A stretch of 64,000 nucleotides of DNA, from positions 2,232,001 through 2,296,000 of the forward strand of contig NZ_CP066203.1 of assembly GCF_017310545.1 (NCBI RefSeq), written 5' to 3'. Below are positions 1 through 64,000 of this stretch, in pieces. Under the pieces are notes generated by a model, which was given only the letters and a program-made list of their open reading frames with translations, did no database searches and had not been told where the DNA came from. Source of the DNA: Methylacidimicrobium sp. B4 (GTDB lineage: Bacteria > Verrucomicrobiota > Verrucomicrobiia > Methylacidiphilales > Methylacidiphilaceae). A program made the translations under genes and the position numbers. How positions within the stretch are numbered: position 1 is the first letter of the stretch; each line of letters starts with the position of its first letter.

Positions 1-1
1 G

Positions 2-784
2 CTCGAGCTGGCGCTAGCCGACCTCCGCGGCCGGATGCCTCCTCTTTACGGGTTGGCGATCGGCGGCACGGCTGTGGGGACGGGGCTCAACGCGCCCGCC
101 GGCTTTGCGGAGGGAGTCTGCGCCAAGCTGGCGGAGTGGACGGGATTGCCCTTCTTCTCCGCTCCCAACAAGTTTGCCGCCTTGGCTTCCCATGAGCCTC
201 TTTTGGCCGTCAGCTCTTCCCTGCGCAATCTGGCGGCTGCGCTTCTCAAGCTGGCCAACGACATCCGCTGGATGGGCTCGGGTCCGCGCTGCGGCCTCTC
301 CGAGCTCCACCTGCCGGAAAACGAGCCGGGATCGTCCATCATGCCGGGAAAGGTCAATCCGACGCAATCGGAGGCGCTGGCCATGGTCTGCATCCAGGTC
401 ATGGGCGCAGATGCGGCGGTCGGGTTTGCGGGCTCGCAGGGGAATTTCGAGCTCAACGTGTTCAAGCCGATGATCGTGTTCAACGTCCTGAGCGCGATTC
501 GCCTTTTGGGCGATTCCTGCCGGTCTTTCCGGGTCTTTTGCCTCGAAGGGCTGCAGCCGAATTCAGACGTGCTCCGCAGCGAGGTGGAGCGGTCGCTGAT
601 GCTCGTGACCGCACTCACCCCGCGGCTGGGTTACGACCGGGCGGCGAAGATCGCGCAGCGGGCTTATCACGAGCGGAAGACCATTCGGGAGGTTTGCCTA
701 GGGGAGGGGTATCTGTCCATGGAGGAGTTTGATGCGCTGATCCGGCCGGAAGCAATGGTCGGCAACGGAGGAGCAGGGGGGTGA
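2..784 (+). CDS. fumC: Fumarate hydratase class II, C-terminal part (5' end outside window)
   Basis: Fumarase C of the TCA cycle, converting fumarate to L-malate in the cytoplasm. Only the C-terminal 260 residues are present; the frame is open to the left edge, so the ATG at 35 is internal. The superfamily signature [11 protein letters not shown] is intact at about residue 114 of the fragment. It is followed by the helical core ([14 protein letters not shown]) and the short C-terminal domain ([16 protein letters not shown]) typical of class II fumarases rather than argininosuccinate lyase or adenylosuccinate lyase. The stop codon overlaps the GTG start of the next gene, which suggests co-transcription. 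Function is confident; the N-terminal half cannot be judged. Confidence 0.93.
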
Positions 785-1263
785 GGATGGGTACGTCTCG
801 ATTCGTCCCGATGACCGAGGTTCCTCACAGGCGAACGGAGCTCGAGGGGAAAAGGATCGTGGTGACCAATGGGTGCTTCGACCTGCTGCACGTTGGCCAT
901 CTCCGCTGCCTCGCCTTCGCTCGATCGCTCGGCGACCTGCTCTGGGTCGGGATCAACGACGACCAATCGGTGCGATCGCAGAAAGGGGAGCATCGGCCGA
1001 TTCATCCGGCGTCGGAAAGAGCGGAGCTCCTTGCCGGTCTGCGTCCAGTCGATCTCGTGACGGTCTTCTCGGGCAGGCGGGCGACCCCGTTTCTCCAGGC
1101 GGCTCGGCCGTCGGTCTACGTCAAAGGGGGCGACTACCGGCGGGAGACACTCGATGCCGAGGAGCGGCAAGCCTTGGAAAGCATGGAGGTCGAGATTCAA
1201 TTTTTCCCCCTGGTCGAGGGAAGGTCGACCAGTGCGGCCTGGGAGGCGTGGCAAAAGGGATGA
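781..1263 (+). CDS. rfaE2: D-glycero-beta-D-manno-heptose 1-phosphate adenylyltransferase (HldE2/RfaE2 type)
   Basis: Nucleotidyltransferase of the cytidylyltransferase superfamily that makes ADP-heptose, a precursor of the LPS inner core. The N-terminal sequence [13 protein letters not shown] carries the HxGH nucleotide-binding motif, and KGGDY and EGRSTS are the later family motifs. At 160 residues it is the stand-alone adenylyltransferase half, with no kinase domain attached. I chose the GTG at 781 because GGAGGAG lies at the usual distance upstream (767-773); an ATG at 787 is an alternative. It overlaps the end of fumC and ends in an ATGA overlap with purN. Confidence 0.85.
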
Positions 1264-1871
1264 GTTCCGAGCGCAAGGTGACGCTGGGTGTCCTCGGCTC
1301 GGGGCGCGGAACCAACTTTGCCGCGATCCGGGACGCCATTGCCGCGGGACGGCTTGCCGCATCGATTTCCGTCGTGATCAGCGATCGTGAGGATGCCCCG
1401 ATCCTGGAGCTGGCGCGTGAAGGGAAGATCCCAACGGCGGTCTTGCGGAAGGGAAGTTTCCGCACCTGGCTCGAGCCGGACATTGAAGAAGAGCTCGCCC
1501 AGTGTCTTCGGCGGTTCCGGGTCGACCTGGTGGTTCTCGCCGGGTTCATGCGGGTTCTCAAGGGACCGCTCCTGGCTGCGTATCGGGGCAGAATCCTCAA
1601 TATTCATCCTTCGCTTCTCCCAGCCTTCAAAGGGAAGGAGGCCTGGAGGCAGGCCCTGGAGGCGGGAGCCACCGAGGCGGGATGTACGGTCCACTGGGTG
1701 GAACCCGAGGTCGACAGCGGGCCGATCCTCGGCCAGGCGCGGGTTCCCATCCTGTCCGGAGATACGCCCGAACGCTTGCACGCGCGCATTCAGGAGGCCG
1801 AGCACCGCCTCTACCCGGAGGTCATTCAGAGCGTGATCGATCGAAAGTTATGGCTGGGGATCCACTCATAG
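1260..1871 (+). CDS. purN: Phosphoribosylglycinamide formyltransferase
   Basis: GAR transformylase, transferring the formyl group of 10-formyl-tetrahydrofolate to GAR in de novo purine synthesis. The 203-residue length is usual. Motifs in order: GSGRGTNFAAI at the N-terminus (phosphate-binding loop), NIHPSLLPAFKG with the catalytic Asn and His in the middle, and HWVEPEVDSGPI with the catalytic Asp. The ATG at 1260 overlaps the rfaE2 stop (ATGA), and the 3' end overlaps the start of xseA by 22 bases. The open frame extends upstream, but homology begins here. Confidence 0.93.
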   Translation: MSSERKVTLGVLGSGRGTNFAAIRDAIAAGRLAASISVVISDREDAPILELAREGKIPTAVLRKGSFRTWLEPDIEEELAQCLRRFRVDLVVLAGFMRVLKGPLLAAYRGRILNIHPSLLPAFKGKEAWRQALEAGATEAGCTVHWVEPEVDSGPILGQARVPILSGDTPERLHARIQEAEHRLYPEVIQSVIDRKLWLGIHS

Positions 1872-3232
1872 AAGAGCAGGAGCTCGACTTCTGGGGGCAG
1901 ACGAGGGCGGAGAGCGCAGCCGCCGGGGAGAGCGCCCAGAAGCCTCTTTCGGTCAGCGAGCTCAACCGGCGGGTACGCTCCCTTCTGGAGGCGGGCTTTC
2001 CCCAAGTATGGGTGGAGGGGGAGGTCTCGAACCTTCGGAGCCCGAGCTCAGGCCATGTCTATTTCACCCTCAAGGACGAGCAGGCGGTCATCCAGATCGT
2101 CCTTTTCCGCTCCGACGCGACCCGTTTGTCGATTCGGTTGCGGGAGGGCGCTGCCGTCATCGTCCGAGGGCGGCTGACCGTGTTCGAGGCTCGAGGCCAA
2201 TACCAGATTATCGCCGCGGAGGTTCAGGCGCGAGGGGAAGGGGCTCTGCTTGAGCGGCTGGAGGCGCTCAAGAGAAAGCTGGCCGCCGAGGGGCTCTTTG
2301 ACCCTGCCCGCAAGAAGAGTCTCCCCGCCTTCCCCGAGAAGGTCGGCCTGGTTACCTCCCTGAAGGGTGCGGTGATTCAAGACTTCCTGCGCATCTTGGA
2401 GAGAAGAGCGCCGGGGCTCGAGATTTGCGTGCGCGACGTTCCGGTGCAGGGAGCCCTGGCGGCTCGCGCGATTGCCGCGGCGATCCGGGCCTTTAGCGGG
2501 CCGCCGGCGGTCGACGTTTTGGTCGTCGCTCGCGGCGGGGGCAGCCTCGAGGATCTTTGGCCCTTCAACGAGGAGGTCGTCGCCCGTGCTCTCGCCGAGT
2601 GTCCCGTGCCGACCGTCTCGGGGGTCGGTCATGAAACCGATTTTACCATTGCCGATTTGGCCGCTGATCTGAGAGCGCCCACCCCCTCCGCCGCGGCGGA
2701 GCTGATCGCCCGCGATTGGAGCGACTGGCGGGCGGAGGTGGCGCAGCTCCGAACCAGGGGGGAGCGGGCCGTGGCGCGTGTGCTGGAGCTCGCTCGGGAA
2801 CGGCTCGCACGACTGGCCGGCAGCCCATTCTTCCATGAGCCCCGTCGTCTGATCCTGCGTTGGCAGCAGACGCTCGATGAGGAGGAAGAGGAGCTTGGGC
2901 GCTCGCTGCAGCGAGCGGTCACGATCAAGAGGGAGCGGTGGGAATATCTGGTGCGCCATTGGAAGTCCCTCCGATGCGAGGAGCAGATCCGCCGCCGCTC
3001 GGAGCAGGTCGGCCAATGGGCGGCGCGGCTGGCCGCTCTGAGCCCGGAGGCGACCTTGCAGCGGGGATATGCGATTGCTTTCGACGAAGAAGGCTCTATT
3101 CTGCGAGTAGCCTCTCCCGATCTGATCGGCAGAGAGGTAGGGGTTCGCCTCGCCTCCGGGCGCTTCGACGCGCGGGTCCTCCGCCTCCCCCCGGGGGATT
3201 CGCAGGCGAGCGGGGAGGGGGAACCCGGCTGA
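1850..3232 (+). CDS. xseA: Exodeoxyribonuclease VII large subunit
   Basis: Large subunit of the ssDNA-specific exonuclease that trims DNA to oligonucleotides. It has 460 residues, normal for the family. An N-terminal OB-fold (about residues 30-125: VWVEGEVSNL, GHVYFTLKD) is followed by the catalytic domain with VARGGGSLEDLWPFN and GVGHETDFTIAD. A long helical, probably coiled-coil segment follows, then a C-terminal segment with LQRGYAI. The start at 1850 lies inside the purN 3' end. The small subunit xseB is not adjacent and is not seen in this window. Confidence 0.93.
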   Translation: MAGDPLIEEQELDFWGQTRAESAAAGESAQKPLSVSELNRRVRSLLEAGFPQVWVEGEVSNLRSPSSGHVYFTLKDEQAVIQIVLFRSDATRLSIRLREGAAVIVRGRLTVFEARGQYQIIAAEVQARGEGALLERLEALKRKLAAEGLFDPARKKSLPAFPEKVGLVTSLKGAVIQDFLRILERRAPGLEICVRDVPVQGALAARAIAAAIRAFSGPPAVDVLVVARGGGSLEDLWPFNEEVVARALAECPVPTVSGVGHETDFTIADLAADLRAPTPSAAAELIARDWSDWRAEVAQLRTRGERAVARVLELARERLARLAGSPFFHEPRRLILRWQQTLDEEEEELGRSLQRAVTIKRERWEYLVRHWKSLRCEEQIRRRSEQVGQWAARLAALSPEATLQRGYAIAFDEEGSILRVASPDLIGREVGVRLASGRFDARVLRLPPGDSQASGEGEPG

Positions 3233-3262
3233 GAATCTTTATCTTTCGGGGCAATGGCAAGC

Positions 3263-3297
3263 TTGACATTCACGGTCCGGTTGGCAATGGTTATCGT
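3263..3297 (+). promoter_or_regulatory. Probable promoter for tRNA-Thr-tuf
   Basis: A perfect -35 hexamer TTGACA stands at 3263-3268, about 80 bases before tRNA-Thr. The -10 element is not clean: candidates are AATGGT at 17-bp spacing or GTTATC a few bases later. The position, just after the xseA stop and before a stable RNA and tuf, supports a strong start site here. The exact -10 is uncertain. Confidence 0.5.
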
Positions 3298-3344
3298 TCT
3301 CTCAAGGACGGGGTCTTGTCCCAAAAGAAGGGGAAGCGGCGATT

Positions 3345-3417
<73 letters not shown>

Positions 3418-3480
3418 CGGCCGCAAGGAAGGCAGTTTGATGAATCGGAAGGATTAAGAAGAAGGGAGCGAGGAGTATTC

Positions 3481-4665
3481 ATGGCGAAAGAGAGTTTCGT
3501 ACGTTCGAAGCCGCATGTGAATGTAGGCACCATCGGGCATGTGGATCATGGGAAAACCACGCTGACTGCGGCGATTACCTCTGTCCTTGCCAAGAAGGGT
3601 CTTGCGGAGAAGAAGGGTTACGATCAGATCGACAACGCTCCGGAAGAGCGCGAGCGCGGCATTACGATCAGCACCACGCACGTCGAATACCAGTCGGACC
3701 ATCGACACTACGCTCATGTCGACTGCCCGGGACATGCCGACTACATCAAGAACATGATCACCGGTGCGGCTCAGATGGACGGGGCCATTCTCGTGGTCAG
3801 CGCTCCGGACGGCCCGATGCCGCAGACCCGTGAGCACATCCTTCTCGCTCGCCAGGTCGGGGTTCCTGCGATCGTCGTCTTTCTCAACAAGGTCGACATG
3901 GTCGACGACCAGGAGCTGATCGATCTGGTCGAGCTAGAGGTCCGCGAGCTGCTGAGCAAGTACGAGTTTCCCGGCGACAAGATCCCGATCGTACGGGGAA
4001 GTGCGCTCAAGGCCTTGGAGGGCGATCCCGAGCACGAGAAGAACATCATGGCGCTGATCGCCGCGATGGATGAGTATATTCCGATCCCGGAACGTCCGAA
4101 GGACCTGCCCTTCCTCATGCCGGTCGAGGATGTCTTCAATATCGAGGGTCGCGGAACGGTGGTGACCGGCCGCGTCGAGCGGGGGATCCTCAAGCGGATG
4201 GAAGAGGTCGAGATCGTCGGGATCCGGCCTACGGTGAAGACCGTGGTGACCGATATCGAAATGTTTCGCAAGATCCTGGAATCGGCCGAAGCTGGGGACA
4301 ATGTCGGCGTTCTGCTCCGGGGCACCAAGAAGGAAGATGTCGAGCGGGGCCAGGTCGTTGCCAAGCCCGGGAGCATCACTCCTCACACGAGGTTCAAGGC
4401 CCAGGTCTACGTACTGACCAAGGAAGAAGGTGGACGCCATACGCCCTTCTTTGCGGGATATCGGCCTCAATTCTATTTCCGGACCACCGATGTCACGGGC
4501 AACGTGAAGTTGAAGGAAGGGGTCGAGATGGTGATGCCCGGAGACAATGTGGAGGTAGAAGTCGAGTTGATCACTCCCATCGCGATGGAGAAGGCGATGC
4601 GGTTTGCCATCCGGGAAGGCGGGAAGACCGTAGGAGCCGGGAGGGTAGTGGAGATCCTCGCCTAG
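3481..4665 (+). CDS. tuf: Elongation factor Tu
   Basis: The GTPase that delivers aminoacyl-tRNA to the ribosomal A site. At 394 residues it has full length. G-domain motifs are GHVDHGKTT (P-loop, residues 19-27), DCPGHADY (G3, from residue 81) and NKVD (G4, from residue 136). Domains II and III follow, including the [13 protein letters not shown] motif. I chose the ATG at 3481 because homology (MAKESFVR) begins here, after a purine-rich GGGAGCGAGGAG; an open frame extends further upstream without homology. It lies between tRNA-Thr and tRNA-Trp. Confidence 0.98.
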
Positions 4666-4673
4666 CGAAGGGG

Positions 4674-4702
4674 TTGAATCCGGGCGCGAATCTGCTTATC
4701 TA
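4674..4702 (+). promoter_or_regulatory. Candidate promoter for tRNA-Trp-secE-nusG
   Basis: TTGAAT (4674-4679) and TATCTA (4697-4702) are separated by exactly 17 bases and lie 18 bases before tRNA-Trp, right after the tuf stop. Both hexamers match the sigma-70 consensus at four of six positions. Read-through from tuf is also possible. Confidence 0.45.
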
Positions 4703-4720
4703 CTATCAGACCCGAAAAAC

Positions 4721-4793
4721 AGGGCAGTAGCTCAATTGGTAGAGTAGCGGTCTCCAAAACCGTCGGTTGGGGGTTCGAGTCCCTCCTGCCCTG
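4721..4793 (+). tRNA. tRNA-Trp (anticodon CCA)
   Basis: A 73-base cloverleaf with acceptor stem AGGGCAG pairing with CTGCCCT, discriminator G, anticodon loop CTCCAAA (anticodon CCA) and T-arm GGTTCGAGTCC. The CCA tail is not encoded. The secE start codon follows only five bases after its 3' end. Confidence 0.95.
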
Positions 4794-4798
4794 CGGCT

Positions 4799-5104
4799 AT
4801 GCTTACTATTTCTTTATCAACGTGGATTGCGTTGGCGCTCGCGGTTGCGGGCGCCGCTGCCCTCGGCTGGTTGTGGGTGCGGCAGCGAAAACGGGTGGAG
4901 ACCTTTCTGGCCGAGGTCTCCGGAGAGCTCAAAAAGTGTGCATGGCCATGGGAGCCCCAAGAAAAGGGGGTGCGCCGATACCGGGAGTTGATCGACTCGA
5001 CCGTGGTCGTGGCGATTTCCTCGGTCTTGTTGGCCGCGGTGGTGACGCTGGCAGATTTCTTGCTGGTTAGGGTGGTCGGGTTTGTCACCAGGTTGCACTT
5101 GTAG
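4799..5104 (+). CDS. secE: Preprotein translocase subunit SecE
   Basis: Essential inner-membrane subunit of the SecYEG translocon. It has 101 residues. An N-terminal hydrophobic segment (WIALALAVAGAAALGWLWV) precedes the amphipathic SecE signature (ELKKCAWPWEPQ) and the conserved C-terminal transmembrane helix (STVVVAISSVLLAAVV). The extra N-terminal helix is a lineage feature; the core SecE needs one. The ATG sits five bases after tRNA-Trp with no Shine-Dalgarno sequence, and no later in-frame Met would keep the first helix. The order secE-nusG-rplK is canonical. Confidence 0.92.
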   Translation: MLTISLSTWIALALAVAGAAALGWLWVRQRKRVETFLAEVSGELKKCAWPWEPQEKGVRRYRELIDSTVVVAISSVLLAAVVTLADFLLVRVVGFVTRLHL

Positions 5105-5112
5105 GACGCTGG

Positions 5113-5742
5113 ATGAAACCGCTGGAAGAAGCGCACGGGACCGGGTTGACCAAGGAGCAGGGCCGCGAGGACCATGCGCAGCCCTCGGAGGAGCAGGGGC
5201 AGTGGTATGTCCTTCATGTGCTCTCTTCCCACGAAGGGCGGGTCAAGAAGAGCATCGAGAAGCGGATCCAGACCGAGGAGATGGGAGATCTGATCGGGCA
5301 AGTGGTCATCCCGGTGGAACGGGTTTCGGAGATTCGCCGGGGTAAGCGCGTCCAGATGGACCGGAAGATCTACCCCGGCTACGTCTTTGTCCGGATGCGC
5401 CTCCGCGATGCCCGGGACAAGCTGATCGAAAAGAGCTGGTACTTCATTCGCGAGACGCCGGGGGTGATCGGATTTGCTGGCGGGGAGAACCCGTTGCCGA
5501 TGCCCTCCGACCAGGTGAGCGACATCTTGCGCCAGATGGAAGAGGGCCAGGAGCGACCCACGCCCAAGACCTCCTTTACCGTTGGTGATCGGGTGAAGGT
5601 GGGTGACGGGCCCTTCTTGAACTCGGAAGGTGTGGTGGAAGAGGTGGACCTGGAGCGCGGCAAGCTCTGGATTTCCGTCAACATGTTCGGTCGCTCGACG
5701 CCGGTAGAGCTCGAGTTCTGGCAAGTGGAAAAAGCAACATAA
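5113..5742 (+). CDS. nusG: Transcription termination/antitermination factor NusG
   Basis: Binds the RNA polymerase clamp, promotes processivity and links to Rho and the ribosome. It has 209 residues. The NGN domain starts at WYVLHVLSSHEGRVKK (about residue 31) and contains KIYPGYVFVRM and ETPGVIGF. A KOW domain lies at the C-terminus (FTVGDRVKVGDGPFLNSEG). The first 30 residues are a charged, low-complexity N-terminal extension. It follows secE after eight bases. Confidence 0.96.
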   Translation: MKPLEEAHGTGLTKEQGREDHAQPSEEQGQWYVLHVLSSHEGRVKKSIEKRIQTEEMGDLIGQVVIPVERVSEIRRGKRVQMDRKIYPGYVFVRMRLRDARDKLIEKSWYFIRETPGVIGFAGGENPLPMPSDQVSDILRQMEEGQERPTPKTSFTVGDRVKVGDGPFLNSEGVVEEVDLERGKLWISVNMFGRSTPVELEFWQVEKAT

Positions 5743-5804
5743 GAGGATCTTAGGCAGAAGCTTGCTCTTGATTCTGATAGACGGGTGAGGGAGGCAGGAA
5801 GACA

Positions 5805-6230
5805 ATGGCCAAGGAAGTGCATGCGATCGTCAGGCTCCAGATACCGGCCGGGCAAGCGAATCCCGCTCCGCCGGTAGGTCCGGCACTCGGACAGCACGGT
5901 GTCAACATCATGGGGTTTTGCAAGGAGTTCAACGCGAAGACGCAGAAGGAGGCGGGGATGCTGCTTCCGGTCGTCATCACGATCTACAAGGACAAGTCGT
6001 TCACCTTCATCACCAAATCCCCTCCGGCGGCGGTCCTGCTGAAAAAGGCGGCCAACATCGCCACCGCATCGAAGGAGCCCAATCGCGTCAAGGTGGCGAA
6101 GGTGGCGAAGGCGCAGGTGATGGAGATCGTTCGGCAGAAGAAGAAGGATTTGAATGCGAGCTCCGATGAAGCCGCTTTCCGCATCATTGCCGGTACGGCG
6201 CGCAGCATGGGAATTGACATCGAAGGGTAG
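5805..6230 (+). CDS. rplK: 50S ribosomal protein L11
   Basis: Protein of the GTPase-associated centre of the large subunit. It has 141 residues, the usual length. The N-terminal [22 protein letters not shown] and the C-terminal rRNA-binding domain with SMGIDIEG are as expected. It starts at ATG after GGGAGGCAGGAAG. A 62-base gap separates it from nusG. Confidence 0.97.
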
Positions 6231-6281
6231 CGTAAAGGTGACGGGTCCGATGGATCGCTCGGAAAACGAAGGGAGAAAGAC

Positions 6282-6995
6282 GTGAGTTCGAGACGAAGCA
6301 AGCGCTATCGCGAGGCGGCGAAGCAGCTCGAGTCGGGTAAGTCTTACGAGATCGGCCAAGCCCTTGAGGCCTTGGCGAAGATGCCCAAGGCCCGCTTCGA
6401 CGAGTCGGTGGAGCTGTCGATGCATCTGGGGGTCGATCCGAAGCAAGGCGATCAGATGGTGCGTGGCAGCCTTCGGCTCCCGCACGGCTCAGGCAAGAAG
6501 GTCCGCATCGCCGTCTTCGCCCGGGGTTCGGCGGCCGAGGCGGCCAAGGCGGCTGGAGCCGATTTTGTCGGCTTTGAGGATCTGATCAAAAGGGTCTCCG
6601 AGGGGTTTACCGACTTTGATGTCGCCGTCGCGACGCCGGATGCCATGCAGGAGGTCCGCAAGCTTGGTCGGGTTCTCGGTCCGCGGGGCCTGATGCCCAA
6701 TCCTCGCACCGGAACGGTCACCGACGATGTGGCCGGCGCGGTCGCCGAATGTCAGGCGGGCCGGGTCGAGTTCAAAATGGATAAGAGTGCCAATGTGCAT
6801 GTCGTCATCGGGCGTCGATCGTTCTCCGTTGTCGCTTTGCAAGAAAATGCCGTGCAGGCGATGGATGCGGTCCAAAAGGCGAAACCGGCAACGGCGAAGG
6901 GGCGCTACCTCGAGTCGCTGACCCTGTCGGCGACGGTGAGCCCGAGCATTCCGCTCGATCCGAGTGCCTGGCAGCGCAAGGAGAAGAAGGGATGA
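6282..6995 (+). CDS. rplA: 50S ribosomal protein L1
   Basis: L1-stalk protein and, in many bacteria, the translational repressor of the L11 operon. It has 237 residues. The GTG start at 6282 is supported by GGGAGAAAG upstream and the conserved N-terminus (SKRYREAAKQL). Family motifs KARFDESVELSMHLGVDP, LGRVLGPRGLMPNP and GTVTDDV are present. It ends four bases before rplJ. Confidence 0.96.
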   Translation: MSSRRSKRYREAAKQLESGKSYEIGQALEALAKMPKARFDESVELSMHLGVDPKQGDQMVRGSLRLPHGSGKKVRIAVFARGSAAEAAKAAGADFVGFEDLIKRVSEGFTDFDVAVATPDAMQEVRKLGRVLGPRGLMPNPRTGTVTDDVAGAVAECQAGRVEFKMDKSANVHVVIGRRSFSVVALQENAVQAMDAVQKAKPATAKGRYLESLTLSATVSPSIPLDPSAWQRKEKKG

Positions 6996-6999
6996 GATC

Positions 7000-7527
7000 A
7001 TGAGGCCGGAAAAAGAATTTCTCTCGAATGAGATCCAGGATTGGCTCGAAGGGTCGGCCTATGTCCTGTTCGTCGACTATACCGGTCTTCGCGCGGAGGA
7101 GTTCCGCGAGCTGCGGCAGCGGCTGGCTGCCGCCGGGGCGCGCTGCCGTGTGGCGAAGAACCAGGCGTTGACACGGATCCTCCGGAAAGGGCGGCAGCTG
7201 CCGGAGGAGTGGACGCTCAAGGGGCAGGTCGCGGCGATCGCGCACGGCGATCTGATTGCCGCCGCGAAAGTCCTCCGGAATTTCACGGCGGAATTCACTC
7301 GTCCGAAGCTGGCGGGTGGTCTGCTGGATCAGGCGCTTCTCGGCACCTCCGAGGCGATCGCGCTGGCGGACCTCCCGGGACGAGAGGAGCTGCTGGCGAA
7401 GCTGCTCGGGCTCCTGCAGGCGCCGGCCAGCCGGTTGCTCTGCGTGCTGGCGGAACCCTCCCGGGCGTTGGCGCGAGCCGTGGCCGCTCATGAAACGCAG
7501 TTGGGGGGCAAGCCGCCAGAGGCGTGA
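7000..7527 (+). CDS. rplJ: 50S ribosomal protein L10
   Basis: Base of the L7/L12 stalk. It has 175 residues when started at the ATG at 7000, where homology begins (MRPEKEFLSNEIQDWLEGS); the longer frame overlaps rplA. The motif FVDYTGLRAEEFRELRQRL is typical. Only four bases separate it from rplA, so no room exists for the usual L10 leader directly upstream. Any autoregulatory RNA site would have to overlap rplA. Confidence 0.95.
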   Translation: MRPEKEFLSNEIQDWLEGSAYVLFVDYTGLRAEEFRELRQRLAAAGARCRVAKNQALTRILRKGRQLPEEWTLKGQVAAIAHGDLIAAAKVLRNFTAEFTRPKLAGGLLDQALLGTSEAIALADLPGREELLAKLLGLLQAPASRLLCVLAEPSRALARAVAAHETQLGGKPPEA

Positions 7528-7648
7528 GCGGGAGGCGGGGGGATTGGCAACGGCGAGCACGACAGCAGATACAATACCGAGCTTCGGAGAATGGGCCGAA
7601 GGGGGCGATCCGGCATCGCCCGCAGTGAAGGGACAAGGATCCTGCTAG

Positions 7649-7666
7649 CCTCGGAGCCCTCCGAGG
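7649..7666 (+). other. Hairpin in the rplJ-rplL spacer
   Basis: CCTCGGA pairs with TCCGAGG across a GCCC loop (seven base pairs). It lacks a T-tract, so it is not a complete intrinsic terminator. It sits in the unusually long 187-base gap before rplL, which also contains a TACAAT (-10-like) element at 7570-7575. An attenuation, processing or secondary promoter role is inference. Confidence 0.35.
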
Positions 7667-7714
7667 AGAATCGTCGACGCGGGCGCGTGGCGCTACGGGA
7701 TCGGAAAGGAAATC

Positions 7715-8101
7715 ATGGCAGACTTGAATGCGGTAGTGGAGCAGCTGAGCAACCTTACGGTTCTCGAAGTAGCACAATTGGTCAAGCAGCTGGAGGAGAA
7801 GTGGGGTGTCAGCGCTGCGGCACCTGTGGCGGTAGCGGCCGCCGCTCCGGCGGCTGGAGGCGAAGGCCAGAAGCCAGCGGAAGAGAAGACGGCCTTCAAC
7901 GTCATCCTGAAGGCGGTGGGCGGCAACAAGATTGCGGTCATCAAGGAAGTGCGGGCCGCGGTTTCGGGACTCGGTCTGGCCGAAGCAAAGGCCTTGGTGG
8001 AAAGCGCTCCCAAGCCCGTCAAGGAGGGAGTCACCAAGGAAGAAGCAGAAGCCATCAAGAAGAAGATCGAGGCGGCCGGCGCGCAGGTCGAGATTGAGTA
8101 G
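7715..8101 (+). CDS. rplL: 50S ribosomal protein L7/L12
   Basis: Flexible stalk protein that recruits translational GTPases and is present in several copies per ribosome. It has 128 residues. An N-terminal dimerisation helix region is followed by an Ala/Pro-rich hinge ([16 protein letters not shown], about residues 34-49). The C-terminal domain contains [22 protein letters not shown] and [15 protein letters not shown]. The ATG is preceded by GGAAAGGA. Confidence 0.97.
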
Positions 8102-8135
8102 GCGGGCCGGACGGCGTCAGGAAAGGGAGCATCGG

Positions 8136-8161
8136 AGCCCGGTGGGGAAACCGGCCGGGCT
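8136..8161 (+). other. Hairpin between rplL and rpoB
   Basis: AGCCCGG (8136-8142) pairs with CCGGGCT (8155-8161) around a 12-base loop; an inner alternative pairing CCGGT/ACCGG is also possible. There is no T-tract. The position matches that of the attenuator/processing site known between rplL and rpoB in E. coli, which lowers rpoBC expression relative to ribosomal proteins. The role here is inferred from position. Confidence 0.4.
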
Positions 8162-8194
8162 GGCCGAATCGGTCGGGATATTGCGGACAATGGC

Positions 8195-12028
<3,834 letters not shown>

Positions 12029-12094
12029 CGGGCTTGGGTGGTTTTGTGGAAGGGGAAGGCGGCCGCAAAAAGCGGAGCGCCCGGGAGGGATAGT

Positions 12095-15000
12095 ATGGTT
12101 ACCGAAAGCATGACGGCTCGAGAAATCCTAGGGTTGGAACGATCGAGCGATTTCAGCGAAGCGTGCATTACGATCGCCTCGCCCGAAACCGTGGAATCGT
12201 GGAGCAAAGGCGAGGTCAAGAACCCCGAAACGATTAACTACCGCACCTTCAAGCCCGAAAAAGGGGGGCTCTTCTGCGAGCGCATCTTCGGCCCGACCAA
12301 GGACTGGGAGTGCGCTTGCGGGAAGTATAAGCGAATCAAGTACAAGGGGGTCGTTTGCGATCGATGTGGCGTCGAGGTGACCCTTTCCCGCGTCCGGCGG
12401 CAGCGGATGGGGCACATCCGGCTCGCCGTGCCCGTCGCGCACATCTGGTTCCTCAAATGCATGCCGAGCCGTCTCGGGCTCATGATGGACATGACCGCCC
12501 GCGACCTCGAGCGGGTGATCTACTACGAGGATTATCTCGTCATCGATCCGGGCCAGACTCCGCTGCGCCCGAAGCAGCTTCTGACCGAGCAGGAGCACCG
12601 GGATGCGGTGGCTCAGTATGGGGAGGCCTCCTTCGTCGCCAAGATGGGAGCCGAGGCCATCCGGGACTGCCTGCAGCAGCTCGACCTGGGCGAGCTCGTG
12701 ACCCAGCTCACGCAGAGCATGGATCAGACCCGGAGCAAGCAGCTCCGGAAGAAGATGGCGAAGCGGCTCAAGCTGGTCCAAGGGTTCCTGAGCGTTGGTA
12801 CGCATCCCGAGTGGATGATCCTGGAAATCCTTCCGGTCATCCCGCCCGACCTCCGACCGCTCGTTCCCTTGGAAGGAGGGCGCTTTGCCACATCCGATCT
12901 CAACGATCTCTACCGGAGGGTGATCAACCGGAACAACCGTCTTCGCACCCTGTTGCAGCTCAAAACGCCGGAGGTGATCATCCGGAACGAGAAGCGGATG
13001 CTCCAGGAGGCCGTCGACGCGCTGCTGGATAACGGCAGGCACGGCAGGGCCGTGACCGGCGTGGGGAACCGGCCTCTCAAGTCGCTTTCGGACATGCTCC
13101 GCGGGAAGACGGGGCGTTTCCGCATGAACCTCTTGGGGAAGCGGGTGGATTACAGCGGCCGGTCGGTGATCGTGGTCGGGCCGGAGCTGAAGCTCAACCA
13201 GTGTGGCTTGCCCAAGAAGATGGCTCTGGTGCTTTTCGAGCCGTTCATGATCCGGAGGCTCCGGGAGCTGGGACATGTCCACACGGTGCGCAGCGCCAAG
13301 AAGATGATCGAAAAGCAGGATCCCCTCGTCTGGGACATTCTCGATCAGGTTACCCAGGGGCACCCGGTGCTCCTGAACCGGGCTCCGACGCTTCACCGTC
13401 TCTCGGTGCAAGCTTTCGAGCCGGTTCTGATCGAAGGGGACGCCATCCGGATCCATCCGCTGGTCTGCACCGCCTACAATGCGGACTTCGACGGCGACCA
13501 GATGGCGGTTCACGTGCCTCTTTCGATCGAGGCGCAGATGGAGGCGCGGCTGCTCATGCTCGCCTCCCAGAACATCTTTTCCCCTTCGAGCGGACGGCCG
13601 ATCATGACGCCCACGCAGGACATCACCCTCGGCTGCTACTACCTCACGCAGGCACCGCACCGCCTTCCGCCGGGATCGCCGCAGCCGAGGCGTCCCATCT
13701 TTTCGGACGCGGACGAGGTGCTCTTCGCCCTGGCCGAGGGGGTGATCAAGACCCATGACCTCATTCTCTTCGCGAATCCGGACTTCGGCCGGAATACGCT
13801 GCTCGGAGACAAGGAGAAGAAGTTTCTCGAAACGACCCCCGGGAGAGTGATCTTTCACCAGATTTGGCCGAAGGACATGGGCTTCTTCAACAAGCCTGCG
13901 GGAAAGAAGCAGCTGGGCGAGCTCATTCTCCGTTGCTATCAGCTCGTGGGCCGGGAAGAGACCGCAGCCTGTCTCGACCGGCTGAAACGGGTAGGTTTCC
14001 AGGAGGCGACGCGGGCGGGGATTTCCATCGGGATGAGCGACATGATCATTCCGGAGGAGAAGGCTCGGGTCGTGGCGAAGGCGCAAGACCGCGTGAGCGT
14101 CGTGGAGCGCCAGTACCGTTCGGGTGCCATCACCGACGGAGAGAGATACAACAAGATCGTCGACATCTGGACCCAGGCCACCGACGAGATCTCCGGCCTG
14201 ATCTTCCGAACGCTGGAAAGCAGCCGGGAGCGCACCGAGTTCAATCCGCTCTTCCTGATGGTTGATTCGGGGGCCCGAGGGAATCGCCAGCAGGTGCGTC
14301 AGCTGGCGGGGATCCGGGGCCTGATGGCGAAGCCGTCCGGAGAAATCATCGAGCGCCCCATTACCTCCAACTTCCGCGAAGGGCTTTCGGTCCTCGAATA
14401 TTTCATTAGCACCCATGGAGCGCGGAAGGGCTTGGCGGATACCGCGCTCAAGACGGCCGACGCAGGCTATATGACCCGAAAGCTCCATGACGTGGCGCAG
14501 GACGTGGTGATCACCGAAGAGGATTGCGGAACGACCAACGGGTTGATCGCCCAGGCGATCTATGAGGGCGACGAGGAGATCGTCAAGCTGAGCGACCGGA
14601 TTTACGGCCGGGTCTCGTGCGAGGACATCACCGATCCGGTCACTCGGAAGAAGCTGGTGGCGAACGGGGATCTCTTCGACGACGCGAAGGCGCGCGCCAT
14701 TGAGCAGCTGGGCGTTGAGAAGGTGCGCATCCGCTCGGCCCTCACCTGCGAAAGCAAGTGGGGAGTTTGTGCCAAGTGCTATGGGCTCAACCTTGCGACC
14801 AACCGGATGGCGAAGCTCGGCGAGTCAGTCGGGGTGATCGCCGCTCAATCGATCGGCGAGCCGGGTACTCAGCTGACGATGCGGACATTCCACATCGGGG
14901 GGACCGCATCACAGATCTTCAAGCAGCCGCAGATCCGAGCCAAGAATGACGGGATTGTCCAATACGTGGACCTGCGCGTGGTCCGGTCGCTGGACGGCAA

Positions 15001-16279
15001 CTTTGTCGTCCTGAACAAATCCGGATTCCTTTCCGTCGTCGATCCGTCCGGCCGCGAGCTCGAGCGCCATACGATCGTCATGGGCAGCCTCGTCTCGGTG
15101 GCGGACGGGGGCGAGGTGAAGAAGGGGCAGGTATTCGTTCAGTGGGATCCGTACAACGTGCCGGTGCTGACGGAGAAGGCGGGTGTAGTGGAGTTCCACG
15201 ACATCATTGAGGGAGTCACGGTCAAGAAGGAGCTCGACGAGGCGACCAAGCAGATTGGAACGGTCGTGATCGAGCATAAGCACGATCTCCACCCGCAAAT
15301 CGTGATTCGGGATCCAAAGAGCGGAGAGGTGCTCGCCTTCTACGGCATCCCGGCCGGAGCCCGAATCGAGGTCAAGCCGAAAGAGGAGGTCGCTGCCGGG
15401 CAGCGAATCGCTCGGACGCCGCGGAAGCTCGTCAAGACCAAGGACATCACCGGGGGCCTGCCGCGCGTGGCCGAGCTCTTCGAGGCGCGGCGCCCGAAAG
15501 ATTCGGCGGAAATCGCCCGGATCGATGGAGTCATCGAGGACGGGGGCATCGTCCGCGGCAAGCGTCGCCTCCTGATTCAGGATCCGCAATCGGGGCAGGA
15601 AGAGGAGCATCTGATCCCGCTCTCCAAGCACCTGATCGTCTTCAAGGGCGACGTCGTCCGCAAAGGCCAGCAGCTCACCGAGGGCCCGATCGTCCCGCAG
15701 GAGATCCTGGAGGTCGGCGGGGTGCAGGAGCTTCAGGAATATCTGCTCAACGAAGTGCAGGAGGTCTATCGTCTCCAGGGAGTCGAGATCAACGACAAGC
15801 ATGTCGAGATCATCATCCGGCAGATGTTGCGCAAGGTGAAGATCCTCGATGCGGGGGATACCGCGTTCCTTTGGGGAGAGCAGATCGACCGGCTGGAGTT
15901 CGAGCGAGCGAACCGCGAAGTAGAGGCCAAAGGAGGCAAGCCCGCCGAGGGGGTCCCCGTACTGCTCGGCATCACCAAGGCCTCGGTGGAGACCGAGAGC
16001 TTTATCGCCGCGGCGAGCTTCCAGGATACCACGCGGGTCCTCACCGAGGCCGCGACGCTCGGGAAGGTCGACAAGCTCCGAGGCTTCAAGGAAAACATCA
16101 TCATGGGCCACTTGATCCCGGCGGGTACGGGATTCCGCACCTATCGCCATCTCCGGCTGGTGGAGCACGGCGAGCCGCCCGCGCAGCAACCCTTGGGCGA
16201 GGAGGAGGCTCCTTCCGGGAAGCCGCAGTGGAGCCAGCTGCTCCAAAGGGCCTCTGCCGGTAGCTCGAGCAGCGAGTAG
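12095..16279 (+). CDS. rpoC: DNA-directed RNA polymerase subunit beta'
   Basis: Catalytic beta' subunit, 1394 residues from the ATG at 12095. I preferred that start to the upstream in-frame ATG at 12038 because GGGAGGGA precedes it and conservation begins soon after. The N-terminal zinc ribbon ([19 protein letters not shown]) begins near residue 73. The active-site loop NADFDGDQM, with the Mg-binding Asp triad, is at about residue 462. The second zinc site ([11 protein letters not shown]) is near residue 885 and is followed by [16 protein letters not shown]. It ends the rplK-rpoC block and converges with folD. Confidence 0.98.
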
Positions 16280-16299
16280 CCGATGGCTGGCCTTGCGTC

Positions 16300-16320
16300 G
16301 GCGCCGGGAAGACCGGCGTC
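16300..16320. terminator. Possible bidirectional terminator hairpin between rpoC and folD
   Basis: GGCGCCGG pairs with CCGGCGTC around a five-base loop (eight pairs including one G-T) in the 74-base convergent gap. No T-tract follows on either strand, so intrinsic termination is doubtful; it may only protect 3' ends. Confidence 0.3.
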
Positions 16321-16353
16321 AGCGGAGGAAAGGGAAGGGTCGTCTTCGCGGGC

Positions 16354-17241
16354 TCAGGCGGCGAGCCGCTCTGCGGCCTCCACCGTATTTGCCAGGAGCA
16401 TGGCGATGGTCATGGGGCCGACTCCTCCCGGATTCGGGGTGAGCCAGGCGGCGGTCCGAAGCGCTTCGGAGAAGTGAACGTCACCGACGATCCGGCTTCC
16501 TCCCGGAAGAGAGGGATCCGGCAGACGGGAGACGCCCACATCGACGACGACCGCTCCCGGCTTGATCATCGGGCCGCGAACGAATTCGGCCTTCCCGAGT
16601 GCGGCGATCAGAAAGTCGGCTCGCCGGCAATGTTCCGGAATGTGCCGGCTCTGCGAGTGGAGAACCGTGACCGTCGCATCGCCTTGCGCTCCCTTGCCCA
16701 GCAGCAGAGCCGCAAGAGGCTTTCCCACGATGTTGCTCCTTCCCAGGATCACGACTTCTGCTCCGGCCGTTACGAGGCCATAGTGCCGGAAGATCGCGCA
16801 GATTCCCGCCGGGGTGCACGGAGGGAAGCCGGAAGGGTCGCCCAAGAGCAACTTGCCGGCATTGACGGGATGAAAGCCGTCGATGTCCTTCGAAGGATCG
16901 ATCGCTTGGCAGACGACCTCCGCCCGAATCTGTCGGGGAAGGGGCATCTGCACCAAGACGCCGTGGGTCCCGGGGTCGCGGTTCTTCTCCTCGAGCCGAC
17001 CGAGGAGCTCCTGCTCTGCGGCCGCGGCCGGCAGGACCACCACTTCGGAACGGATGCCCACCTCCCTCGCCCGTTTCTCCTTCATGCGAACGTAGAGCTC
17101 CGAGGCGGGATCCTCGCCGACCCGAAAGAACGCGACGGAGGGTTCGACCCCCTGCTGCCGCAGCTTCTCGACTCGAGCCCTGGTCCGCTCATGGACAGCG
17201 GCGGCCACCACCCGACCGTCGAGCAATTTGGCCTGATGCAT
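16354..17241 (-). CDS. folD: Bifunctional methylenetetrahydrofolate dehydrogenase/methenyltetrahydrofolate cyclohydrolase
   Basis: Interconverts 5,10-methylene-, 5,10-methenyl- and 10-formyl-THF, supplying purN and other one-carbon users. It has 295 residues from the ATG at 17241 (MHQAKLLDGR). Signatures are VRMKEKRAREVGI with the catalytic Lys, VLVQMPLPRQI, the Rossmann GRSNIVGKPLA, and C-terminal TPNPGGVGPMTIAM. The upstream open frame lacks homology. It lies 11 bases downstream of the NAD-dependent epimerase on the same strand, forming a two-gene operon. Confidence 0.95.
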   Translation of the reverse strand: MHQAKLLDGRVVAAAVHERTRARVEKLRQQGVEPSVAFFRVGEDPASELYVRMKEKRAREVGIRSEVVVLPAAAAEQELLGRLEEKNRDPGTHGVLVQMPLPRQIRAEVVCQAIDPSKDIDGFHPVNAGKLLLGDPSGFPPCTPAGICAIFRHYGLVTAGAEVVILGRSNIVGKPLAALLLGKGAQGDATVTVLHSQSRHIPEHCRRADFLIAALGKAEFVRGPMIKPGAVVVDVGVSRLPDPSLPGGSRIVGDVHFSEALRTAAWLTPNPGGVGPMTIAMLLANTVEAAERLAA

Positions 17242-17252
17242 CACTTTTCTCC

Positions 17253-18134
17253 TCAGGATACCGCTGGCGGCACCTGCTCCGGCAAGAGGGAAAGAAGACC
17301 CTCTCGAAATGACGGATAGAATGGCCTCCAGCCCAAGGCACGGGCCTTGGCGTTGGAGATCCGCTTGTGCGTCCGCTTCCTCTTTCGCTCCGGGAGGCCG
17401 GATTCTCCCCCTTGTGGCGGGAGGGGCATGTCGAACCGTTGCGCCAGCCAACCGTAAAATCGACTTTCCCTTACTGGCTCGTCATCCACGATGTTGACCG
17501 TTTCCCGACGGAGGCCCAGGGCGAGGGAGTGGAGGATCGCGGAGACCACATCCTCTCGATGGATCTGGTTGATCCATCGGTCCAGGATCGAGATCGTCGC
17601 CTCGCCGCGCAAGAACCGGTCGAGGAGATGGGTCCGACCCGGGCCGTAGATCCCCGCGATCCGGAGGACGACCCCACCCGCGTCGAGCGCCATCCGCTCG
17701 GCTTCGCGAAGGATGCGGCCGGTTTCCGAATCGGGTTGCGCAAGCGAGTCCTCGTCGACGGCCTCGCCCGTCCACTGGCCGTATACCGAGGTCGAGGAGA
17801 GAAAAAGGAGCGGCAGCCCCGGAAAGCGACGAAGCGCATGGGAGAGCCCGGTAATGAAGACATTTTCGTACTCCTTGGTTCCGCCGCGAGAAGAAGAGGG
17901 GCCGTAGATCAGGAAGTCGGGACGAGCCGTCAGGCTTTCCCAGGCCTCGCGGGAGCCGATGTCCCCGGCCAGTGCCGGAATACCCAGATCGGCGAGCCGG
18001 GCTCGGCTCGCTTCGCTTCGGACCCAGGCCCGAAATTCGATCTGCCGATCCTGGAGGCCCTGGGCGACCCGGGTGCCGACATAGCCGCAGCCGACCAAGA
18101 GGATTCGTGCCGGCAAGCCCGCGGCGTGCTCCAT
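17253..18134 (-). CDS. NAD(P)-dependent epimerase/dehydratase-like protein (YeeZ type)
   Basis: Extended short-chain dehydrogenase-like protein of 293 residues with an N-terminal Rossmann motif (ILLVGCGYVGTRVAQGL). The VYGQW segment (LSSTSVYGQW) corresponds to the YxxxK region but lacks the usual Lys, as in YeeZ-like atypical SDRs. A conserved RIAGIYGPGR follows. The substrate is unknown. The ATG at 18134 has AAAGGAA upstream; an open frame continues beyond it without homology. It is transcribed with folD. Confidence 0.8.
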   Translation of the reverse strand: MEHAAGLPARILLVGCGYVGTRVAQGLQDRQIEFRAWVRSEASRARLADLGIPALAGDIGSREAWESLTARPDFLIYGPSSSRGGTKEYENVFITGLSHALRRFPGLPLLFLSSTSVYGQWTGEAVDEDSLAQPDSETGRILREAERMALDAGGVVLRIAGIYGPGRTHLLDRFLRGEATISILDRWINQIHREDVVSAILHSLALGLRRETVNIVDDEPVRESRFYGWLAQRFDMPLPPQGGESGLPERKRKRTHKRISNAKARALGWRPFYPSFREGLLSLLPEQVPPAVS

Positions 18135-18375
18135 GGAGCCAATCTGCGTTCCTTTCGCCAGGAAGCCAAGGCGCTTTTTTCTCCGCCTGCCCTTGGATCG
18201 GGAAGGTCGACCCGCGCTCACCCTCGCCGAGGGGAACGCGCACAAGGAAAAAGCCGTTGCGGGACGGCGGGCGAGCCTCCATATAAGTAGCCATGCGACC
18301 GGTCTTGCCCTCAGGCGTATTTTTCCCGTGGAAGGGGGTTCTGCCGAAGGGGCGCTTACGCCAAGGAAGTCACGC

Positions 18376-19185
18376 ATGAGGGCAAGGGGCGGGGACTTGC
18401 GGGCGGGGCGACCACATCCGCGATGGGTGATCAAGCTGGGCACGGGGACCTTGAGCACTCCCGAGGGCGAGCTCGATTTGCCGCAGATTCGTCGCCTGGT
18501 CGAGCAGGTCTCCGCGCTCAAGGGAGAGGGTTGGGAGATCGTTCTGGTCAGCTCCGGGGCCATCGGAAGCGGCATGGGTCTCTTGGGATATCAGAGGCGG
18601 CCTGCGGCGATCGAGGAGTTGCAAGCCTGCGCGGCGGTCGGGCAGCCCCAGCTCATGCGCCTGTATGAGGAGCTTTTCGCGGAATGCGGCTATCATGTCG
18701 CGCAGCTCTTGCTGACCTACCTCGATCTCGACAGCCGTACCCTCTACGAGAATGCCCGCAAGACGATGGAGCATCTCCTCTCCCGGAAAATCTTCATTCC
18801 CGTCATCAATGAAAATGACGTAGTTTCCTACGAGGAGATCAAGTTCGGGGACAACGACCGGCTCTCCGCGCACGTCGCCTCGATGGTGGAGGCGGATAAG
18901 CTGATCATTCTCTCGAACGTCCCCGGATTGCGGGAACGAGACGATGGGGGGGGGAGGATCATCCCGCTGGTGGAGGAGATCACAGAAGAGATCGAGGCGA
19001 TGGCGGGGAAGACCAGGAGCGAGCGCTCCGTGGGCGGAATGGTGACCAAGATCGAGGCGGCTCGGATCGTGGGGAGCGCGGGCATCCCCATGCAGATCGC
19101 CGACGGCCGGGAGAAGGGGGTTCTCCGGAAGATCGCCGACGGCGAGCGGGTGGGGACGCTCTTTCTCGCGAGCGGGCAACGATGA
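18376..19185 (+). CDS. proB: Glutamate 5-kinase (short form without PUA domain)
   Basis: First enzyme of proline synthesis, phosphorylating L-glutamate. It has 269 residues from the ATG at 18376, preceded by AAGGAAG. The amino acid kinase fold shows VIKLGTGTL, VSSGAIGSG, INENDVVS, FGDNDRLSAHVA and GGMVTKIEAA. The protein stops after the kinase domain; the C-terminal PUA domain found in E. coli ProB is absent, as in several other bacteria. It overlaps proA by four bases (ATGA), so the two are translationally coupled. Confidence 0.94.
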   Translation: MRARGGDLRAGRPHPRWVIKLGTGTLSTPEGELDLPQIRRLVEQVSALKGEGWEIVLVSSGAIGSGMGLLGYQRRPAAIEELQACAAVGQPQLMRLYEELFAECGYHVAQLLLTYLDLDSRTLYENARKTMEHLLSRKIFIPVINENDVVSYEEIKFGDNDRLSAHVASMVEADKLIILSNVPGLRERDDGGGRIIPLVEEITEEIEAMAGKTRSERSVGGMVTKIEAARIVGSAGIPMQIADGREKGVLRKIADGERVGTLFLASGQR

Positions 19186-20444
19186 TTTCCTTGGAAGAGC
19201 AGATCGAGGCCATTTGCCGAGAGGCCAAGGCGGCTTCCCGGGGGCTTGCTCGGGTCTACGCCGAGAGGATCGACGCGGCGCTCGAGGCGATCGGTGCGGT
19301 CCTGGAAGAATCGCAGGCGCGAATCGAAGCCGCCAACCGGCTCGATGTCGAGCTCGGCCGCAAGCAGGGGCTGGCGGCGGCCCTGCTCGATCGCCTGACC
19401 CTTTCACCGAAGGCGTTCTCCTCCATGTTGCGCGGAATCGAGGAGGTCCGGAGGCTGCCCAGCCCTCTGGGACGGATTCTCGAGGAGCGGGCCCGCCCAA
19501 ACGGGCTCCTGATTCGGAAAGTGCGCGTTCCCATCGGGGTCATCGGCGTGATCTACGAAAGCCGTCCCAACGTGACCGTCGATGTAGCGGCTCTCTGCTT
19601 GAAGGCGGGTAATGCGGTGGTCCTCCGCGGCGGCAGCGAGGCCTTCCATTCCAATACGGCCCTTGCGCATGCCTTGCGCGAGGGACTCGATCGGGTGGGG
19701 CTTCCTCCGGCGGCGGTCCATCTCCTTCCCACAGTCGACCGGGCCTCCATTCCCATCCTCTGCCGGCAGCGCCGGTATCTCGATCTTCTGATTCCCCGCG
19801 GGGGATACGGCCTCATCGAGGCGGTCGTAACGCACGCTCAAGTTCCCGTCATCAAGCATTTTCAAGGCATCTGCCATGTTTTCGTCGAAGCGCGGGCCGA
19901 CATGGAGATGGCGCGAAAGATCGTGGTGAACGCAAAATGCCAGCGACCCGCAGTCTGTAACGCGATGGAAACCTTGCTGGTCGACCGGAAGATTGCGCCC
20001 GCGTTTCTTCCCGGGATGGTGCGGGAGTTGCGCGAACGCGGGGTCGAGATCCGCGGCGACGAGGAGACCCGCTTCCTCGGCGGTCCTGAGGTGGTTCCGG
20101 CGACTGCGGAGGATTGGGCGACCGAGTACCTCGACTTGATTCTCTCCGTGCGGGTCGTCGACGGCTTGCCCGAAGCCCTGGCCCACATCGGACAGTTCGG
20201 TTCAAGCCATTCGGACGCCATCGTCACCGAAGATCGGGAGACCGCGGAGGAGTTTCTCCGCTCAGTCGATTCGGCGGTCGTCTACTGGAACAGCTCCACT
20301 CGCTTCACCGACGGCGGGGAGTTCGGCCTGGGAGCCGAGGTCGGGATCAGCACCGACAAGATCCATGCGCGCGGCCCGATGGGGGTCGACGAGCTCACTT
20401 CGTACAAGTACGTCGTGGTCGGCTCCGGCCAGATCCGGGAGTAG
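19182..20444 (+). CDS. proA: Gamma-glutamyl phosphate reductase
   Basis: Second proline-pathway enzyme, reducing glutamyl 5-phosphate to the semialdehyde with NADPH. It has 420 residues and an aldehyde-dehydrogenase fold. VPIGVIGVIYESRPNVTVD, LKAGNAVVLRGGSEA, and the catalytic-Cys region IKHFQGICHVFVE are present, with the C-terminal GPMGVDELTSYKY. It overlaps proB and ends one base before the convergent SUKH-like gene. Confidence 0.96.
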   Translation: MISLEEQIEAICREAKAASRGLARVYAERIDAALEAIGAVLEESQARIEAANRLDVELGRKQGLAAALLDRLTLSPKAFSSMLRGIEEVRRLPSPLGRILEERARPNGLLIRKVRVPIGVIGVIYESRPNVTVDVAALCLKAGNAVVLRGGSEAFHSNTALAHALREGLDRVGLPPAAVHLLPTVDRASIPILCRQRRYLDLLIPRGGYGLIEAVVTHAQVPVIKHFQGICHVFVEARADMEMARKIVVNAKCQRPAVCNAMETLLVDRKIAPAFLPGMVRELRERGVEIRGDEETRFLGGPEVVPATAEDWATEYLDLILSVRVVDGLPEALAHIGQFGSSHSDAIVTEDRETAEEFLRSVDSAVVYWNSSTRFTDGGEFGLGAEVGISTDKIHARGPMGVDELTSYKYVVVGSGQIRE

Positions 20445-20445
20445 C

Positions 20446-21072
20446 CTATCCTTGCCCCGTGGGAGGATCTCGCCTCTCCCGCTTCGACTCCCCCTCGGAG
20501 CTCGATCCTTCCGGGAACGGCGGCTCGGAAGTCGCGTCATCCTCTTCCACAAATCCTTCTTCCTCATCCGGATCGGAAAAGTCATCTCCCCGGGTCTCCT
20601 GGATTTCCTCGTCTTCGTCGAAGAGGCCCAGGGCTTCATGCTTGAGCACGTTGACCATCAAGTCGTTGAAGCTCGAGAACTCCGCAGCCGGCTCGAGGGT
20701 GTCGGCATGGAGGGCGAAATACTTTCGTTCCGGAAACGAGTAGGCGTAGCGGAAGAGGTCGGAATGGCCGAGCAAGAGATACTCCGGCCTCGTCTGGAAG
20801 CCCTGTACAGCCAGATTCTCCGCGATCAGGCCCGGGAGGAACTGATCCTCCTCTTCCTCCTGGTCCATCGCGTAGAAGACGACCCCGTTGTGGGCGAGGC
20901 CGTCGGCGAGCAGCAGGAGATCGAGATAGTCGGGCGGAATCGCGATTCCGTACCTCTCCTGCACCTCTCCCGCGTAGGCCTCCACCCGCGCCGGTGGACG
21001 ACCGACGAAGGGTTGAAAGCCTGCCGCCTGCTCTTCTTCGTTCACCAGCGCTACATACGTTTTGTAATTCAT
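20446..21072 (-). CDS. SUKH/Smi1-Knr4-like protein (YrhA type), candidate immunity protein
   Basis: A 208-residue protein. The N-terminal 150 residues resemble the SUKH (Smi1/Knr4) superfamily: EVQERYGIAIPPDYLDLLLLADGL, then aromatic and strand-rich segments ending FSSFNDLMVNVLKHEALG. The last 60 residues are a very acidic, low-complexity tail (DEDEEIQETRGDDFSDPDEEEG). SUKH proteins are well known as immunity factors for nuclease toxins. The gene lies 129 bases downstream of an HNH-like nuclease gene on the same strand, which fits a toxin/immunity pair. Family assignment is from motif pattern only. Confidence 0.6.
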   Translation of the reverse strand: MNYKTYVALVNEEEQAAGFQPFVGRPPARVEAYAGEVQERYGIAIPPDYLDLLLLADGLAHNGVVFYAMDQEEEEDQFLPGLIAENLAVQGFQTRPEYLLLGHSDLFRYAYSFPERKYFALHADTLEPAAEFSSFNDLMVNVLKHEALGLFDEDEEIQETRGDDFSDPDEEEGFVEEDDATSEPPFPEGSSSEGESKRERRDPPTGQG

Positions 21073-21201
21073 GGGAAAATCGAGAAAGTCAGCCTCAAGC
21101 TCAAGTCGTCTCCGAAGAGGGAGGGCGTGGGCTCATGCGGGCCGATGGCTTGTTCCAGTGCCTCTTGGGCCGAGGTGGGGAAGATAGGAGGAATCCGCCG
21201 C

Positions 21202-22326
21202 TTAGCGATGGAGGGATGGGCCGCTTTGGCTTGGGTAAGATCGACCGATCGCAGAGTGTGGGGTTGACGGCTCGTCGGGAAGCTTGCCTTGCTCGGGAAG
21301 AATTGGCAATCGAAATCGAGGGGTGTGATCGTGAGGAAGGACTTCTCCATCGACTCGGGCCCCGGCCGGTAGAAACTGGCGGGCGAGCCCCGCCCCCTCC
21401 GCAGCCGCCTCCTTCCGGGCTTTCTGCTCTTGCTCCGGTTGCCGATTTTCCGGACGGTAATAGATGTCCTGGTAGCTTCGGACCGCCGCGCGACATTCTT
21501 CGGGAACTTCGTAGGGCAGCTTGCCTGCCGCACGGCAGAACGTGACCAGGCGCCTCTGCCAGCTTGGCGGCAGCTCCGCCTTGGGATCGAGGCTCCTCAG
21601 CTCCCGCCGGACTTCGTCCACGTCCGCGAAGGCCTTGCGGGTCGGAGGGTAAAACGGGAAGAGCGGCCGGGGAATGTACGCATCGGTCACCGAGCCCGGA
21701 GGAAGGTGAAGCTGCGGATGAAGCATGGCGGCGTGGAGAAAGTGGTGGGCATTCTCCCGGTTGTTCCCGCTGGTGAAGGTCGAGATCACCACAAGGTTGC
21801 TCGGGTCGTTCGGACTCTCGCCGTCAGCCCGGAGAGCGCTCTTTTGGACGACATGGTGACAGTTCCACATGTCCGGCCGCCGCTCGGATGCTTGCGTGAT
21901 CCTTCGCACGCCCTGCGGAAGGACCGCCCGAACCCCAAAGAGCGTGGCTCGATCGCGCAAGACGCCATCGCGATCGACCGTCTCCTCCCACTTTCTCTTG
22001 GGAACCTGCCCCCGCTCCATCATTGCCACTCCCTCCTTGCCGACGGCGAGCAGCGCGAGCGCGCGCGCGGTGGGGTCTCGGGCGAGAGCCGCGAGGAATT
22101 GTGGGCGGGTCCGATTGTATTCCCGGACGATCTTCCGGTAGGTCTTCCCCTCATGGTCGAGGGTCCGCACGCGCACCCGCTCGAGCGCGATTCCGGGGGC
22201 GGCGGGTGGGGTTTCAAGGATCCGCTCGACCGTTCCGGCTCGCTCGAGCCCCTGCACCATTGCCGCGACCTTGGCTTGCATGACGGGGGACGGTTCGATG
22301 GGCTGGCGACGCTTCGATTTGCTCAT
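21202..22326 (-). CDS. HNH-like nuclease-domain protein, candidate toxin
   Basis: A 374-residue protein from the ATG at 22326 (MSKSKRRQPIEPSP); the frame stays open upstream without obvious coding character. Residues 155-200 carry an HNH/His-Me finger-like pattern: NCHHVVQKSAL, then NDPSNLVVI and NRENAHHFLHA. This gives the His-His, Asn and His residues of such nucleases. The N-terminus is basic and helical, and the C-terminal 150 residues are Pro/charge-rich and unassigned. No signal peptide, Rhs or LXG-type delivery domain is visible. The SUKH-like gene follows directly, suggesting its cognate inhibitor. Confidence 0.6.
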   Translation of the reverse strand: MSKSKRRQPIEPSPVMQAKVAAMVQGLERAGTVERILETPPAAPGIALERVRVRTLDHEGKTYRKIVREYNRTRPQFLAALARDPTARALALLAVGKEGVAMMERGQVPKRKWEETVDRDGVLRDRATLFGVRAVLPQGVRRITQASERRPDMWNCHHVVQKSALRADGESPNDPSNLVVISTFTSGNNRENAHHFLHAAMLHPQLHLPPGSVTDAYIPRPLFPFYPPTRKAFADVDEVRRELRSLDPKAELPPSWQRRLVTFCRAAGKLPYEVPEECRAAVRSYQDIYYRPENRQPEQEQKARKEAAAEGAGLARQFLPAGARVDGEVLPHDHTPRFRLPILPEQGKLPDEPSTPHSAIGRSYPSQSGPSLHR

Positions 22327-22538
22327 GGCTTGGTTCGTTGGTGTTCCGCTCTCCTTGTTAGGCGATCGGGTCGTTGCGCGCACCCCGTCGCAGCTTCCCC
22401 GATCTTTGGGCTCGACTTCCCGTCCGGAAGCCCGTTCATGGTTCCGGTCGGGAGAGAGGGCCACCCGAGGTCGCGCAAGGGAGAGGGGAGGATGGGTCCG
22501 GCAAGAAGGAACAGAGGCGTCCAAGAGAGGAGGAGAGA

Positions 22539-23285
22539 GTGAAGCTTGCCTTTGGGTCGGAGAGATCGGCTCGATCGAGCACCGTCTGGTCATGGCTGCG
22601 CGGGAAGTTTCTCACGGGGCTCTTCGTCCTGCTTCCCGCCGTGCTGACTCTCTGGGTCATCCAGCTCGTCTATGGGATCGTCAATGGCCCGGCGGACCTG
22701 ATTCTCGCGTTTCTGGTCCGGGCGCACCTCCTCCCCGGCTCGACCTTCATCCGCGAGCACTTCGGAGGGCACATCCCGGGTGCCGGCTTCGTGGTCAGCC
22801 TGCTGGTCGTGCTCCTGGTCGGATTTGCCGTGGGGAACTTCGCCGGCTCCGCGCTCCTGCGGGCGATCGAGCGGGTGGTGCAGCGGGTGCCGTTCGTCAG
22901 CGCCATCTACCAAACGGCCAAGGAGGCCGTCGAGGCCCTGCGCAACCTGGGAAGCTCGGATGCCCAGGCGTTCCAATCGAGCCCGGTGGTCTACGTCTCT
23001 CTCTCGGAGAGAGGGGCGAGAGCGCTGGGCTTCGTCACGGGCCGATTGCCGATCCAGTCGGGAGAAGGGACCCTCTGCACCGTCTTTATTCCCACCTCCC
23101 CCACCCCGTTCAGCGGATTCCTGGTGGTGGTACCGGAAGGGGCGCTGACTACCGCTCCGGAGCTCTCTTACGAAAGTGTGCTCAAGCTCTGCTTTTCGTA
23201 CGGCCTTCTCAGCTCTTCCAAGGAAGGCTCAACAGGCCGACGAGGGCAGCCCCCAGCGCGAGCCGATACCAGGCAAACGGGATGA
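22539..23285 (+). CDS. DUF502 family integral membrane protein
   Basis: A 248-residue protein with two strong transmembrane helices (FLTGLFVLLPAVLTLWVIQL near residue 25; FVVSLLVVLLVGFAVGNFAG near residue 90). The DUF502 signatures VPFVSAIYQTAKEAVEAL and VFIPTSPTPFSGFLVVVP follow. The biochemical role of the family is unknown. I chose GTG 22539 because AGAGGAGG (22525-22532) precedes it; the in-frame region upstream is compositionally noise. Its 3' end overlaps the convergent uppP gene by 77 bases. Confidence 0.85.
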   Translation: MKLAFGSERSARSSTVWSWLRGKFLTGLFVLLPAVLTLWVIQLVYGIVNGPADLILAFLVRAHLLPGSTFIREHFGGHIPGAGFVVSLLVVLLVGFAVGNFAGSALLRAIERVVQRVPFVSAIYQTAKEAVEALRNLGSSDAQAFQSSPVVYVSLSERGARALGFVTGRLPIQSGEGTLCTVFIPTSPTPFSGFLVVVPEGALTTAPELSYESVLKLCFSYGLLSSSKEGSTGRRGQPPARADTRQTG

Positions 23286-24009
23286 AGGTGTGACTCTGCA
23301 CATATCTGAGCAGCCATTGAACGGCAGCGAAGCCGGTGATCCCGGAGACGGTGAAACCAACGAGGAGCGTATCCCAGGAGTCGGCGGGGAGATCGCGGAA
23401 AAAATGGGTTTCCTGCGCAAAGGAGAAGAGGCTCGCGGCAAACATGGTCGGAATGCCGAGCAGAAAGGCGAACTCTGTCGCGGCGGGCCGCTCGACCCCG
23501 AAGAGAAGGGCCGTGAGGATGGTGGCTCCCGAACGGGAGAGGCCGGGAAAGACGCCGGCGAGCACTTGCGCGACTCCCACGGCGCATGCGGTCATCCAGC
23601 CGATCTGGCTGGTTGGCTCAAGGGAGCGGAGACGGCTCTCTGCCAGAAAGATCCAGGCCGCTCCGGCGAAGACGGCCAGGAGCACCGGGGTGAGTTGGTC
23701 GGGCAGCTTCCACCCCGCTTTCTTTGCGGCGAGCCCGAGGACCGAGGTGAGCGCAAAGGCGACCGCGAGCTTCAGGACATAGTCGAGGTTCTGTGGCTTG
23801 TGGATCCCGGTGATCAGGCCGACGATCTTGGGCCAATAGAGGAGAGTCACTGCGAGCACCGCCCCCAGCTGGATGAAGATGTTGAAGGTTTCCGAGCGAG
23901 CGCCCAGCCAGTGCTCGGTGATCAGCAGGTGGCCGGTGCTCGAAACGGGAAGGAACTCGGTGAGGCCTTCCACCACCCCCAAGATGGTGCTGGTCAAAAA
24001 ATCATTCAT
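23209..24009 (-). CDS. uppP: Undecaprenyl-diphosphatase (BacA/UppP)
   Basis: Inner-membrane phosphatase that recycles undecaprenyl pyrophosphate, the lipid carrier for peptidoglycan and O-antigen. It has 266 residues and about eight hydrophobic helices. The two active-site motifs are present: the N-terminal EGLTEFLPVSSTGHLLI and the central PGLSRSGATI. The gene is 46 bases downstream of a D,D-carboxypeptidase gene on the same strand, a coherent cell-wall pair. It overlaps the end of DUF502. Confidence 0.95.
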   Translation of the reverse strand: MNDFLTSTILGVVEGLTEFLPVSSTGHLLITEHWLGARSETFNIFIQLGAVLAVTLLYWPKIVGLITGIHKPQNLDYVLKLAVAFALTSVLGLAAKKAGWKLPDQLTPVLLAVFAGAAWIFLAESRLRSLEPTSQIGWMTACAVGVAQVLAGVFPGLSRSGATILTALLFGVERPAATEFAFLLGIPTMFAASLFSFAQETHFFRDLPADSWDTLLVGFTVSGITGFAAVQWLLRYVQSHTFIPFAWYRLALGAALVGLLSLPWKS

Positions 24010-24055
24010 AGCCGCCCTCCATATGCGATCGCGCCCGGCGAGGAGAAGCTCGCGC

Positions 24056-25018
24056 TCAAAGCGGCTGGGCTGGGGCCGCTGGAAGGTTCGATTCCTTTAC
24101 CTGCCGGAAGCCATAGTTGAAGAGGACGGTTGCGTCCCTCCACTTGTCCGGACTGTGCAGGAGAACCAGCAGAAGCGGGTGGCCGTCGCGTTGACAGGCT
24201 GCCGCGTAGGTGTGGCGCGCCTCGCGCGTCCAACCGGTCTTCGCCGGGCCCATCCCGGCGTACTTCCCGAGCAGGCGATTGTGGTTGTGGAGGATCCGGA
24301 GCTGGTTCCCACTTCGGGTGGCGACGGTGCGGGTCATGAGCATTTGCCGCAGGGCCGGGACGTTCAAGACGGCCTGAAAGATGTGCAGCAGATCCCGGGC
24401 GGTCGTCATCTGGCCTTCCCGGAAGGAAGCCAAGCCGTGCGGATCGACGAAGTGGGTGTGCAGGCATCCCATCTCCCAGGCCTTGCGATTCATCTCGTGG
24501 ACGAAGGCGGGGACCGACCCGGAAGTCGAGCGGGCGAGGGCGAGAGCGGCGTCATTGCAGGAGCCGACGAGCAGATCCTGGACGAGCTCGGTCACCGAAA
24601 GCCGCTGTCCGATCCGCAGCGGCACATGGGAGGGTTCGACCGCCGTATCGGAGGGAAGAACACTCACGAACCCGTGCAACCCGGTCATCTCATAGACCAG
24701 GAGAGCGGTCATCAACTTGGTCGTGCTGGCGGGGGCCAAAGGAGCATCGAGGTTCCGAGCGAAGAGAACGCGATTGGTGACCGGGTCGTACAGGAGAGCT
24801 GCGGTAGCCTCCACCAATCGATCGGCCTCCCACTCGCTCCCTACCGCCAAGTACGTGGAATCCGCCCTCGCGCGGTGGTGGTGATGACGCGCCGCCAGAA
24901 GATCGACGCCGCTCACGAACCAGAGGGCTGCCGCACAGGCGAGAGGCCATGCCCCCTGCATTGGGTTCGGGGTCGTCTTAGGACGATCGCCCGTAGGTAG
25001 GGCAGGTAACCCGCGCAT
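24056..25018 (-). CDS. D-alanyl-D-alanine carboxypeptidase (peptidase S11, PBP5/6 type)
   Basis: Penicillin-binding carboxypeptidase that trims the terminal D-Ala from peptidoglycan stem peptides. It has 320 residues with a signal-anchor segment (GAWPLACAAALWFVSGVDLLAA). Catalytic motifs are all present: STTK (nucleophile Ser), SCND and KTGWT. The C-terminal beta domain of E. coli DacA is absent. ATG 25018 has AGGAAGGA seven bases upstream and is preferred over a TTG at 25048. It is likely co-transcribed with uppP. Confidence 0.9.
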   Translation of the reverse strand: MRGLPALPTGDRPKTTPNPMQGAWPLACAAALWFVSGVDLLAARHHHHRARADSTYLAVGSEWEADRLVEATAALLYDPVTNRVLFARNLDAPLAPASTTKLMTALLVYEMTGLHGFVSVLPSDTAVEPSHVPLRIGQRLSVTELVQDLLVGSCNDAALALARSTSGSVPAFVHEMNRKAWEMGCLHTHFVDPHGLASFREGQMTTARDLLHIFQAVLNVPALRQMLMTRTVATRSGNQLRILHNHNRLLGKYAGMGPAKTGWTREARHTYAAACQRDGHPLLLVLLHSPDKWRDATVLFNYGFRQVKESNLPAAPAQPL

Positions 25019-25214
25019 TCGGTCCTTCCTGCGTCCGCCCTCCCTCAAGAGATCGGGCCGAGACAGAGCGTATGGTGCTCGGCCCGTCTAGGGCTGTCGA
25101 GGAAATTCTCCAGAAGCATGCCTTCGTCCTCGCGAGGATGGGTTCTTCCCGGACGGGAGCTTCGCCAAGCTCCGTCTCCCGATCCGGAAGAGCGGAGCAG
25201 CTTGGCCGACCCTT

Positions 25215-25322
25215 TTAGCCGGTCTTGTAACGGAGCCTCTTCTTGTGACGATGCTCGCGCCTGCGCTTGCGGCGCTTGTGCTTGTTCATCTTCGCCTTGC
25301 GGCGTTTCTTGAGCGAACCCAT
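25215..25322 (-). CDS. Small very basic protein, AURKAIP1/COX24 (mS38-like) domain
   Basis: A 35-residue protein beginning MGSLKKRRKAKMNKHKRRK; more than half of the residues are Lys or Arg. The pattern (MGS, KKRRK, MNKHKRRK) matches the small bacterial proteins with the AURKAIP1/COX24 C-terminal domain, which in mitochondria is the ribosomal protein mS38. A ribosome-associated role is therefore likely but inferred. GAAGGA lies upstream of the ATG at a good distance. It lies 31 bases after the hisG stop, on the same strand. Confidence 0.75.
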   Translation of the reverse strand: MGSLKKRRKAKMNKHKRRKRRREHRHKKRLRYKTG

Positions 25323-25353
25323 GCCGATAATCCTTCTTGGCGCTTCCCGCTGG

Positions 25354-26232
25354 TCAATAGATGACCTTGTTCAGCGGGTATTCGATAATTCCCTCCGCGC
25401 CCAGCTCCTTCAGTCGCGGGATCAGGTCGCGGACCTGACTCTCATCGAGAACGGTCTCCACGGCAAGCCACTCTCCATCGGCCAATGGGGAGACCGTCGG
25501 CCTTCGTAGGGCGGGCAAGACGCCCAGCACCGCCTCGATGCCGTCCTTGGCTACGTTCATCTTCAGCCCCACCTTTTCCTCACCGCGAAGCGCGGCCAAG
25601 AGGAGCAAGGCCAGAGATTCGATCTGCTTCCGCCGCTCGGCATCCGCCCAGACGGAATGCGAGCAGAGAAACTGCGGATAGCTTTGCAGCACGGTGTCGA
25701 CGACGCGCAAGTTGTTGGCCTGGAGAGAGGAGCCCGTCTCCGAAATGTCCACGATGGCGTCGACGAGCTCGGGGACCTTGACTTCCGTGGCCCCCCAGGA
25801 GAACTCTACCTCCGCCTTGACGCCATGCCGCTCCAGGTAGGCGGAGACCAGGCGCACCGCTTCGGTGGCGATCCGTTTCCCCTGCAGATCCTTGGGGCTT
25901 CGGATCGGCGAGCTCTCGTGAACGGCGAGCACCCAACGCACGGGAAGCCGGGTCGAACGGTTGTAGGGCAATTCGCAGACGAGATGGACGGAGGCTTCGT
26001 TTTCCAGGATCCAATCCATGCCGGTGATGCCGCAATCGAGGAAGCCCTGGGTGACATAGCGAGCCAATTCCTGGGGCCTGACGAGCCGGACCTCCATTCC
26101 GGGATGATCGATATAGGGCCGATAGCCTCGGGAGGAACGACTGATGGCGTATCCGGCGCGACGAAAAAGCTCGACGGTGGCTTCCTCCAGGCTGCCTTTG
26201 GGAAGCCCAATGCGTAGCTTTTTCTCACTCAT
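25354..26232 (-). CDS. hisG: ATP phosphoribosyltransferase (long form)
   Basis: First and feedback-regulated step of histidine synthesis, joining ATP and PRPP. It has 292 residues, the hexameric long form with its own C-terminal regulatory ACT-like domain (last 75 residues), so no HisZ is needed. Motifs are [24 protein letters not shown] and [16 protein letters not shown], where the phosphate-binding loop lies. It stands outside a his operon, downstream of a HIT-family gene with a 55-base gap. Confidence 0.95.
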
Positions 26233-26287
26233 CGGAAAAGAGTGGCGATGCTACGAAGGAAGGGGCACCCCTGTAAAGCGGTTTTCT

Positions 26288-26827
26288 TCACGACGCTGCC
26301 CCCGGGGAAGGGCGAGGAGAATCGGGCGAGGGGGAGGAGGGCTCCTCCCCCTGGAGAGAGTCGTGAAGCAGGCGATAGACAGTTTCCAGATCCGACGGAT
26401 GGACCCGGGTCCCGGCCGTGGTCGTCATGAAGTTGGCGTCATGGCTCCAACGCGGCACCAGATGCCAATGGAGATGTCCTTCGATGCCCGCTCCGGCGGC
26501 CGCTCCCTGATTGAGGCCGATGTTGAACCCGTGCGGTGCAAACGCCCGCTCGAGCGCAGAGAGGAGCTTTCGCAGCAGCGCCATGGCCTCGAGCAGCTCG
26601 GTCTCCGTCAGCTGATCGAGTCGGGCGACGGGCCGGTAGGGAACCACCATCGAATGGCCGGCATTGTAGGGAAAGCGGTTGAGCAGGCCGAAGCTCGTGC
26701 GCCCACGCAGCAGGACGAGGTTTTCCCGGTCCCTGGACTCCCTGGCGATTTCCTCGAAAAGGGTGCTCTTTGGAGGGGTGGGATCGTCGAGATAAGCCTT
26801 GCGCCAGGGTGCCCACAAGTGTTCCAT
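26288..26827 (-). CDS. HIT family nucleotide hydrolase/transferase (Ap4A phosphorylase-like)
   Basis: A 179-residue protein with the histidine triad HLHWHLVPRW near residue 120 and the upstream LLNRFPYNAGHSMVVPYR. The N-terminal MEHLWAPWRKAYL resembles the actinobacterial and verrucomicrobial diadenosine tetraphosphate phosphorylase-like HIT proteins. Substrate preference cannot be read from sequence. ATG 26827 begins the homology and stands 22 bases from the divergent holA start. It is probably co-transcribed with hisG. Confidence 0.88.
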   Translation of the reverse strand: MEHLWAPWRKAYLDDPTPPKSTLFEEIARESRDRENLVLLRGRTSFGLLNRFPYNAGHSMVVPYRPVARLDQLTETELLEAMALLRKLLSALERAFAPHGFNIGLNQGAAAGAGIEGHLHWHLVPRWSHDANFMTTTAGTRVHPSDLETVYRLLHDSLQGEEPSSPSPDSPRPSPGAAS

Positions 26828-26849
26828 TGCCTGGACCGATCTTATTGCA

Positions 26850-27953
26850 ATGACGCCTCTTGCCGGCAAGAGTAAAGCAATTCATTTCTTCGGCGGAGAA
26901 GACGAATACGAAGCCAAGCGCGTCGCACGGCTCTTTCTGGAAAAGGAGGGGTTGCGCGAGGATCCTTCCTTCGAGAGCGTTCCTGGGGACGGGCAGAGTG
27001 CGGCGGAGGCGTGCGAGCAGATCGACCGCTTGCGGGACGCCCTCCAGTCCGGCTCGCTCTTCGGTCTGCGCAAGGTCGTGCTTTGGAAGGATGTCCGCTG
27101 TCTCGGGGCCAAGGGGGTCGGCCGGGACGAAAGGGTCTCCGCGGCGCTCGCAAGCCTGCTTGCGGTCCTGCGAGGCCTCGCTCCCGAAGAGGTCGTCCTG
27201 GTGATTCAGGCCGGAGCCGTAGATGAACGGCGACAATTCCTGCGCGGGCTGCGGGAAATCGCCTCGGTTCATCTCTTCGCCCCCTTGGGAGGCGATCGGA
27301 ACGAAGACCGGGCCTTGGGCGAGATCGCCGAGCGGATGCGCAGACGCGGCCTTTCTCCCACGAACGAGCTCTGCGAACGTCTGCTCGCCGCTTCGGGAGG
27401 GGACCGCCAGCGGCTCGATTCTCAAATCGAGAAGCTGGCCCTGTATCCGGCCGAGGAGCGGCCACTCACGCCGGAAGATCTCCGGCTGCTCTTGGGCGGC
27501 GGAGGCGATGGGGTGGTCTGGGACTTCTGCGATGCGGTCGTGGGGGAAAGCGCTTCCGAGGCACTGCGCGAGCTGCGGACGCTCTTGCGACAGGGGGAGA
27601 GCGAAGTGGGTCTCCTCCTGGCGTTGGCCCAGAAGATCCGCCTGGCGGCTTTGGGTCTTCTCCTCTGGGAAGGCGGCTGGCTCCACCTGAGCGGCTCCGG
27701 CCGCTTCGTCAAGGCGGAGGTGGCTCCCGAAGCCCAGGACTACTTCCCGAAGAAGAAGAGCGGAGCCCCGGTGAGTCCCTGGCAGCTGGGCATGACGGTC
27801 GCCGCGGCCAAGAAGCGGAGCGCCCGGTTCTGGGTGAAGGCGCTTCTTCTCCTTTCGGAGGCGAACCGGAGCATGTTGCGCGGAGGGGAGAAGCAGATCA
27901 GCTTCGAGCTGGCGCTCTTGCGGCTTCTCCGGGAGAAGCCAGCTCCGTCATGA
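26850..27953 (+). CDS. holA: DNA polymerase III subunit delta
   Basis: Clamp-loader subunit that opens the beta sliding clamp. It has 367 residues from ATG 26850. The family pattern is visible as FFGGEDEYEAKRVAR at the N-terminus, LRDALQSGSLFGLRKVVLWKDV, ASGGDRQRLDSQIEKLALY in the middle, and the C-terminal helical collar domain (LLLALAQKIRLAALGL). It overlaps the following glycosyltransferase gene by four bases (ATGA). Confidence 0.88.
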   Translation: MTPLAGKSKAIHFFGGEDEYEAKRVARLFLEKEGLREDPSFESVPGDGQSAAEACEQIDRLRDALQSGSLFGLRKVVLWKDVRCLGAKGVGRDERVSAALASLLAVLRGLAPEEVVLVIQAGAVDERRQFLRGLREIASVHLFAPLGGDRNEDRALGEIAERMRRRGLSPTNELCERLLAASGGDRQRLDSQIEKLALYPAEERPLTPEDLRLLLGGGGDGVVWDFCDAVVGESASEALRELRTLLRQGESEVGLLLALAQKIRLAALGLLLWEGGWLHLSGSGRFVKAEVAPEAQDYFPKKKSGAPVSPWQLGMTVAAAKKRSARFWVKALLLLSEANRSMLRGGEKQISFELALLRLLREKPAPS

Positions 27954-28690
27954 GAGAGGACCCCGCCAGAAAGGGCGAGCCCGAGTATTCCGTGGTGGTT
28001 CCCTTTTTCAACGAATCGGAAAACCTGCCGCAGCTGCTTCGGGAGATCGATTCGGCTCTCCAAGCGCTCGGGCGATCGGCCGAGATCCTTCTCGTCAACG
28101 ATGGCAGTACCGACCGCTTCGCGCGTCCGCCCACGAGCCCACGCTACCCGGTTCGGTGGCTCGATCTCACCTGCCGGTCGGGCCAGAGTGCCGCGATCTA
28201 CTACGGCATCCAGGCAGCCGCGGGGCGCTGGATCATTCTCCTGGATGCCGACCTCCAGAATGATCCGGCGGATCTTCCCGCACTGCTGGGACGTCTGCAG
28301 GAGGAGAAGCTCGATCTGGTCACGGGCTTCCGCCAAAGGCGGCAAGACAGTTGGCAGCGGCGGTGGATGAGCTGGGTCGCCAATCGGGTCCGCGCCCGAC
28401 TCCTCGCCGATCAGACGCGAGACTCGGGCTGCTCGCTCAAGATCATCCGCAGCGAGCTGGCGCGGCGGCTACCGGGATGGAACGGGATGCATCGGTTCAT
28501 TCCCGCTCTTGCGCGTGGCATGGGATATCGGACCGGCGAGCAGCCGGTGCATCATCGTCCGCGGCACGCCGGCCAAAGCAAGGTTCGCCCTTGGAGGCGG
28601 GCTCTGGCGGCGACCATCGACCTGCTTGGCATGATCTGGCTCGTCCGGCGCCAATTCCGTGGACGGCTCCGCGGTCCGGAAGCCGATTGA
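27950..28690 (+). CDS. Glycosyltransferase family 2 (dolichol-phosphate mannosyltransferase-like)
   Basis: A GT2 enzyme of 246 residues with YSVVVPFFNESENLPQL, VNDGSTD, the DXD-like LDADLQNDPADLP and DSGCSLKIIRSEL. This set is typical of DPM1/DesC-like polyprenyl-phosphate sugar transferases. There is one moderately hydrophobic C-terminal stretch (ATIDLLGMIWLV), so membrane association is plausible. It is translationally coupled to holA; the donor sugar and acceptor are unknown. Confidence 0.85.
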   Translation: MREDPARKGEPEYSVVVPFFNESENLPQLLREIDSALQALGRSAEILLVNDGSTDRFARPPTSPRYPVRWLDLTCRSGQSAAIYYGIQAAAGRWIILLDADLQNDPADLPALLGRLQEEKLDLVTGFRQRRQDSWQRRWMSWVANRVRARLLADQTRDSGCSLKIIRSELARRLPGWNGMHRFIPALARGMGYRTGEQPVHHRPRHAGQSKVRPWRRALAATIDLLGMIWLVRRQFRGRLRGPEAD

Positions 28691-28713
28691 CCCGGTAGAG
28701 GTCCAGAATCGAG

Positions 28714-29316
28714 CTACGGCAGGGAATCGAGAATCTGCCGGAGCACCTGGTAGGGCAACCGGTCGGCGTCGATATCGTGGATGCGATCCGGGGGAATCCT
28801 TCCCAGCAGCGGCTTGGTTTCCGTCTCGTAGACGGCGATCCGCTCGAGAATCACCTTGGGATCGAGGTCGTCGGCCCGATTCGCCTGCCGAGCGCGACCC
28901 GCGACGCGCCGGATCAAGACCTCCCGGTTGGGGCAGCAGAGATGGAAGACGTGCCGGATGTCGACGGAGTCGGAGATCCGCGCGAGCTGGTTCGCGTTGC
29001 GGGGGATGCCGTCGAGCACGAGAAAATCGGTCGAGGGGTCGTAAGCGCCGGAGGCGACTAGCGTTCGCACATGTTCCTGCCAGACGCGGATCGTCAAATC
29101 GTCGGGGACGAGCCGCCCGCGATCCGAGTATTCCCGGAAGAGCGTCCCCAGCTCCGAGCCGGGATCCAGGGAGCGGAAGAGATCGCCCGAGGAGATGTGA
29201 ACGAAACCGGGAATTCGGGCGAGGATCTGCCCTTGCGTCCCTTTTCCGGAGCCGGGAGCTCCGAGAAGGAGCAGCGAAGGAAATTTCACCCGCCCCTCGA
29301 TGTGAGGCTCATCCAT
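28714..29316 (-). CDS. Adenylate kinase family protein
   Basis: A nucleoside monophosphate kinase of 200 residues. The P-loop GAPGSGKGTQG is close to the N-terminus, ISSGDLFR is the NMP-binding segment, and DGIPRNANQ corresponds to the usual DGFPR motif. The short LID (RRVAGRARQANRADD) carries the catalytic arginines. A second essential adk would usually be near the secY operon, so this could be a paralogue. ATG 29316 begins the homology. It is divergent from exbB. Confidence 0.85.
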   Translation of the reverse strand: MDEPHIEGRVKFPSLLLLGAPGSGKGTQGQILARIPGFVHISSGDLFRSLDPGSELGTLFREYSDRGRLVPDDLTIRVWQEHVRTLVASGAYDPSTDFLVLDGIPRNANQLARISDSVDIRHVFHLCCPNREVLIRRVAGRARQANRADDLDPKVILERIAVYETETKPLLGRIPPDRIHDIDADRLPYQVLRQILDSLP

Positions 29317-29468
29317 AGGTACGGCATTTTCCCCGATTGTCCTCCACGAGCTGGCAGATCTACACGCAAATCTGCCCGAGGTGCCGAAACTACTCCTTTG
29401 CTTTTCGGCTCGCAAGACGGCTTGGCAAGGATGACGCAAATTCAGTACCTTAGGCATGACAATTCCCT

Positions 29469-30236
29469 ATGAATGACCTCGTGCTCGCCATGCCCACGCT
29501 CTTCCTCTCGTTTTTCACAGCGGCCTTCCCGCCCCAGCTGCCGGTGTTGACAGTCTGGGGGCTGCTCCAGTCCGGCGGATGGGTGATGCTGCCGCTATTG
29601 CTCGTCTCGATCATCGCTCTCTGGCTCATCTTCTACTGCCTGGCGTCGCTCCGGCAGGGCGTGGTCTGGACCCGCGATCTGGAGCGCAGGCTCGATAGCG
29701 TCTTTCGCCGCGGCGACATGGCTCTTCTGGGTGAGCTTTTGCGGGACAGGAAGGAGGCCGTCGCCCGAGTCCTCCGGGAGGCGATCGGTCTCTATCAGCG
29801 CCATCCCGCCGCGGACGCGGAGGCTGTGCGGTCCGTGGCGCAAGTCGTCGGGAGCGGAATTGCCGCTGGCCTCAATCAACGGATCTTGTATCTTCTGGAT
29901 GTCGGGGTCATCTCGCCCATGCTCGGGCTGTTCGGCACGGTGGTGGGGATTTTGCGCTCCTTCGGCTCGATTGCGGCCGATCCGTCTCCCATGCGGACGA
30001 TGCTTCTGGCTGGAGGAGTCTCTCAGGCGCTGATCGCCACGGCCGTGGGCCTCATCGTCGGGATCTCCTCCATGATGTTCTATTCCTTCTTCCGCGGCCG
30101 GCTTCAAGGGCTCCTGACGGTCTTCGAGGAGCGATCGGCCATTTGGGTCCAGGAGCTGATCCTCCTTCACCGCTCCAGCGGCATGGAAGCCGCCGCGAAG
30201 GAGCCGGCGGCGAGCGGGGTCGTCGAATCGGCATGA
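29469..30236 (+). CDS. MotA/TolQ/ExbB proton channel family protein
   Basis: Inner-membrane proton-channel subunit of 255 residues that uses the proton gradient to drive a partner ExbD/TolR. Three hydrophobic regions are visible: GGWVMLPLLLVSIIALWLIFY near residue 36, LYLLDVGVISPMLGLFGTVVGIL, and GGVSQALIATAVGLIVGISSMMFY. The motif GLFGTVVGILRSF is diagnostic. It starts a four-gene cluster with ExbD, a TPR protein and a TM-OmpA protein, and overlaps exbD by four bases. Confidence 0.92.
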   Translation: MNDLVLAMPTLFLSFFTAAFPPQLPVLTVWGLLQSGGWVMLPLLLVSIIALWLIFYCLASLRQGVVWTRDLERRLDSVFRRGDMALLGELLRDRKEAVARVLREAIGLYQRHPAADAEAVRSVAQVVGSGIAAGLNQRILYLLDVGVISPMLGLFGTVVGILRSFGSIAADPSPMRTMLLAGGVSQALIATAVGLIVGISSMMFYSFFRGRLQGLLTVFEERSAIWVQELILLHRSSGMEAAAKEPAASGVVESA

Positions 30237-30658
30237 ACTTCCGGAACCGCGTGCCCAACGAGCAGATCGCGCTGCAGCTGGCGCCGATGATCGACGTCAT
30301 CCTCTTTCTGCTCTCGTTCTTTCTGCTCACCTGGAACTTGGCGCGGTACGAGGCGGACCTCGACGTGCGGGTCCCCAAGGCGAAGCATGGAGAGATTCCC
30401 AAGCGCCTTCCGGGAGAGGTGGTCTTGAACATCATGAAAGACGGCAAGATCACGCTCAACCGAAGGGCGGTCTCCCCTTCCGAGCTGGAGGAGATCCTGC
30501 ACGGCGTAATCCAGCAATATCCGGACCAAGCGGTGGTGATCCGTGCCGACGAGGCGACCAGCTACGAGCATGTCGTTCACGTTCTCGATGTCTGTCGGGC
30601 GGCCAACGTCTGGAATATCGCCTTCGCGACGATCCGGCCCGACCTCACCACGCCCTAG
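30233..30658 (+). CDS. ExbD/TolR family protein
   Basis: A 141-residue partner of the ExbB channel, with one N-terminal transmembrane helix and the proton-pathway Asp in LQLAPMIDVILFLLSFFLL (near residue 20). The periplasmic domain ends with the typical VVIRADEATSYEHVVHVLD. It is translationally coupled to exbB through ATGA. Confidence 0.92.
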   Translation: MNFRNRVPNEQIALQLAPMIDVILFLLSFFLLTWNLARYEADLDVRVPKAKHGEIPKRLPGEVVLNIMKDGKITLNRRAVSPSELEEILHGVIQQYPDQAVVIRADEATSYEHVVHVLDVCRAANVWNIAFATIRPDLTTP

Positions 30659-30817
30659 GGGTAGCGATGAGAGGGCCCGAGAATGTCGTATCCGAGCCGC
30701 TGTCGGGCGGAAGGAGCCGCTAGAGCCGACATGGCGCGGAGGTGCCGGGAAGGCGTCCTGGACCGAAGAGAAGGGAACCCCTTTGGTCAGCGGGGCGGCG
30801 GAGGAAAGGCGGAGGAG

Positions 30818-33202
30818 ATGGGTTCGACGGGTCTGATCCAGGTGCGAAAATCGCGCGCATTCCGTCGGCTGGGCCGTTTGCTCTTCCTTTCGGCGTTGTG
30901 CCTTTGTTGGATCGGGCGGACCGAGTCGGCCTGGTCGGCGGCCGCAGCGCAAGATTCCGGGGAGCCGCTCGAGCTGCTTCCCCAAGCGGAGGTGCAGTTC
31001 GATCAGGGAGTGGTGCTCTATCGCGACCATCGCTACTCCGAAGCGCTGCGCCTCCTTTCCGAGGCGCTGCCTTCCCTGACCCCACTAAAGAAGGAGGAGG
31101 CCCTCTTCGACATCGGCGAATGCTATCGCTCGCTGGGCCGCACCAAGGATGCTCTCTCGGTCTACCGGACGCTCACGCAAAGCAACCCGAAGAGCCTCTA
31201 TGCTCCGGCCGCCTGGTTCTGGCAGGGCAAGCTCCTGATGGAGCAAGGGCATTATGGAGAAGCGATCCCGCTTCTTCAGCTGGCGATCGATCGGGGAGTC
31301 GGAGAGACCTCCGAAACGGCTCGTTACCTCATGGCCCTCTCGGAGTTTCACATCGGAAACGAAACCGCCGGATCCGAGCAGCTCCGGATGGTGGCTTCCG
31401 GGTCGTCCCCCTACCGTGGGGAGGCGACTCGGCTGCTCGCGGTCTACCTCGAAAAGAAGCGGGACTGGGCGAGCGCGCTCCATTATTGGCGAACCCTGGC
31501 GGAGCAGAGCAAGGAGTCGTCACAAAAGTGGCAGGCCACGGCGCGAGCGGGATGGGCGGCTCTGCGGGGCGGCGATGCAAAAACCGCCGAAGAGCTCTTT
31601 CGCCGGTGTCTCAGTCCGGCCGTTCCCGCCGAATGGCAAAACCTGGCTTATGAGGGGCAATTCGAAGAGGCCCTTTTGCAAAAGCGCTTTGAAGAGGCCT
31701 TGACGTTCCTCCAGTCCCATGCGGCGCGCTTCTCCCAGGAGCGAAAGGTCGGCTTGTTTTTGAAGCTGGGAAATGGCGCCCTGCAGGCGGGTGAGCCAGG
31801 GATCGCCTTGCCGGTGTTCGAACAGTGTCTTTCCCTGAACCCGGCCGCACCCGCGATGGCCGAAGCCGCCTATGGAAGGCTGGTCGCCCTGGCAGCACTC
31901 AACCAGAAGGGAGTTCTCGATGAGGCGAACGCCTATCTCGACCGATTCGGCCCGTCGAGCCCCTACGCGCTCCGTGTCCGTTTCATCCAGGCGCAGGCGC
32001 TTTCGGCGCGGGGTCGCTTTGCTGACGCCCTGCCGCTTTGGGAGTCTCTGGTCTCTCAAAAGCCGGAGGGGGTTTCCCGCTCGTCCGCGCTCCTGGGACT
32101 CGGCCGAGCCTACTTCGAGTGCGGGAGGTGGAAGGATGCGGCGGAGATCCTGGAAAAGCTTGGCACGGAATGCCCGGCGGCCCCAGAGCTCTTGACCGCT
32201 CGGATGACCGAAGGCGCGGCCTGGGACAAGGCCGGAAACTTCGCCAAGGCCCTCGAAGCCTGGAAGCAGGTGCTCGACCTGGCTCCCCAGGGTTCCCCGG
32301 AACGGGAGGCCGCCTTGGCCCAGACGGCCTTGCTCGCCAGGCAGATGAAGCAGCCCGAAGAGATGGAGCGGGCGTTTCGAGCGCTCGCGGAGGAATACCC
32401 CAAGGCCAAGCTTCGCCCCCTCGGCTGCCTGCTGCTCGGGCAGTCCGAGCTCGGAGAAAAGAGATACGCTGAGGCGGAAAAGCATCTCCTGGAGGCGAGG
32501 GAAGGAGAACCGACGCAATTCTTTGGCCCGGCAACGACGATGCTGGTCTGGGTTGCTTACAGCGAGAAGGACTTGGAGAAGACCAGCCGCTACTTGGCGG
32601 AGCTCGAGGAAAAGGCCCCGTCGGCCGCCGAGCAGCTTCCCGCCGCTCTCTACTATTGGGTGGGCCTCTCGTGGGCGAAGGAGAACCAGCTGACTTCGGC
32701 CAAGAACGCGCTCCAGAAGGTTTGCGCGCGAACGGATGCCGGTCAATATCGAGTGTCGGCCTACTGGGAATTGGCCGAGGTCGAGCGGAAGCTGCATGAG
32801 TGGCCTGGTGCCATGCAGTGCTATCAGGAATTCCGCAAGCTCGACCCGGGTGGTGCGGACAATAGCCCGGTGCTCTTGGGATTTGCGGAAGCCGAGACGG
32901 GCGCGGGAGAGTATGCTTCTGCACAGAAGCATCTGGAGCAGGTGCTGCTGCAGGAACCCGAGGGACGGCGGAACGCGGAAGCGCGCATGCTCCTCGGAAA
33001 CCTCTATTGGGCCCAAAAAAACTATGCCGAAGCCGCCAAGACATACAGTACGCTTAGCCTCATCTACCAGGACGACGAGATTACTCCGCGAGCCATGGAC
33101 AAGGCCGCTTCGTGCTTTGCGCTGTCGGGAGACGAGGCCCAGGCCGCCAATTGGCGGAGACGCCTGAAGGAAAAGTACCCGGATTTTAAGCCCGATGCCT
33201 GA
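30818..33202 (+). CDS. TPR-repeat periplasmic/envelope protein
   Basis: A 794-residue protein made almost wholly of TPR-like helical pairs, for example AEVQFDQGVVLYRDHRYSEALRLL and the C-terminal LGNLYWAQKNYAEAAKTYSTL. The signal segment (RRLGRLLFLSALCLCWIG, residues 15-32) points to export. I chose ATG 30818 because the frame upstream lacks signal or repeats and AGGAAAGG precedes it. It lies between exbD and the TM-OmpA gene and overlaps the latter by eight bases. It may scaffold the complex, like YbgF/CpoB in Tol-Pal, though it is much larger. Confidence 0.85.
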   Translation: MGSTGLIQVRKSRAFRRLGRLLFLSALCLCWIGRTESAWSAAAAQDSGEPLELLPQAEVQFDQGVVLYRDHRYSEALRLLSEALPSLTPLKKEEALFDIGECYRSLGRTKDALSVYRTLTQSNPKSLYAPAAWFWQGKLLMEQGHYGEAIPLLQLAIDRGVGETSETARYLMALSEFHIGNETAGSEQLRMVASGSSPYRGEATRLLAVYLEKKRDWASALHYWRTLAEQSKESSQKWQATARAGWAALRGGDAKTAEELFRRCLSPAVPAEWQNLAYEGQFEEALLQKRFEEALTFLQSHAARFSQERKVGLFLKLGNGALQAGEPGIALPVFEQCLSLNPAAPAMAEAAYGRLVALAALNQKGVLDEANAYLDRFGPSSPYALRVRFIQAQALSARGRFADALPLWESLVSQKPEGVSRSSALLGLGRAYFECGRWKDAAEILEKLGTECPAAPELLTARMTEGAAWDKAGNFAKALEAWKQVLDLAPQGSPEREAALAQTALLARQMKQPEEMERAFRALAEEYPKAKLRPLGCLLLGQSELGEKRYAEAEKHLLEAREGEPTQFFGPATTMLVWVAYSEKDLEKTSRYLAELEEKAPSAAEQLPAALYYWVGLSWAKENQLTSAKNALQKVCARTDAGQYRVSAYWELAEVERKLHEWPGAMQCYQEFRKLDPGGADNSPVLLGFAEAETGAGEYASAQKHLEQVLLQEPEGRRNAEARMLLGNLYWAQKNYAEAAKTYSTLSLIYQDDEITPRAMDKAASCFALSGDEAQAANWRRRLKEKYPDFKPDA

Positions 33203-34214
33203 ACCGATCATTGACTCGAGCGAGCATCAAGGGAAGATCGCTCTCATCGCTCTGCTCCTCTCCCTCCTCGTGCATGTCGCGATCTTGGGGGTTGTGGGTC
33301 CGCTCCATGTGAGAGGGAGGATGGCCCTCGCATCCCAGGCCAAGGAGATGTCGCGTACCTTTCACCTGAGACGGGCGGAATTGCCGAACTCTCTTTTCCA
33401 GGCTCGCGCCCAGTCGAGCACCCCCACCATGGCTCCGGTCCCTAACCTGGAGGCTCCCACGGAGGTCAAGGGGGAGGAGGCGATCGTGCAAAAGCTGGCG
33501 CAGGAAAATCCCGTTCGCGTCCCGCTTCCCGATACGACTCCCGGAGGGGCCCCGGAAGTGGCGGTGCTGGCTCCGACGCCGCCGAGCGAAACGAGCCCCT
33601 ATCTGCCGGATATGCGAGCCGAGGTGGAAAGCGCGACCTCCCAGACCAACGTCGGTCCTGCGGCCCCGGGTGCGCCGAACGACGCCATCGTTCTCCCCTC
33701 CGGGATCGGGCCGAATCCGCGGCCCGGCGCAAGTGCCGTGGGGCAGGCGGGAACCCATCCGGAAGAAGCGGCCGGGGGAGAGGGCCTGCCGGGAGCGGAC
33801 GATGTTCAAAGCCAATTCCGGGCCGCCGCCAACTTCGATCCGCGCATCCCTCAGCCGATCATGGTGCGGCTTCCCAGCGATATCTTGTTCGATTTCGACT
33901 CCTACCAGTTGCGTCCGGACGCGGAGCCGCTCCTCGCTCAAGTAGCCGAGATCTTGAAGCGTTATGGCCGTGCCGATGTCGAGATCGGCGGCCACACCGA
34001 TACCTTCGGGGATGACCAGTACAATGTGAAGCTGAGCCAACAGCGCGCCGAATCCGTGCAGCGCTGGTTCGAGCAGCGCTTGCCCGGAGAGCGGCTCGCC
34101 TTTCACGCGACTGGCTACGGACGCCGCAGGCCGATCGTCAACCCGCGAGGGACAATCGAGGAGCAGGCGAAGAATCGCCGCGTCGAGATCGTGATCCGGG
34201 CTCTCTCCCAGTGA
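33195..34214 (+). CDS. Inner-membrane-anchored OmpA-domain protein (TonB/TolA-MotB hybrid layout)
   Basis: A 339-residue protein with a single N-terminal transmembrane helix (IALIALLLSLLVHVAILGVV, residues 15-34). A Pro/Ala-rich periplasmic linker (about residues 70-215) follows, then a C-terminal OmpA peptidoglycan-binding domain: ILFDFDSYQLRPDAEPLL, GHTDTFGDDQYN, LSQQRAESV, RRVEIVI. The N-terminus resembles TonB/TolA, but the C-terminus is that of Pal/MotB rather than TonB. With ExbB and ExbD upstream it would couple the proton gradient to peptidoglycan. Confidence 0.88.
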   Translation: MPEPIIDSSEHQGKIALIALLLSLLVHVAILGVVGPLHVRGRMALASQAKEMSRTFHLRRAELPNSLFQARAQSSTPTMAPVPNLEAPTEVKGEEAIVQKLAQENPVRVPLPDTTPGGAPEVAVLAPTPPSETSPYLPDMRAEVESATSQTNVGPAAPGAPNDAIVLPSGIGPNPRPGASAVGQAGTHPEEAAGGEGLPGADDVQSQFRAAANFDPRIPQPIMVRLPSDILFDFDSYQLRPDAEPLLAQVAEILKRYGRADVEIGGHTDTFGDDQYNVKLSQQRAESVQRWFEQRLPGERLAFHATGYGRRRPIVNPRGTIEEQAKNRRVEIVIRALSQ

Positions 34215-34261
34215 GGTGTGGCTCCGCTGGTGGAGCAAGGGGAGGGGCTTTCTCGCTCGGA

Positions 34262-34657
34262 TCAAGCGCGCGAGGCCGCTTCCAGTTGCGCCTGGATTGC
34301 TTTGGTGAGCGGAGGATTGACGCGCCAGCCGCCCGATACGTGAATGATGGCGCCATCGTAGCTCTGCTGAAAGATCCGGCCGTTTTGAAACCGGACCATC
34401 ACGGTGACGTGGACGCCCGCTTCCTCTTGATTGGTCCAAGGGTTGATCGTGGGCATCTCTACTTCATTGACCGTGATTTCGTCCTGGGTGATCCGATACT
34501 TTCTCTTGGCCTCGGCAGAGAAGAGGTCGTGCTCGAAGGCCTTCCGAGCGTTTTTCTTCCCTGGTCCCGTCAACGAGCCGTACTGCCAGAGATAGACCGC
34601 CTGGTCGCAGCCCGCAAATACGGGGACGAGCAAGAGAAGAAGGAGATAGCGTCGCAT
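34262..34657 (-). CDS. Small predicted lipoprotein of unknown function
   Basis: A 131-residue protein from ATG 34657, with AAAGGA upstream. The N-terminus MRRYLLLLLLVPVFAGC is a clear lipoprotein signal with the lipobox Cys at residue 17. The mature part is mixed alpha/beta and includes VHVTVMVRFQNGRIFQQSYDG. I do not recognise the family. It lies between the convergent OmpA gene and malQ, and follows malQ on the same strand. Confidence 0.75.
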   Translation of the reverse strand: MRRYLLLLLLVPVFAGCDQAVYLWQYGSLTGPGKKNARKAFEHDLFSAEAKRKYRITQDEITVNEVEMPTINPWTNQEEAGVHVTVMVRFQNGRIFQQSYDGAIIHVSGGWRVNPPLTKAIQAQLEAASRA

Positions 34658-34704
34658 ACGGCCATCCTTTCTGCCAGGGCGCAGGGAAAAAAGCGAGTCC
34701 CCTC

Positions 34705-36399
34705 TTAGCCGCCCCATCGGCTCGGGCCTCGACCGCTCGCGCCCACCAGAGCCCGAAAGGAGGAGAGAAGCCCGGCAAACGGGGGGAGCTGCCGGTAGTC
34801 CGGCAGAGGGCGCGGGAGGCGCGCAATCCAGTTCCGATCCGCCCCCGGCTGGTTGAACCGGGTTTCGATTCCCAACAGATCGCTCACCAGGATGGATGCC
34901 ATCCAGCTCGGAGCGTCGAGCAAGACCTGGAGCATGCGGAGGTGGAGATCTCGGGAAAACTCCCGTGGAGGCGTCTCCGGGTTCCAACCCAGGAAGGTCA
35001 TGAGCCGTTGCAGCTCGAGCCAGGCGTCATGGCCGCTGGGGCCGAGCCAGCGCTCGACCAGGCCCCGGTAGATGCAGGCGATCGGGGGGTGGTCGTGGGT
35101 CGCGTAGGTCGCTACACTCAAGTGGGGATAGGTCGAGGCGGGCAGGTAGGAGTGATCTTCCGCCCGCTCGAACAGGGGAATCTTGAACCCGGGGATCCCG
35201 AGCTCGCTCAAGGCGGGGCGCACATAGTAGGGAACGAATCCCAGATCCTCCGCGATCACTGCGGCGTTCCCGGTCTCCTCGAGGAGCCGGGTCAGGAGCA
35301 GGACCCCTCGCGCCTCATTGCGGGCCGCATCTTCGGCATTCTCGTCGGATGCGGGAATGAAATGGGGCAACCTTCCGCCGGTCCTCTCCTTCGCCTCTTC
35401 CTGGGTCACCGGGAGAAAGTTCGAGTTTTCTTCCGGCTTCCAGGGAAAGGCGTAGATCCGGAAAAAGCCGAGAACATGATCGATGCGGAAGCCATGAAAG
35501 ATCTCGAGCGTTCGAGCGATGCGCTGCTTCCACCAGGCGAAGTTCTCCGCCTCATGTCGGTCCCAGAAGTAGAGCGGGATTCCCCAATTCTGGCCCCACT
35601 TCTGGGTGAACGCATCGGACTGGAAAAACTTCTCCGGCGGCGCGCCTCCGCACCAGCTCGTGTCGAAAAGGGGTGGGTTGGTCCAGACATCCGATCCGTA
35701 GCGGCTGATCCCAAAAGGGATGTCTCCCATGAGCCGGACTCCGCGCCAAGCCGCGTACGTCCGCACCGCCTTCCACTGCCGGTAACCGATCCACTGGACG
35801 AATGCGTAAAAGGAGCGTTTCCGCAAAAGCTCCCGCGGGCGCTCCGTGCGGAGCCAGGTAAGAGCGCTCCGGTAGTGGGCGATTTCGGCCGGCCACCGAT
35901 CCCACCGAGGATCCCCTCCTTGCTGCTCCAGGAGGGCTCGAAAGAGGGAATATCCCTTGAGCCAGGAAGCGTGGCCTCGGCAGAACGCCTGAAACTCCCC
36001 CCAACCCGGCGGCCGCTGCTCCCAAAAGCGCGCATAGGCACGTTCCAGCAGTGTCTTCTTCCGCTCCTTGACCTGCGGATAGTCGATGACATCCTCTTCG
36101 GCACCCTCCTCTAACCAGTCCTTCGGGATGTCTTCCGCCTCCAGGCCGGGGACCTCCTCGGGCTCCAAGGAGAAGAGAGAGGGTTCGAGGGCGATCGAGC
36201 TGATCGCATTGTAGGGGCTGTTGTCCCCGCTCGTCTCGTTGATCGGAAGGAGCTGGAGCCAGTGGATGCCGTGCTCCGCGCAGAAGTCGATCGCGTCACG
36301 GACCGCCCGGGCATCCCCGATTCCGAGATCTCCCGGTCGCCGCAGGGCGGAGACCGGCATCAGCAGGCCGACGACTCGTTCCGAAGGCTCGATCCGCAC
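34705..36399 (-). CDS. malQ: 4-alpha-glucanotransferase (amylomaltase, GH77)
   Basis: Disproportionating enzyme of glycogen/maltodextrin metabolism. It has 564 residues of the DPE1 type. Motifs in order: LGIGDARAVRDAIDFCAEHG with WLQLLPINETS, the nucleophile region GFRIDHVLGFFRIYAFP, the acid/base AEDLGFVP, and YATHDHPPIA. It follows midA on the same strand after only three bases. Confidence 0.94.
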   Translation of the reverse strand: MRIEPSERVVGLLMPVSALRRPGDLGIGDARAVRDAIDFCAEHGIHWLQLLPINETSGDNSPYNAISSIALEPSLFSLEPEEVPGLEAEDIPKDWLEEGAEEDVIDYPQVKERKKTLLERAYARFWEQRPPGWGEFQAFCRGHASWLKGYSLFRALLEQQGGDPRWDRWPAEIAHYRSALTWLRTERPRELLRKRSFYAFVQWIGYRQWKAVRTYAAWRGVRLMGDIPFGISRYGSDVWTNPPLFDTSWCGGAPPEKFFQSDAFTQKWGQNWGIPLYFWDRHEAENFAWWKQRIARTLEIFHGFRIDHVLGFFRIYAFPWKPEENSNFLPVTQEEAKERTGGRLPHFIPASDENAEDAARNEARGVLLLTRLLEETGNAAVIAEDLGFVPYYVRPALSELGIPGFKIPLFERAEDHSYLPASTYPHLSVATYATHDHPPIACIYRGLVERWLGPSGHDAWLELQRLMTFLGWNPETPPREFSRDLHLRMLQVLLDAPSWMASILVSDLLGIETRFNQPGADRNWIARLPRPLPDYRQLPPFAGLLSSFRALVGASGRGPSRWGG

Positions 36400-36402
36400 G
36401 CT

Positions 36403-37596
36403 CTATTGGTACCGGGGGATGGGCCGGGGGGACAAGAACCAAGCGAGGTCGCCAGGAACCCGAGCGAAGCGCAGGCCGGAGAGGGAAGACGGATCGTCGA
36501 CCCCTTTGGACTGGATCAGCACCTGGTGGGTCCTTCCAAGGAAGCCGGGATGGGCGAGCGTCTGGAATCCCCCCACCGTCAAACCGTCGGGCAGCCTTCC
36601 TTCAGACCGTTGGGCGAGCGCGGCGAGAATCCCGACGAAGAAATGGTGCTGGTCGATGAACGCCAGGCTCTGCAATCCGGCTTCGCGTCCGCTCTGCTCG
36701 AGCACCCGGAAGTCGACGTGCGCAGTGAGATCCTGCTCTCCGGGGTTGGCGAGGAGATCTTCCGCCCACCGGTGGCGACGATAGGCCCGTAGAGTTCCGC
36801 CGGACCTCCCGGGAGAGAAGCGCTCCTCCGGGGTCAAGCCATAGTCGAAGGTAAAGACCAGGCCGCGCTCGAGTAGCCTCCCTACCCGGCGCATCCAGGA
36901 CGGAGCGTCGGGGCTCACCTCGACGACCCAGCCCTCGGGAAGATCGGGTGGCGGCTCCCCAAGAGGATCGCTCCAGGGGCTTGCGCCGCGCAGGGGTTGC
37001 TCTTCGAGCCGGAGGTGTCCATCCTGGAGAGTCACGCAACTCTCCATCCAGCCGGTTCCCCGGCGGACGAGCCGACGGACCGGAAAGCTGTCCACCAGCT
37101 CGTTGGACAAGAAGATGCCGACGATCCTTTCCGTCTCGTCCCAGGAATCGACCCAGCGAAAGCGATCGGCGAGCTGGGCCTTGCTCACCCGCTCCTGCTG
37201 CTCTTGGCGGGCGCGGGCTCTGGGCTCGACGATGGTGTAGCGAAGCCGTCCCGCAAGATCCGGGTCTCGCCGCTGGAGAGAATCGACCAGGTCGCAGGCG
37301 AGCCAGCCCGCCCCGGCTCCTTGCTCCCAGAGATCGATCGTCTCCGGCCCTCCCAGCAGGGACCAAACCTCGACGACCGTTTCGGCAAAGAGACGGCCGA
37401 AGGCTGGCCCGGCGCTCGGCCCGGTATAGTAGTCCCCGCGTCTTCCGATCCCCAGGGAAGGGGCTCGCGCATAATACCCGTGCTCCGGGTGGTAGAGGGC
37501 GATCTCCATGAAGCGGCTGAAGGGGATCGAGCCCTCTTGCGCCAGAAGCGCGCGCAGCAGTGCGGCCAGTGGTGTCTCGCCTTCCGGAATTGGCAT
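36403..37596 (-). CDS. SAM-dependent methyltransferase, MidA/NDUFAF7 family
   Basis: A 397-residue protein with the family N-terminus GSIPFSRFMEIALYHPEHGYY, then GDYYTGPSAGPAFGRLFAE, the SAM-binding LWEQGAGAGWLA, IFLSNELVDSFPV and VFTFDYG. In mitochondria the homologue methylates an arginine of complex I NDUFS2; bacterial substrates are not established. ATG 37596 has GGAAGG nine bases upstream; ATGs at 37605 and 37614 are alternatives. It lies between cbpM and malQ. Confidence 0.88.
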   Translation of the reverse strand: MPIPEGETPLAALLRALLAQEGSIPFSRFMEIALYHPEHGYYARAPSLGIGRRGDYYTGPSAGPAFGRLFAETVVEVWSLLGGPETIDLWEQGAGAGWLACDLVDSLQRRDPDLAGRLRYTIVEPRARARQEQQERVSKAQLADRFRWVDSWDETERIVGIFLSNELVDSFPVRRLVRRGTGWMESCVTLQDGHLRLEEQPLRGASPWSDPLGEPPPDLPEGWVVEVSPDAPSWMRRVGRLLERGLVFTFDYGLTPEERFSPGRSGGTLRAYRRHRWAEDLLANPGEQDLTAHVDFRVLEQSGREAGLQSLAFIDQHHFFVGILAALAQRSEGRLPDGLTVGGFQTLAHPGFLGRTHQVLIQSKGVDDPSSLSGLRFARVPGDLAWFLSPRPIPRYQ

Positions 37597-37601
37597 CCCC
37601 C

Positions 37602-37898
37602 TCATCCTTCCCATGAGCGCAAGGCCTGGGCGAAAAGACGGAGCGCTCTCAGGGAAAGACCGTAATCCCTTCGGAGCTGCTCCAGCCGCCTGAGGAGGAA
37701 GAGCGCATCGTCATCGAAGCGGGGGCCTTGTTCCTCTTCCCCTTCCGCGCAGAGAAGCCCGAGCCTCCAGTAGCAGAGAACCATCTCCGGATGGACCCTG
37801 GCGAGCTCGGCCAGGGACGATGCCGAATATCTCGGCCCAGCGCTTCGGTAAGGAACCAGCTCGACCGACGGCGTACGATCCCTTTCGGGCGATCCCAT
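37602..37898 (-). CDS. cbpM: CbpM-like chaperone modulator
   Basis: A 98-residue protein following the DnaJ-like gene after 24 bases, with SYSASSLAEL-type N-terminal MerR-like helices (YSASSLAELARVHPEMVLCYW) and a helical C-terminus (LLRRLEQLRRDYGLSLRALRLF). This is the pattern of CbpM, which binds the J-domain of CbpA and inhibits it. The assignment rests on size, helix pattern and operon position more than on strong motif identity. GGAGG precedes the ATG. Confidence 0.7.
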   Translation of the reverse strand: MGSPERDRTPSVELVPYRSAGPRYSASSLAELARVHPEMVLCYWRLGLLCAEGEEEQGPRFDDDALFLLRRLEQLRRDYGLSLRALRLFAQALRSWEG

Positions 37899-37922
37899 GG
37901 CTCATCCTCCATTGACGAGGCT

Positions 37923-38891
37923 TCAACCGCCCTGGCCTGCTTCGGGATGCGAAGCCCGGGCCAGCTTTTCCCAAAGCTCCCTCTCTTGCGGGGTCGGAGC
38001 TTTCGGCATCCGGACGGCCAGCGTCACGTAGAGGTCACCCCGCCCTCCCTGCTTTCGCGGCAGCCCGAGCCCGGCCAGCCGGAACCTTTGGCCCGAGCTC
38101 GATCCCGGAGGAATCCGCAAGCGAACCCCGCCGGTCAGCGCCGGAATGTCGGCGTGCGTGCCCAGCGCGACGGACCAAGGGGGAAGCTCGAGCTCGTAGA
38201 GAAGGTCGCTTCCCTCGACGCGAAAATAGGGATGGCGGGCATAGCGGATTCGGAGGAAAAGATCGCCTGGGCGGCCGCCCGGCGGAGCGGGTTGCCCCTG
38301 GCCCGCCAGCCGGATCCGCTGCCCTTCCCGGACTCCGGCGGGGATGGAGACCTGATAGGTCTGCGAACGGAAGCCCGGCTTCCCGGGTTCCTGCCGACGG
38401 AGGTGGATTTCCTTGGAGGTCCCCTGCATCGCCTCCTCGAGCGTAATGGCCAGGTCCGCCTCCACGTCAGCCCCTGCGCGCGAAGCGCCCATTCCCGAAG
38501 AGCGACGGCGCCCGAAGAGAGAGCTGAGACCTCCCCCATCGGAGAAGAACGCTTCGAAGAAATCGCTGAAGCCCGTCCCTCCGACCTGGAAACCATATTC
38601 TTCCGGGGTCTGGGCCCACCGGGTTCCGCTTCTCCATTGCGGCGGCGGCTGAAATTCCTGGCCCTCTTCCCATGTCGAGCCGAGCTGGTCGTAGCGTTTT
38701 CGCTTCTCGGGATCGCCGAGGACCTCGTAGGCCTCGTTGATCTCGCGGAACTTGTCCTCGGCCTTCTTCTTATCCTTGGCCACGTCGGGATGGTATTGAC
38801 GCGCCAGCTTTCGGAATGCGGAGCGGATCTCGTCGGCGGAGGCACTCCGCGGCACGCCCAAGACCTTGTAGTAATCGCGAAATTCCATCAT
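37923..38891 (-). CDS. cbpA: DnaJ-class co-chaperone CbpA-like
   Basis: A 322-residue J-domain protein that stimulates DnaK. The J-domain (residues 1-70) contains [31 protein letters not shown] with the essential HPD. A Gly/Phe-rich region follows ([18 protein letters not shown]), then two C-terminal beta-domains without the zinc-finger CxxCxGxG repeats, which is the CbpA type. cbpM follows. It is divergent from the OGG-like gene with a 28-base gap. Confidence 0.92.
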
Positions 38892-38919
38892 TTCCCCTTA
38901 CAATCGGACGGAACACAAT

Positions 38920-39882
38920 ATGTCCAAAACCGACTCACACCCAATCGAGAAAATATCGGCGGAGGTGTCCGGCTCCGCCAGCGGTTGGCAGAGCTTGGGG
39001 AGGATCTCCCGCGCCGAAATCGACTGCGAGCGCTCCCTCTCGTGCGGACAAACCTTTTCCTGGGCCCGGTTGCACGACGGCTCGTGGATCGGGGTCGTTG
39101 GCACCGCCGCCTACCGGATCACTCCCGAAAAGGAGGACTACGCCATCGAAAGCCTCCGGGGAAGTCGGCAAGCCCTCCTCGACTACTTTGCCTCCTCCGT
39201 CGATTGGACTCGGGTGGCCCATGCTCTCCCCTCCGATCCTGTGCTCGCCTCCGCCTGGGTCGCCGGCCAGGGAATCCGCATCCTCGCTCAGGATCCCTGG
39301 GAGGCCTTGGCCAGCTTCCTCTGCTCGCCGGTCAAGCCGATCCCCGAGATCCGCCGGATCACCTGGATGCTTCGGGCGGAATGGGGAAGGCCCATTGCCG
39401 GGAGCCGCCTTTGCACCTTTCCGGCGCCGGAAGCGCTCGCCTCCGCCCCAGGGGAAGCGCTGCTGGCCCGCCGCTTGGGCTTCCGCGCCCGTTCCCTCCA
39501 AGCGGTTGCTCGTCTTCTCGCCGAAGACCCGGACTTCTTCCCTCGTCTTGGGACCCAGTCCACCGGGGAGGCCCGCGCCCACCTCTGCGAGCTGCCTGGC
39601 GTCGGGAGAAAGATCGCTGACTGCGTTCTCCTCTTCGGGCTCGGCAGGTATGATGCCTTTCCGATTGATATCTGGATGGAGCGGCTTCTTCGGAAGCTCT
39701 ACTTTGCCCATCGGAAAGAGGTATCGGCCCGGAGGATCGCGGAATTCGCCGCCGCGCATTTTGGTCCGTACGGGGGCTATGCGCAGCAGCTTCTCTATTT
39801 CTGGTACCGCCGATCGGCGGGCCGAAACCCCGCCCGGGAGCTGGCGCTGAGCCCGGAAGAGGAAGCGCAGCTCGGGCTTTAG
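38920..39882 (+). CDS. ogg: 8-oxoguanine DNA glycosylase, OGG1 type
   Basis: A base-excision repair glycosylase/AP lyase of 320 residues. The N-terminal half (EIDCERSLSCGQTFSWARL) matches OGG1-like proteins. The helix-hairpin-helix LCELPGVGRKIADCVLLFGL contains the catalytic Lys, and the partner Asp lies in AFPIDIWMERLL. This eukaryote-like OGG1 form occurs in scattered bacteria. Its 3' end overlaps the convergent aminotransferase gene by four bases. Confidence 0.9.
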   Translation: MSKTDSHPIEKISAEVSGSASGWQSLGRISRAEIDCERSLSCGQTFSWARLHDGSWIGVVGTAAYRITPEKEDYAIESLRGSRQALLDYFASSVDWTRVAHALPSDPVLASAWVAGQGIRILAQDPWEALASFLCSPVKPIPEIRRITWMLRAEWGRPIAGSRLCTFPAPEALASAPGEALLARRLGFRARSLQAVARLLAEDPDFFPRLGTQSTGEARAHLCELPGVGRKIADCVLLFGLGRYDAFPIDIWMERLLRKLYFAHRKEVSARRIAEFAAAHFGPYGGYAQQLLYFWYRRSAGRNPARELALSPEEEAQLGL

Positions 39883-41291
39883 ACGGAGAGCGGTTGCTCC
39901 GCGCCGTTGCGCATCGCCTTGACGAAGTTGGTTCCCATCTCCCACAAGGGACCCGGAAATTTTCGTAGCTCGGTCAGGACCGAGTCGAGAGCGCCCAGGA
40001 AATGGTCGATCTCCTTGGGACCGACGATCAGCGGGGGGAGCGCCTTGATCACATCCGCGTTATTCGCCGCGACTTGCGTCAGGATGCGGTGCTTCGCCAT
40101 GAGCTGAGAGACCACGAGCTGAGGGAAGAGCCCCGGATCGAGCGCATGCACGGTCTTCCAGGCCATCTTGAGGCGCAAGGATCGTGGCTCGGCGAATTCA
40201 ACGGCCATCATGAGCCCCTTGACCCGAACCTCCTTGATGATTTCGTGCTGCTTTTGGAGCGCCAGGAGGCCCTGCTCCAGCCGTTCTCCCATCCGGGCCG
40301 CGTTTTCGACGAGCTTCTCCTCTTCCAGGACGGAGAGCGCGGCCAATCCGCAGGCGCAGGCGAGGTTGTTTCTTCCAAAGGTCGAGGAATGAACAATGCA
40401 CCGGTCGAGCCGGCTGAAGACTTTCTGGTAGATCGAGCGCCGCGTCAGGATGGCCCCACAGGGCACATATCCTGCGGAGAGCGCCTTGGCCAGCGTGACG
40501 ATGTCGGGCTGGAGCCCCCAGTGCTCGAAGGCAAACCATCTGCCCGTTCGTCCGAGCCCCGATTGCACCTCGTCGCAGATCAGAAGGGTTCCATGCCGCC
40601 GGCAGAGCGCCTGCGCCTGCACGAAGTAATCGTCTCGGGGAAACTGAACCCCTTTCCCTTGTACCGCCTCGATGATCAAGGCGGCCACGTCCCCTTTCTG
40701 GAGCTCGTGCTCCAGGATCCCCAGGTCTCCCGACGGGACGGTCTGACAGCCGGGAAGGAAGGGCGCAAAGCCTTCATGAAAGAAGGGGTTGCCCGTCAGG
40801 GAGAGCGACCCCATCGAGAGGCCGTGGAAGGAGTTTTGCAGCGAAAGGAGCCGTGGCCGTCCGGTTCCGGCGCGCGCAAACTTGATCGCCCCCTCCACCG
40901 CTTCGGTCCCGCTGTTACAGAGGAAGACCGAGTCGAGATGCGAGGCACCCTGGGAGGCGAAGCGCTGGACGAGCGCTTCCGCCAAGAGCCCGCTCAGAAG
41001 GGCGGAATCCATCTGGACCATGTTCGGCAGGTCCAGATCGAGGGCGTCACGGATCGCCTTCTGAGGCACCGGATGGTTCCGTCCGATCGAAAAGACCCCG
41101 AATCCGCTCAGGAAATCGAGATACTCGTTGTCTTCACGATCGTAGAGATAGGCCCCCTTGGCCCGCGCATAGACCTTGTCGAAGCCGATGATCTGCTGCA
41201 CTCGAACGAGCGTCCGGTTCAGATGCTTCTGGTGCAGGGAGTAGTTTTCCCCCATGCGGGAACGGACGATTCCCGGAAGATCGAAAGGCAT
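39879..41291 (-). CDS. Class III PLP-dependent aminotransferase (possibly HpnO, hopanoid synthesis)
   Basis: A 470-residue fold-type I aminotransferase. FLCNSGTEAVEGAIKFAR binds the cofactor phosphate, LLICDEVQSGLGRTG holds the PLP Asp, and VTLAKALSAGYVPCGA contains the Schiff-base Lys. The distinctive N-terminus (ENYSLHQKHLNRTLVRVQQIIGFDKVYARAKG) and the long C-terminal extension resemble the HpnO group that makes aminobacteriohopanetriol. That function is tentative because no other hopanoid gene is nearby. Ornithine or acetylornithine aminotransferase would be the alternatives. Confidence 0.75.
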   Translation of the reverse strand: MPFDLPGIVRSRMGENYSLHQKHLNRTLVRVQQIIGFDKVYARAKGAYLYDREDNEYLDFLSGFGVFSIGRNHPVPQKAIRDALDLDLPNMVQMDSALLSGLLAEALVQRFASQGASHLDSVFLCNSGTEAVEGAIKFARAGTGRPRLLSLQNSFHGLSMGSLSLTGNPFFHEGFAPFLPGCQTVPSGDLGILEHELQKGDVAALIIEAVQGKGVQFPRDDYFVQAQALCRRHGTLLICDEVQSGLGRTGRWFAFEHWGLQPDIVTLAKALSAGYVPCGAILTRRSIYQKVFSRLDRCIVHSSTFGRNNLACACGLAALSVLEEEKLVENAARMGERLEQGLLALQKQHEIIKEVRVKGLMMAVEFAEPRSLRLKMAWKTVHALDPGLFPQLVVSQLMAKHRILTQVAANNADVIKALPPLIVGPKEIDHFLGALDSVLTELRKFPGPLWEMGTNFVKAMRNGAEQPLSV

Positions 41292-41552
41292 AAGCGATTG
41301 GTTTCCTTAAAACGAGGCGCAGAAGGTTTTCACTCGCTCCCGATGGTGATCGAAGATCGGAACGTTTTTGCATACTCCCGCGGGTCGTTCCCGACAAGGG
41401 AAAACTCACCGCAAGAGCATGCGGGGATCTCTCGCGCGAGCTTCTGGCACGTTCGGTCGAGAATGCGATCTTGGCGAAGCCCCGGCCAATCCCGCGGGAA
41501 TTTGCGCGAACGCCTTGACCCGTGTACGTTCATCCAAACCGGAGGATATGAC

Positions 41553-41777
41553 ATGTTAGTCAATGAAGGAAAAACGGAGCGTGTTCTCCGAGTGCTGGCC
41601 GGCTTGGCTCTTCTCATCGGACTGCCGCTGATCCTCTCCGGTCCCGCCAAATGGTGGGGAGTGATTGGCTTGCTTCCCCTCATCACCGGGCTGGTCGGAT
41701 ACTGTCCCGCTTGGTCCCTCTTCGGGATCAACACCTGCCGGGTGAAGAACTCCCACGAAGCGCCCCATCGCGGATAG
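41553..41777 (+). CDS. DUF2892 (YgaP membrane-domain) protein
   Basis: A 74-residue membrane protein: MLVNEGKTERVLRVLAGLAL, two hydrophobic helices, and the conserved LPLITGLVGYCPAWSLFGINTC. GGAGG (41541-41545) lies upstream of the ATG. This matches the membrane part of YgaP-like sulfurtransferases without the rhodanese domain. Its role is unknown. The preceding 261-base gap shows no other feature I can support. Confidence 0.85.
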   Translation: MLVNEGKTERVLRVLAGLALLIGLPLILSGPAKWWGVIGLLPLITGLVGYCPAWSLFGINTCRVKNSHEAPHRG

Positions 41778-41861
41778 GGTCTTGCGCTGCGGGATTGAGT
41801 GCGTGAAGAGGCCGCAGAAGCTTTTTCTCGGCTCTTGCCTAAAGGAGCTTTCCGTTATTCC

Positions 41862-41877
41862 GACGTCGCCAGACGTC
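41862..41877. promoter_or_regulatory. Twin GACGTC palindrome upstream of cmr2 (candidate operator)
   Basis: GACGTC at 41862-41867 and again at 41872-41877, with centres exactly ten bases apart; the second copy extends to the palindrome AGACGTCT. It lies just upstream of the -35 element of the cmr2 promoter. The same arrangement recurs at 46243-46258 before cmr4. An operator role is inferred. Confidence 0.45.
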
Positions 41878-41883
41878 TCTTGC

Positions 41884-41912
41884 TTGGCAATGGTGGCAAA
41901 AGTTCCTAATAA
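41884..41912 (+). promoter_or_regulatory. Predicted promoter of the cmr operon
   Basis: TTGGCA (41884-41889), 17-base spacer, TAATAA (41907-41912). Both hexamers are close to consensus. The expected transcription start is about 41918-41920, directly at the cmr2 ATG (41921), so the message would have almost no leader. Confidence 0.6.
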
Positions 41913-41920
41913 TCTCCGCC

Positions 41921-44900
41921 ATGAACGCCATGAACTTCTGGCAGCGGAAGCTCCTGGCTCTTCTGCACGATCCGCCAAGCAAGGCCTTCAATCTCCGAGA
42001 GCATGAGGAGATTGCGGCTTCCCATCTGCGTGCAGCCGGCTTCGATCGGCAAAGCGTTCGCTGGTTTTTTGATAAGAAGTGCGATCATGCAGCCGCCGCA
42101 GCGGATCGGATCATCTTCCCGAAACCATCCGTCCTCAGTTCCCCATTCCAGGGCCGATTCCACCATCCCTTGGGGGAAGGGAGGCTCGTTTTTAGCCCGC
42201 CGATCGAGCCAGACGATGCGGAAGCGAAGGTGGCGAAAGGCCAGCCTCAGTACGAAGGGATTAGCAATGTGGAGGACCTTCCGGGTTGCCCCGCCGGATC
42301 GGGCAGGGACTGGGCCAACTTCTTCCTCCACTGGCGGCTCTGGCCATACTTCGCAGCAGAGCAAGACCCAAGGCTTTCCTTCTTGCCAGCGGATACCCGA
42401 ATCCCGGATCACACCATTTGGACCCATTGCGCGATTACCAGCGCCCTCCAGGGATGCGTGGAGGTCACCGGAGACGGTCCGAACACCGAAATTCGTTCCT
42501 TTTCTCCCGCCTTCCTCCTCATGCAGGTCGGCCCGGTCCAGGAATTTATTGCCCAAGCTCGGAAGACGCGCGACCTATGGAGCGGAAGCTATCTCCTCTC
42601 TTTTTTGATGGCACACGGGCTCAAGGCGATCACCGACCGCATCGGCCCGGATGCGATTCTTTTTCCATCCCTGTGCGGCCAGCCCCTCTTTGACTGGCTC
42701 CACAAGAAGGAACTGTACGATCGAGTGAGCCCTGAACTCTGGCAGGACCTCTGTGTAACCGACAAGCAGATCCTCACCCCCAATCTTCCCAACCGCTTTC
42801 TTGCGCTCGTTCCTTCGGAACGCGCCAAGGCCCTGGCCGAGGCTGCCGAGGCATCGATCCGGCAATGCCTCAACGACATCTCCGAGAAGTGCCTGGACTG
42901 GTTTAAGAAGCAAGGCAATCCGCTCGACTCCAAGGGAGAGGGGAGGTGGCGAGAGCAGGTCGACCATTTTCTTTCGATCCATTGGCAGACCTGGCCCTGG
43001 GCCGCCTCTCCGGAGCAGGCTCGCTTGGAGCATGAGGCCCTTTTTGGAGAGGATCCTGAGAAGAATGGCCTTGCCAAGCGGTTCCGCGCCTACCACCACG
43101 CCGCTCAGGAGGGAATTCCTCGAGATCATCTCGATCCCCGCAACTATCGCCATCGCAGTTGGAAGGAGGGGAGTCAGTGGACATCGGAAATCCTGTTCAA
43201 TGCGGACGGGCTTCCCGAGGTTGAGAACCCCGGATTTGCCTGGTCGATCCATTACTCGATGGTCGACTCCCATCTCGCTGCTCGACGGAATACCCGGGAC
43301 TTTCCCTTTTGGGGGAAGCCTGAAGAGCTCGCGCGGCGCTCCGGTCTCCCCAAAGACGTCCTCTCGGGGAAGGAGGAGTCGGTTGGAGGAAAGGAGTGGC
43401 TGGAGAGCTTGGAGAAGATCCCGGGGCATCTCTTCCGGCCTGGGGAGATCCTGGGAGCCCTGAACCTCATCAAGCGGGTCTGGCACAAGGCGTATTTGGA
43501 ACCCGGTTCTGAGGAAAGATCAAAGATTGATGGCTCTGATGGCTCTGCTCGCTTCGACTCAGTTCCCGACGTGGCTGCCGCCGATTGGGTCGAGGAGCTT
43601 CGGGAAAGGCTGGAAGGGGAACCAGAGGGAAGTCAGATTCGTAACTCGCTCGCCCAATTCGGGCAATCGCTGGATGTGGCGAAGGAGGAAGTGGATTTAC
43701 CCGATTATCGCCCCTATTCGGAATGCAAGGACAGCAAGGAATGGATTAACAAAAACTCTCCTTCTCTTTTCCACGAGCCGGAGATCCGACGCTGGATCCG
43801 GGATCGGCGGGAGAAGGCGGAGTCCTCGAGGTGCAGTGAGGCTGCGCGGAATCTCAAGAGGCTCTATGACGAAGTAGGGAGCTCTCCACGCCGCTACGTC
43901 GCTGTCCTTGCGCTCGATGGCGACTCGATGGGCAAGTGGTTGAGCGGCGAAAATCTGCCACCGCTAAAGAGCCAGTTGTCCTCCGAGTCCTTGAACTATT
44001 TTAGCAAAGAGCAGCCAAATGCGAAGGATCCAAAAGCCCTATGCGAGCTTAAAGAAAGCAAACGGCTTCTGACCCCAAGCTTTCACCTCGAGTTGAGCAC
44101 AGCGCTCGCCAACTTTGCGATCTACCTCGCTTGGCCGATCGTCGAATCCTTTCAAGGAGAGCTCATCTATGCTGGAGGCGATGATGTCCTTGCCATGCTC
44201 CCCGCCCGCAATGCGCTGCGTTGCGCTGCCGCACTTCGCATGGCCTTTCAAGGCAATCCGAAACTTCATTCCTCTTTTCGGGGCGTCAAAGAGGCCGATG
44301 AGGATCAGTGGGGCTTCGCTGTCCTGGACGCTGACTGGTGGCGGACCAGACAGCAAGTCAAGCTTCCTCGAGATTACCACATCCTCGTGCCCGGAAGGCG
44401 GGCGGATCTCTCCGCAGGGATTGCCATTGGCCATATGTATAGCCCGCTGCAGAACCTCATGGAAGCGGCAAGGGCCGCTGAGAAGAGGGCCAAAAGCAAA
44501 TTGGGGTACGGCAGGTCGGCCTTCGCGATCAGCCTCTTTAAGCGGTCAGGGGAGATTCTGCAGTGGGGAGCAAAGTGGGAGTCGTCTGCGATCGGGCTTA
44601 GCGAAGAGTTTGCGAGGCTTTCGCGAAAGGAGAGAGAGAAGAAGCGGAAGCTCTCGGGACGCTTTCCCTATGCGCTAGCCGCTCTCTTGCGCACTTATTC
44701 GCTAGCGGAGCCGGCGGGTCGCATGAGGATCGATGAGTCGATCGCCCCCCTCTGTCGGGCCGATCTAGAGTACGTTGTGAGCCGCCAAGCGGCTCAAGAG
44801 TGGGACCAAGCCGAACGGAATGCGTTTTTCTCGCTTGCCTCTCGGTATCTGGAGGAATGTCGCGAGGAAAATAGGCTTCTGGACGACTTCCTTGGACCGT

Positions 44901-44938
44901 TCCTGACCGAGGCCTTTTTGGAGGATCAACGGGACTGA
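41921..44938 (+). CDS. cmr2: Type III-B CRISPR module large subunit Cas10/Cmr2
   Basis: Signature protein of the Cmr complex, 1005 residues. When target RNA binds, Cas10 makes cyclic oligoadenylates from ATP. The N-terminal HD site is visible as LLALLHDPPSKAF (H16, D17), followed by a long Cmr2-specific region (GPVQEFIAQARKTRDLWSGS). The first palm domain has LALDGDSMGKWLSG (Asp 666, 668), and the second has the cyclase motif YAGGDDVLAML (GGDD at 752-755), fully conserved. The start could be ATG 41921 or ATG 41930; no Shine-Dalgarno is seen. It heads the operon and is more AT-rich than its neighbours outside the island. Confidence 0.95.
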   Translation: MNAMNFWQRKLLALLHDPPSKAFNLREHEEIAASHLRAAGFDRQSVRWFFDKKCDHAAAAADRIIFPKPSVLSSPFQGRFHHPLGEGRLVFSPPIEPDDAEAKVAKGQPQYEGISNVEDLPGCPAGSGRDWANFFLHWRLWPYFAAEQDPRLSFLPADTRIPDHTIWTHCAITSALQGCVEVTGDGPNTEIRSFSPAFLLMQVGPVQEFIAQARKTRDLWSGSYLLSFLMAHGLKAITDRIGPDAILFPSLCGQPLFDWLHKKELYDRVSPELWQDLCVTDKQILTPNLPNRFLALVPSERAKALAEAAEASIRQCLNDISEKCLDWFKKQGNPLDSKGEGRWREQVDHFLSIHWQTWPWAASPEQARLEHEALFGEDPEKNGLAKRFRAYHHAAQEGIPRDHLDPRNYRHRSWKEGSQWTSEILFNADGLPEVENPGFAWSIHYSMVDSHLAARRNTRDFPFWGKPEELARRSGLPKDVLSGKEESVGGKEWLESLEKIPGHLFRPGEILGALNLIKRVWHKAYLEPGSEERSKIDGSDGSARFDSVPDVAAADWVEELRERLEGEPEGSQIRNSLAQFGQSLDVAKEEVDLPDYRPYSECKDSKEWINKNSPSLFHEPEIRRWIRDRREKAESSRCSEAARNLKRLYDEVGSSPRRYVAVLALDGDSMGKWLSGENLPPLKSQLSSESLNYFSKEQPNAKDPKALCELKESKRLLTPSFHLELSTALANFAIYLAWPIVESFQGELIYAGGDDVLAMLPARNALRCAAALRMAFQGNPKLHSSFRGVKEADEDQWGFAVLDADWWRTRQQVKLPRDYHILVPGRRADLSAGIAIGHMYSPLQNLMEAARAAEKRAKSKLGYGRSAFAISLFKRSGEILQWGAKWESSAIGLSEEFARLSRKEREKKRKLSGRFPYALAALLRTYSLAEPAGRMRIDESIAPLCRADLEYVVSRQAAQEWDQAERNAFFSLASRYLEECREENRLLDDFLGPFLTEAFLEDQRD

Positions 44939-44940
44939 GC

Positions 44941-46296
44941 ATGGAAAGCTTTGATTTGATTCCAATCGATACCCTCTTCTTCCGAGATGCACGGCCTCTT
45001 GCTGCCGGTAGCGCCTATGGTCGAGGGGCCCGTTGGCCGTTGCCCCCGGCCCTTCATAGCGCCTTGAGGACCGCCCTGCTCTCGAAAGCGGGGACTCTGC
45101 CCGCCGCATATCGGCCTGGTGCCTTACGCAGGGGAGTTCCCCGCGGTCGAATGGGGAGCGATGCCTTTCAATGGCTCCACATCCACGGGCCCTTTCCCGT
45201 TCTTGGAAAGAAAACCTACTTTCCGCGTCCTGCCGATCTGGTGGTGGACCAAGGCAAGGCAGGCTTCCTATTCCCCGTAAGGCCGATCAATAGAGAAAAC
45301 GATCTCTTGCCTGGAGAAAACAATCTGCCGCGTCCACTTCTCTACGCCTGTGCCAGAGCCAAGGCAGCAAAGGAGGAGCACCCGGTTCAATGGATCGAGC
45401 ATGCCTCCTTTGAGAAATATCTGGCGGATAAGCCATTCGACTTGCCGGGCGAGGAAGAGCTTTGGGACTCTGAGAAACGAATCGGGGTTTCGATCGATCC
45501 CGGGAGACAAACCGCCAGGGAGGGGCAGCTCTATGTTGCCGAGCATCTGCGGCTGCGGGATGGGGCTCGGCTTCGATTTGCGGTCAACGTCCCTCCTGCT
45601 CACAAGGAGCGGCATCCGGAAGAGGATGGGCTGCTCGTGAACGATCTGGCGGAATCGACCATCTGCTTTGGCGGAGAGGGGCGCTTTGTTCGCGTGAGGA
45701 AGGCCCCAAGCCCATTGCAACTGCCGCGGATCGATCTAGCTGGGCAGCGGGTGAAGTGGGTTCTTCTGACTCCCGCTGTCTTCCTTTACGGCTGGCGTCC
45801 CGGCTGGGTAGACGAAGCGGGGCGGGTCCGCTTGCGGGTGATCGACAAGGAGGCTCGTCGGGAGTTTCGGAGAAGGCGCCGAAGCGACCCTGCTTGGCAA
45901 TACAACGAAGACGAAGAGACCGCTCCTCGGATTTCCGCCCGGCTTGTGGCCGCCTGTCTAGGGAAGCCCGAGCCCGTGAGCGGCTGGGCTCTTCTTCCCC
46001 GCATTGGCAATGGCAGCGAAGGCGATGGGACACCAGGGGCTGGGTCCAAGCCGACCATGCTGGCTGTTCCGGCAGGCTCCGTCTACTACTTCGAGGCGGA
46101 AAACGAGAGGGAGGCCCAAAACCTCGCCGAGGCTCTCCACGGACGCTGCCGCTCTGATTTCCTAGGGGAGAAGGGCCTCGGCCTCGGAGTTTGCGGCTCC
46201 TGGCAGCTTTTGGAAGCCTCAAAGCGGCATGGGCCAGAGAGCGACGTCGCTGGACGTCAGGGGAGGAGCGCGAGCGGAGAAGAAAGGATAAGCTGA
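44941..46296 (+). CDS. cmr3: Type III-B CRISPR module protein Cmr3
   Basis: A RAMP (Cas5-group) subunit of 451 residues that, with Cmr2, caps the crRNA 5' handle end. The N-terminus IPIDTLFFRDARPLAAGSAYGRGARWPLPP is the Cmr3 hallmark (the LFFRDARP segment). LTPAVFLYGWRPGW in the middle and a C-terminal PAGSVYYFEAE plus GEKGLGLGVCGSW glycine-rich RAMP loop complete it. The ATG follows the cmr2 stop after two bases. The 3' end contains the second GACGTC pair. Confidence 0.93.
   Translation: MESFDLIPIDTLFFRDARPLAAGSAYGRGARWPLPPALHSALRTALLSKAGTLPAAYRPGALRRGVPRGRMGSDAFQWLHIHGPFPVLGKKTYFPRPADLVVDQGKAGFLFPVRPINRENDLLPGENNLPRPLLYACARAKAAKEEHPVQWIEHASFEKYLADKPFDLPGEEELWDSEKRIGVSIDPGRQTAREGQLYVAEHLRLRDGARLRFAVNVPPAHKERHPEEDGLLVNDLAESTICFGGEGRFVRVRKAPSPLQLPRIDLAGQRVKWVLLTPAVFLYGWRPGWVDEAGRVRLRVIDKEARREFRRRRRSDPAWQYNEDEETAPRISARLVAACLGKPEPVSGWALLPRIGNGSEGDGTPGAGSKPTMLAVPAGSVYYFEAENEREAQNLAEALHGRCRSDFLGEKGLGLGVCGSWQLLEASKRHGPESDVAGRQGRSASGEERIS
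46243..46258. promoter_or_regulatory. Second twin GACGTC motif, before cmr4
   Basis: GACGTC at 46243-46248 and 46253-46258 with the same four-base spacer as upstream of cmr2; CGACGTCGC is shared at the left half. It lies within the end of cmr3, about 55 bases before cmr4. Coding constraint is possible, but the repetition of the whole layout is notable. Confidence 0.4.
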
Positions 46297-46312
46297 GCAA
46301 GGAGAGGAAACG

Positions 46313-47296
46313 ATGACCGAGGCGATAGAAGTGGAAGCAGAAGGACCGAATGGCAGGGAGGGAGCCAAAGAAGAATCGCTCTGCTCCCCTTTGTACATCT
46401 TCACACGAACGCCCCTTCATGTCGGAGCCGGAGCATCCGTCGGAGCCATCGATCTGCCGATCCAGCGAGAGCGCCATACCGGTTTTCCGATCATTCCCGG
46501 GAGCACGCTCAAGGGTGTCTTTGCCGATTGCTGCTATGAGCAAAAGGGTAACGGCAGTCCAACGACAACTCGAAGCAGCGACGGGAAGTGGCTTTTTGGT
46601 TCCGATGACGCTGAGAACGCTGCGGCTGGCGCGCTCCAGTTTTCGGAGGCGAAGCTCTTGGCCTTCCCGATCCGATCGGCCAAAGGCTGCTTTGCTTGGA
46701 TCACTTGCCCTCTGATCTTGAAGCGCTATGCCAGGGATCTTGGGAAGGAGTCGCTCGTGGCAAGCCTGCCAGATGTGAAGGAGGAAGAGGCTCGCTTCGA
46801 TACGGGAACCCTTGGGATCGGAAAAAAGGTGATCCTTGAGGAGTATGCCTTTACCCACGTTGGCGACCCGTCCTCGGAGATTGGGGAAGCCCTAGCCGCG
46901 CTGCTTCCAGAGGATCCAATCTGGACCAATATCTGGACTAAGGAGAAAAAGCGGCTTGTCATCCTCTCCGATGCTTCAATGAGCTTCTTTGCCCGCTCCT
47001 CCTGCGAGGTCGCGCAGCACGTGAAGATTAGCGACGAAACCGGGGCAGCGGAAGAGGGGGCGCTCTTTAATCAGGAGAACGTGCCAAGCGAAACCATGTT
47101 CTACTCCCTCGTCCGTGCCTCCCAGGAGCGGCGGGGAGGCGAGGCTGCCGAGAGACGGTCTCCCCGCGCTGCCCGGTCCGCCTTTCGAAGGCTTCTCGAA
47201 CAGGAGAAAGGGGTCTTCCAGTTCGGCGCCGACGCGGGAACCGGGCTCGGTTTCTGCACGGTCCGGTTGGAGGAAGAGGCTGAGAGGCAATCCTAA
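46313..47296 (+). CDS. cmr4: Type III-B CRISPR module protein Cmr4 (Cas7)
   Basis: Backbone subunit of the complex, 327 residues, several copies of which bind crRNA and cut target RNA every six nucleotides. The core begins at residue 25 (PLYIFTRTPLHVGAGASVGAID). The Asp in GAIDLPIQRERHTGFPIIPG is the expected catalytic residue, and GSTLKGVF follows. C-terminal FQFGADAGTGLGFC is the Gly-rich RAMP loop. The first 24 residues (charged, Glu-rich) are an extension without homology. AAGGAGAGG precedes the ATG. Confidence 0.94.
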   Translation: MTEAIEVEAEGPNGREGAKEESLCSPLYIFTRTPLHVGAGASVGAIDLPIQRERHTGFPIIPGSTLKGVFADCCYEQKGNGSPTTTRSSDGKWLFGSDDAENAAAGALQFSEAKLLAFPIRSAKGCFAWITCPLILKRYARDLGKESLVASLPDVKEEEARFDTGTLGIGKKVILEEYAFTHVGDPSSEIGEALAALLPEDPIWTNIWTKEKKRLVILSDASMSFFARSSCEVAQHVKISDETGAAEEGALFNQENVPSETMFYSLVRASQERRGGEAAERRSPRAARSAFRRLLEQEKGVFQFGADAGTGLGFCTVRLEEEAERQS

Positions 47297-47314
47297 AGAG
47301 GAGGATTAGGACCC

Positions 47315-47692
47315 ATGCACAACCTCGAGCAGGAGCGGGCCAAGCATGCGTTGGAGAAGAGCAAGGATCTCGACCGACAAGCCGTCAACAAGCTTCCGGC
47401 CTTGATCATGAATAACGGGCTTTTGGCGACCATCGCCTTTGCCACCGACGGAGACTCCCGAGGCGGGATGGCTAAGGCGATGGATGCGATCGCCGACCAT
47501 TTGGCTAAGCGCCAGCTTATTGAGCGCCAGCTTATTGGGGAGGTCACCGCCAAGAAGATGCTCGAGGCGCTCGCAGGGAAAGAATCGGTGCAGCTTCGGT
47601 TAGCCACAGAGGAAGCGCTGGCCTATCTAGTCTATCTCAAGCGGTATGCTCAAAAGAAAACCAAAGAAAACCAAAAGGGGGGAATGAGGTGA
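47315..47692 (+). CDS. cmr5: Type III-B CRISPR module small subunit Cmr5 (Cas11)
   Basis: All-helical small subunit of 125 residues lining the target-RNA channel. The pattern NLEQERAKHALEK, KLPALIMNNGLLATIAF and a C-terminal Lys-rich helix is typical. Within it, a perfect 15-base tandem duplication (47508-47537) repeats the peptide RQLIE/RQLIG and lengthens a helix by five residues without breaking the frame. GAGGAGG precedes the ATG. Its stop overlaps the cmr6 start. Confidence 0.92.
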   Translation: MHNLEQERAKHALEKSKDLDRQAVNKLPALIMNNGLLATIAFATDGDSRGGMAKAMDAIADHLAKRQLIERQLIGEVTAKKMLEALAGKESVQLRLATEEALAYLVYLKRYAQKKTKENQKGGMR

Positions 47693-48975
47693 GCGCTCAG
47701 CGCACAAGCGACTCACGCTGGCTCTTGCCGAGCGACACGGCCAGCGTGTTGGTGAAGGGAAATGATCCGCCTTTTCATCAATGTACATCCCGGTCCCTGC
47801 TTTTGGAGCGCTTTGCCGATCCCCGGAAAAGAGACCAAAGGAAGGAGTATCTGAAACGCATCTTCGACGCCAAGCCATGTCTGGCGGAGGAGAGGCGAAA
47901 TGCCTGGCTGGGATTCATCAACACGGCTTGCAAGCCCTGCGATCTCTTGTTTGGCCGTCTTAGATCGCGTCTTATGGTCAATATGGCGGGAGGGGTCATG
48001 GAAAATGCTGGCCTCTGTCTCGACCGCTTCGGGCTCCCCTACATCCCAGGGAGTGCCGTCAAGGGATGCGCGCGGCGAGCGGCAATCCATGCGCTTAGGC
48101 ATACACCTGTAGAGCAGGAAGAGCAGAAAGCGCACAAGGTCGACCGGCTCGTAGAGATTGCCTTGGTCTTCGGATGGACCGATGGCGACTGGTCCGATTC
48201 CTCTGACTTTGCTTATGGGTGCCAGGATGGAAAATCGGCGGCAATTCTAGAGAAGGCGGCGGAAAAGCTGTGGCAACGAATTTATGGAGATCGTCAGCCC
48301 AAAGGCAAGTTGCCGCAAGCGCTTCCCAACTTCGCAGGAAGCGTCCACTTCCTTCCGGCCCACCCCTACCGTCTAGCCGAGCGTGACCTGGAACTCGACG
48401 TGGTGACCTGTCACCATCCAGAATACTATCAAGGAAAGAAGAAGACTGCCTTTGACTGTGAATATCCGATCCCAGTGCTTTTTCTCACCGTGGCACCTGG
48501 GTCCATTTTCGTGTTTCCATTGCAAGCGGCTCGACACGGCGGAGAGGAGTGGACGGCGAAGGCACAAGCTTGGCTGAAAAGAGGCCTAGAGACGATGGGT
48601 ATCGGCGCTAAGACGGGGGCAGGTTACGGTTGGTGTGATTGTTCGGAACAAGTCCAGAAGAAGCATCAAGAGGAGATCGTGCAGCAGCGAGAAGAGCACG
48701 AACGCGCTCAGAAACGGGCCAGCCTTGAGCCGGATCCGGAGCGCCTGAATTCCTTTAAGAGCCTTAAAGAGGACAATCTTCGAGGGAAAATTAATGATTT
48801 CAAGGACGAAGAAGTCTATTGGACCAATCAAGACGACACGTACCAACTCTCGCTTTTTCACTATTTAACGAAGATTGATACACAAATTTACGAAAAGGAG
48901 CGGCACAACCCAAAGAGCAAAGTTCTCAGGGCCCTCAAAAATCTCGCCAAAAAGTTTGGAAAGACCCCGCCGTGA
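47689..48975 (+). CDS. cmr6: Type III-B CRISPR module protein Cmr6 with long C-terminal extension
   Basis: A RAMP subunit of 428 residues capping the Cas7 filament. The family core (about residues 60-315) shows ENAGLCLDRFGLPYIPGSAVKG, NFAGSVHFLPAHPY, LELDVVTCHHPEYY and the Gly-rich GIGAKTGAGYGW. The last 113 residues (QKKHQEEIVQQREEHERAQK onward) are highly charged and helical. They extend past the usual end of Cmr6, and their coding sequence is visibly AT-richer. The GTG start at 47689 overlaps the cmr5 stop (GTGA). Confidence 0.92.
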   Translation: MSAQRTSDSRWLLPSDTASVLVKGNDPPFHQCTSRSLLLERFADPRKRDQRKEYLKRIFDAKPCLAEERRNAWLGFINTACKPCDLLFGRLRSRLMVNMAGGVMENAGLCLDRFGLPYIPGSAVKGCARRAAIHALRHTPVEQEEQKAHKVDRLVEIALVFGWTDGDWSDSSDFAYGCQDGKSAAILEKAAEKLWQRIYGDRQPKGKLPQALPNFAGSVHFLPAHPYRLAERDLELDVVTCHHPEYYQGKKKTAFDCEYPIPVLFLTVAPGSIFVFPLQAARHGGEEWTAKAQAWLKRGLETMGIGAKTGAGYGWCDCSEQVQKKHQEEIVQQREEHERAQKRASLEPDPERLNSFKSLKEDNLRGKINDFKDEEVYWTNQDDTYQLSLFHYLTKIDTQIYEKERHNPKSKVLRALKNLAKKFGKTPP

Positions 48976-49859
48976 ATCCCGCCCCCTACGACTTTGAGTT
49001 TCTGACCCCATGCTTTTGCGGAGGTGCCGATCCCACCAAAGCCGAGCTTCGAGCCCCTTCGATTCGCGGGGCGCTCCGCTGGTGGTTTCGCGCTTTAGGC
49101 GGGACGCAAGAACAAGAAGAGCAGATCTTTGGAACCGTGAGGGATAAGGCGAAAGCCTCCTCGCTGGTGATTCGGGTGGAGAGGAAACCGTGCGGAGGCG
49201 AGGCCGATTGGGCGCAAAAGCCTCTCAAGCAGGATAATGGCGGCTATATCTGGTATTTTCTTGAAAAAGGAAATCGGTGGAGGAAGGAGGCCGCCCTCTA
49301 CCCAGGGAGCAAGGCCACCGTTGACGTTCTCTTCCGTCACCCTTTAGCTCCTGTAGATGAGGAAAAACTAAAGAAAGCCTGGGAAGCCTTTTGTCGCTTC
49401 GGTTCCATCGGTTATCGAGCGACCCGTGCCGCTGGCGCATTTCGTGTGGAGCGATTTGATGGGAGCTTAGAAGAGTACGAGCGCGCAGCGGAAACGATTC
49501 TCAAGCCCGCCGGATTCGTCGTGCTGTTCTTTCCAGATAAGCGCAAGAATTGGCGAAGTATTGCTCGCTTTGCGGAAGAAAAGCTAAAAGATCCTCTTCG
49601 GACAAACTTCCCCGGATCCTGCCCTAGCCCGCTAGGCAGTGCAGATCCTCGCCAAACCAGCGCCGTCTATCTCCGACCATTGAAGGTTGGAGCGGAGGAC
49701 TACTACCTCATGGCCTTCGAGGCTCCGCATGATCGAGTCGTTGGAGAGAAGAGTAGATTGAACAAGAATGGAGAGAATGAGGAAAATAAATCCGTCTTGA
49801 ATTTAGTGTTTCACGATCCGGCTCCCTATGGTGGTGGCAGGGGAACGATTCGGCCTTAA
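48972..49859 (+). CDS. cmr1: Type III-B CRISPR module protein Cmr1
   Basis: A RAMP subunit of 295 residues at the 3' end of the crRNA. The N-terminus FEFLTPCFCGGADPTKAELRAPSIRGALRWWFRA is the Cmr1 hallmark. FGSIGYRATRAAGAF is the Gly-rich loop in the middle. It is at the short end for the family. GTG 48972 overlaps the cmr6 stop. The order cmr2-3-4-5-6-1 is one of the common bacterial arrangements. Confidence 0.92.
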   Translation: MNPAPYDFEFLTPCFCGGADPTKAELRAPSIRGALRWWFRALGGTQEQEEQIFGTVRDKAKASSLVIRVERKPCGGEADWAQKPLKQDNGGYIWYFLEKGNRWRKEAALYPGSKATVDVLFRHPLAPVDEEKLKKAWEAFCRFGSIGYRATRAAGAFRVERFDGSLEEYERAAETILKPAGFVVLFFPDKRKNWRSIARFAEEKLKDPLRTNFPGSCPSPLGSADPRQTSAVYLRPLKVGAEDYYLMAFEAPHDRVVGEKSRLNKNGENEENKSVLNLVFHDPAPYGGGRGTIRP

Positions 49860-49865
49860 ACCAGA

Positions 49866-49886
49866 ATGACTAGTGACTGGTGACTC
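49866..49886 (+). repeat. Three tandem heptamers TGACTNG at the start of the Card1 gene
   Basis: TGACTAG, TGACTGG and TGACTCG follow one another without gaps. They span the cmr1-card1 junction and include the GTG start codon of the next gene (49880). Confidence 0.6.
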
Positions 49887-51082
49887 GTCCTTTCCCTATA
49901 GAACATCCAATATTGCTAACCCTGGCTAGCCGCCAGATCTGGCCGCAGATCCTTGCCGTCTTGCATATCGGGCCAACGAACGTGCTCTTGCTCCACAGCG
50001 AGAATAGGCCCGAGTCAAAGGATCCTGCGCAGCGGCTTAAGCGCTTTTTTGATGCCTCCGGGCTTGTTTCCAAGGGACGGACCAGAATGCAAGAGATTCC
50101 CTATCACGATTTCGAAGGCATTCTGCACGCCCTTGATCGACTAGAAGTCGATCCGCAAAAGAGTCTCCTTCACTTCACGGGAGGGAATAAGCTGATGGCG
50201 ATGGCGGCTTTCCAATGGGCGAGGCGCCGGGGGATAACGTCGTTCTATCTCGAACGGGGCAATCGGCTGATCTGGTTTACCCCGGACGAAGGGAGAATCA
50301 ACGTATGCGGGAAGGAGTTGGACGGCAGCATCGCCGATGATTTGGATCCGTTGGAGCTTCTTCGCTGCCAAATCGAGGCTTCGGAGCTGGAGAGAAGAGG
50401 CGAACTCCTCCAGTTGAACGAAGAAGGACGCGCGCTTTCCTTAGAGGAGCTTTCTCGTCGCTGCAAATTCGGAGAGGACCTGCGGAGCCTTTTGTCTATC
50501 GAAGATCGGCACGAAGCAGATAAAAAAGCGAAGCAAGGCGATCGTCTCGAATATAATACGGCCGCTGTGCTCCTCAAGCTCGGGGTCCACCGTGTACGAC
50601 GAAGCCTCCGGCTCAAGGTCAAGAGCTCATTCGGAGTTTCGACCTCCAAGCCTCACGAGGAGATCGACTTGCTCTTTACTCACGGAGGGAGGCTCTGGCT
50701 TGTGGACTGCAAAGACGAACAACCCGTCGAAGGATTGGTCGACAAGCTGGAGAGAGAATTGAAAAGGAGAGGTATTAGGACCGAAGAGAAAGAACTTGCC
50801 GATCGGCTCAGCCGAATTCGGGAGGAGCTTCACATGGGGCAGGTCAAGACGTTGAAACTTGATCTTTTGGCGGTCCAGAATGCTGGGGGATTGCTCGGGC
50901 AAACCATCTGCGTTAGGAGGAGCGCTATGCCCGAAGAGGTTGCGGCCTATGCCAAGCAAAAGAGGATCGAGGTGGTTCTCTCCTCTCAGTTGGTCCCCGG
51001 CCTAAAGGCGCTGCTGCAGCCCAAAAGTCCTGCGAAACCTGAGGATCTGCAGGACCTTCGAAAGACATTAGGGCAGCGATGA
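49880..51082 (+). CDS. CARF-domain nuclease, Card1/Can2 type (DUF1887)
   Basis: A 400-residue cyclic-oligoadenylate sensor and effector. The N-terminal CARF domain (about residues 1-150) has the DUF1887 motif LLHFTGGNKLMAMA near residue 97. A winged-helix-like linker with EEGRALSLEELSRRCKFGEDL follows. The C-terminal PD-(D/E)xK nuclease domain has GDRLEYNTAAVL (E224), KPHEEIDLLF (D263) and LWLVDCKDE (D276, K278). Card1 homologues are activated by cA4 and cleave ssDNA and RNA. GTG 49880 is the first usable in-frame start and lacks a clear Shine-Dalgarno. It follows cmr1 after 20 bases, so it belongs to the operon. Confidence 0.88.
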   Translation: MTRPFPIEHPILLTLASRQIWPQILAVLHIGPTNVLLLHSENRPESKDPAQRLKRFFDASGLVSKGRTRMQEIPYHDFEGILHALDRLEVDPQKSLLHFTGGNKLMAMAAFQWARRRGITSFYLERGNRLIWFTPDEGRINVCGKELDGSIADDLDPLELLRCQIEASELERRGELLQLNEEGRALSLEELSRRCKFGEDLRSLLSIEDRHEADKKAKQGDRLEYNTAAVLLKLGVHRVRRSLRLKVKSSFGVSTSKPHEEIDLLFTHGGRLWLVDCKDEQPVEGLVDKLERELKRRGIRTEEKELADRLSRIREELHMGQVKTLKLDLLAVQNAGGLLGQTICVRRSAMPEEVAAYAKQKRIEVVLSSQLVPGLKALLQPKSPAKPEDLQDLRKTLGQR

Positions 51083-51156
51083 CCGATGTTGCCACTTCCT
51101 CGTGCAGCGCGGCCGGACCAAAGTGGGACACGACGCTCTAGCTATTGAGAAGTTTT

Positions 51157-52092
51157 ATGCAAAACCTAAGCCTCTCCCTTCTGTCTCCTCCTGAGCCATT
51201 TCAGATCCTCGTTATCCATCTGCCTGGAAATGGGATCGCCGACCCCAAGGAGCTTGCCGGAGTCTCCTTGCCAGAGAGAGTGGATCATCAAAAGGGGCTG
51301 ATCCTTTATGGGAGGGGCCCCATTTGGCTTTACGCCTATTTGATCCACTTATCCCATCCCTCGCGTTGGGCGGCCATCTACGATCCGCGCTTCGGAGGAA
51401 TCGTCGTGCAAGCTCATCATCCAGAAGCTCCTTCCGTAGGTGCGATCATACCCCGGGAGTCGATCGAGCGCTATGTGCCGCGCCAGACGGAATCCGCTCT
51501 TACAAAGAGGAGCGCGGCGGAAAGCCCAAGGCATCGGGTCATTGCGATCGTGGGTCCGCCGCATAGCGGGAAATCGGTCTTTCTGTGGTGGTTATACAAT
51601 ACGCTGTCCAAGCGAGTGCCGGCTGCAGTCTTCCACGACCAAGTCTTCATCGTCCGGGCCTGCCCAGATGGAGAAGGCAACTGGTTTCATGAAATCTCGG
51701 GGAGTAACGAGACACTCCGCTTCAAGAATCAATGGGACGCGGATTTTGTGGCTAAGATCGTGGAACACATTCGGGGGCTATCTCTCGCAAAGGTTCTTCT
51801 TCTGGTGGATTGCGGCGGAAAGATTGACCGATTCAATCAAGCCATTCTCAATGCCTGCACGGATGCCCTCATTGTTTCCAGGGAGGACGAGGCGATCGCG
51901 GAGTGGCGCGGTGTTGCAAAGTCTTGCGAGCTGCGGATCATTGCGGAAGTCAAGTCGATCCTAGAGCCCGGCAGCTCGGTTTTGTCCGAGAGCCCCCTTC
52001 GCCTCCGTATCGGTGGCCTCATTCGGGGCGCGTCCCCTGGCGAGCTTCCTGAGCCGCTGATCGCGCACGTAATCTCGGTGGTCAATCCGTAG
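51157..52092 (+). CDS. csx3: Csx3 (Crn3-type ring nuclease) fused to an AAA/P-loop ATPase domain
   Basis: A 311-residue fusion. Residues 1-100 show the Csx3 fold pattern (LILYGRGPIWLYAYLIHL, WAAIYDPRFGGIVVQAH, GAII). Residues 125-311 are a P-loop ATPase with Walker A GPPHSGKS (133-140) and Walker B VLLLVDCGG. Csx3 is known as a ring nuclease that degrades cA4; the function of the fused ATPase is not established. ATG 51157 is preferred over TTG 51145. A 74-base gap separates it from card1. Placing signal sensor and signal eraser side by side supports a cA4-based response. Confidence 0.85.
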   Translation: MQNLSLSLLSPPEPFQILVIHLPGNGIADPKELAGVSLPERVDHQKGLILYGRGPIWLYAYLIHLSHPSRWAAIYDPRFGGIVVQAHHPEAPSVGAIIPRESIERYVPRQTESALTKRSAAESPRHRVIAIVGPPHSGKSVFLWWLYNTLSKRVPAAVFHDQVFIVRACPDGEGNWFHEISGSNETLRFKNQWDADFVAKIVEHIRGLSLAKVLLLVDCGGKIDRFNQAILNACTDALIVSREDEAIAEWRGVAKSCELRIIAEVKSILEPGSSVLSESPLRLRIGGLIRGASPGELPEPLIAHVISVVNP

Positions 52093-52384
52093 CAACTGGG
52101 CTAGACCCGCTTTCTCTAGGGTTGGAGGAGAGATGTCAGGCTGGCCTCTCACAAAGGCCACATCTTCTCTAGATTGGTTGAGGATGCCGCCAAGCCTCTG
52201 ACAGGCACCATCAAGCAGGGATGCGCTGGCGGTGTGCGCAGCGGGCTTTGCGAAGCAAGCCCAATGGCCGCCCATCGTCGGCCTAAGGGACGCAGGATAG
52301 GGGTCTGACCAGAGCCCTATGCAGTTGGCGCATTCCTCGGCCGTGGAGGACCTCGAAACCAACCAGCGGCTTGGGCCCTGATCG
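52093..52384. other. Spacer between csx3 and the IS element, no gene recognised
   Basis: Between the csx3 stop and the left IS end there is no CRISPR repeat, tRNA or recognisable gene. The minus strand stays open here (for example ASASLLDGACQRLGGILNQ) but matches no family I know, and I cannot identify the missing part of cas1 in any frame. It may be degraded sequence left after a rearrangement. Confidence 0.4.
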
Positions 52385-52413
52385 AGTTGTGTATCGTCCT
52401 TTCTGTAAATTCT
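52385..52413 (+). repeat. Left terminal inverted repeat of the IS256-family element
   Basis: Begins AGTTGTGTATCGTCC and continues into TTTCTGTAAATTC. It is nearly identical to the reverse complement of 53753-53781. Confidence 0.75.
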
Positions 52414-52487
52414 CTTCCAGCCGCTGGCTGGCTGGTTTGCCCAGCGCAATCATGATGCCATGACTTTGACAAAGGAGCGTAACGATC

Positions 52488-53654
52488 ATGGTAATGCGAG
52501 TCGAAACAAACCCTTTGGAAGCAGCCTATGCGGTGCTACTCGAGCATGGGCTGGATGGCGCAGGCGAAGCCTTGCGCATTTTGGTGAATGAAGCGGCCAA
52601 AATTGAACGGGTCGAGTTTCTCGGCGCCAGGCCCTACGAGCGCACCGCAGCCCGGCGCGACTGGGCCAACGGTTATAAGCCCAAGACGGTGCTGACCAAG
52701 CTGGGCGAGCTCACCTTCGAGGTACCGCAAGTGCGTTCTGGCGACTTCTATCCTTCTGCGCTCGAGAAAGGCACCCGCACCGATCAGGCGGTGAATCTGG
52801 CCTTGGCCGAGATGTACGTCCAGGGCGTCTCCACCCGGCGGGTGATCGACGTGTTGCAGCGGCTCTTGGGGCCGGAGATCAAGCTTTCTTCAGCCCAGGT
52901 CAGTCGCGCTGCCGCCAGACTCGATGAAGGGCTCAAGGCCTGGCGGGAACGCCCGTTGGGCGAGGTGCCTTATCTCTTTCTGGACGCCCGCTATGAGAAG
53001 GTGCGCCTGGAAGGACGGATCGTCGATTGCGCGGTACTGATTGCAGTGGGTATCGAGGCAACGGGCAAGCGCCGGGTGCTGGGCTGCGAGGTGGCTACAT
53101 CGGAAGCGGAGATCAACTGGCGCCGCTTCCTGGAAAGCCTCCTTGCCCGTGGATTGAAGGGGGTCAAGCTCATCGTTGCCGACGACCACGCGGGACTGAA
53201 GGCCGCGCGCCGTGCAGTGTTGCCTTCCGTGCCCTGGCAGCGCTGCCAGTTCCACCTGCAGCAAAACGCCGGTCAGTTTGTCACGCGCCAAGAAGCGAAG
53301 AAGACCGTTGCCCGGCAGCTGCGCACGATCTTCAATGCGCCGGATCGAAGCGAGGCCCAGCGGCTGTTACGGGAGGCGCTTGCGCAATGGCGCACGGAGC
53401 ATCCCAAGCTCGGGGAGTGGGCTGAGGAAGCCATACCAGAAAGCCTGACCGTCTTCGACTTCCCTGTCGAGCACCGCGTGCGGCTGCGCACCACCAACGG
53501 CCTGGAGCGCATCAACCGGGAACTCAGACGCCGCACCCGGGTGGCAAGCATCTTCCCCAATCCCGAATCGTGCCTGCGGCTCATTTCCGCCCTGCTGGCC
53601 GAACTCGACGACGAGTGGATGACCGGCAAGGTCTATCTCAACCCCAACCCGTAA
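52488..53654 (+). CDS. IS256 family transposase
   Basis: A full-length DDE transposase of 388 residues. The Mutator/IS256 pattern is visible: VPQVRSGDFYP near residue 75, LALAEMYVQGVSTRRV, the first Asp in YLFLDARYEKVR, the second in KLIVADDHAGLKAARR, PWQRCQFHLQQNA (the CxxH region), and the Glu in TTNGLERINRELRRR. No stop or frameshift is seen, so the element may be active. ATG 52488 or 52494 could start it. It lies between csx3 and a truncated cas1. Confidence 0.95.
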   Translation: MVMRVETNPLEAAYAVLLEHGLDGAGEALRILVNEAAKIERVEFLGARPYERTAARRDWANGYKPKTVLTKLGELTFEVPQVRSGDFYPSALEKGTRTDQAVNLALAEMYVQGVSTRRVIDVLQRLLGPEIKLSSAQVSRAAARLDEGLKAWRERPLGEVPYLFLDARYEKVRLEGRIVDCAVLIAVGIEATGKRRVLGCEVATSEAEINWRRFLESLLARGLKGVKLIVADDHAGLKAARRAVLPSVPWQRCQFHLQQNAGQFVTRQEAKKTVARQLRTIFNAPDRSEAQRLLREALAQWRTEHPKLGEWAEEAIPESLTVFDFPVEHRVRLRTTNGLERINRELRRRTRVASIFPNPESCLRLISALLAELDDEWMTGKVYLNPNP

Positions 53655-53678
53655 CCCAGGCATCATGATCTGCTGCGC

Positions 53679-53703
53679 GGAAATTTACAGAAAAGGAGTT
53701 GCA
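53679..53703 (-). repeat. Extra partial copy of the IS terminal sequence
   Basis: GGAAATTTACAGAAAAGGAG resembles the right inverted repeat 75 bases further on (GGAATTTACAGAAAGAACG). It lies between the transposase stop and the true right end, so the element has two end-like sites on this side. Confidence 0.5.
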
Positions 53704-53752
53704 CCATCCACCATGACCGCTGCCCGGCGAGCTTTCAGCCTACTGCTGAAAA

Positions 53753-53781
53753 GGAATTTACAGAAAGAACGATACGCAACT
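53753..53781 (-). repeat. Right terminal inverted repeat of the IS256-family element
   Basis: Reverse complement reads AGTTGCGTATCGTTC then TTTCTGTAAATTC, matching the left end with two mismatches. It supplies the last codons and the stop of the truncated cas1 reading frame. Confidence 0.75.
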
Positions 53782-53964
53782 TTCCGCCAAAGCCGGGGAG
53801 GTGAGGGAAACGGTCTCTTCGATCGTAAGCCGGTCGAGATCGGCGATTGGAATTTCCCGCAGCACCTCCGGGTTGTCGGCTCCATTTCCAGAGCCGAGAA
53901 CGACCAGCCGTTCGGAGAGGAGCCCGAGCTTCGTATAGCTCTGAACGATACAGGCGCTGGGCAT
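53782..53964 (-). pseudogene. cas1: cas1, N-terminal fragment truncated by the IS256-family element
   Basis: The minus-strand frame starts at ATG 53964 behind a strong GGAAGGAGG. It encodes about 61 residues with the Cas1 N-terminal beta-domain pattern: KLGLLSERLVVLG, VLREIPIADLDRLTI and VSLTSPALAE. The frame then runs into the IS end (SCVSFFL, stop). The catalytic C-terminal domain with the metal-binding Glu/His/Asp residues is missing and is not recognisable beyond the IS. Cas1 is the integrase of spacer acquisition, so this copy cannot work. It lies downstream of the NE0113-type CARF gene on the same strand (163-base gap). Confidence 0.8.
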
Positions 53965-54127
53965 GGGGAGTCCTCCTTCCCGGAATTTTCGCTTTTAGGG
54001 AAGCTCGGGGCTTCCGCCTTCCCCGTTTACTCCTTACGTTACGCTCGAGGGAGAGATTTCGCCGCTTCGGTGACGTCCGAGGACATCGGGACTCGCTATC
54101 CAGGAGGACGCCTCGGAGATTGCAGGA

Positions 54128-55333
54128 TCAAGCTGGGATGACATCGATGCCGAAGGATCCGCGGCGGGGCAAGAGGTAATCCAGCTCCGCGGTAAAACCA
54201 GCAGCCTTCAGCTTCCGTCGCAAGGAGCTGAGAAGCTTCCGGAGATCTTCGGTGTCGCATTTTTCCCATCCGCGCGCCGCCTGGTGCTGGAAGGATCCCT
54301 CGGGATGGTCTTTGGCCCACCGGCTCCGGAATTGGTTCAGGGCATCGATCGCGTTCTTCTGTGCGAGAAATGGACGTGTGCCCTTCCGGGGGCAGTCGAG
54401 GAGGAACGCATAGAGAAGATGCTCCCGTCCGGAAAGACCAACAAGGCTCCCATTGACCTCGAGCGTGGGTCGATCGTGGCCAAGGGTAATGCGAGGTTTC
54501 TGGGTCAAAGAGGCAAGTTGTTGCGAGCAAGAACGAACCAAAGCGGTGAAGTGACCGGGAAAGGAGCCGATTTGGCGCGGGAAGAGCAGGCGGAGGGGAA
54601 CAAAAGGAAGATCGGCAAGCTCAATGCGAGCAGCATCGGAAGATACAGCTTGAACGCCCCCGGTCTTGGGATCCCGATAGGTGTGCTCGAGCGGCGGCTT
54701 GGTGGGAAAGAAGAACGAGGGGGAAAGCCCGGGGGAATCGAATGGTTCGCTGACGAGGACATGGGTGATGCGGTCTTCGGGCCTGCCCAAGAGCGAGACA
54801 CAGGCATAAAGGAGCGCGCTCATGCTCTTCCTTCCGCCGGCGACCGACGCGATGAGGAGCGTATCGGGGTTTTCTGTGATCCCGCGAATCTCTTCCAGGA
54901 GAGCGTCGGCAAGGGCCTCGTTGTCCAAAGCGGTGCGAACGTCCTCGATCCCGCGCATTCTGCCTTCATCGGCTACAGGCCGTCCCAAGACCTGGATCTC
55001 CTCAAGGATCAGCAGATGAGACTGCTGACGCCGATCGCGCAAGAGGCTCCGACGAAGCGTCTCCCACACCGAACGCTCGCCGAAAGCGGGGGATACGGAA
55101 TGAAGCTGCTCCTCCGCGCAACGCTTTCCCGCGGCGGTGGTGAGGATCCGAACTCGATGGGGGATGAGGGCGGGCTGCTCGTGCGCTAAGGCCCAGACGG
55201 TTTCGGTCACGACGGCGGGCGTCATTCCGGTTACCGCAAGCAAGACGATCTCCTTCGGCGGCCTGTGGGGAGCCGTTGGGGCGGGGTGGAGCCGGATCGA
55301 TTGGTGTCCGGCATCGGATCGGGGCGGGGTCAT
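54128..55333 (-). CDS. NE0113-family CRISPR-associated CARF protein with winged-helix-like C-terminus
   Basis: A 401-residue protein. The N-terminal part matches the Cas_NE0113 (TIGR02584) family: EIVLLAVTGMTPAVVTETVWAL near residue 28, LLIASVAGGRKSMSALLYACVSLL near residue 158, and HVLVSEPF. This is a CARF-type nucleotide-sensing fold, annotated in some databases as a Csm6-like ring nuclease. Residues 280-401 (ITLGHDRPTLEVNGSLVGLS ... LRKLLSSLRRKLKAAG) look like a winged-helix DNA-binding domain rather than a HEPN nuclease; no RxxxxH motif is clear. A regulatory role is inferred. ATG 55333 is weakly supported, but homology needs a start before residue 28. Confidence 0.82.
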   Translation of the reverse strand: MTPPRSDAGHQSIRLHPAPTAPHRPPKEIVLLAVTGMTPAVVTETVWALAHEQPALIPHRVRILTTAAGKRCAEEQLHSVSPAFGERSVWETLRRSLLRDRRQQSHLLILEEIQVLGRPVADEGRMRGIEDVRTALDNEALADALLEEIRGITENPDTLLIASVAGGRKSMSALLYACVSLLGRPEDRITHVLVSEPFDSPGLSPSFFFPTKPPLEHTYRDPKTGGVQAVSSDAARIELADLPFVPLRLLFPRQIGSFPGHFTALVRSCSQQLASLTQKPRITLGHDRPTLEVNGSLVGLSGREHLLYAFLLDCPRKGTRPFLAQKNAIDALNQFRSRWAKDHPEGSFQHQAARGWEKCDTEDLRKLLSSLRRKLKAAGFTAELDYLLPRRGSFGIDVIPA

Positions 55334-55419
55334 GCTCGGAAATTGGAGGAGCGCGATCGCCTAAGAGGCAAGCCTTATTCTCCGTCCTCGTCTAGGTTCA
55401 ACGCAGCCGATCGAGCGCC

Positions 55420-56169
55420 TCATTTTCCGCTCGGCTCAGGGCCTGCCAGCACCCCGATCGCGGTGTAGTTGTCGTCGTCCAGCAGCGCCCGCGCTCTTTC
55501 CTGGCGAAGTACTTCCATCCGGTGGAGCCAATCGGAGGCGGTCGCGCTCCGCCCGAGCTCCCGCTCCATCTCCTCTTCGGGAAGAGGACCCCAAAAGCCA
55601 TCGCTACAGAGGAGGAGCGCATCTCCCGGCTCGATCTCCCCTTCCTGCGAGACGATCGGATTCGGGGGCTCAGGGCTGCCCAGGCAGCTCAAGAGGATGT
55701 TCCGGCGGGGGTGGGAGCGGATCTCCTCGGGCCGGAGGATCCCGGCATCGCAGAGCGCCTGCGGGACGCTCTGATCCTTCGATTGGAAGAAGACCCTCTT
55801 TTCCCGAAACCAGTAGAAGCGGGAGTCCCCGACGTGGATCGAGCGGAGCCGTCGGCCGTCGCAGACGGCGGCCACGATCGTCGATCCCATCCGCGCGAGC
55901 GCGGGTTCGGCAGCCTGCCGTTCGTGGATCGCTCGATCGGCTTGGAGGACAGACTCCGAGAGGGCGGCGGAGGATAGGGAGGGATGGTCTCGGAACGCCT
56001 GGAGGAAGCGGCTCACCGCCAGCCGGGAAGCCTCTTCGCCTCCTCGCTCCCCTCCGAGGCCGTCGGCCACTACCCAGGCGGTCAAGCCACTGCAGCTCTC
56101 CCACCCCCAGGAGTCTTCGTTGCGTGCCCTCCCGCCCCGATCGGTGAGGAAAGCGGTGTCGAGGTTCAT
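55420..56169 (-). CDS. PP2C-family protein serine/threonine phosphatase
   Basis: A metal-dependent phosphatase of 249 residues. The motifs are RARNEDSWGW (motif 1), VVADGLGGERGGEEAS (motif 2 Asp), GSTIVAAVCDG, RSIHVGDSRFYWFR, ALLLCSDGFWGPL and DDDNYTAIGV (C-terminal metal Asp). It is a bare catalytic domain with no transmembrane part. Its start overlaps the stop of the upstream methyltransferase (ATGA). No partner Ser/Thr kinase is in the window. Confidence 0.93.
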   Translation of the reverse strand: MNLDTAFLTDRGGRARNEDSWGWESCSGLTAWVVADGLGGERGGEEASRLAVSRFLQAFRDHPSLSSAALSESVLQADRAIHERQAAEPALARMGSTIVAAVCDGRRLRSIHVGDSRFYWFREKRVFFQSKDQSVPQALCDAGILRPEEIRSHPRRNILLSCLGSPEPPNPIVSQEGEIEPGDALLLCSDGFWGPLPEEEMERELGRSATASDWLHRMEVLRQERARALLDDDNYTAIGVLAGPEPSGK

Positions 56170-56990
56170 GGGACCAAGTCCGTGGGGGTGGTTTCGGGCG
56201 GGGGCGTGCCGCTGGCCGGCTTCTCCGCGGTGACGAGCCTCGGCGTCACTCCGAGGACCCCGAACCAGAAGCGCCAGCCGAGCGGGCGGCAGGAGACGGC
56301 ACGCAGTCCCGCTTCCTCGAGCCGCTCGACATACTCCTCTGTCCGGAAGAGGTCTGCGATCAAGATCCTCCCGCCCGGCTTGAGCACCCGGATCGCTTCG
56401 TCGATCGCCTTTCTGCGGCCATCCTTCTCGGGAATGTTGTGGATGGCGAGGTTGCTGACGACCAGGTCGAAGGAACCGTCCGGAAAGGGCAAGGCCCGCA
56501 TGTCCCCCGTATGGAGCTCGCAGCGATCGGCTACGCCTTCGCTCAGGAGATTCGTGCGGGCCGATTCGAGGGAGTTGCCCGACTGGTCCTCTGTCCGCCA
56601 GAGGTCGAGGCCGACCGCTCGTCCCTCGGGCACCAGCTTGCCGAGCATGGCCAGGATGGCTCCGCGGCCGCAGCCCATATCCAGGATCCGCTCGTTCCCG
56701 TGAAGGTCGAGTGCCGCGAGGAGCTCACCCCAGACGGCAAACTTTCCCCGCATCGTGGAATAGAAGAAGCTTGCGGGCACTTGAAGCAGGGCGGCTCCGG
56801 CAAGGAACTCGAGAGCCCGCTGGAGGAGCGGCTTTGAGAGCAGGGGAAGCAGAGAGAGGCCGAGGAGAAGGAGCCCGCCTCCGACAGGCCAGAGAAGACC
56901 GGTCACGGCTCCCCGCCCTCCATCGATCCCGTAATGCCCGCGGTGGGAAGCGAGCTCGGCCGCGCGGCTCCTCTGCGATGCCGGTTCCAT
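56166..56990 (-). CDS. Membrane-anchored SAM-dependent methyltransferase
   Basis: A 274-residue protein. N-terminal hydrophobic segments (GLLWPVGGGLLLLGLSLLPLL and FLAGAALLQVPASFFYS, residues 30-80) anchor it. A class I methyltransferase domain follows: ILDMGCGRGAILAML, DLVVSNLAIHNIP and AIRVLKPGGRILIADL. The substrate is unknown. It is translationally coupled to the PP2C gene. Confidence 0.85.
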   Translation of the reverse strand: MEPASQRSRAAELASHRGHYGIDGGRGAVTGLLWPVGGGLLLLGLSLLPLLSKPLLQRALEFLAGAALLQVPASFFYSTMRGKFAVWGELLAALDLHGNERILDMGCGRGAILAMLGKLVPEGRAVGLDLWRTEDQSGNSLESARTNLLSEGVADRCELHTGDMRALPFPDGSFDLVVSNLAIHNIPEKDGRRKAIDEAIRVLKPGGRILIADLFRTEEYVERLEEAGLRAVSCRPLGWRFWFGVLGVTPRLVTAEKPASGTPPPETTPTDLVP

Positions 56991-57128
56991 GTTCTGCGAC
57001 CGGTAGTGTAGCGGCTCCGTCCTCCTTGCTCCATGCTTTCCTCGTCACGGAGCGGGCCGCACCCGAGATCCGCGCCGGGAGCCGCGGCTCGCTTGTCTGC
57101 CCGAGCTGGGGTACGAAGGGGAGACGCG

Positions 57129-57878
57129 ATGCGACCTTTCGAAATGAACTCCTTCGCTGGGAAACGGCTCCTGGCGCTCGTGCGGGACGGGGATTACGCC
57201 CATGCCGGGGAGGAGGAGGCGATTGAGCGGGTCTTCGGAGATCTTCCGAAGCGTTCCGACCGATGGCTCCTGGACGTCGGCTGCGGGCGGGGGGGGACGG
57301 CCGATTACCTGCGGAAGCGGGGGTGGGGCCGGGTCGTGGGGCTCGACCGGGATGGAGAATCCCTCGCCTACGCCCGTGCCCGGTACCCGGAGGTCGAGTT
57401 CGTCGAGCGCGAGGCCTGCGCGGCTCCCCGCTACCTCCCGAGAAGGTTCACCCAGATCTACCTGCTGAACGTCTATTATGCCTTGGAAGCGCAGCGCGAC
57501 GCCCTGCTCGCCCTGCGCCAGGTGGCCGAAGAGGGCGCAGAGCTTCGGATCTTCGACTACCTCGATCGAGGCGGGTTTGCGGAGGATCCGCTGGAGGTGG
57601 ACGGAGAGAGCATCGTTCCCCACCCGGTCGTGACCGAGGCGGTCTCCCGGGATCTCGCGGCGAGGGGCTGGCGGCTTCTCTCCGTGGAGCTGCTATCCGA
57701 GGAGTACCGCGGCTGGTACGCCGCCTTGGCTCGACGAATCGAAAAGAGGGCTCCGGCGATCGTCGACCGGGGAGGCGAGGAAGCCTTGGCCTATCTTCGC
57801 GCCGTCTATCGGGGCATCCTGGGCAAGATCGAGGCGGGATTGCTCGGTGGGGTGCTGGTACGGGCCGCGGCAGCCTGA
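57129..57878 (+). CDS. Class I SAM-dependent methyltransferase
   Basis: A 249-residue soluble methyltransferase from ATG 57129, preceded by AAGGGGAG. The SAM loop is LLDVGCGRGGTADYL, with VVGLDRDGESLAYAR and IYLLNVYYAL after it. C-terminal features are unspecific, and the substrate is unknown. It is divergent from the membrane-anchored methyltransferase, with a 138-base gap that should hold both promoters. Confidence 0.85.
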   Translation: MRPFEMNSFAGKRLLALVRDGDYAHAGEEEAIERVFGDLPKRSDRWLLDVGCGRGGTADYLRKRGWGRVVGLDRDGESLAYARARYPEVEFVEREACAAPRYLPRRFTQIYLLNVYYALEAQRDALLALRQVAEEGAELRIFDYLDRGGFAEDPLEVDGESIVPHPVVTEAVSRDLAARGWRLLSVELLSEEYRGWYAALARRIEKRAPAIVDRGGEEALAYLRAVYRGILGKIEAGLLGGVLVRAAAA

Positions 57879-57997
57879 CGGGGGGGAGGGCGCGCGGTCG
57901 ATCGGCGCGGAGGGTGGACGCGGCCCCGAGCGAAAGATGGGTCTTCGTCATGGTCAAGAACGAAAAAGTGGGTTAAGGTGTCGGCGACGATACGCCT

Positions 57998-59941
57998 GTG
58001 AAGCGGATCCTGATTTTCACGGCTGGATTCGGGGAAGGCCATAACACGGCCGCGCGCAACATTCAGGAGGCGCTCGAATGGGTCGCTCCCGAGGAGGCGC
58101 ATGTCGAGATCGTCGATCTCTTCGAAGCGTGCTACGGGCGATTCAACGGGGTCCTGCGCCAGGCCTACCTCACCGCGATCAATCGGACCCCGCTTCTCTG
58201 GAAGGGGATCTATTCGCTCTTCGATCGGACGACCTTCCTGGAAGACGGCATCTCGGCCTTGGCCCGGATGCAGCGCTCCCTCGACTGGCTGCTGCGCGAG
58301 GTGCAGCCCGACGCGGTGCTCTGCACCTACCCCATCTACAACTACCTGATCGAGGAGATCTTTCGGGACGGGAGGCGCAAGAACTTCTGCCATATCACGG
58401 TCGTCACCGATTCGATCACGATCAACTCGTTCTGGCACCGGGGCCCAAGCGATGTCTTCGTCGTCCCCAACGAGGAGACGGCGGTGGCGCTTCGCGCCGC
58501 CGGCGTGGAGGAGGCGCGCATCCAGGTGTTCGGCTTTCCGGTGCACCTCGATTTTCTGGAAGCCAAGGAGATCGGCCTGGCCGAGGAGCTCGGGGAGGAT
58601 CCTCGAATCCTCTACATCATCAACTCGGGAAAGAAGAAGGCGACCAAGATCATCCGGCTCTTGCTCCACCATCCGCGTTGGCGCGCCACCGTGGTCGTCG
58701 GTCGGGATCGATCGCTCCTCAAGGAGGTTCGCGGGCTCGTCGAGGGGTCCGAGGAGAAGGTCCGGGTGCTCGGCTGGACCGACAGGATCCCGGAGCTGCT
58801 GATGACCCATCACGCTCTCATCAGCAAGGCGGGGGGGGCGACCGTCCAGGAAGCCGTGGCGGCTCGCTGCCCGATGGTGGTCACGCAGGTCGTGCCGGGA
58901 CAGGAAGAGGGCAACTTCGATCTCCTGCGCCGGCGCGGAGCCGCGCTCTACGCGGAGAAGCCGCAGCAGATCCTCCAGGCCCTGGAAGAGCTCTTCGCCG
59001 ATGAGGGAAGGCTCTGGAAGCGGATGCGGTCGGCCTTGACGGAGATCAGCCGCCCGGATGCCTCGATGCAGATTGCGCGATTTGTCCTCGACCGGGCGAC
59101 GATCGAAAATGTGGCACCGGACAACCTGCCCGGGTTTCCCCGAAGACCTCGGGAGCCGCTCCCGAATGGCGCCCCGGAACCGGTGGAAGCGGCCCAGGTG
59201 CTTCTCTGCGATTTTCACATCCACAGCACCTATTCGGACGGCCGCCTCTCCATCGGAGAGATCGTGGATTTTTATGGGCAGCGGGGCTTCGATTGCATCT
59301 GCATCACCGATCATATCGTCGATCGGACGCGGTTCATCGGGCGGGTCTGCCAGCTCACGGGCCTCGTGCTCTCTCCGGACCTGGTTGGGGAGTATTTCGA
59401 CGTCCTCCGGAGGGAAAGGGAGCGGGCGTGGCGCAAGTACCGGATGATTCTCTTCGCGGGCCTCGAGTTCAACAAGGACGGGTATCGCGCGAAGAGCTCG
59501 GCCCATCTGCTGGGGATCGATCTCCAGCGGCCGATCGATCCCTGCCTCTCCCTGCCAGAGATCATCGCGGAGATTCGCGCGCAGGAGGGGCTTTCGGTGG
59601 CCTCCCATCCCCACAAGTTCCAGAGCGTCTGGGGTCCGAACACGCTCTATCTCTGGGAGAATCAGAAGCAGTTCGCCCCGCTGCTCGATGCGTGGGAGAT
59701 CGCCAATCGCGACGACCTCTTCGCGCCGATCGGGCTCAAGCGGCTGCCGTTCATCGCCAACAGCGACTTCCACAAGCCCAAGCATATCGATTCCTGGAAG
59801 ACGGTGCTCTTCTGCGAGAAGGATCCTCAGGCGATCAAGGAGTGCGTCCGGGTCAATCGCAATGTCGCCCTCACCTTGTACCGGCGCCATCGGTTCGGAT
59901 CGCTGCTTTGCTGCCCGGAGGAGGAGCTCCTGCAAGTCTAG
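57998..59941 (+). CDS. Glycosyltransferase (MGDG synthase/MurG-like, GT28) fused to a PHP phosphoesterase
   Basis: A 647-residue two-domain protein. Residues 1-375 resemble diacylglycerol glycosyltransferases: ILIFTAGFGEGHNTAARNI, then VLGWTDRIPELLMTHHALIS and KAGGATVQEAVAARCPMVV. After a Pro-rich linker, residues 405-647 form a PHP domain: CDFHIHSTYSDG, CITDHIVDRTRF, SHPHKF and FIANSDFHKP, the metal-binding His/Asp set. The start fits CCTGTGAAG: the first codon is GTG at 57998. The combined function is unknown; a glycolipid or cell-wall lipid role is inferred. Confidence 0.87.
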   Translation: MKRILIFTAGFGEGHNTAARNIQEALEWVAPEEAHVEIVDLFEACYGRFNGVLRQAYLTAINRTPLLWKGIYSLFDRTTFLEDGISALARMQRSLDWLLREVQPDAVLCTYPIYNYLIEEIFRDGRRKNFCHITVVTDSITINSFWHRGPSDVFVVPNEETAVALRAAGVEEARIQVFGFPVHLDFLEAKEIGLAEELGEDPRILYIINSGKKKATKIIRLLLHHPRWRATVVVGRDRSLLKEVRGLVEGSEEKVRVLGWTDRIPELLMTHHALISKAGGATVQEAVAARCPMVVTQVVPGQEEGNFDLLRRRGAALYAEKPQQILQALEELFADEGRLWKRMRSALTEISRPDASMQIARFVLDRATIENVAPDNLPGFPRRPREPLPNGAPEPVEAAQVLLCDFHIHSTYSDGRLSIGEIVDFYGQRGFDCICITDHIVDRTRFIGRVCQLTGLVLSPDLVGEYFDVLRRERERAWRKYRMILFAGLEFNKDGYRAKSSAHLLGIDLQRPIDPCLSLPEIIAEIRAQEGLSVASHPHKFQSVWGPNTLYLWENQKQFAPLLDAWEIANRDDLFAPIGLKRLPFIANSDFHKPKHIDSWKTVLFCEKDPQAIKECVRVNRNVALTLYRRHRFGSLLCCPEEELLQV

Positions 59942-59975
59942 CTCCCGTTTTGGCGACAGGAAGCATTGGGTAGGG

Positions 59976-61010
59976 ATGTTCTGCACTCGATCCGATCCGC
60001 GCGCGCGCGTCTTGCGGGCGTTCCTGGCCTCCCCTTCGCTTTCCGGCTCGCGTAGCGCGCTCTCGGCGCAGAGCGGCGTGAGCCCCGCCGAGGTGGAGGA
60101 GGCGATCTCTTCCCTGCGCACGCTCGGCCTTCCCCTGAGCGCGTCGGCAGAGGACCGGTGGCAGCTGGAGCGACCGCTGCCCGATCTTCTCTCTGCGGAA
60201 GAGCTGATGGCGCGCACCGAGGAGGACCGGATTGCCTGGTCGGCTATCGTCTACGATCGAGTCGAATCGACGAGCGACCTCCTCTTGCGCGAGGAGGCCG
60301 CTGGCGCTCCAGAGGGGTTGGTCGTGGCAGCCGAGCGGCAGAGCCGGGGCCGAGGGCGTCTGGGCCGCCGCTGGGAATCCGACTCGCCGGGCGGAATTTA
60401 CACGAGCCTCCTGCTCCGACCCCAGCTGGATTTCCCGCAGATCCACCGATTGACGATTCTCACGACCGTTGCGGCCGCGGAAGCGGTGGAGGAGGTCGCT
60501 GGCTTCTCTCCCAGGATCAAGTGGCCCAACGACCTGATGGGTTCCCGGGGTAAGCTCGGGGGCATCTTGACCGAGGTCGTTGCGGAAGGGGGGAGGGTCC
60601 GAGGGGGAGTGGTGGGAATCGGCCTCAATGTCTCCCAGGACCCGGAAACCTTTCCGGAGGAGATTCGCGGCCGGGCCTCCTCGCTTCGGATCGAAACGGG
60701 ATCTCGCTTTCGCCGCGTCGAGATCCTGGGGGCCCTGCTCCGGCGGATCGCGATCCGATACCGAGGTGACTTTGGGGAAATCCGGCGTCTCTGGGAATGG
60801 CGTTGCGAGAGCCTGGGGAGGATGGTGCAGGTTCGGCAGGGAGAGGGAGTCATCGAGGGCTATGCCCTCGGATTGGACGAGGATGGGCTTTTGCTGTTGC
60901 GGACCGAGGCGGGGGCGGTCGTACCCCTTCTGGCCGGTGAGCTGCTGGGATCTGCGGAGCCTGCCCGGGACGGCCCGCCTTGCCAGGCGGGTGGCCGTTG
61001 GCTTAGATAG
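59976..61010 (+). CDS. birA: Biotin-[acetyl-CoA-carboxylase] ligase, with N-terminal HTH
   Basis: Attaches biotin to the carboxylase carrier protein. It has 344 residues. The N-terminal winged helix (residues 10-65) suggests it can also act as the biotin repressor. The catalytic core has VESTSDLLLREEA, AERQSRGRGRLGRRWESD (biotinyl-AMP loop), IKWPNDLMG with GGILTE, and GIGLNVS. The C-terminal SH3-like domain ends with LRTEAGAVVPLLAGEL. ATG 59976 follows TAGGG; homology starts here. Confidence 0.93.
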   Translation: MFCTRSDPRARVLRAFLASPSLSGSRSALSAQSGVSPAEVEEAISSLRTLGLPLSASAEDRWQLERPLPDLLSAEELMARTEEDRIAWSAIVYDRVESTSDLLLREEAAGAPEGLVVAAERQSRGRGRLGRRWESDSPGGIYTSLLLRPQLDFPQIHRLTILTTVAAAEAVEEVAGFSPRIKWPNDLMGSRGKLGGILTEVVAEGGRVRGGVVGIGLNVSQDPETFPEEIRGRASSLRIETGSRFRRVEILGALLRRIAIRYRGDFGEIRRLWEWRCESLGRMVQVRQGEGVIEGYALGLDEDGLLLLRTEAGAVVPLLAGELLGSAEPARDGPPCQAGGRWLR

Positions 61011-61014
61011 GCGC

Positions 61015-61827
61015 ATGGTTCCCCTCGAGGATGGCGTTGAGGACGTGATCGGGAAGGCGGCGCGCGGGCTTGGGCTTGCGGACGAGCCGCTGGCTCGGGC
61101 CGCCGGCGTGAGCCTGGAGGAGGTGCGGCGGGTCAAGCGGGGAGAGCTTGACGAGAGGCTGATCCGGCGGCTGGCATCCGTCTTGCACCTGCGCGGCGAT
61201 GCCCTCGTCGCCTTGGGGAAGGGGGACTACCGGCCGCGCGATCCGGGGCCGATCCCCGGTTTTTTGGCCTTTCACACGGCATGGTCAGGTATGACGGTCA
61301 ATGCGTACCTGGTGTGGGATCTTCGGACTCGGGAAGCCGCCGCGTTCGACACGGGGGGCGACTGCGACGAAATGCTCGGTGCGATCCGGGATCGCGGGCT
61401 CCAGCTGCGGGCGATCTTCCTGACGCATACCCATGGGGATCACATCGCCGCCTTGGACCGCCTCAAGGGAGAGACGGGCGCCCGAGCCTACGTTGGCGAC
61501 CAGGAGCCGCTCCCGGGGGCGGAACCCTTTGCCGCCGGCGCCGAGTTCTCCATCGGCTCGCTCCCGATCCGGACACTTTTGACCAATGGCCATTCTCCGG
61601 GCGGCATCACCTACCTGGTTTCCGGAGGTCCGCGGCTGCTGGCGATCGTCGGCGACTCGCTCTTCGCGGGCTCGATGGGAGGCGGGAACGTCTCGTACGC
61701 CGACGCCCTGCGGAACAACAGGGAAAAGGTGCTTGCCCTTCCCGCCGACACCGTGATCTGCCCGGGGCATGGACCGCTGACCAGCGTGGCCGAGGAGAGG
61801 GAGCACAATCCCTTCTTCACTTCCTAG
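61015..61827 (+). CDS. Metallo-beta-lactamase-fold hydrolase with N-terminal HTH-like domain
   Basis: A 270-residue protein. The first 65 residues are helical and resemble a small HTH (LADEPLARAAGVSLEEVRRVKRG, then RRLASVLHLRGDAL). Residues 75-270 are an MBL-fold hydrolase of the glyoxalase II-like group: THTHGDHIAAL from residue 139, NGHSPGGITYL, IVGDSLFAGSMGG and CPGHGPLTSV. All main metal-binding His/Asp residues are present. The ATG follows the birA stop after four bases, so it is probably co-transcribed. Confidence 0.85.
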   Translation: MVPLEDGVEDVIGKAARGLGLADEPLARAAGVSLEEVRRVKRGELDERLIRRLASVLHLRGDALVALGKGDYRPRDPGPIPGFLAFHTAWSGMTVNAYLVWDLRTREAAAFDTGGDCDEMLGAIRDRGLQLRAIFLTHTHGDHIAALDRLKGETGARAYVGDQEPLPGAEPFAAGAEFSIGSLPIRTLLTNGHSPGGITYLVSGGPRLLAIVGDSLFAGSMGGGNVSYADALRNNREKVLALPADTVICPGHGPLTSVAEEREHNPFFTS

Positions 61828-62044
61828 CCGCCCAGGAGGCGACGGCTGCGTTTGTTCTTGTCAGCCGGATCGCTCCCGTTATGGTAGCCGATGCCCTGCT
61901 CAGTGAGGAGCGTGGGGAGGAGGAGAGCGGGAGAAGCGCTGAGAGGCAACGGCAGCGGCTGTCAGCGTCGTGCTCGTCTCTCCCTTGGAACGGAAGGCTC
62001 GAAAGAGCCGCTTGGAAATCTAGCAACAAGGAGAAAAGTCGCTA

Positions 62045-62485
62045 ATGAAACTGGTACCACTGATTAGTTCCGGAGTGGCTGGCCCGCTCGGGGTCCTTCA
62101 TCTGCCCCGGTTTTGGCTGAAAGTCGTTCTCGCGGCCAAGGGGAAGCTCGCGGACGGGTATCCCGACTGCGGGAAGGGCTTCGACAAGATGACCCTCGAT
62201 GCGTTGGGCTTGGACGAAGCGGAGACCCTCCACTATCTGCGGAGCGAGTGCCCGAGCTATCCCGAGTTCGAGGCCTGGATCTTGAAGAAGAAGGGCGGGA
62301 AGATCGAGAAGGCGGCCATCATCAAGCACAATTGCGCCGTTCTCGGGTATATCCATGATGCGGACACCCGGCGGTCGATCGTCTCGGCGGCGGGTCTTCC
62401 CGACGACGGATCGATTCCCGATGCGGTCAATCTGAACAACTTGGACGATTGGACCGAGTTCCATCATTGGCTGAAGAGCCAGTAG
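62045..62485 (+). CDS. DUF5069 family protein
   Basis: A 146-residue cytoplasmic protein with LADGYPDCGKGFDKMTLDAL, a helical middle, and C-terminal DDWTEFHHWLKSQ. This matches DUF5069, a family of unknown function common in Verrucomicrobiota. AAGGAG lies upstream of the ATG. The preceding 217-base gap (61828-62044) shows no other supported feature. Confidence 0.78.
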   Translation: MKLVPLISSGVAGPLGVLHLPRFWLKVVLAAKGKLADGYPDCGKGFDKMTLDALGLDEAETLHYLRSECPSYPEFEAWILKKKGGKIEKAAIIKHNCAVLGYIHDADTRRSIVSAAGLPDDGSIPDAVNLNNLDDWTEFHHWLKSQ

Positions 62486-62564
62486 TCGCCGTCTCCCGGT
62501 CCTGAACGGGACAAGCCTGGCCATTCCCGGAGAGGCGAGGAGCCTCTTCGGGAAGCGGCGGCAG

Positions 62565-62603
62565 AAAGGGGCCCCGCTCGAAGGGGGAGGGCCCCCTTTT
62601 TTT
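62565..62603 (+). terminator. Rho-independent terminator after the DUF5069 gene
   Basis: AAAGGGGCCC pairs with GGGCCCCCTTTT, with one bulged base, followed by a run of seven T. It ends 46 bases before znuA and separates the two transcripts. Confidence 0.75.
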
Positions 62604-62648
62604 CAGTTTCGACTGGCATCGCTCCCAGGGCTCGCCATCCTTGAGACA

Positions 62649-63599
62649 ATGAAGGGTCGGTATCAGCGCTGGGGGATGCGATCCGCACTCGGGCTTCTTC
62701 TCGCCTGGGGGATGTCGGCCGCTTGCGGGTGGTCGAGCCCGATCCCTCCCGCCCGGCCGCTTCGGGTGGTCACCACGATCGCTCCGCTCTACTCCTTTGT
62801 GCGGAGCATCGCCGGGGAGACGGTCGAGCTTTCGAATCTCTTGCCGCCCAACGCGGAGCCTCATGACTACGTGTTGAGCCCGGGGGATGCGCGCCGCTTG
62901 GCCGATGCCGACCTGATCATCCAAAACGGATTGGGGCTGGAGAGCTTCCTGGAAGGGGCTCTCGCCAAGATCGATCGTTCGAAGCTGCTCGATGCGAGCG
63001 TCGGGATCGCTCCGCTGCCCGAATGGACGCCGCCGGGCTCGCCCGCTGCGCGGGGAGCGGGAGGGGCTCCTCCGAACCCGCATGTCTGGCTCGATCCCCT
63101 CAATGCCATGAAGGAGGTGGAAACCATCACACGCGAGATCTGCCGGCGCGATCCGGAAAAGGCGCGCGAGCACCGGGCGCGGGCCGAGCAGCTGCTTGCC
63201 ACGCTGCGGCGGATCGACGATCGCTATCGCTCTTCGCTCGAGCCTTTGCCCGACAAGAAGATGGTCTCCGATCACCAGGCGTTCGCCTACCTGGCGGCGA
63301 GGTATGGGATCCGCGTGATCGCCTTCCTGGACGCCAGGGGGCATGCGGGGCTTTCCCCGAAGCTCTTGGCCTGGGCGATGGCGGCGATCGTTCGCGAACG
63401 GGTTCCGGCTCTCTTCAGCGAGGTCAATCAGGTAAGCCCAGAGCTGGCGAGCCTCTCGCGCGATGTCGGAATTCCGATCCTCCCGCTCGATTCGATGGAG
63501 AGCGGTGCCTTGCGGTCGGATCTCTACGAGCGGGTGGCGGAAGACAACCGGCAGGCCCTGCTGCGTGCTTTCCAAAGGCATGCCGTGAGAGAGCCGTAG
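62649..63599 (+). CDS. Metal ABC transporter substrate-binding protein (ZnuA/cluster 9 type)
   Basis: A periplasmic zinc or manganese binding protein of 316 residues with a signal peptide (SALGLLLAWGMSAACG). Family features are VVTTIAPLYSFVRSIAGE, LLPPNAEPHDYVLSPGDARRLADADL (metal His), NPHVWLDPLNAM (metal His), MVSDHQAFAYLAARYG (metal His) and ALFSEVNQ (acidic ligand). The His-rich loop of many ZnuA proteins is missing, so manganese or zinc cannot be told apart. It is followed after seven bases by the ATPase gene. Confidence 0.88.
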   Translation: MKGRYQRWGMRSALGLLLAWGMSAACGWSSPIPPARPLRVVTTIAPLYSFVRSIAGETVELSNLLPPNAEPHDYVLSPGDARRLADADLIIQNGLGLESFLEGALAKIDRSKLLDASVGIAPLPEWTPPGSPAARGAGGAPPNPHVWLDPLNAMKEVETITREICRRDPEKAREHRARAEQLLATLRRIDDRYRSSLEPLPDKKMVSDHQAFAYLAARYGIRVIAFLDARGHAGLSPKLLAWAMAAIVRERVPALFSEVNQVSPELASLSRDVGIPILPLDSMESGALRSDLYERVAEDNRQALLRAFQRHAVREP

Positions 63600-63606
63600 G
63601 AGGACC

Positions 63607-64000
63607 ATGGAGCCGGAGGAGGGAGCGGAGAGGAGGAGCGAGCGAGCGACCGTGACGATGCGTCGCTCCTCCGATCCGGGGTGGCTCTTGCAGACACGCG
63701 GCCTGGCGGCCGGCTATGGGGACGAAGCGGCCTTCGAAGACGTTTCGCTCGAGGTTTTCCGGCGGGAGATCGTGTCCCTCATCGGGCCGAACGGGGCGGG
63801 GAAGACCACCTTGCTGCGCTGCCTGGCCGGGATCCTGCCTCCGCGCGAAGGAAGGGTCGAGAAGGCTCCCGGTCTCCGCGTCAGCTATCTGCCGCAAAAG
63901 CTCGCGCTCGACCGGCTCCTTCCCGTCACCGTGGCGGAATTCCTCTCGCTGCGGCTGGGCCACTCCCTGTTTCGGTGCGACTGGAGGGGAGGAGAACAAG
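63607..64000 (+). CDS. Metal ABC transporter ATP-binding protein, N-terminal part (3' end outside window)
   Basis: The first 131 residues of a ZnuC/MntB-type ATPase. LLQTRGLAAGYGDEAAFEDVSL is followed by Walker A in SLIGPNGAGKTTLLRCLAG and the Q-loop in VSYLPQKLAL. The frame runs off the right edge before the signature and Walker B motifs. An ATG at 63658 could be the true start, since homology begins around residue 24. It forms an operon with the binding protein; the permease should follow. Confidence 0.88.
   Translation, partial: MEPEEGAERRSERATVTMRRSSDPGWLLQTRGLAAGYGDEAAFEDVSLEVFRREIVSLIGPNGAGKTTLLRCLAGILPPREGRVEKAPGLRVSYLPQKLALDRLLPVTVAEFLSLRLGHSLFRCDWRGGEQ

Follow-up and report, generated by a model that had tools for sequence, protein, structure and literature searches.

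The paired hexamer GACGTC-N4-GACGTC, which recurs at the promoters of a type III-B CRISPR locus of Methylacidimicrobium sp. B4, quite probably serves as the operator for the CARF-wHTH activator that the locus itself encodes (Cas_NE0113/CARF5), through which both effector and adaptation genes would be regulated. The motif, its spacing, the promoter register, the target genes, the co-occurrence and the predicted folds were computed, and from these we infer binding, activation rather than repression, and the ligand. The window analysed is a stretch of 64,000 nucleotides (contig NZ_CP066203.1, positions 2,232,001 to 2,296,000). Operator 1, GACGTC-GCCA-GACGTC (GACGTCGCCAGACGTC; 41862-41877, plus strand), lies upstream of the cmr2 promoter, and operator 2, GACGTC-GCTG-GACGTC (GACGTCGCTGGACGTC; 46243-46258, plus strand), stands before cmr4. 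Both positions had been reported in a sequence-only reading of the window and were verified here. That reading was correct but understated, as it overlooked a third copy with one mismatch, operator 3, GATGTC-CTCG-GACGTC (54072-54087, minus strand), before cas1. The predicted regulon goes beyond the two genes it named, taking in cas1-cas2 and in many cases the gene for the regulator itself. A whole-genome scan of 2,371,269 bases, the count which that reading had proposed, found just 2 exact copies, the cmr2 and cmr4 sites, both in the locus and accompanied by no unrelated ones; the reversed-pattern control gave 0 matches in the same scan. Allowing at most one mismatch, 4 sites were found genome-wide, 3 of them inside the CRISPR locus. 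Exact GACGTC pairs with any spacer of 0-30 bases number 5 in the genome, and the N4 spacer occurs only in the cmr2 and cmr4 copies.

The locus is of type III-B and encodes Cmr2 (GGDD), Cmr3-Cmr6, Cmr1, a Card1-like CARF nuclease, Csx3 and the Cas_NE0113 CARF protein. The cmr2 promoter (41884-41913, plus strand) has its -35 element TTGGCA at 41884-41889 and its -10 element TAATAAT at 41907-41913, in the family register, with operator 1 directly upstream of the -35, as had been claimed earlier. The cmr2/cas10 gene (41921-44938, plus strand; TIGR02577, E 2.5e-74), in whose translation the GGDD cyclase motif can be read, starts 8 bp past the -10, leaving a short leader or none. Operator 2 is located within the 3' end of cmr3 (44941-46296, plus strand; PF09700, E 2.8e-49), 54 bp ahead of the cmr4 ATG at 46313; the earlier description of this site as lying before cmr4 therefore holds, with the qualification that it is embedded in the preceding gene. 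By register, an internal cmr4 promoter is placed with its -10-like TAAGCT at 46289-46294 (plus strand). Downstream follow cmr4 (46313-47296; TIGR02580, E 5e-59), the profile-matched cmr5 (47315-47692), cmr6 (47689-48975) and cmr1 (48972-49859), a Card1/Can2-like CARF nuclease (49880-51082; under the Pfam cut-off, PADLOC CARF_PDDEXK E 3.5e-19), a Csx3/Crn3-AAA ring nuclease (51145-52092; TIGR02579 E 3.8e-24, PADLOC Csx3-AAA) and an IS256 transposase (52488-53654; NF033543), all on the plus strand. On the minus strand lie a 5' remnant of cas1 (53758-53964), identified against the intact cas1-cas2 of the close relative G001 (L049:9064-10457), the cas1 promoter, whose -10-like TAACGT at 54036-54041 was also assigned by register, and the CARF-wHTH regulator of the Cas_NE0113 family (54128-55333; PF09623 E 2.9e-25, TIGR02584 E 2e-51). 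Operator 3 is 108 bp from the start of cas1, of which only the first 68 codons (68 aa) are left here. Comparison of window positions 52385-53781 with G001 (L049 6847-10275) indicates that IS256 stands in place of the greater part of cas1, the whole of cas2 and the neighbouring CRISPR array; the repeat of the G001 array does not occur in the window. The adaptation module is dead at the window locus, though operator 3 and its promoter persist.

Conservation in relatives, which had been suggested as a check, is strong and reaches far beyond the family. The exact twin was found 35-60 bp upstream of cmr2 in the 4 other genomes of the genus that carry cmr2 and likewise in G007, from a different genus, where Cmr2 identity is down to 48%. 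The N4 letters before cmr2 vary (GCCA, CCGC, CACC, CGCT, CAAA), and the N4 length is constant. The cmr3/cmr4 site is exact in G001 and G005 and has one mismatch in G004 and G006; the cas1 site is kept in G001, G004, G005, G006 and G007 and is weaker in G010 and G011. Downstream of the cas1 site of G001, an intact cas1 is followed by cas2. Among the genomes searched, the CARF-wHTH gene and full-length cmr2 occur in an identical set of nine. G005 also has a partial second CARF gene (L072, about 780860-781171; 105 residues at 52% identity) with a shifted-looking cas1 start behind it, and this looks like a rearranged duplicate.

With the CARF-wHTH protein alone as bait, 80 loci (1.17 Mb in total), mostly from Verrucomicrobiota and neighbouring groups, were fetched from other public genomes. 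These contained 20 exact and 52 one-mismatch twins, compared to 0 exact and 2-3 one-mismatch matches for each of the control pairs CTGCAG, GTCGAC, CAGCTG and ACGTGC. GACGTC pairs at other spacers gave 0-1 exact matches, so that the spacing is fixed at 4. A site with at most one mismatch was present in 44 of the 80 loci, versus 2 of 80 for the control pattern. The sites lie directly before cmr2, cmr4 and cas1; about a dozen loci also have one before the CARF-wHTH gene itself. Those of cmr4 are often exactly 43 bp ahead of the start, in or past the end of cmr3, and this type also occurs in the distant loci L092, L100, L101, L124, L127 and L130. A second, separate sample comprised 388 phylum genomes, of which 32 have NE0113 above the cut-off; there the matches listed include 17 exact sites within 19 kb of NE0113 on the same contig, in 12 genomes; by chance well under 1 would be expected, an approximate figure based on a hand count of at least some 95 exact sites across about 1.4 Gb. 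One-mismatch copies are genome-wide no commoner than controls in some larger high-GC relatives, and specificity there therefore rests on exact sites in promoter context.

To describe the promoters, 76 gene-oriented sites, or 70 once near-copies were removed, were aligned on the operator, and only the downstream sequence was examined. The -10 pattern TAnnnT begins at position 47 in 26 of the 70 sites; taking positions 46-48 together brings the number to 42, compared to 0-4 elsewhere. Similarity to TTGACA, averaged over the sites, has its sole peak at position 24 (2.73 versus about 1.4), and ATG/GTG start codons peak at operator position 59. This register constitutes a second signal, independent of the selection of the sites. 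The -35 begins 8 bp past the operator and a further 17 bp separate it from the -10; in the window the corresponding sequences are TAATAAT at 46-52 (cmr2), TAAGCT at 47-52 (cmr4) and TAACGT at 47-52 (cas1). At promoters of the CARF gene the register signal (3 of 12) is weaker than at those of cmr2, cmr4 and cas1. Many target genes appear to start at the expected transcription start and would be leaderless, and the operator would be centred about 50 bp upstream of that predicted start.

A fixed distance upstream of the -35 in many promoters, as given by the -35 and -10 peaks at 24 and 47, is the arrangement of class II-like activators. The constancy of this spot across several promoter kinds indicates an activator layout, since one would expect a repressor to cover the promoter. 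The predicted operator position consequently points to activation, though position alone is no proof. The opposite sign, in which the CARF-wHTH protein binds the same sites as a repressor and cyclic oligoadenylate frees the immune genes, is unlikely, and it has some points in its favour. Costs of expression favour silence between infections, and Csa3b represses adaptation genes in Sulfolobus (PMC7480081). Against repression stand the location of the operator upstream of the -35 at one fixed distance, rather than over the -35, -10 or +1, and the weak -35 and -10 hexamers, which are the architecture of activated promoters.

The putative activator belongs to Cas_NE0113, with 175 bits for TIGR02584 (curated cut-off 80.65) and 89.7 for PF09623 (cut-off 23). 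An AlphaFold2 model built with 53 homologues reached a pLDDT of 93.7 over the full protein and comprises a CARF domain at about residues 28-250 and a winged helix at about 276-401 (54128-54508). Foldseek matched the N-terminal domain to Cad1, the ring nuclease Sso2081, Csm6 and Cam1, in agreement with a CARF fold, and a near-invariant AGGRK motif is in keeping with a putative cyclic-oligoadenylate pocket. No catalytic effector domain was found in a Pfam search of the protein. When the C-terminal 126 residues were modelled alone (pLDDT 96), the top Foldseek matches were nearly all of the OmpR/PhoB type, including NsrR, AdeR, ArlR, CpxR, PhoP, OmpR and PhoB, at a weak level (E 0.08 at best, TM about 0.45-0.6). 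A profile search with this domain returned ArlR, PrrA and CpxR at E 0.009-0.03. The secondary structure fits the type, with an N-terminal beta sheet, three helices and a C-terminal hairpin, for a Foldseek match that is itself weak. Trans_reg_C had no Pfam match even at E 10 in five family members, and since Pfam offers nothing convincing at that threshold, strict membership of the OmpR/PhoB family is not claimed. Beside the core promoter, proteins of the OmpR/PhoB family commonly occupy a pair of half-sites separated by about one helical turn, and the 10-bp half-site spacing suits binding of this type. NCBIfam names the family 'CRISPR-associated ring nuclease Csm6' and the best PADLOC model for the protein is CARF5--CARF_TM; both names look misleading for this clade, given the winged helix and the lack of a Csm6 HEPN domain in the model.

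The suggestion of the sequence-only reading that the CARF-wHTH protein is the binder gains support from this DNA-binding type of domain and from co-occurrence, and the protein is accordingly a predicted binder. As a negative control, 18 cmr loci were taken from genomes of the 388-genome sample without an NE0113 match. In 16 of these 18 type III-B loci there is no site at one mismatch or less. The other two have sites before cmr2 (G174) and before cmr2 and cmr4 (G375); the G174 contig stops 90 bp beyond its cmr2 site, where relatives have the CARF gene, and G375 does encode a PF09623 protein, cut by the contig end. Promoter-type sites occur in 12 of 25 NE0113 genomes versus 0 of 16 controls (one-sided Fisher P 0.0007), or versus 2 of 18 (P 0.011). 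The idea that the motif is a general property of cmr promoters is ruled out by the 16 loci. In about half of the examined phylum genomes with NE0113, no operator could be recognised within one mismatch, so that some lineages of the family may rely on different sites. The motif is also absent from the plasmid NE0113 loci of the proteobacteria Allochromatium and Aeromonas and of Rhodothermus.

A different reader of the twins, such as a global host regulator or another protein of the CRISPR locus with which the CARF-wHTH gene merely co-occurs, is still less probable than repression. Room for it exists because binding by the CARF-wHTH protein is a prediction, and G244 has GATATC-TGTG-GATATC (L261 10680-10695) in promoter register before cmr2 with NE0113 not detectable in the genome. 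A CARF-transmembrane protein is encoded near by in G244 (L261:2463-3464). Against another reader speaks the near absence of further copies from the home genome. No other accessory gene is common to the motif loci: in L285 the CARF gene is accompanied by cas1 and cas2 alone, and L263 has a Card1-like gene and no motif. The motif is missing where NE0113 is missing in the 16 control loci, and sites also precede the CARF gene itself.

Since GACGTC is self-complementary, the twin allows three readings, as inverted repeat, as direct repeat and as hairpin. An RNA hairpin with a 6-bp stem and tetraloop, acting as a terminator, attenuator or processing site, is very improbable, even though the pattern can self-fold, positions 41862-41877 were flagged as terminator-like in the window scan, and three genomes of another family have terminators of this form. 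Among the 76 sites, 45 stem pairs are changed, of which 33 are broken, 12 are one-sided wobbles and 0 are compensated. This lack of compensation, together with the place of the site at a fixed distance upstream of the promoter, supports a DNA site and is strong evidence against conservation of an RNA stem. The three genomes in question (G027, G022 and G014 of family f3 of the order; L003, L004 and L005, position 1501) have the pattern as A-GGACGTC-n4-GACGTCC-T. As CRISPR operators these matches were rejected, being ordinary terminators unrelated to CRISPR and a coincidence of hairpin constraint. Chance recurrence of a common hexamer has a negligible probability. In its favour, matches with up to three mismatches are no commoner in the window than in shuffles, which is why the case was built on genome-wide and cross-genome data. 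There the same promoters are marked across the phylum with drifting N4 letters, the 20 exact and 52 one-mismatch sites of the 80 loci against 0 and 2-3 in controls refuting it.

As a DNA site, the operator varies in an informative manner. The variant half-site GACATC is found in G321 at the cmr2, cmr4 and cas1 promoters together, and GATATC in both halves before cmr2 in G255, with the -10 in or near register at these sites. Such concerted change of half-sites suggests that one trans-acting protein reads all sites, and the half-site is better written GAYRTC. In loci L120-L168 the variants GACATC, GATGTC and GATATC are often paired, with the -10 in register. These patterns suggest a possible lineage-specific joint drift of operator and reader. 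The orientation of variants is direct (GACATC/GACATC) in 5 cases and inverted (GACATC/GATGTC) in 4. Within each half, variation is greater at the first base than at the last (21 versus 6, P 0.006), which weakly supports a tandem arrangement of the near-palindromic half-sites. Of the dimer-operator interpretation given earlier, the distance of 10 bp between half-site centres was confirmed, and the dimer arrangement itself is not shown by sequence alone.

According to the proposed mechanism of the activator, each of the two GAYRTC half-sites, spaced 10 bp from centre to centre, would hold an OmpR/PhoB-like winged helix. Once bound about 7 bp ahead of the -35 and centred near -50, the protein would recruit RNA polymerase to weak sigma-70-type promoters, often producing leaderless or short-leader mRNAs. 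The regulon would consist of cmr2-cmr3, cmr4-cmr5-cmr6-cmr1 and cas1-cas2, and in many relatives would also include the gene for the regulator itself. Cyclic oligoadenylate from Cas10/Cmr2 is presumably what the CARF domain senses, and the neighbouring Csx3 and Card1-like genes suggest cA4 as the most likely ligand. Infection would in this manner tune the expression of interference and adaptation together.

Compared to known systems, the closest likeness is to Csa3a/CAPPa of Sulfolobales, a CARF-winged-helix factor associated with a palindrome before acquisition genes and CRISPR leaders, for which specific, ligand-dependent binding could not be demonstrated in vitro (PMC8699464). Both systems combine CARF with a winged helix and have a short dyad which is limited to CRISPR promoters, tracks the regulator and lies just upstream of the acquisition-gene core promoter; a CRISPR-specific promoter dyad of this kind before acquisition genes was found in the home genome and in relatives. 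Csa3a/CAPPa belongs to a different CARF family and acts at archaeal BRE/TATA promoters with a motif, reported to be 18 bp long, at acquisition genes and leaders, whereas the present system has bacterial sigma-70-type promoters, GAYRTC at 10-bp spacing and an OmpR/PhoB-like domain, and its targets also include the effector genes cmr2 and cmr4 and the regulator gene. Csa3 had no match to the regulator in Pfam, NCBIfam or PADLOC and is absent among the solved-structure matches listed. By analogy, the present system is a candidate functional counterpart of Csa3/CAPPa and not a member of Csa3. Csa3b of Sulfolobus islandicus, which represses adaptation genes and is reported to activate cmr and respond to a cyclic oligoadenylate analogue (PMC7480081), is likewise a CARF regulator that acts on adaptation genes as well as on type III-B cmr promoters, but it is archaeal, acts with opposite signs at its two target sets and has no known GACGTC twin. 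The predicted C-terminal fold and the two half-sites about one turn apart beside the core promoter resemble OmpR/PhoB response regulators on tandem boxes; unlike these, the protein has a CARF domain instead of a receiver domain or phosphorylation. Makarova et al. 2014 predicted that NE0113 proteins control transcription directly (PMC4012209), and for the window regulator, a member of Cas_NE0113 (PF09623/TIGR02584), this predicted role agrees with the operator finding. No operator, target set or mechanism for NE0113 was found in the literature searched.

On a wider scale, it is tentatively proposed, with slightly less than even confidence, that in type III-B systems of much of the Verrucomicrobiota and neighbouring phyla, cyclic oligoadenylate produced by Cas10 upon target recognition may act through a CARF-OmpR-type activator on GAYRTC twins. 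The effector complex, spacer acquisition and the activator itself would then be raised in a positive loop leading from detection to memory. As far as the literature searched shows, this is the first proposed operator and regulon for the NE0113 CARF family, whose proteins have been predicted regulators since 2014 and are otherwise annotated as ring nucleases. The short operator and fixed promoter layout help to make testable in bacteria the question of whether the type III second messenger controls the transcription of CRISPR genes, spacer acquisition especially.
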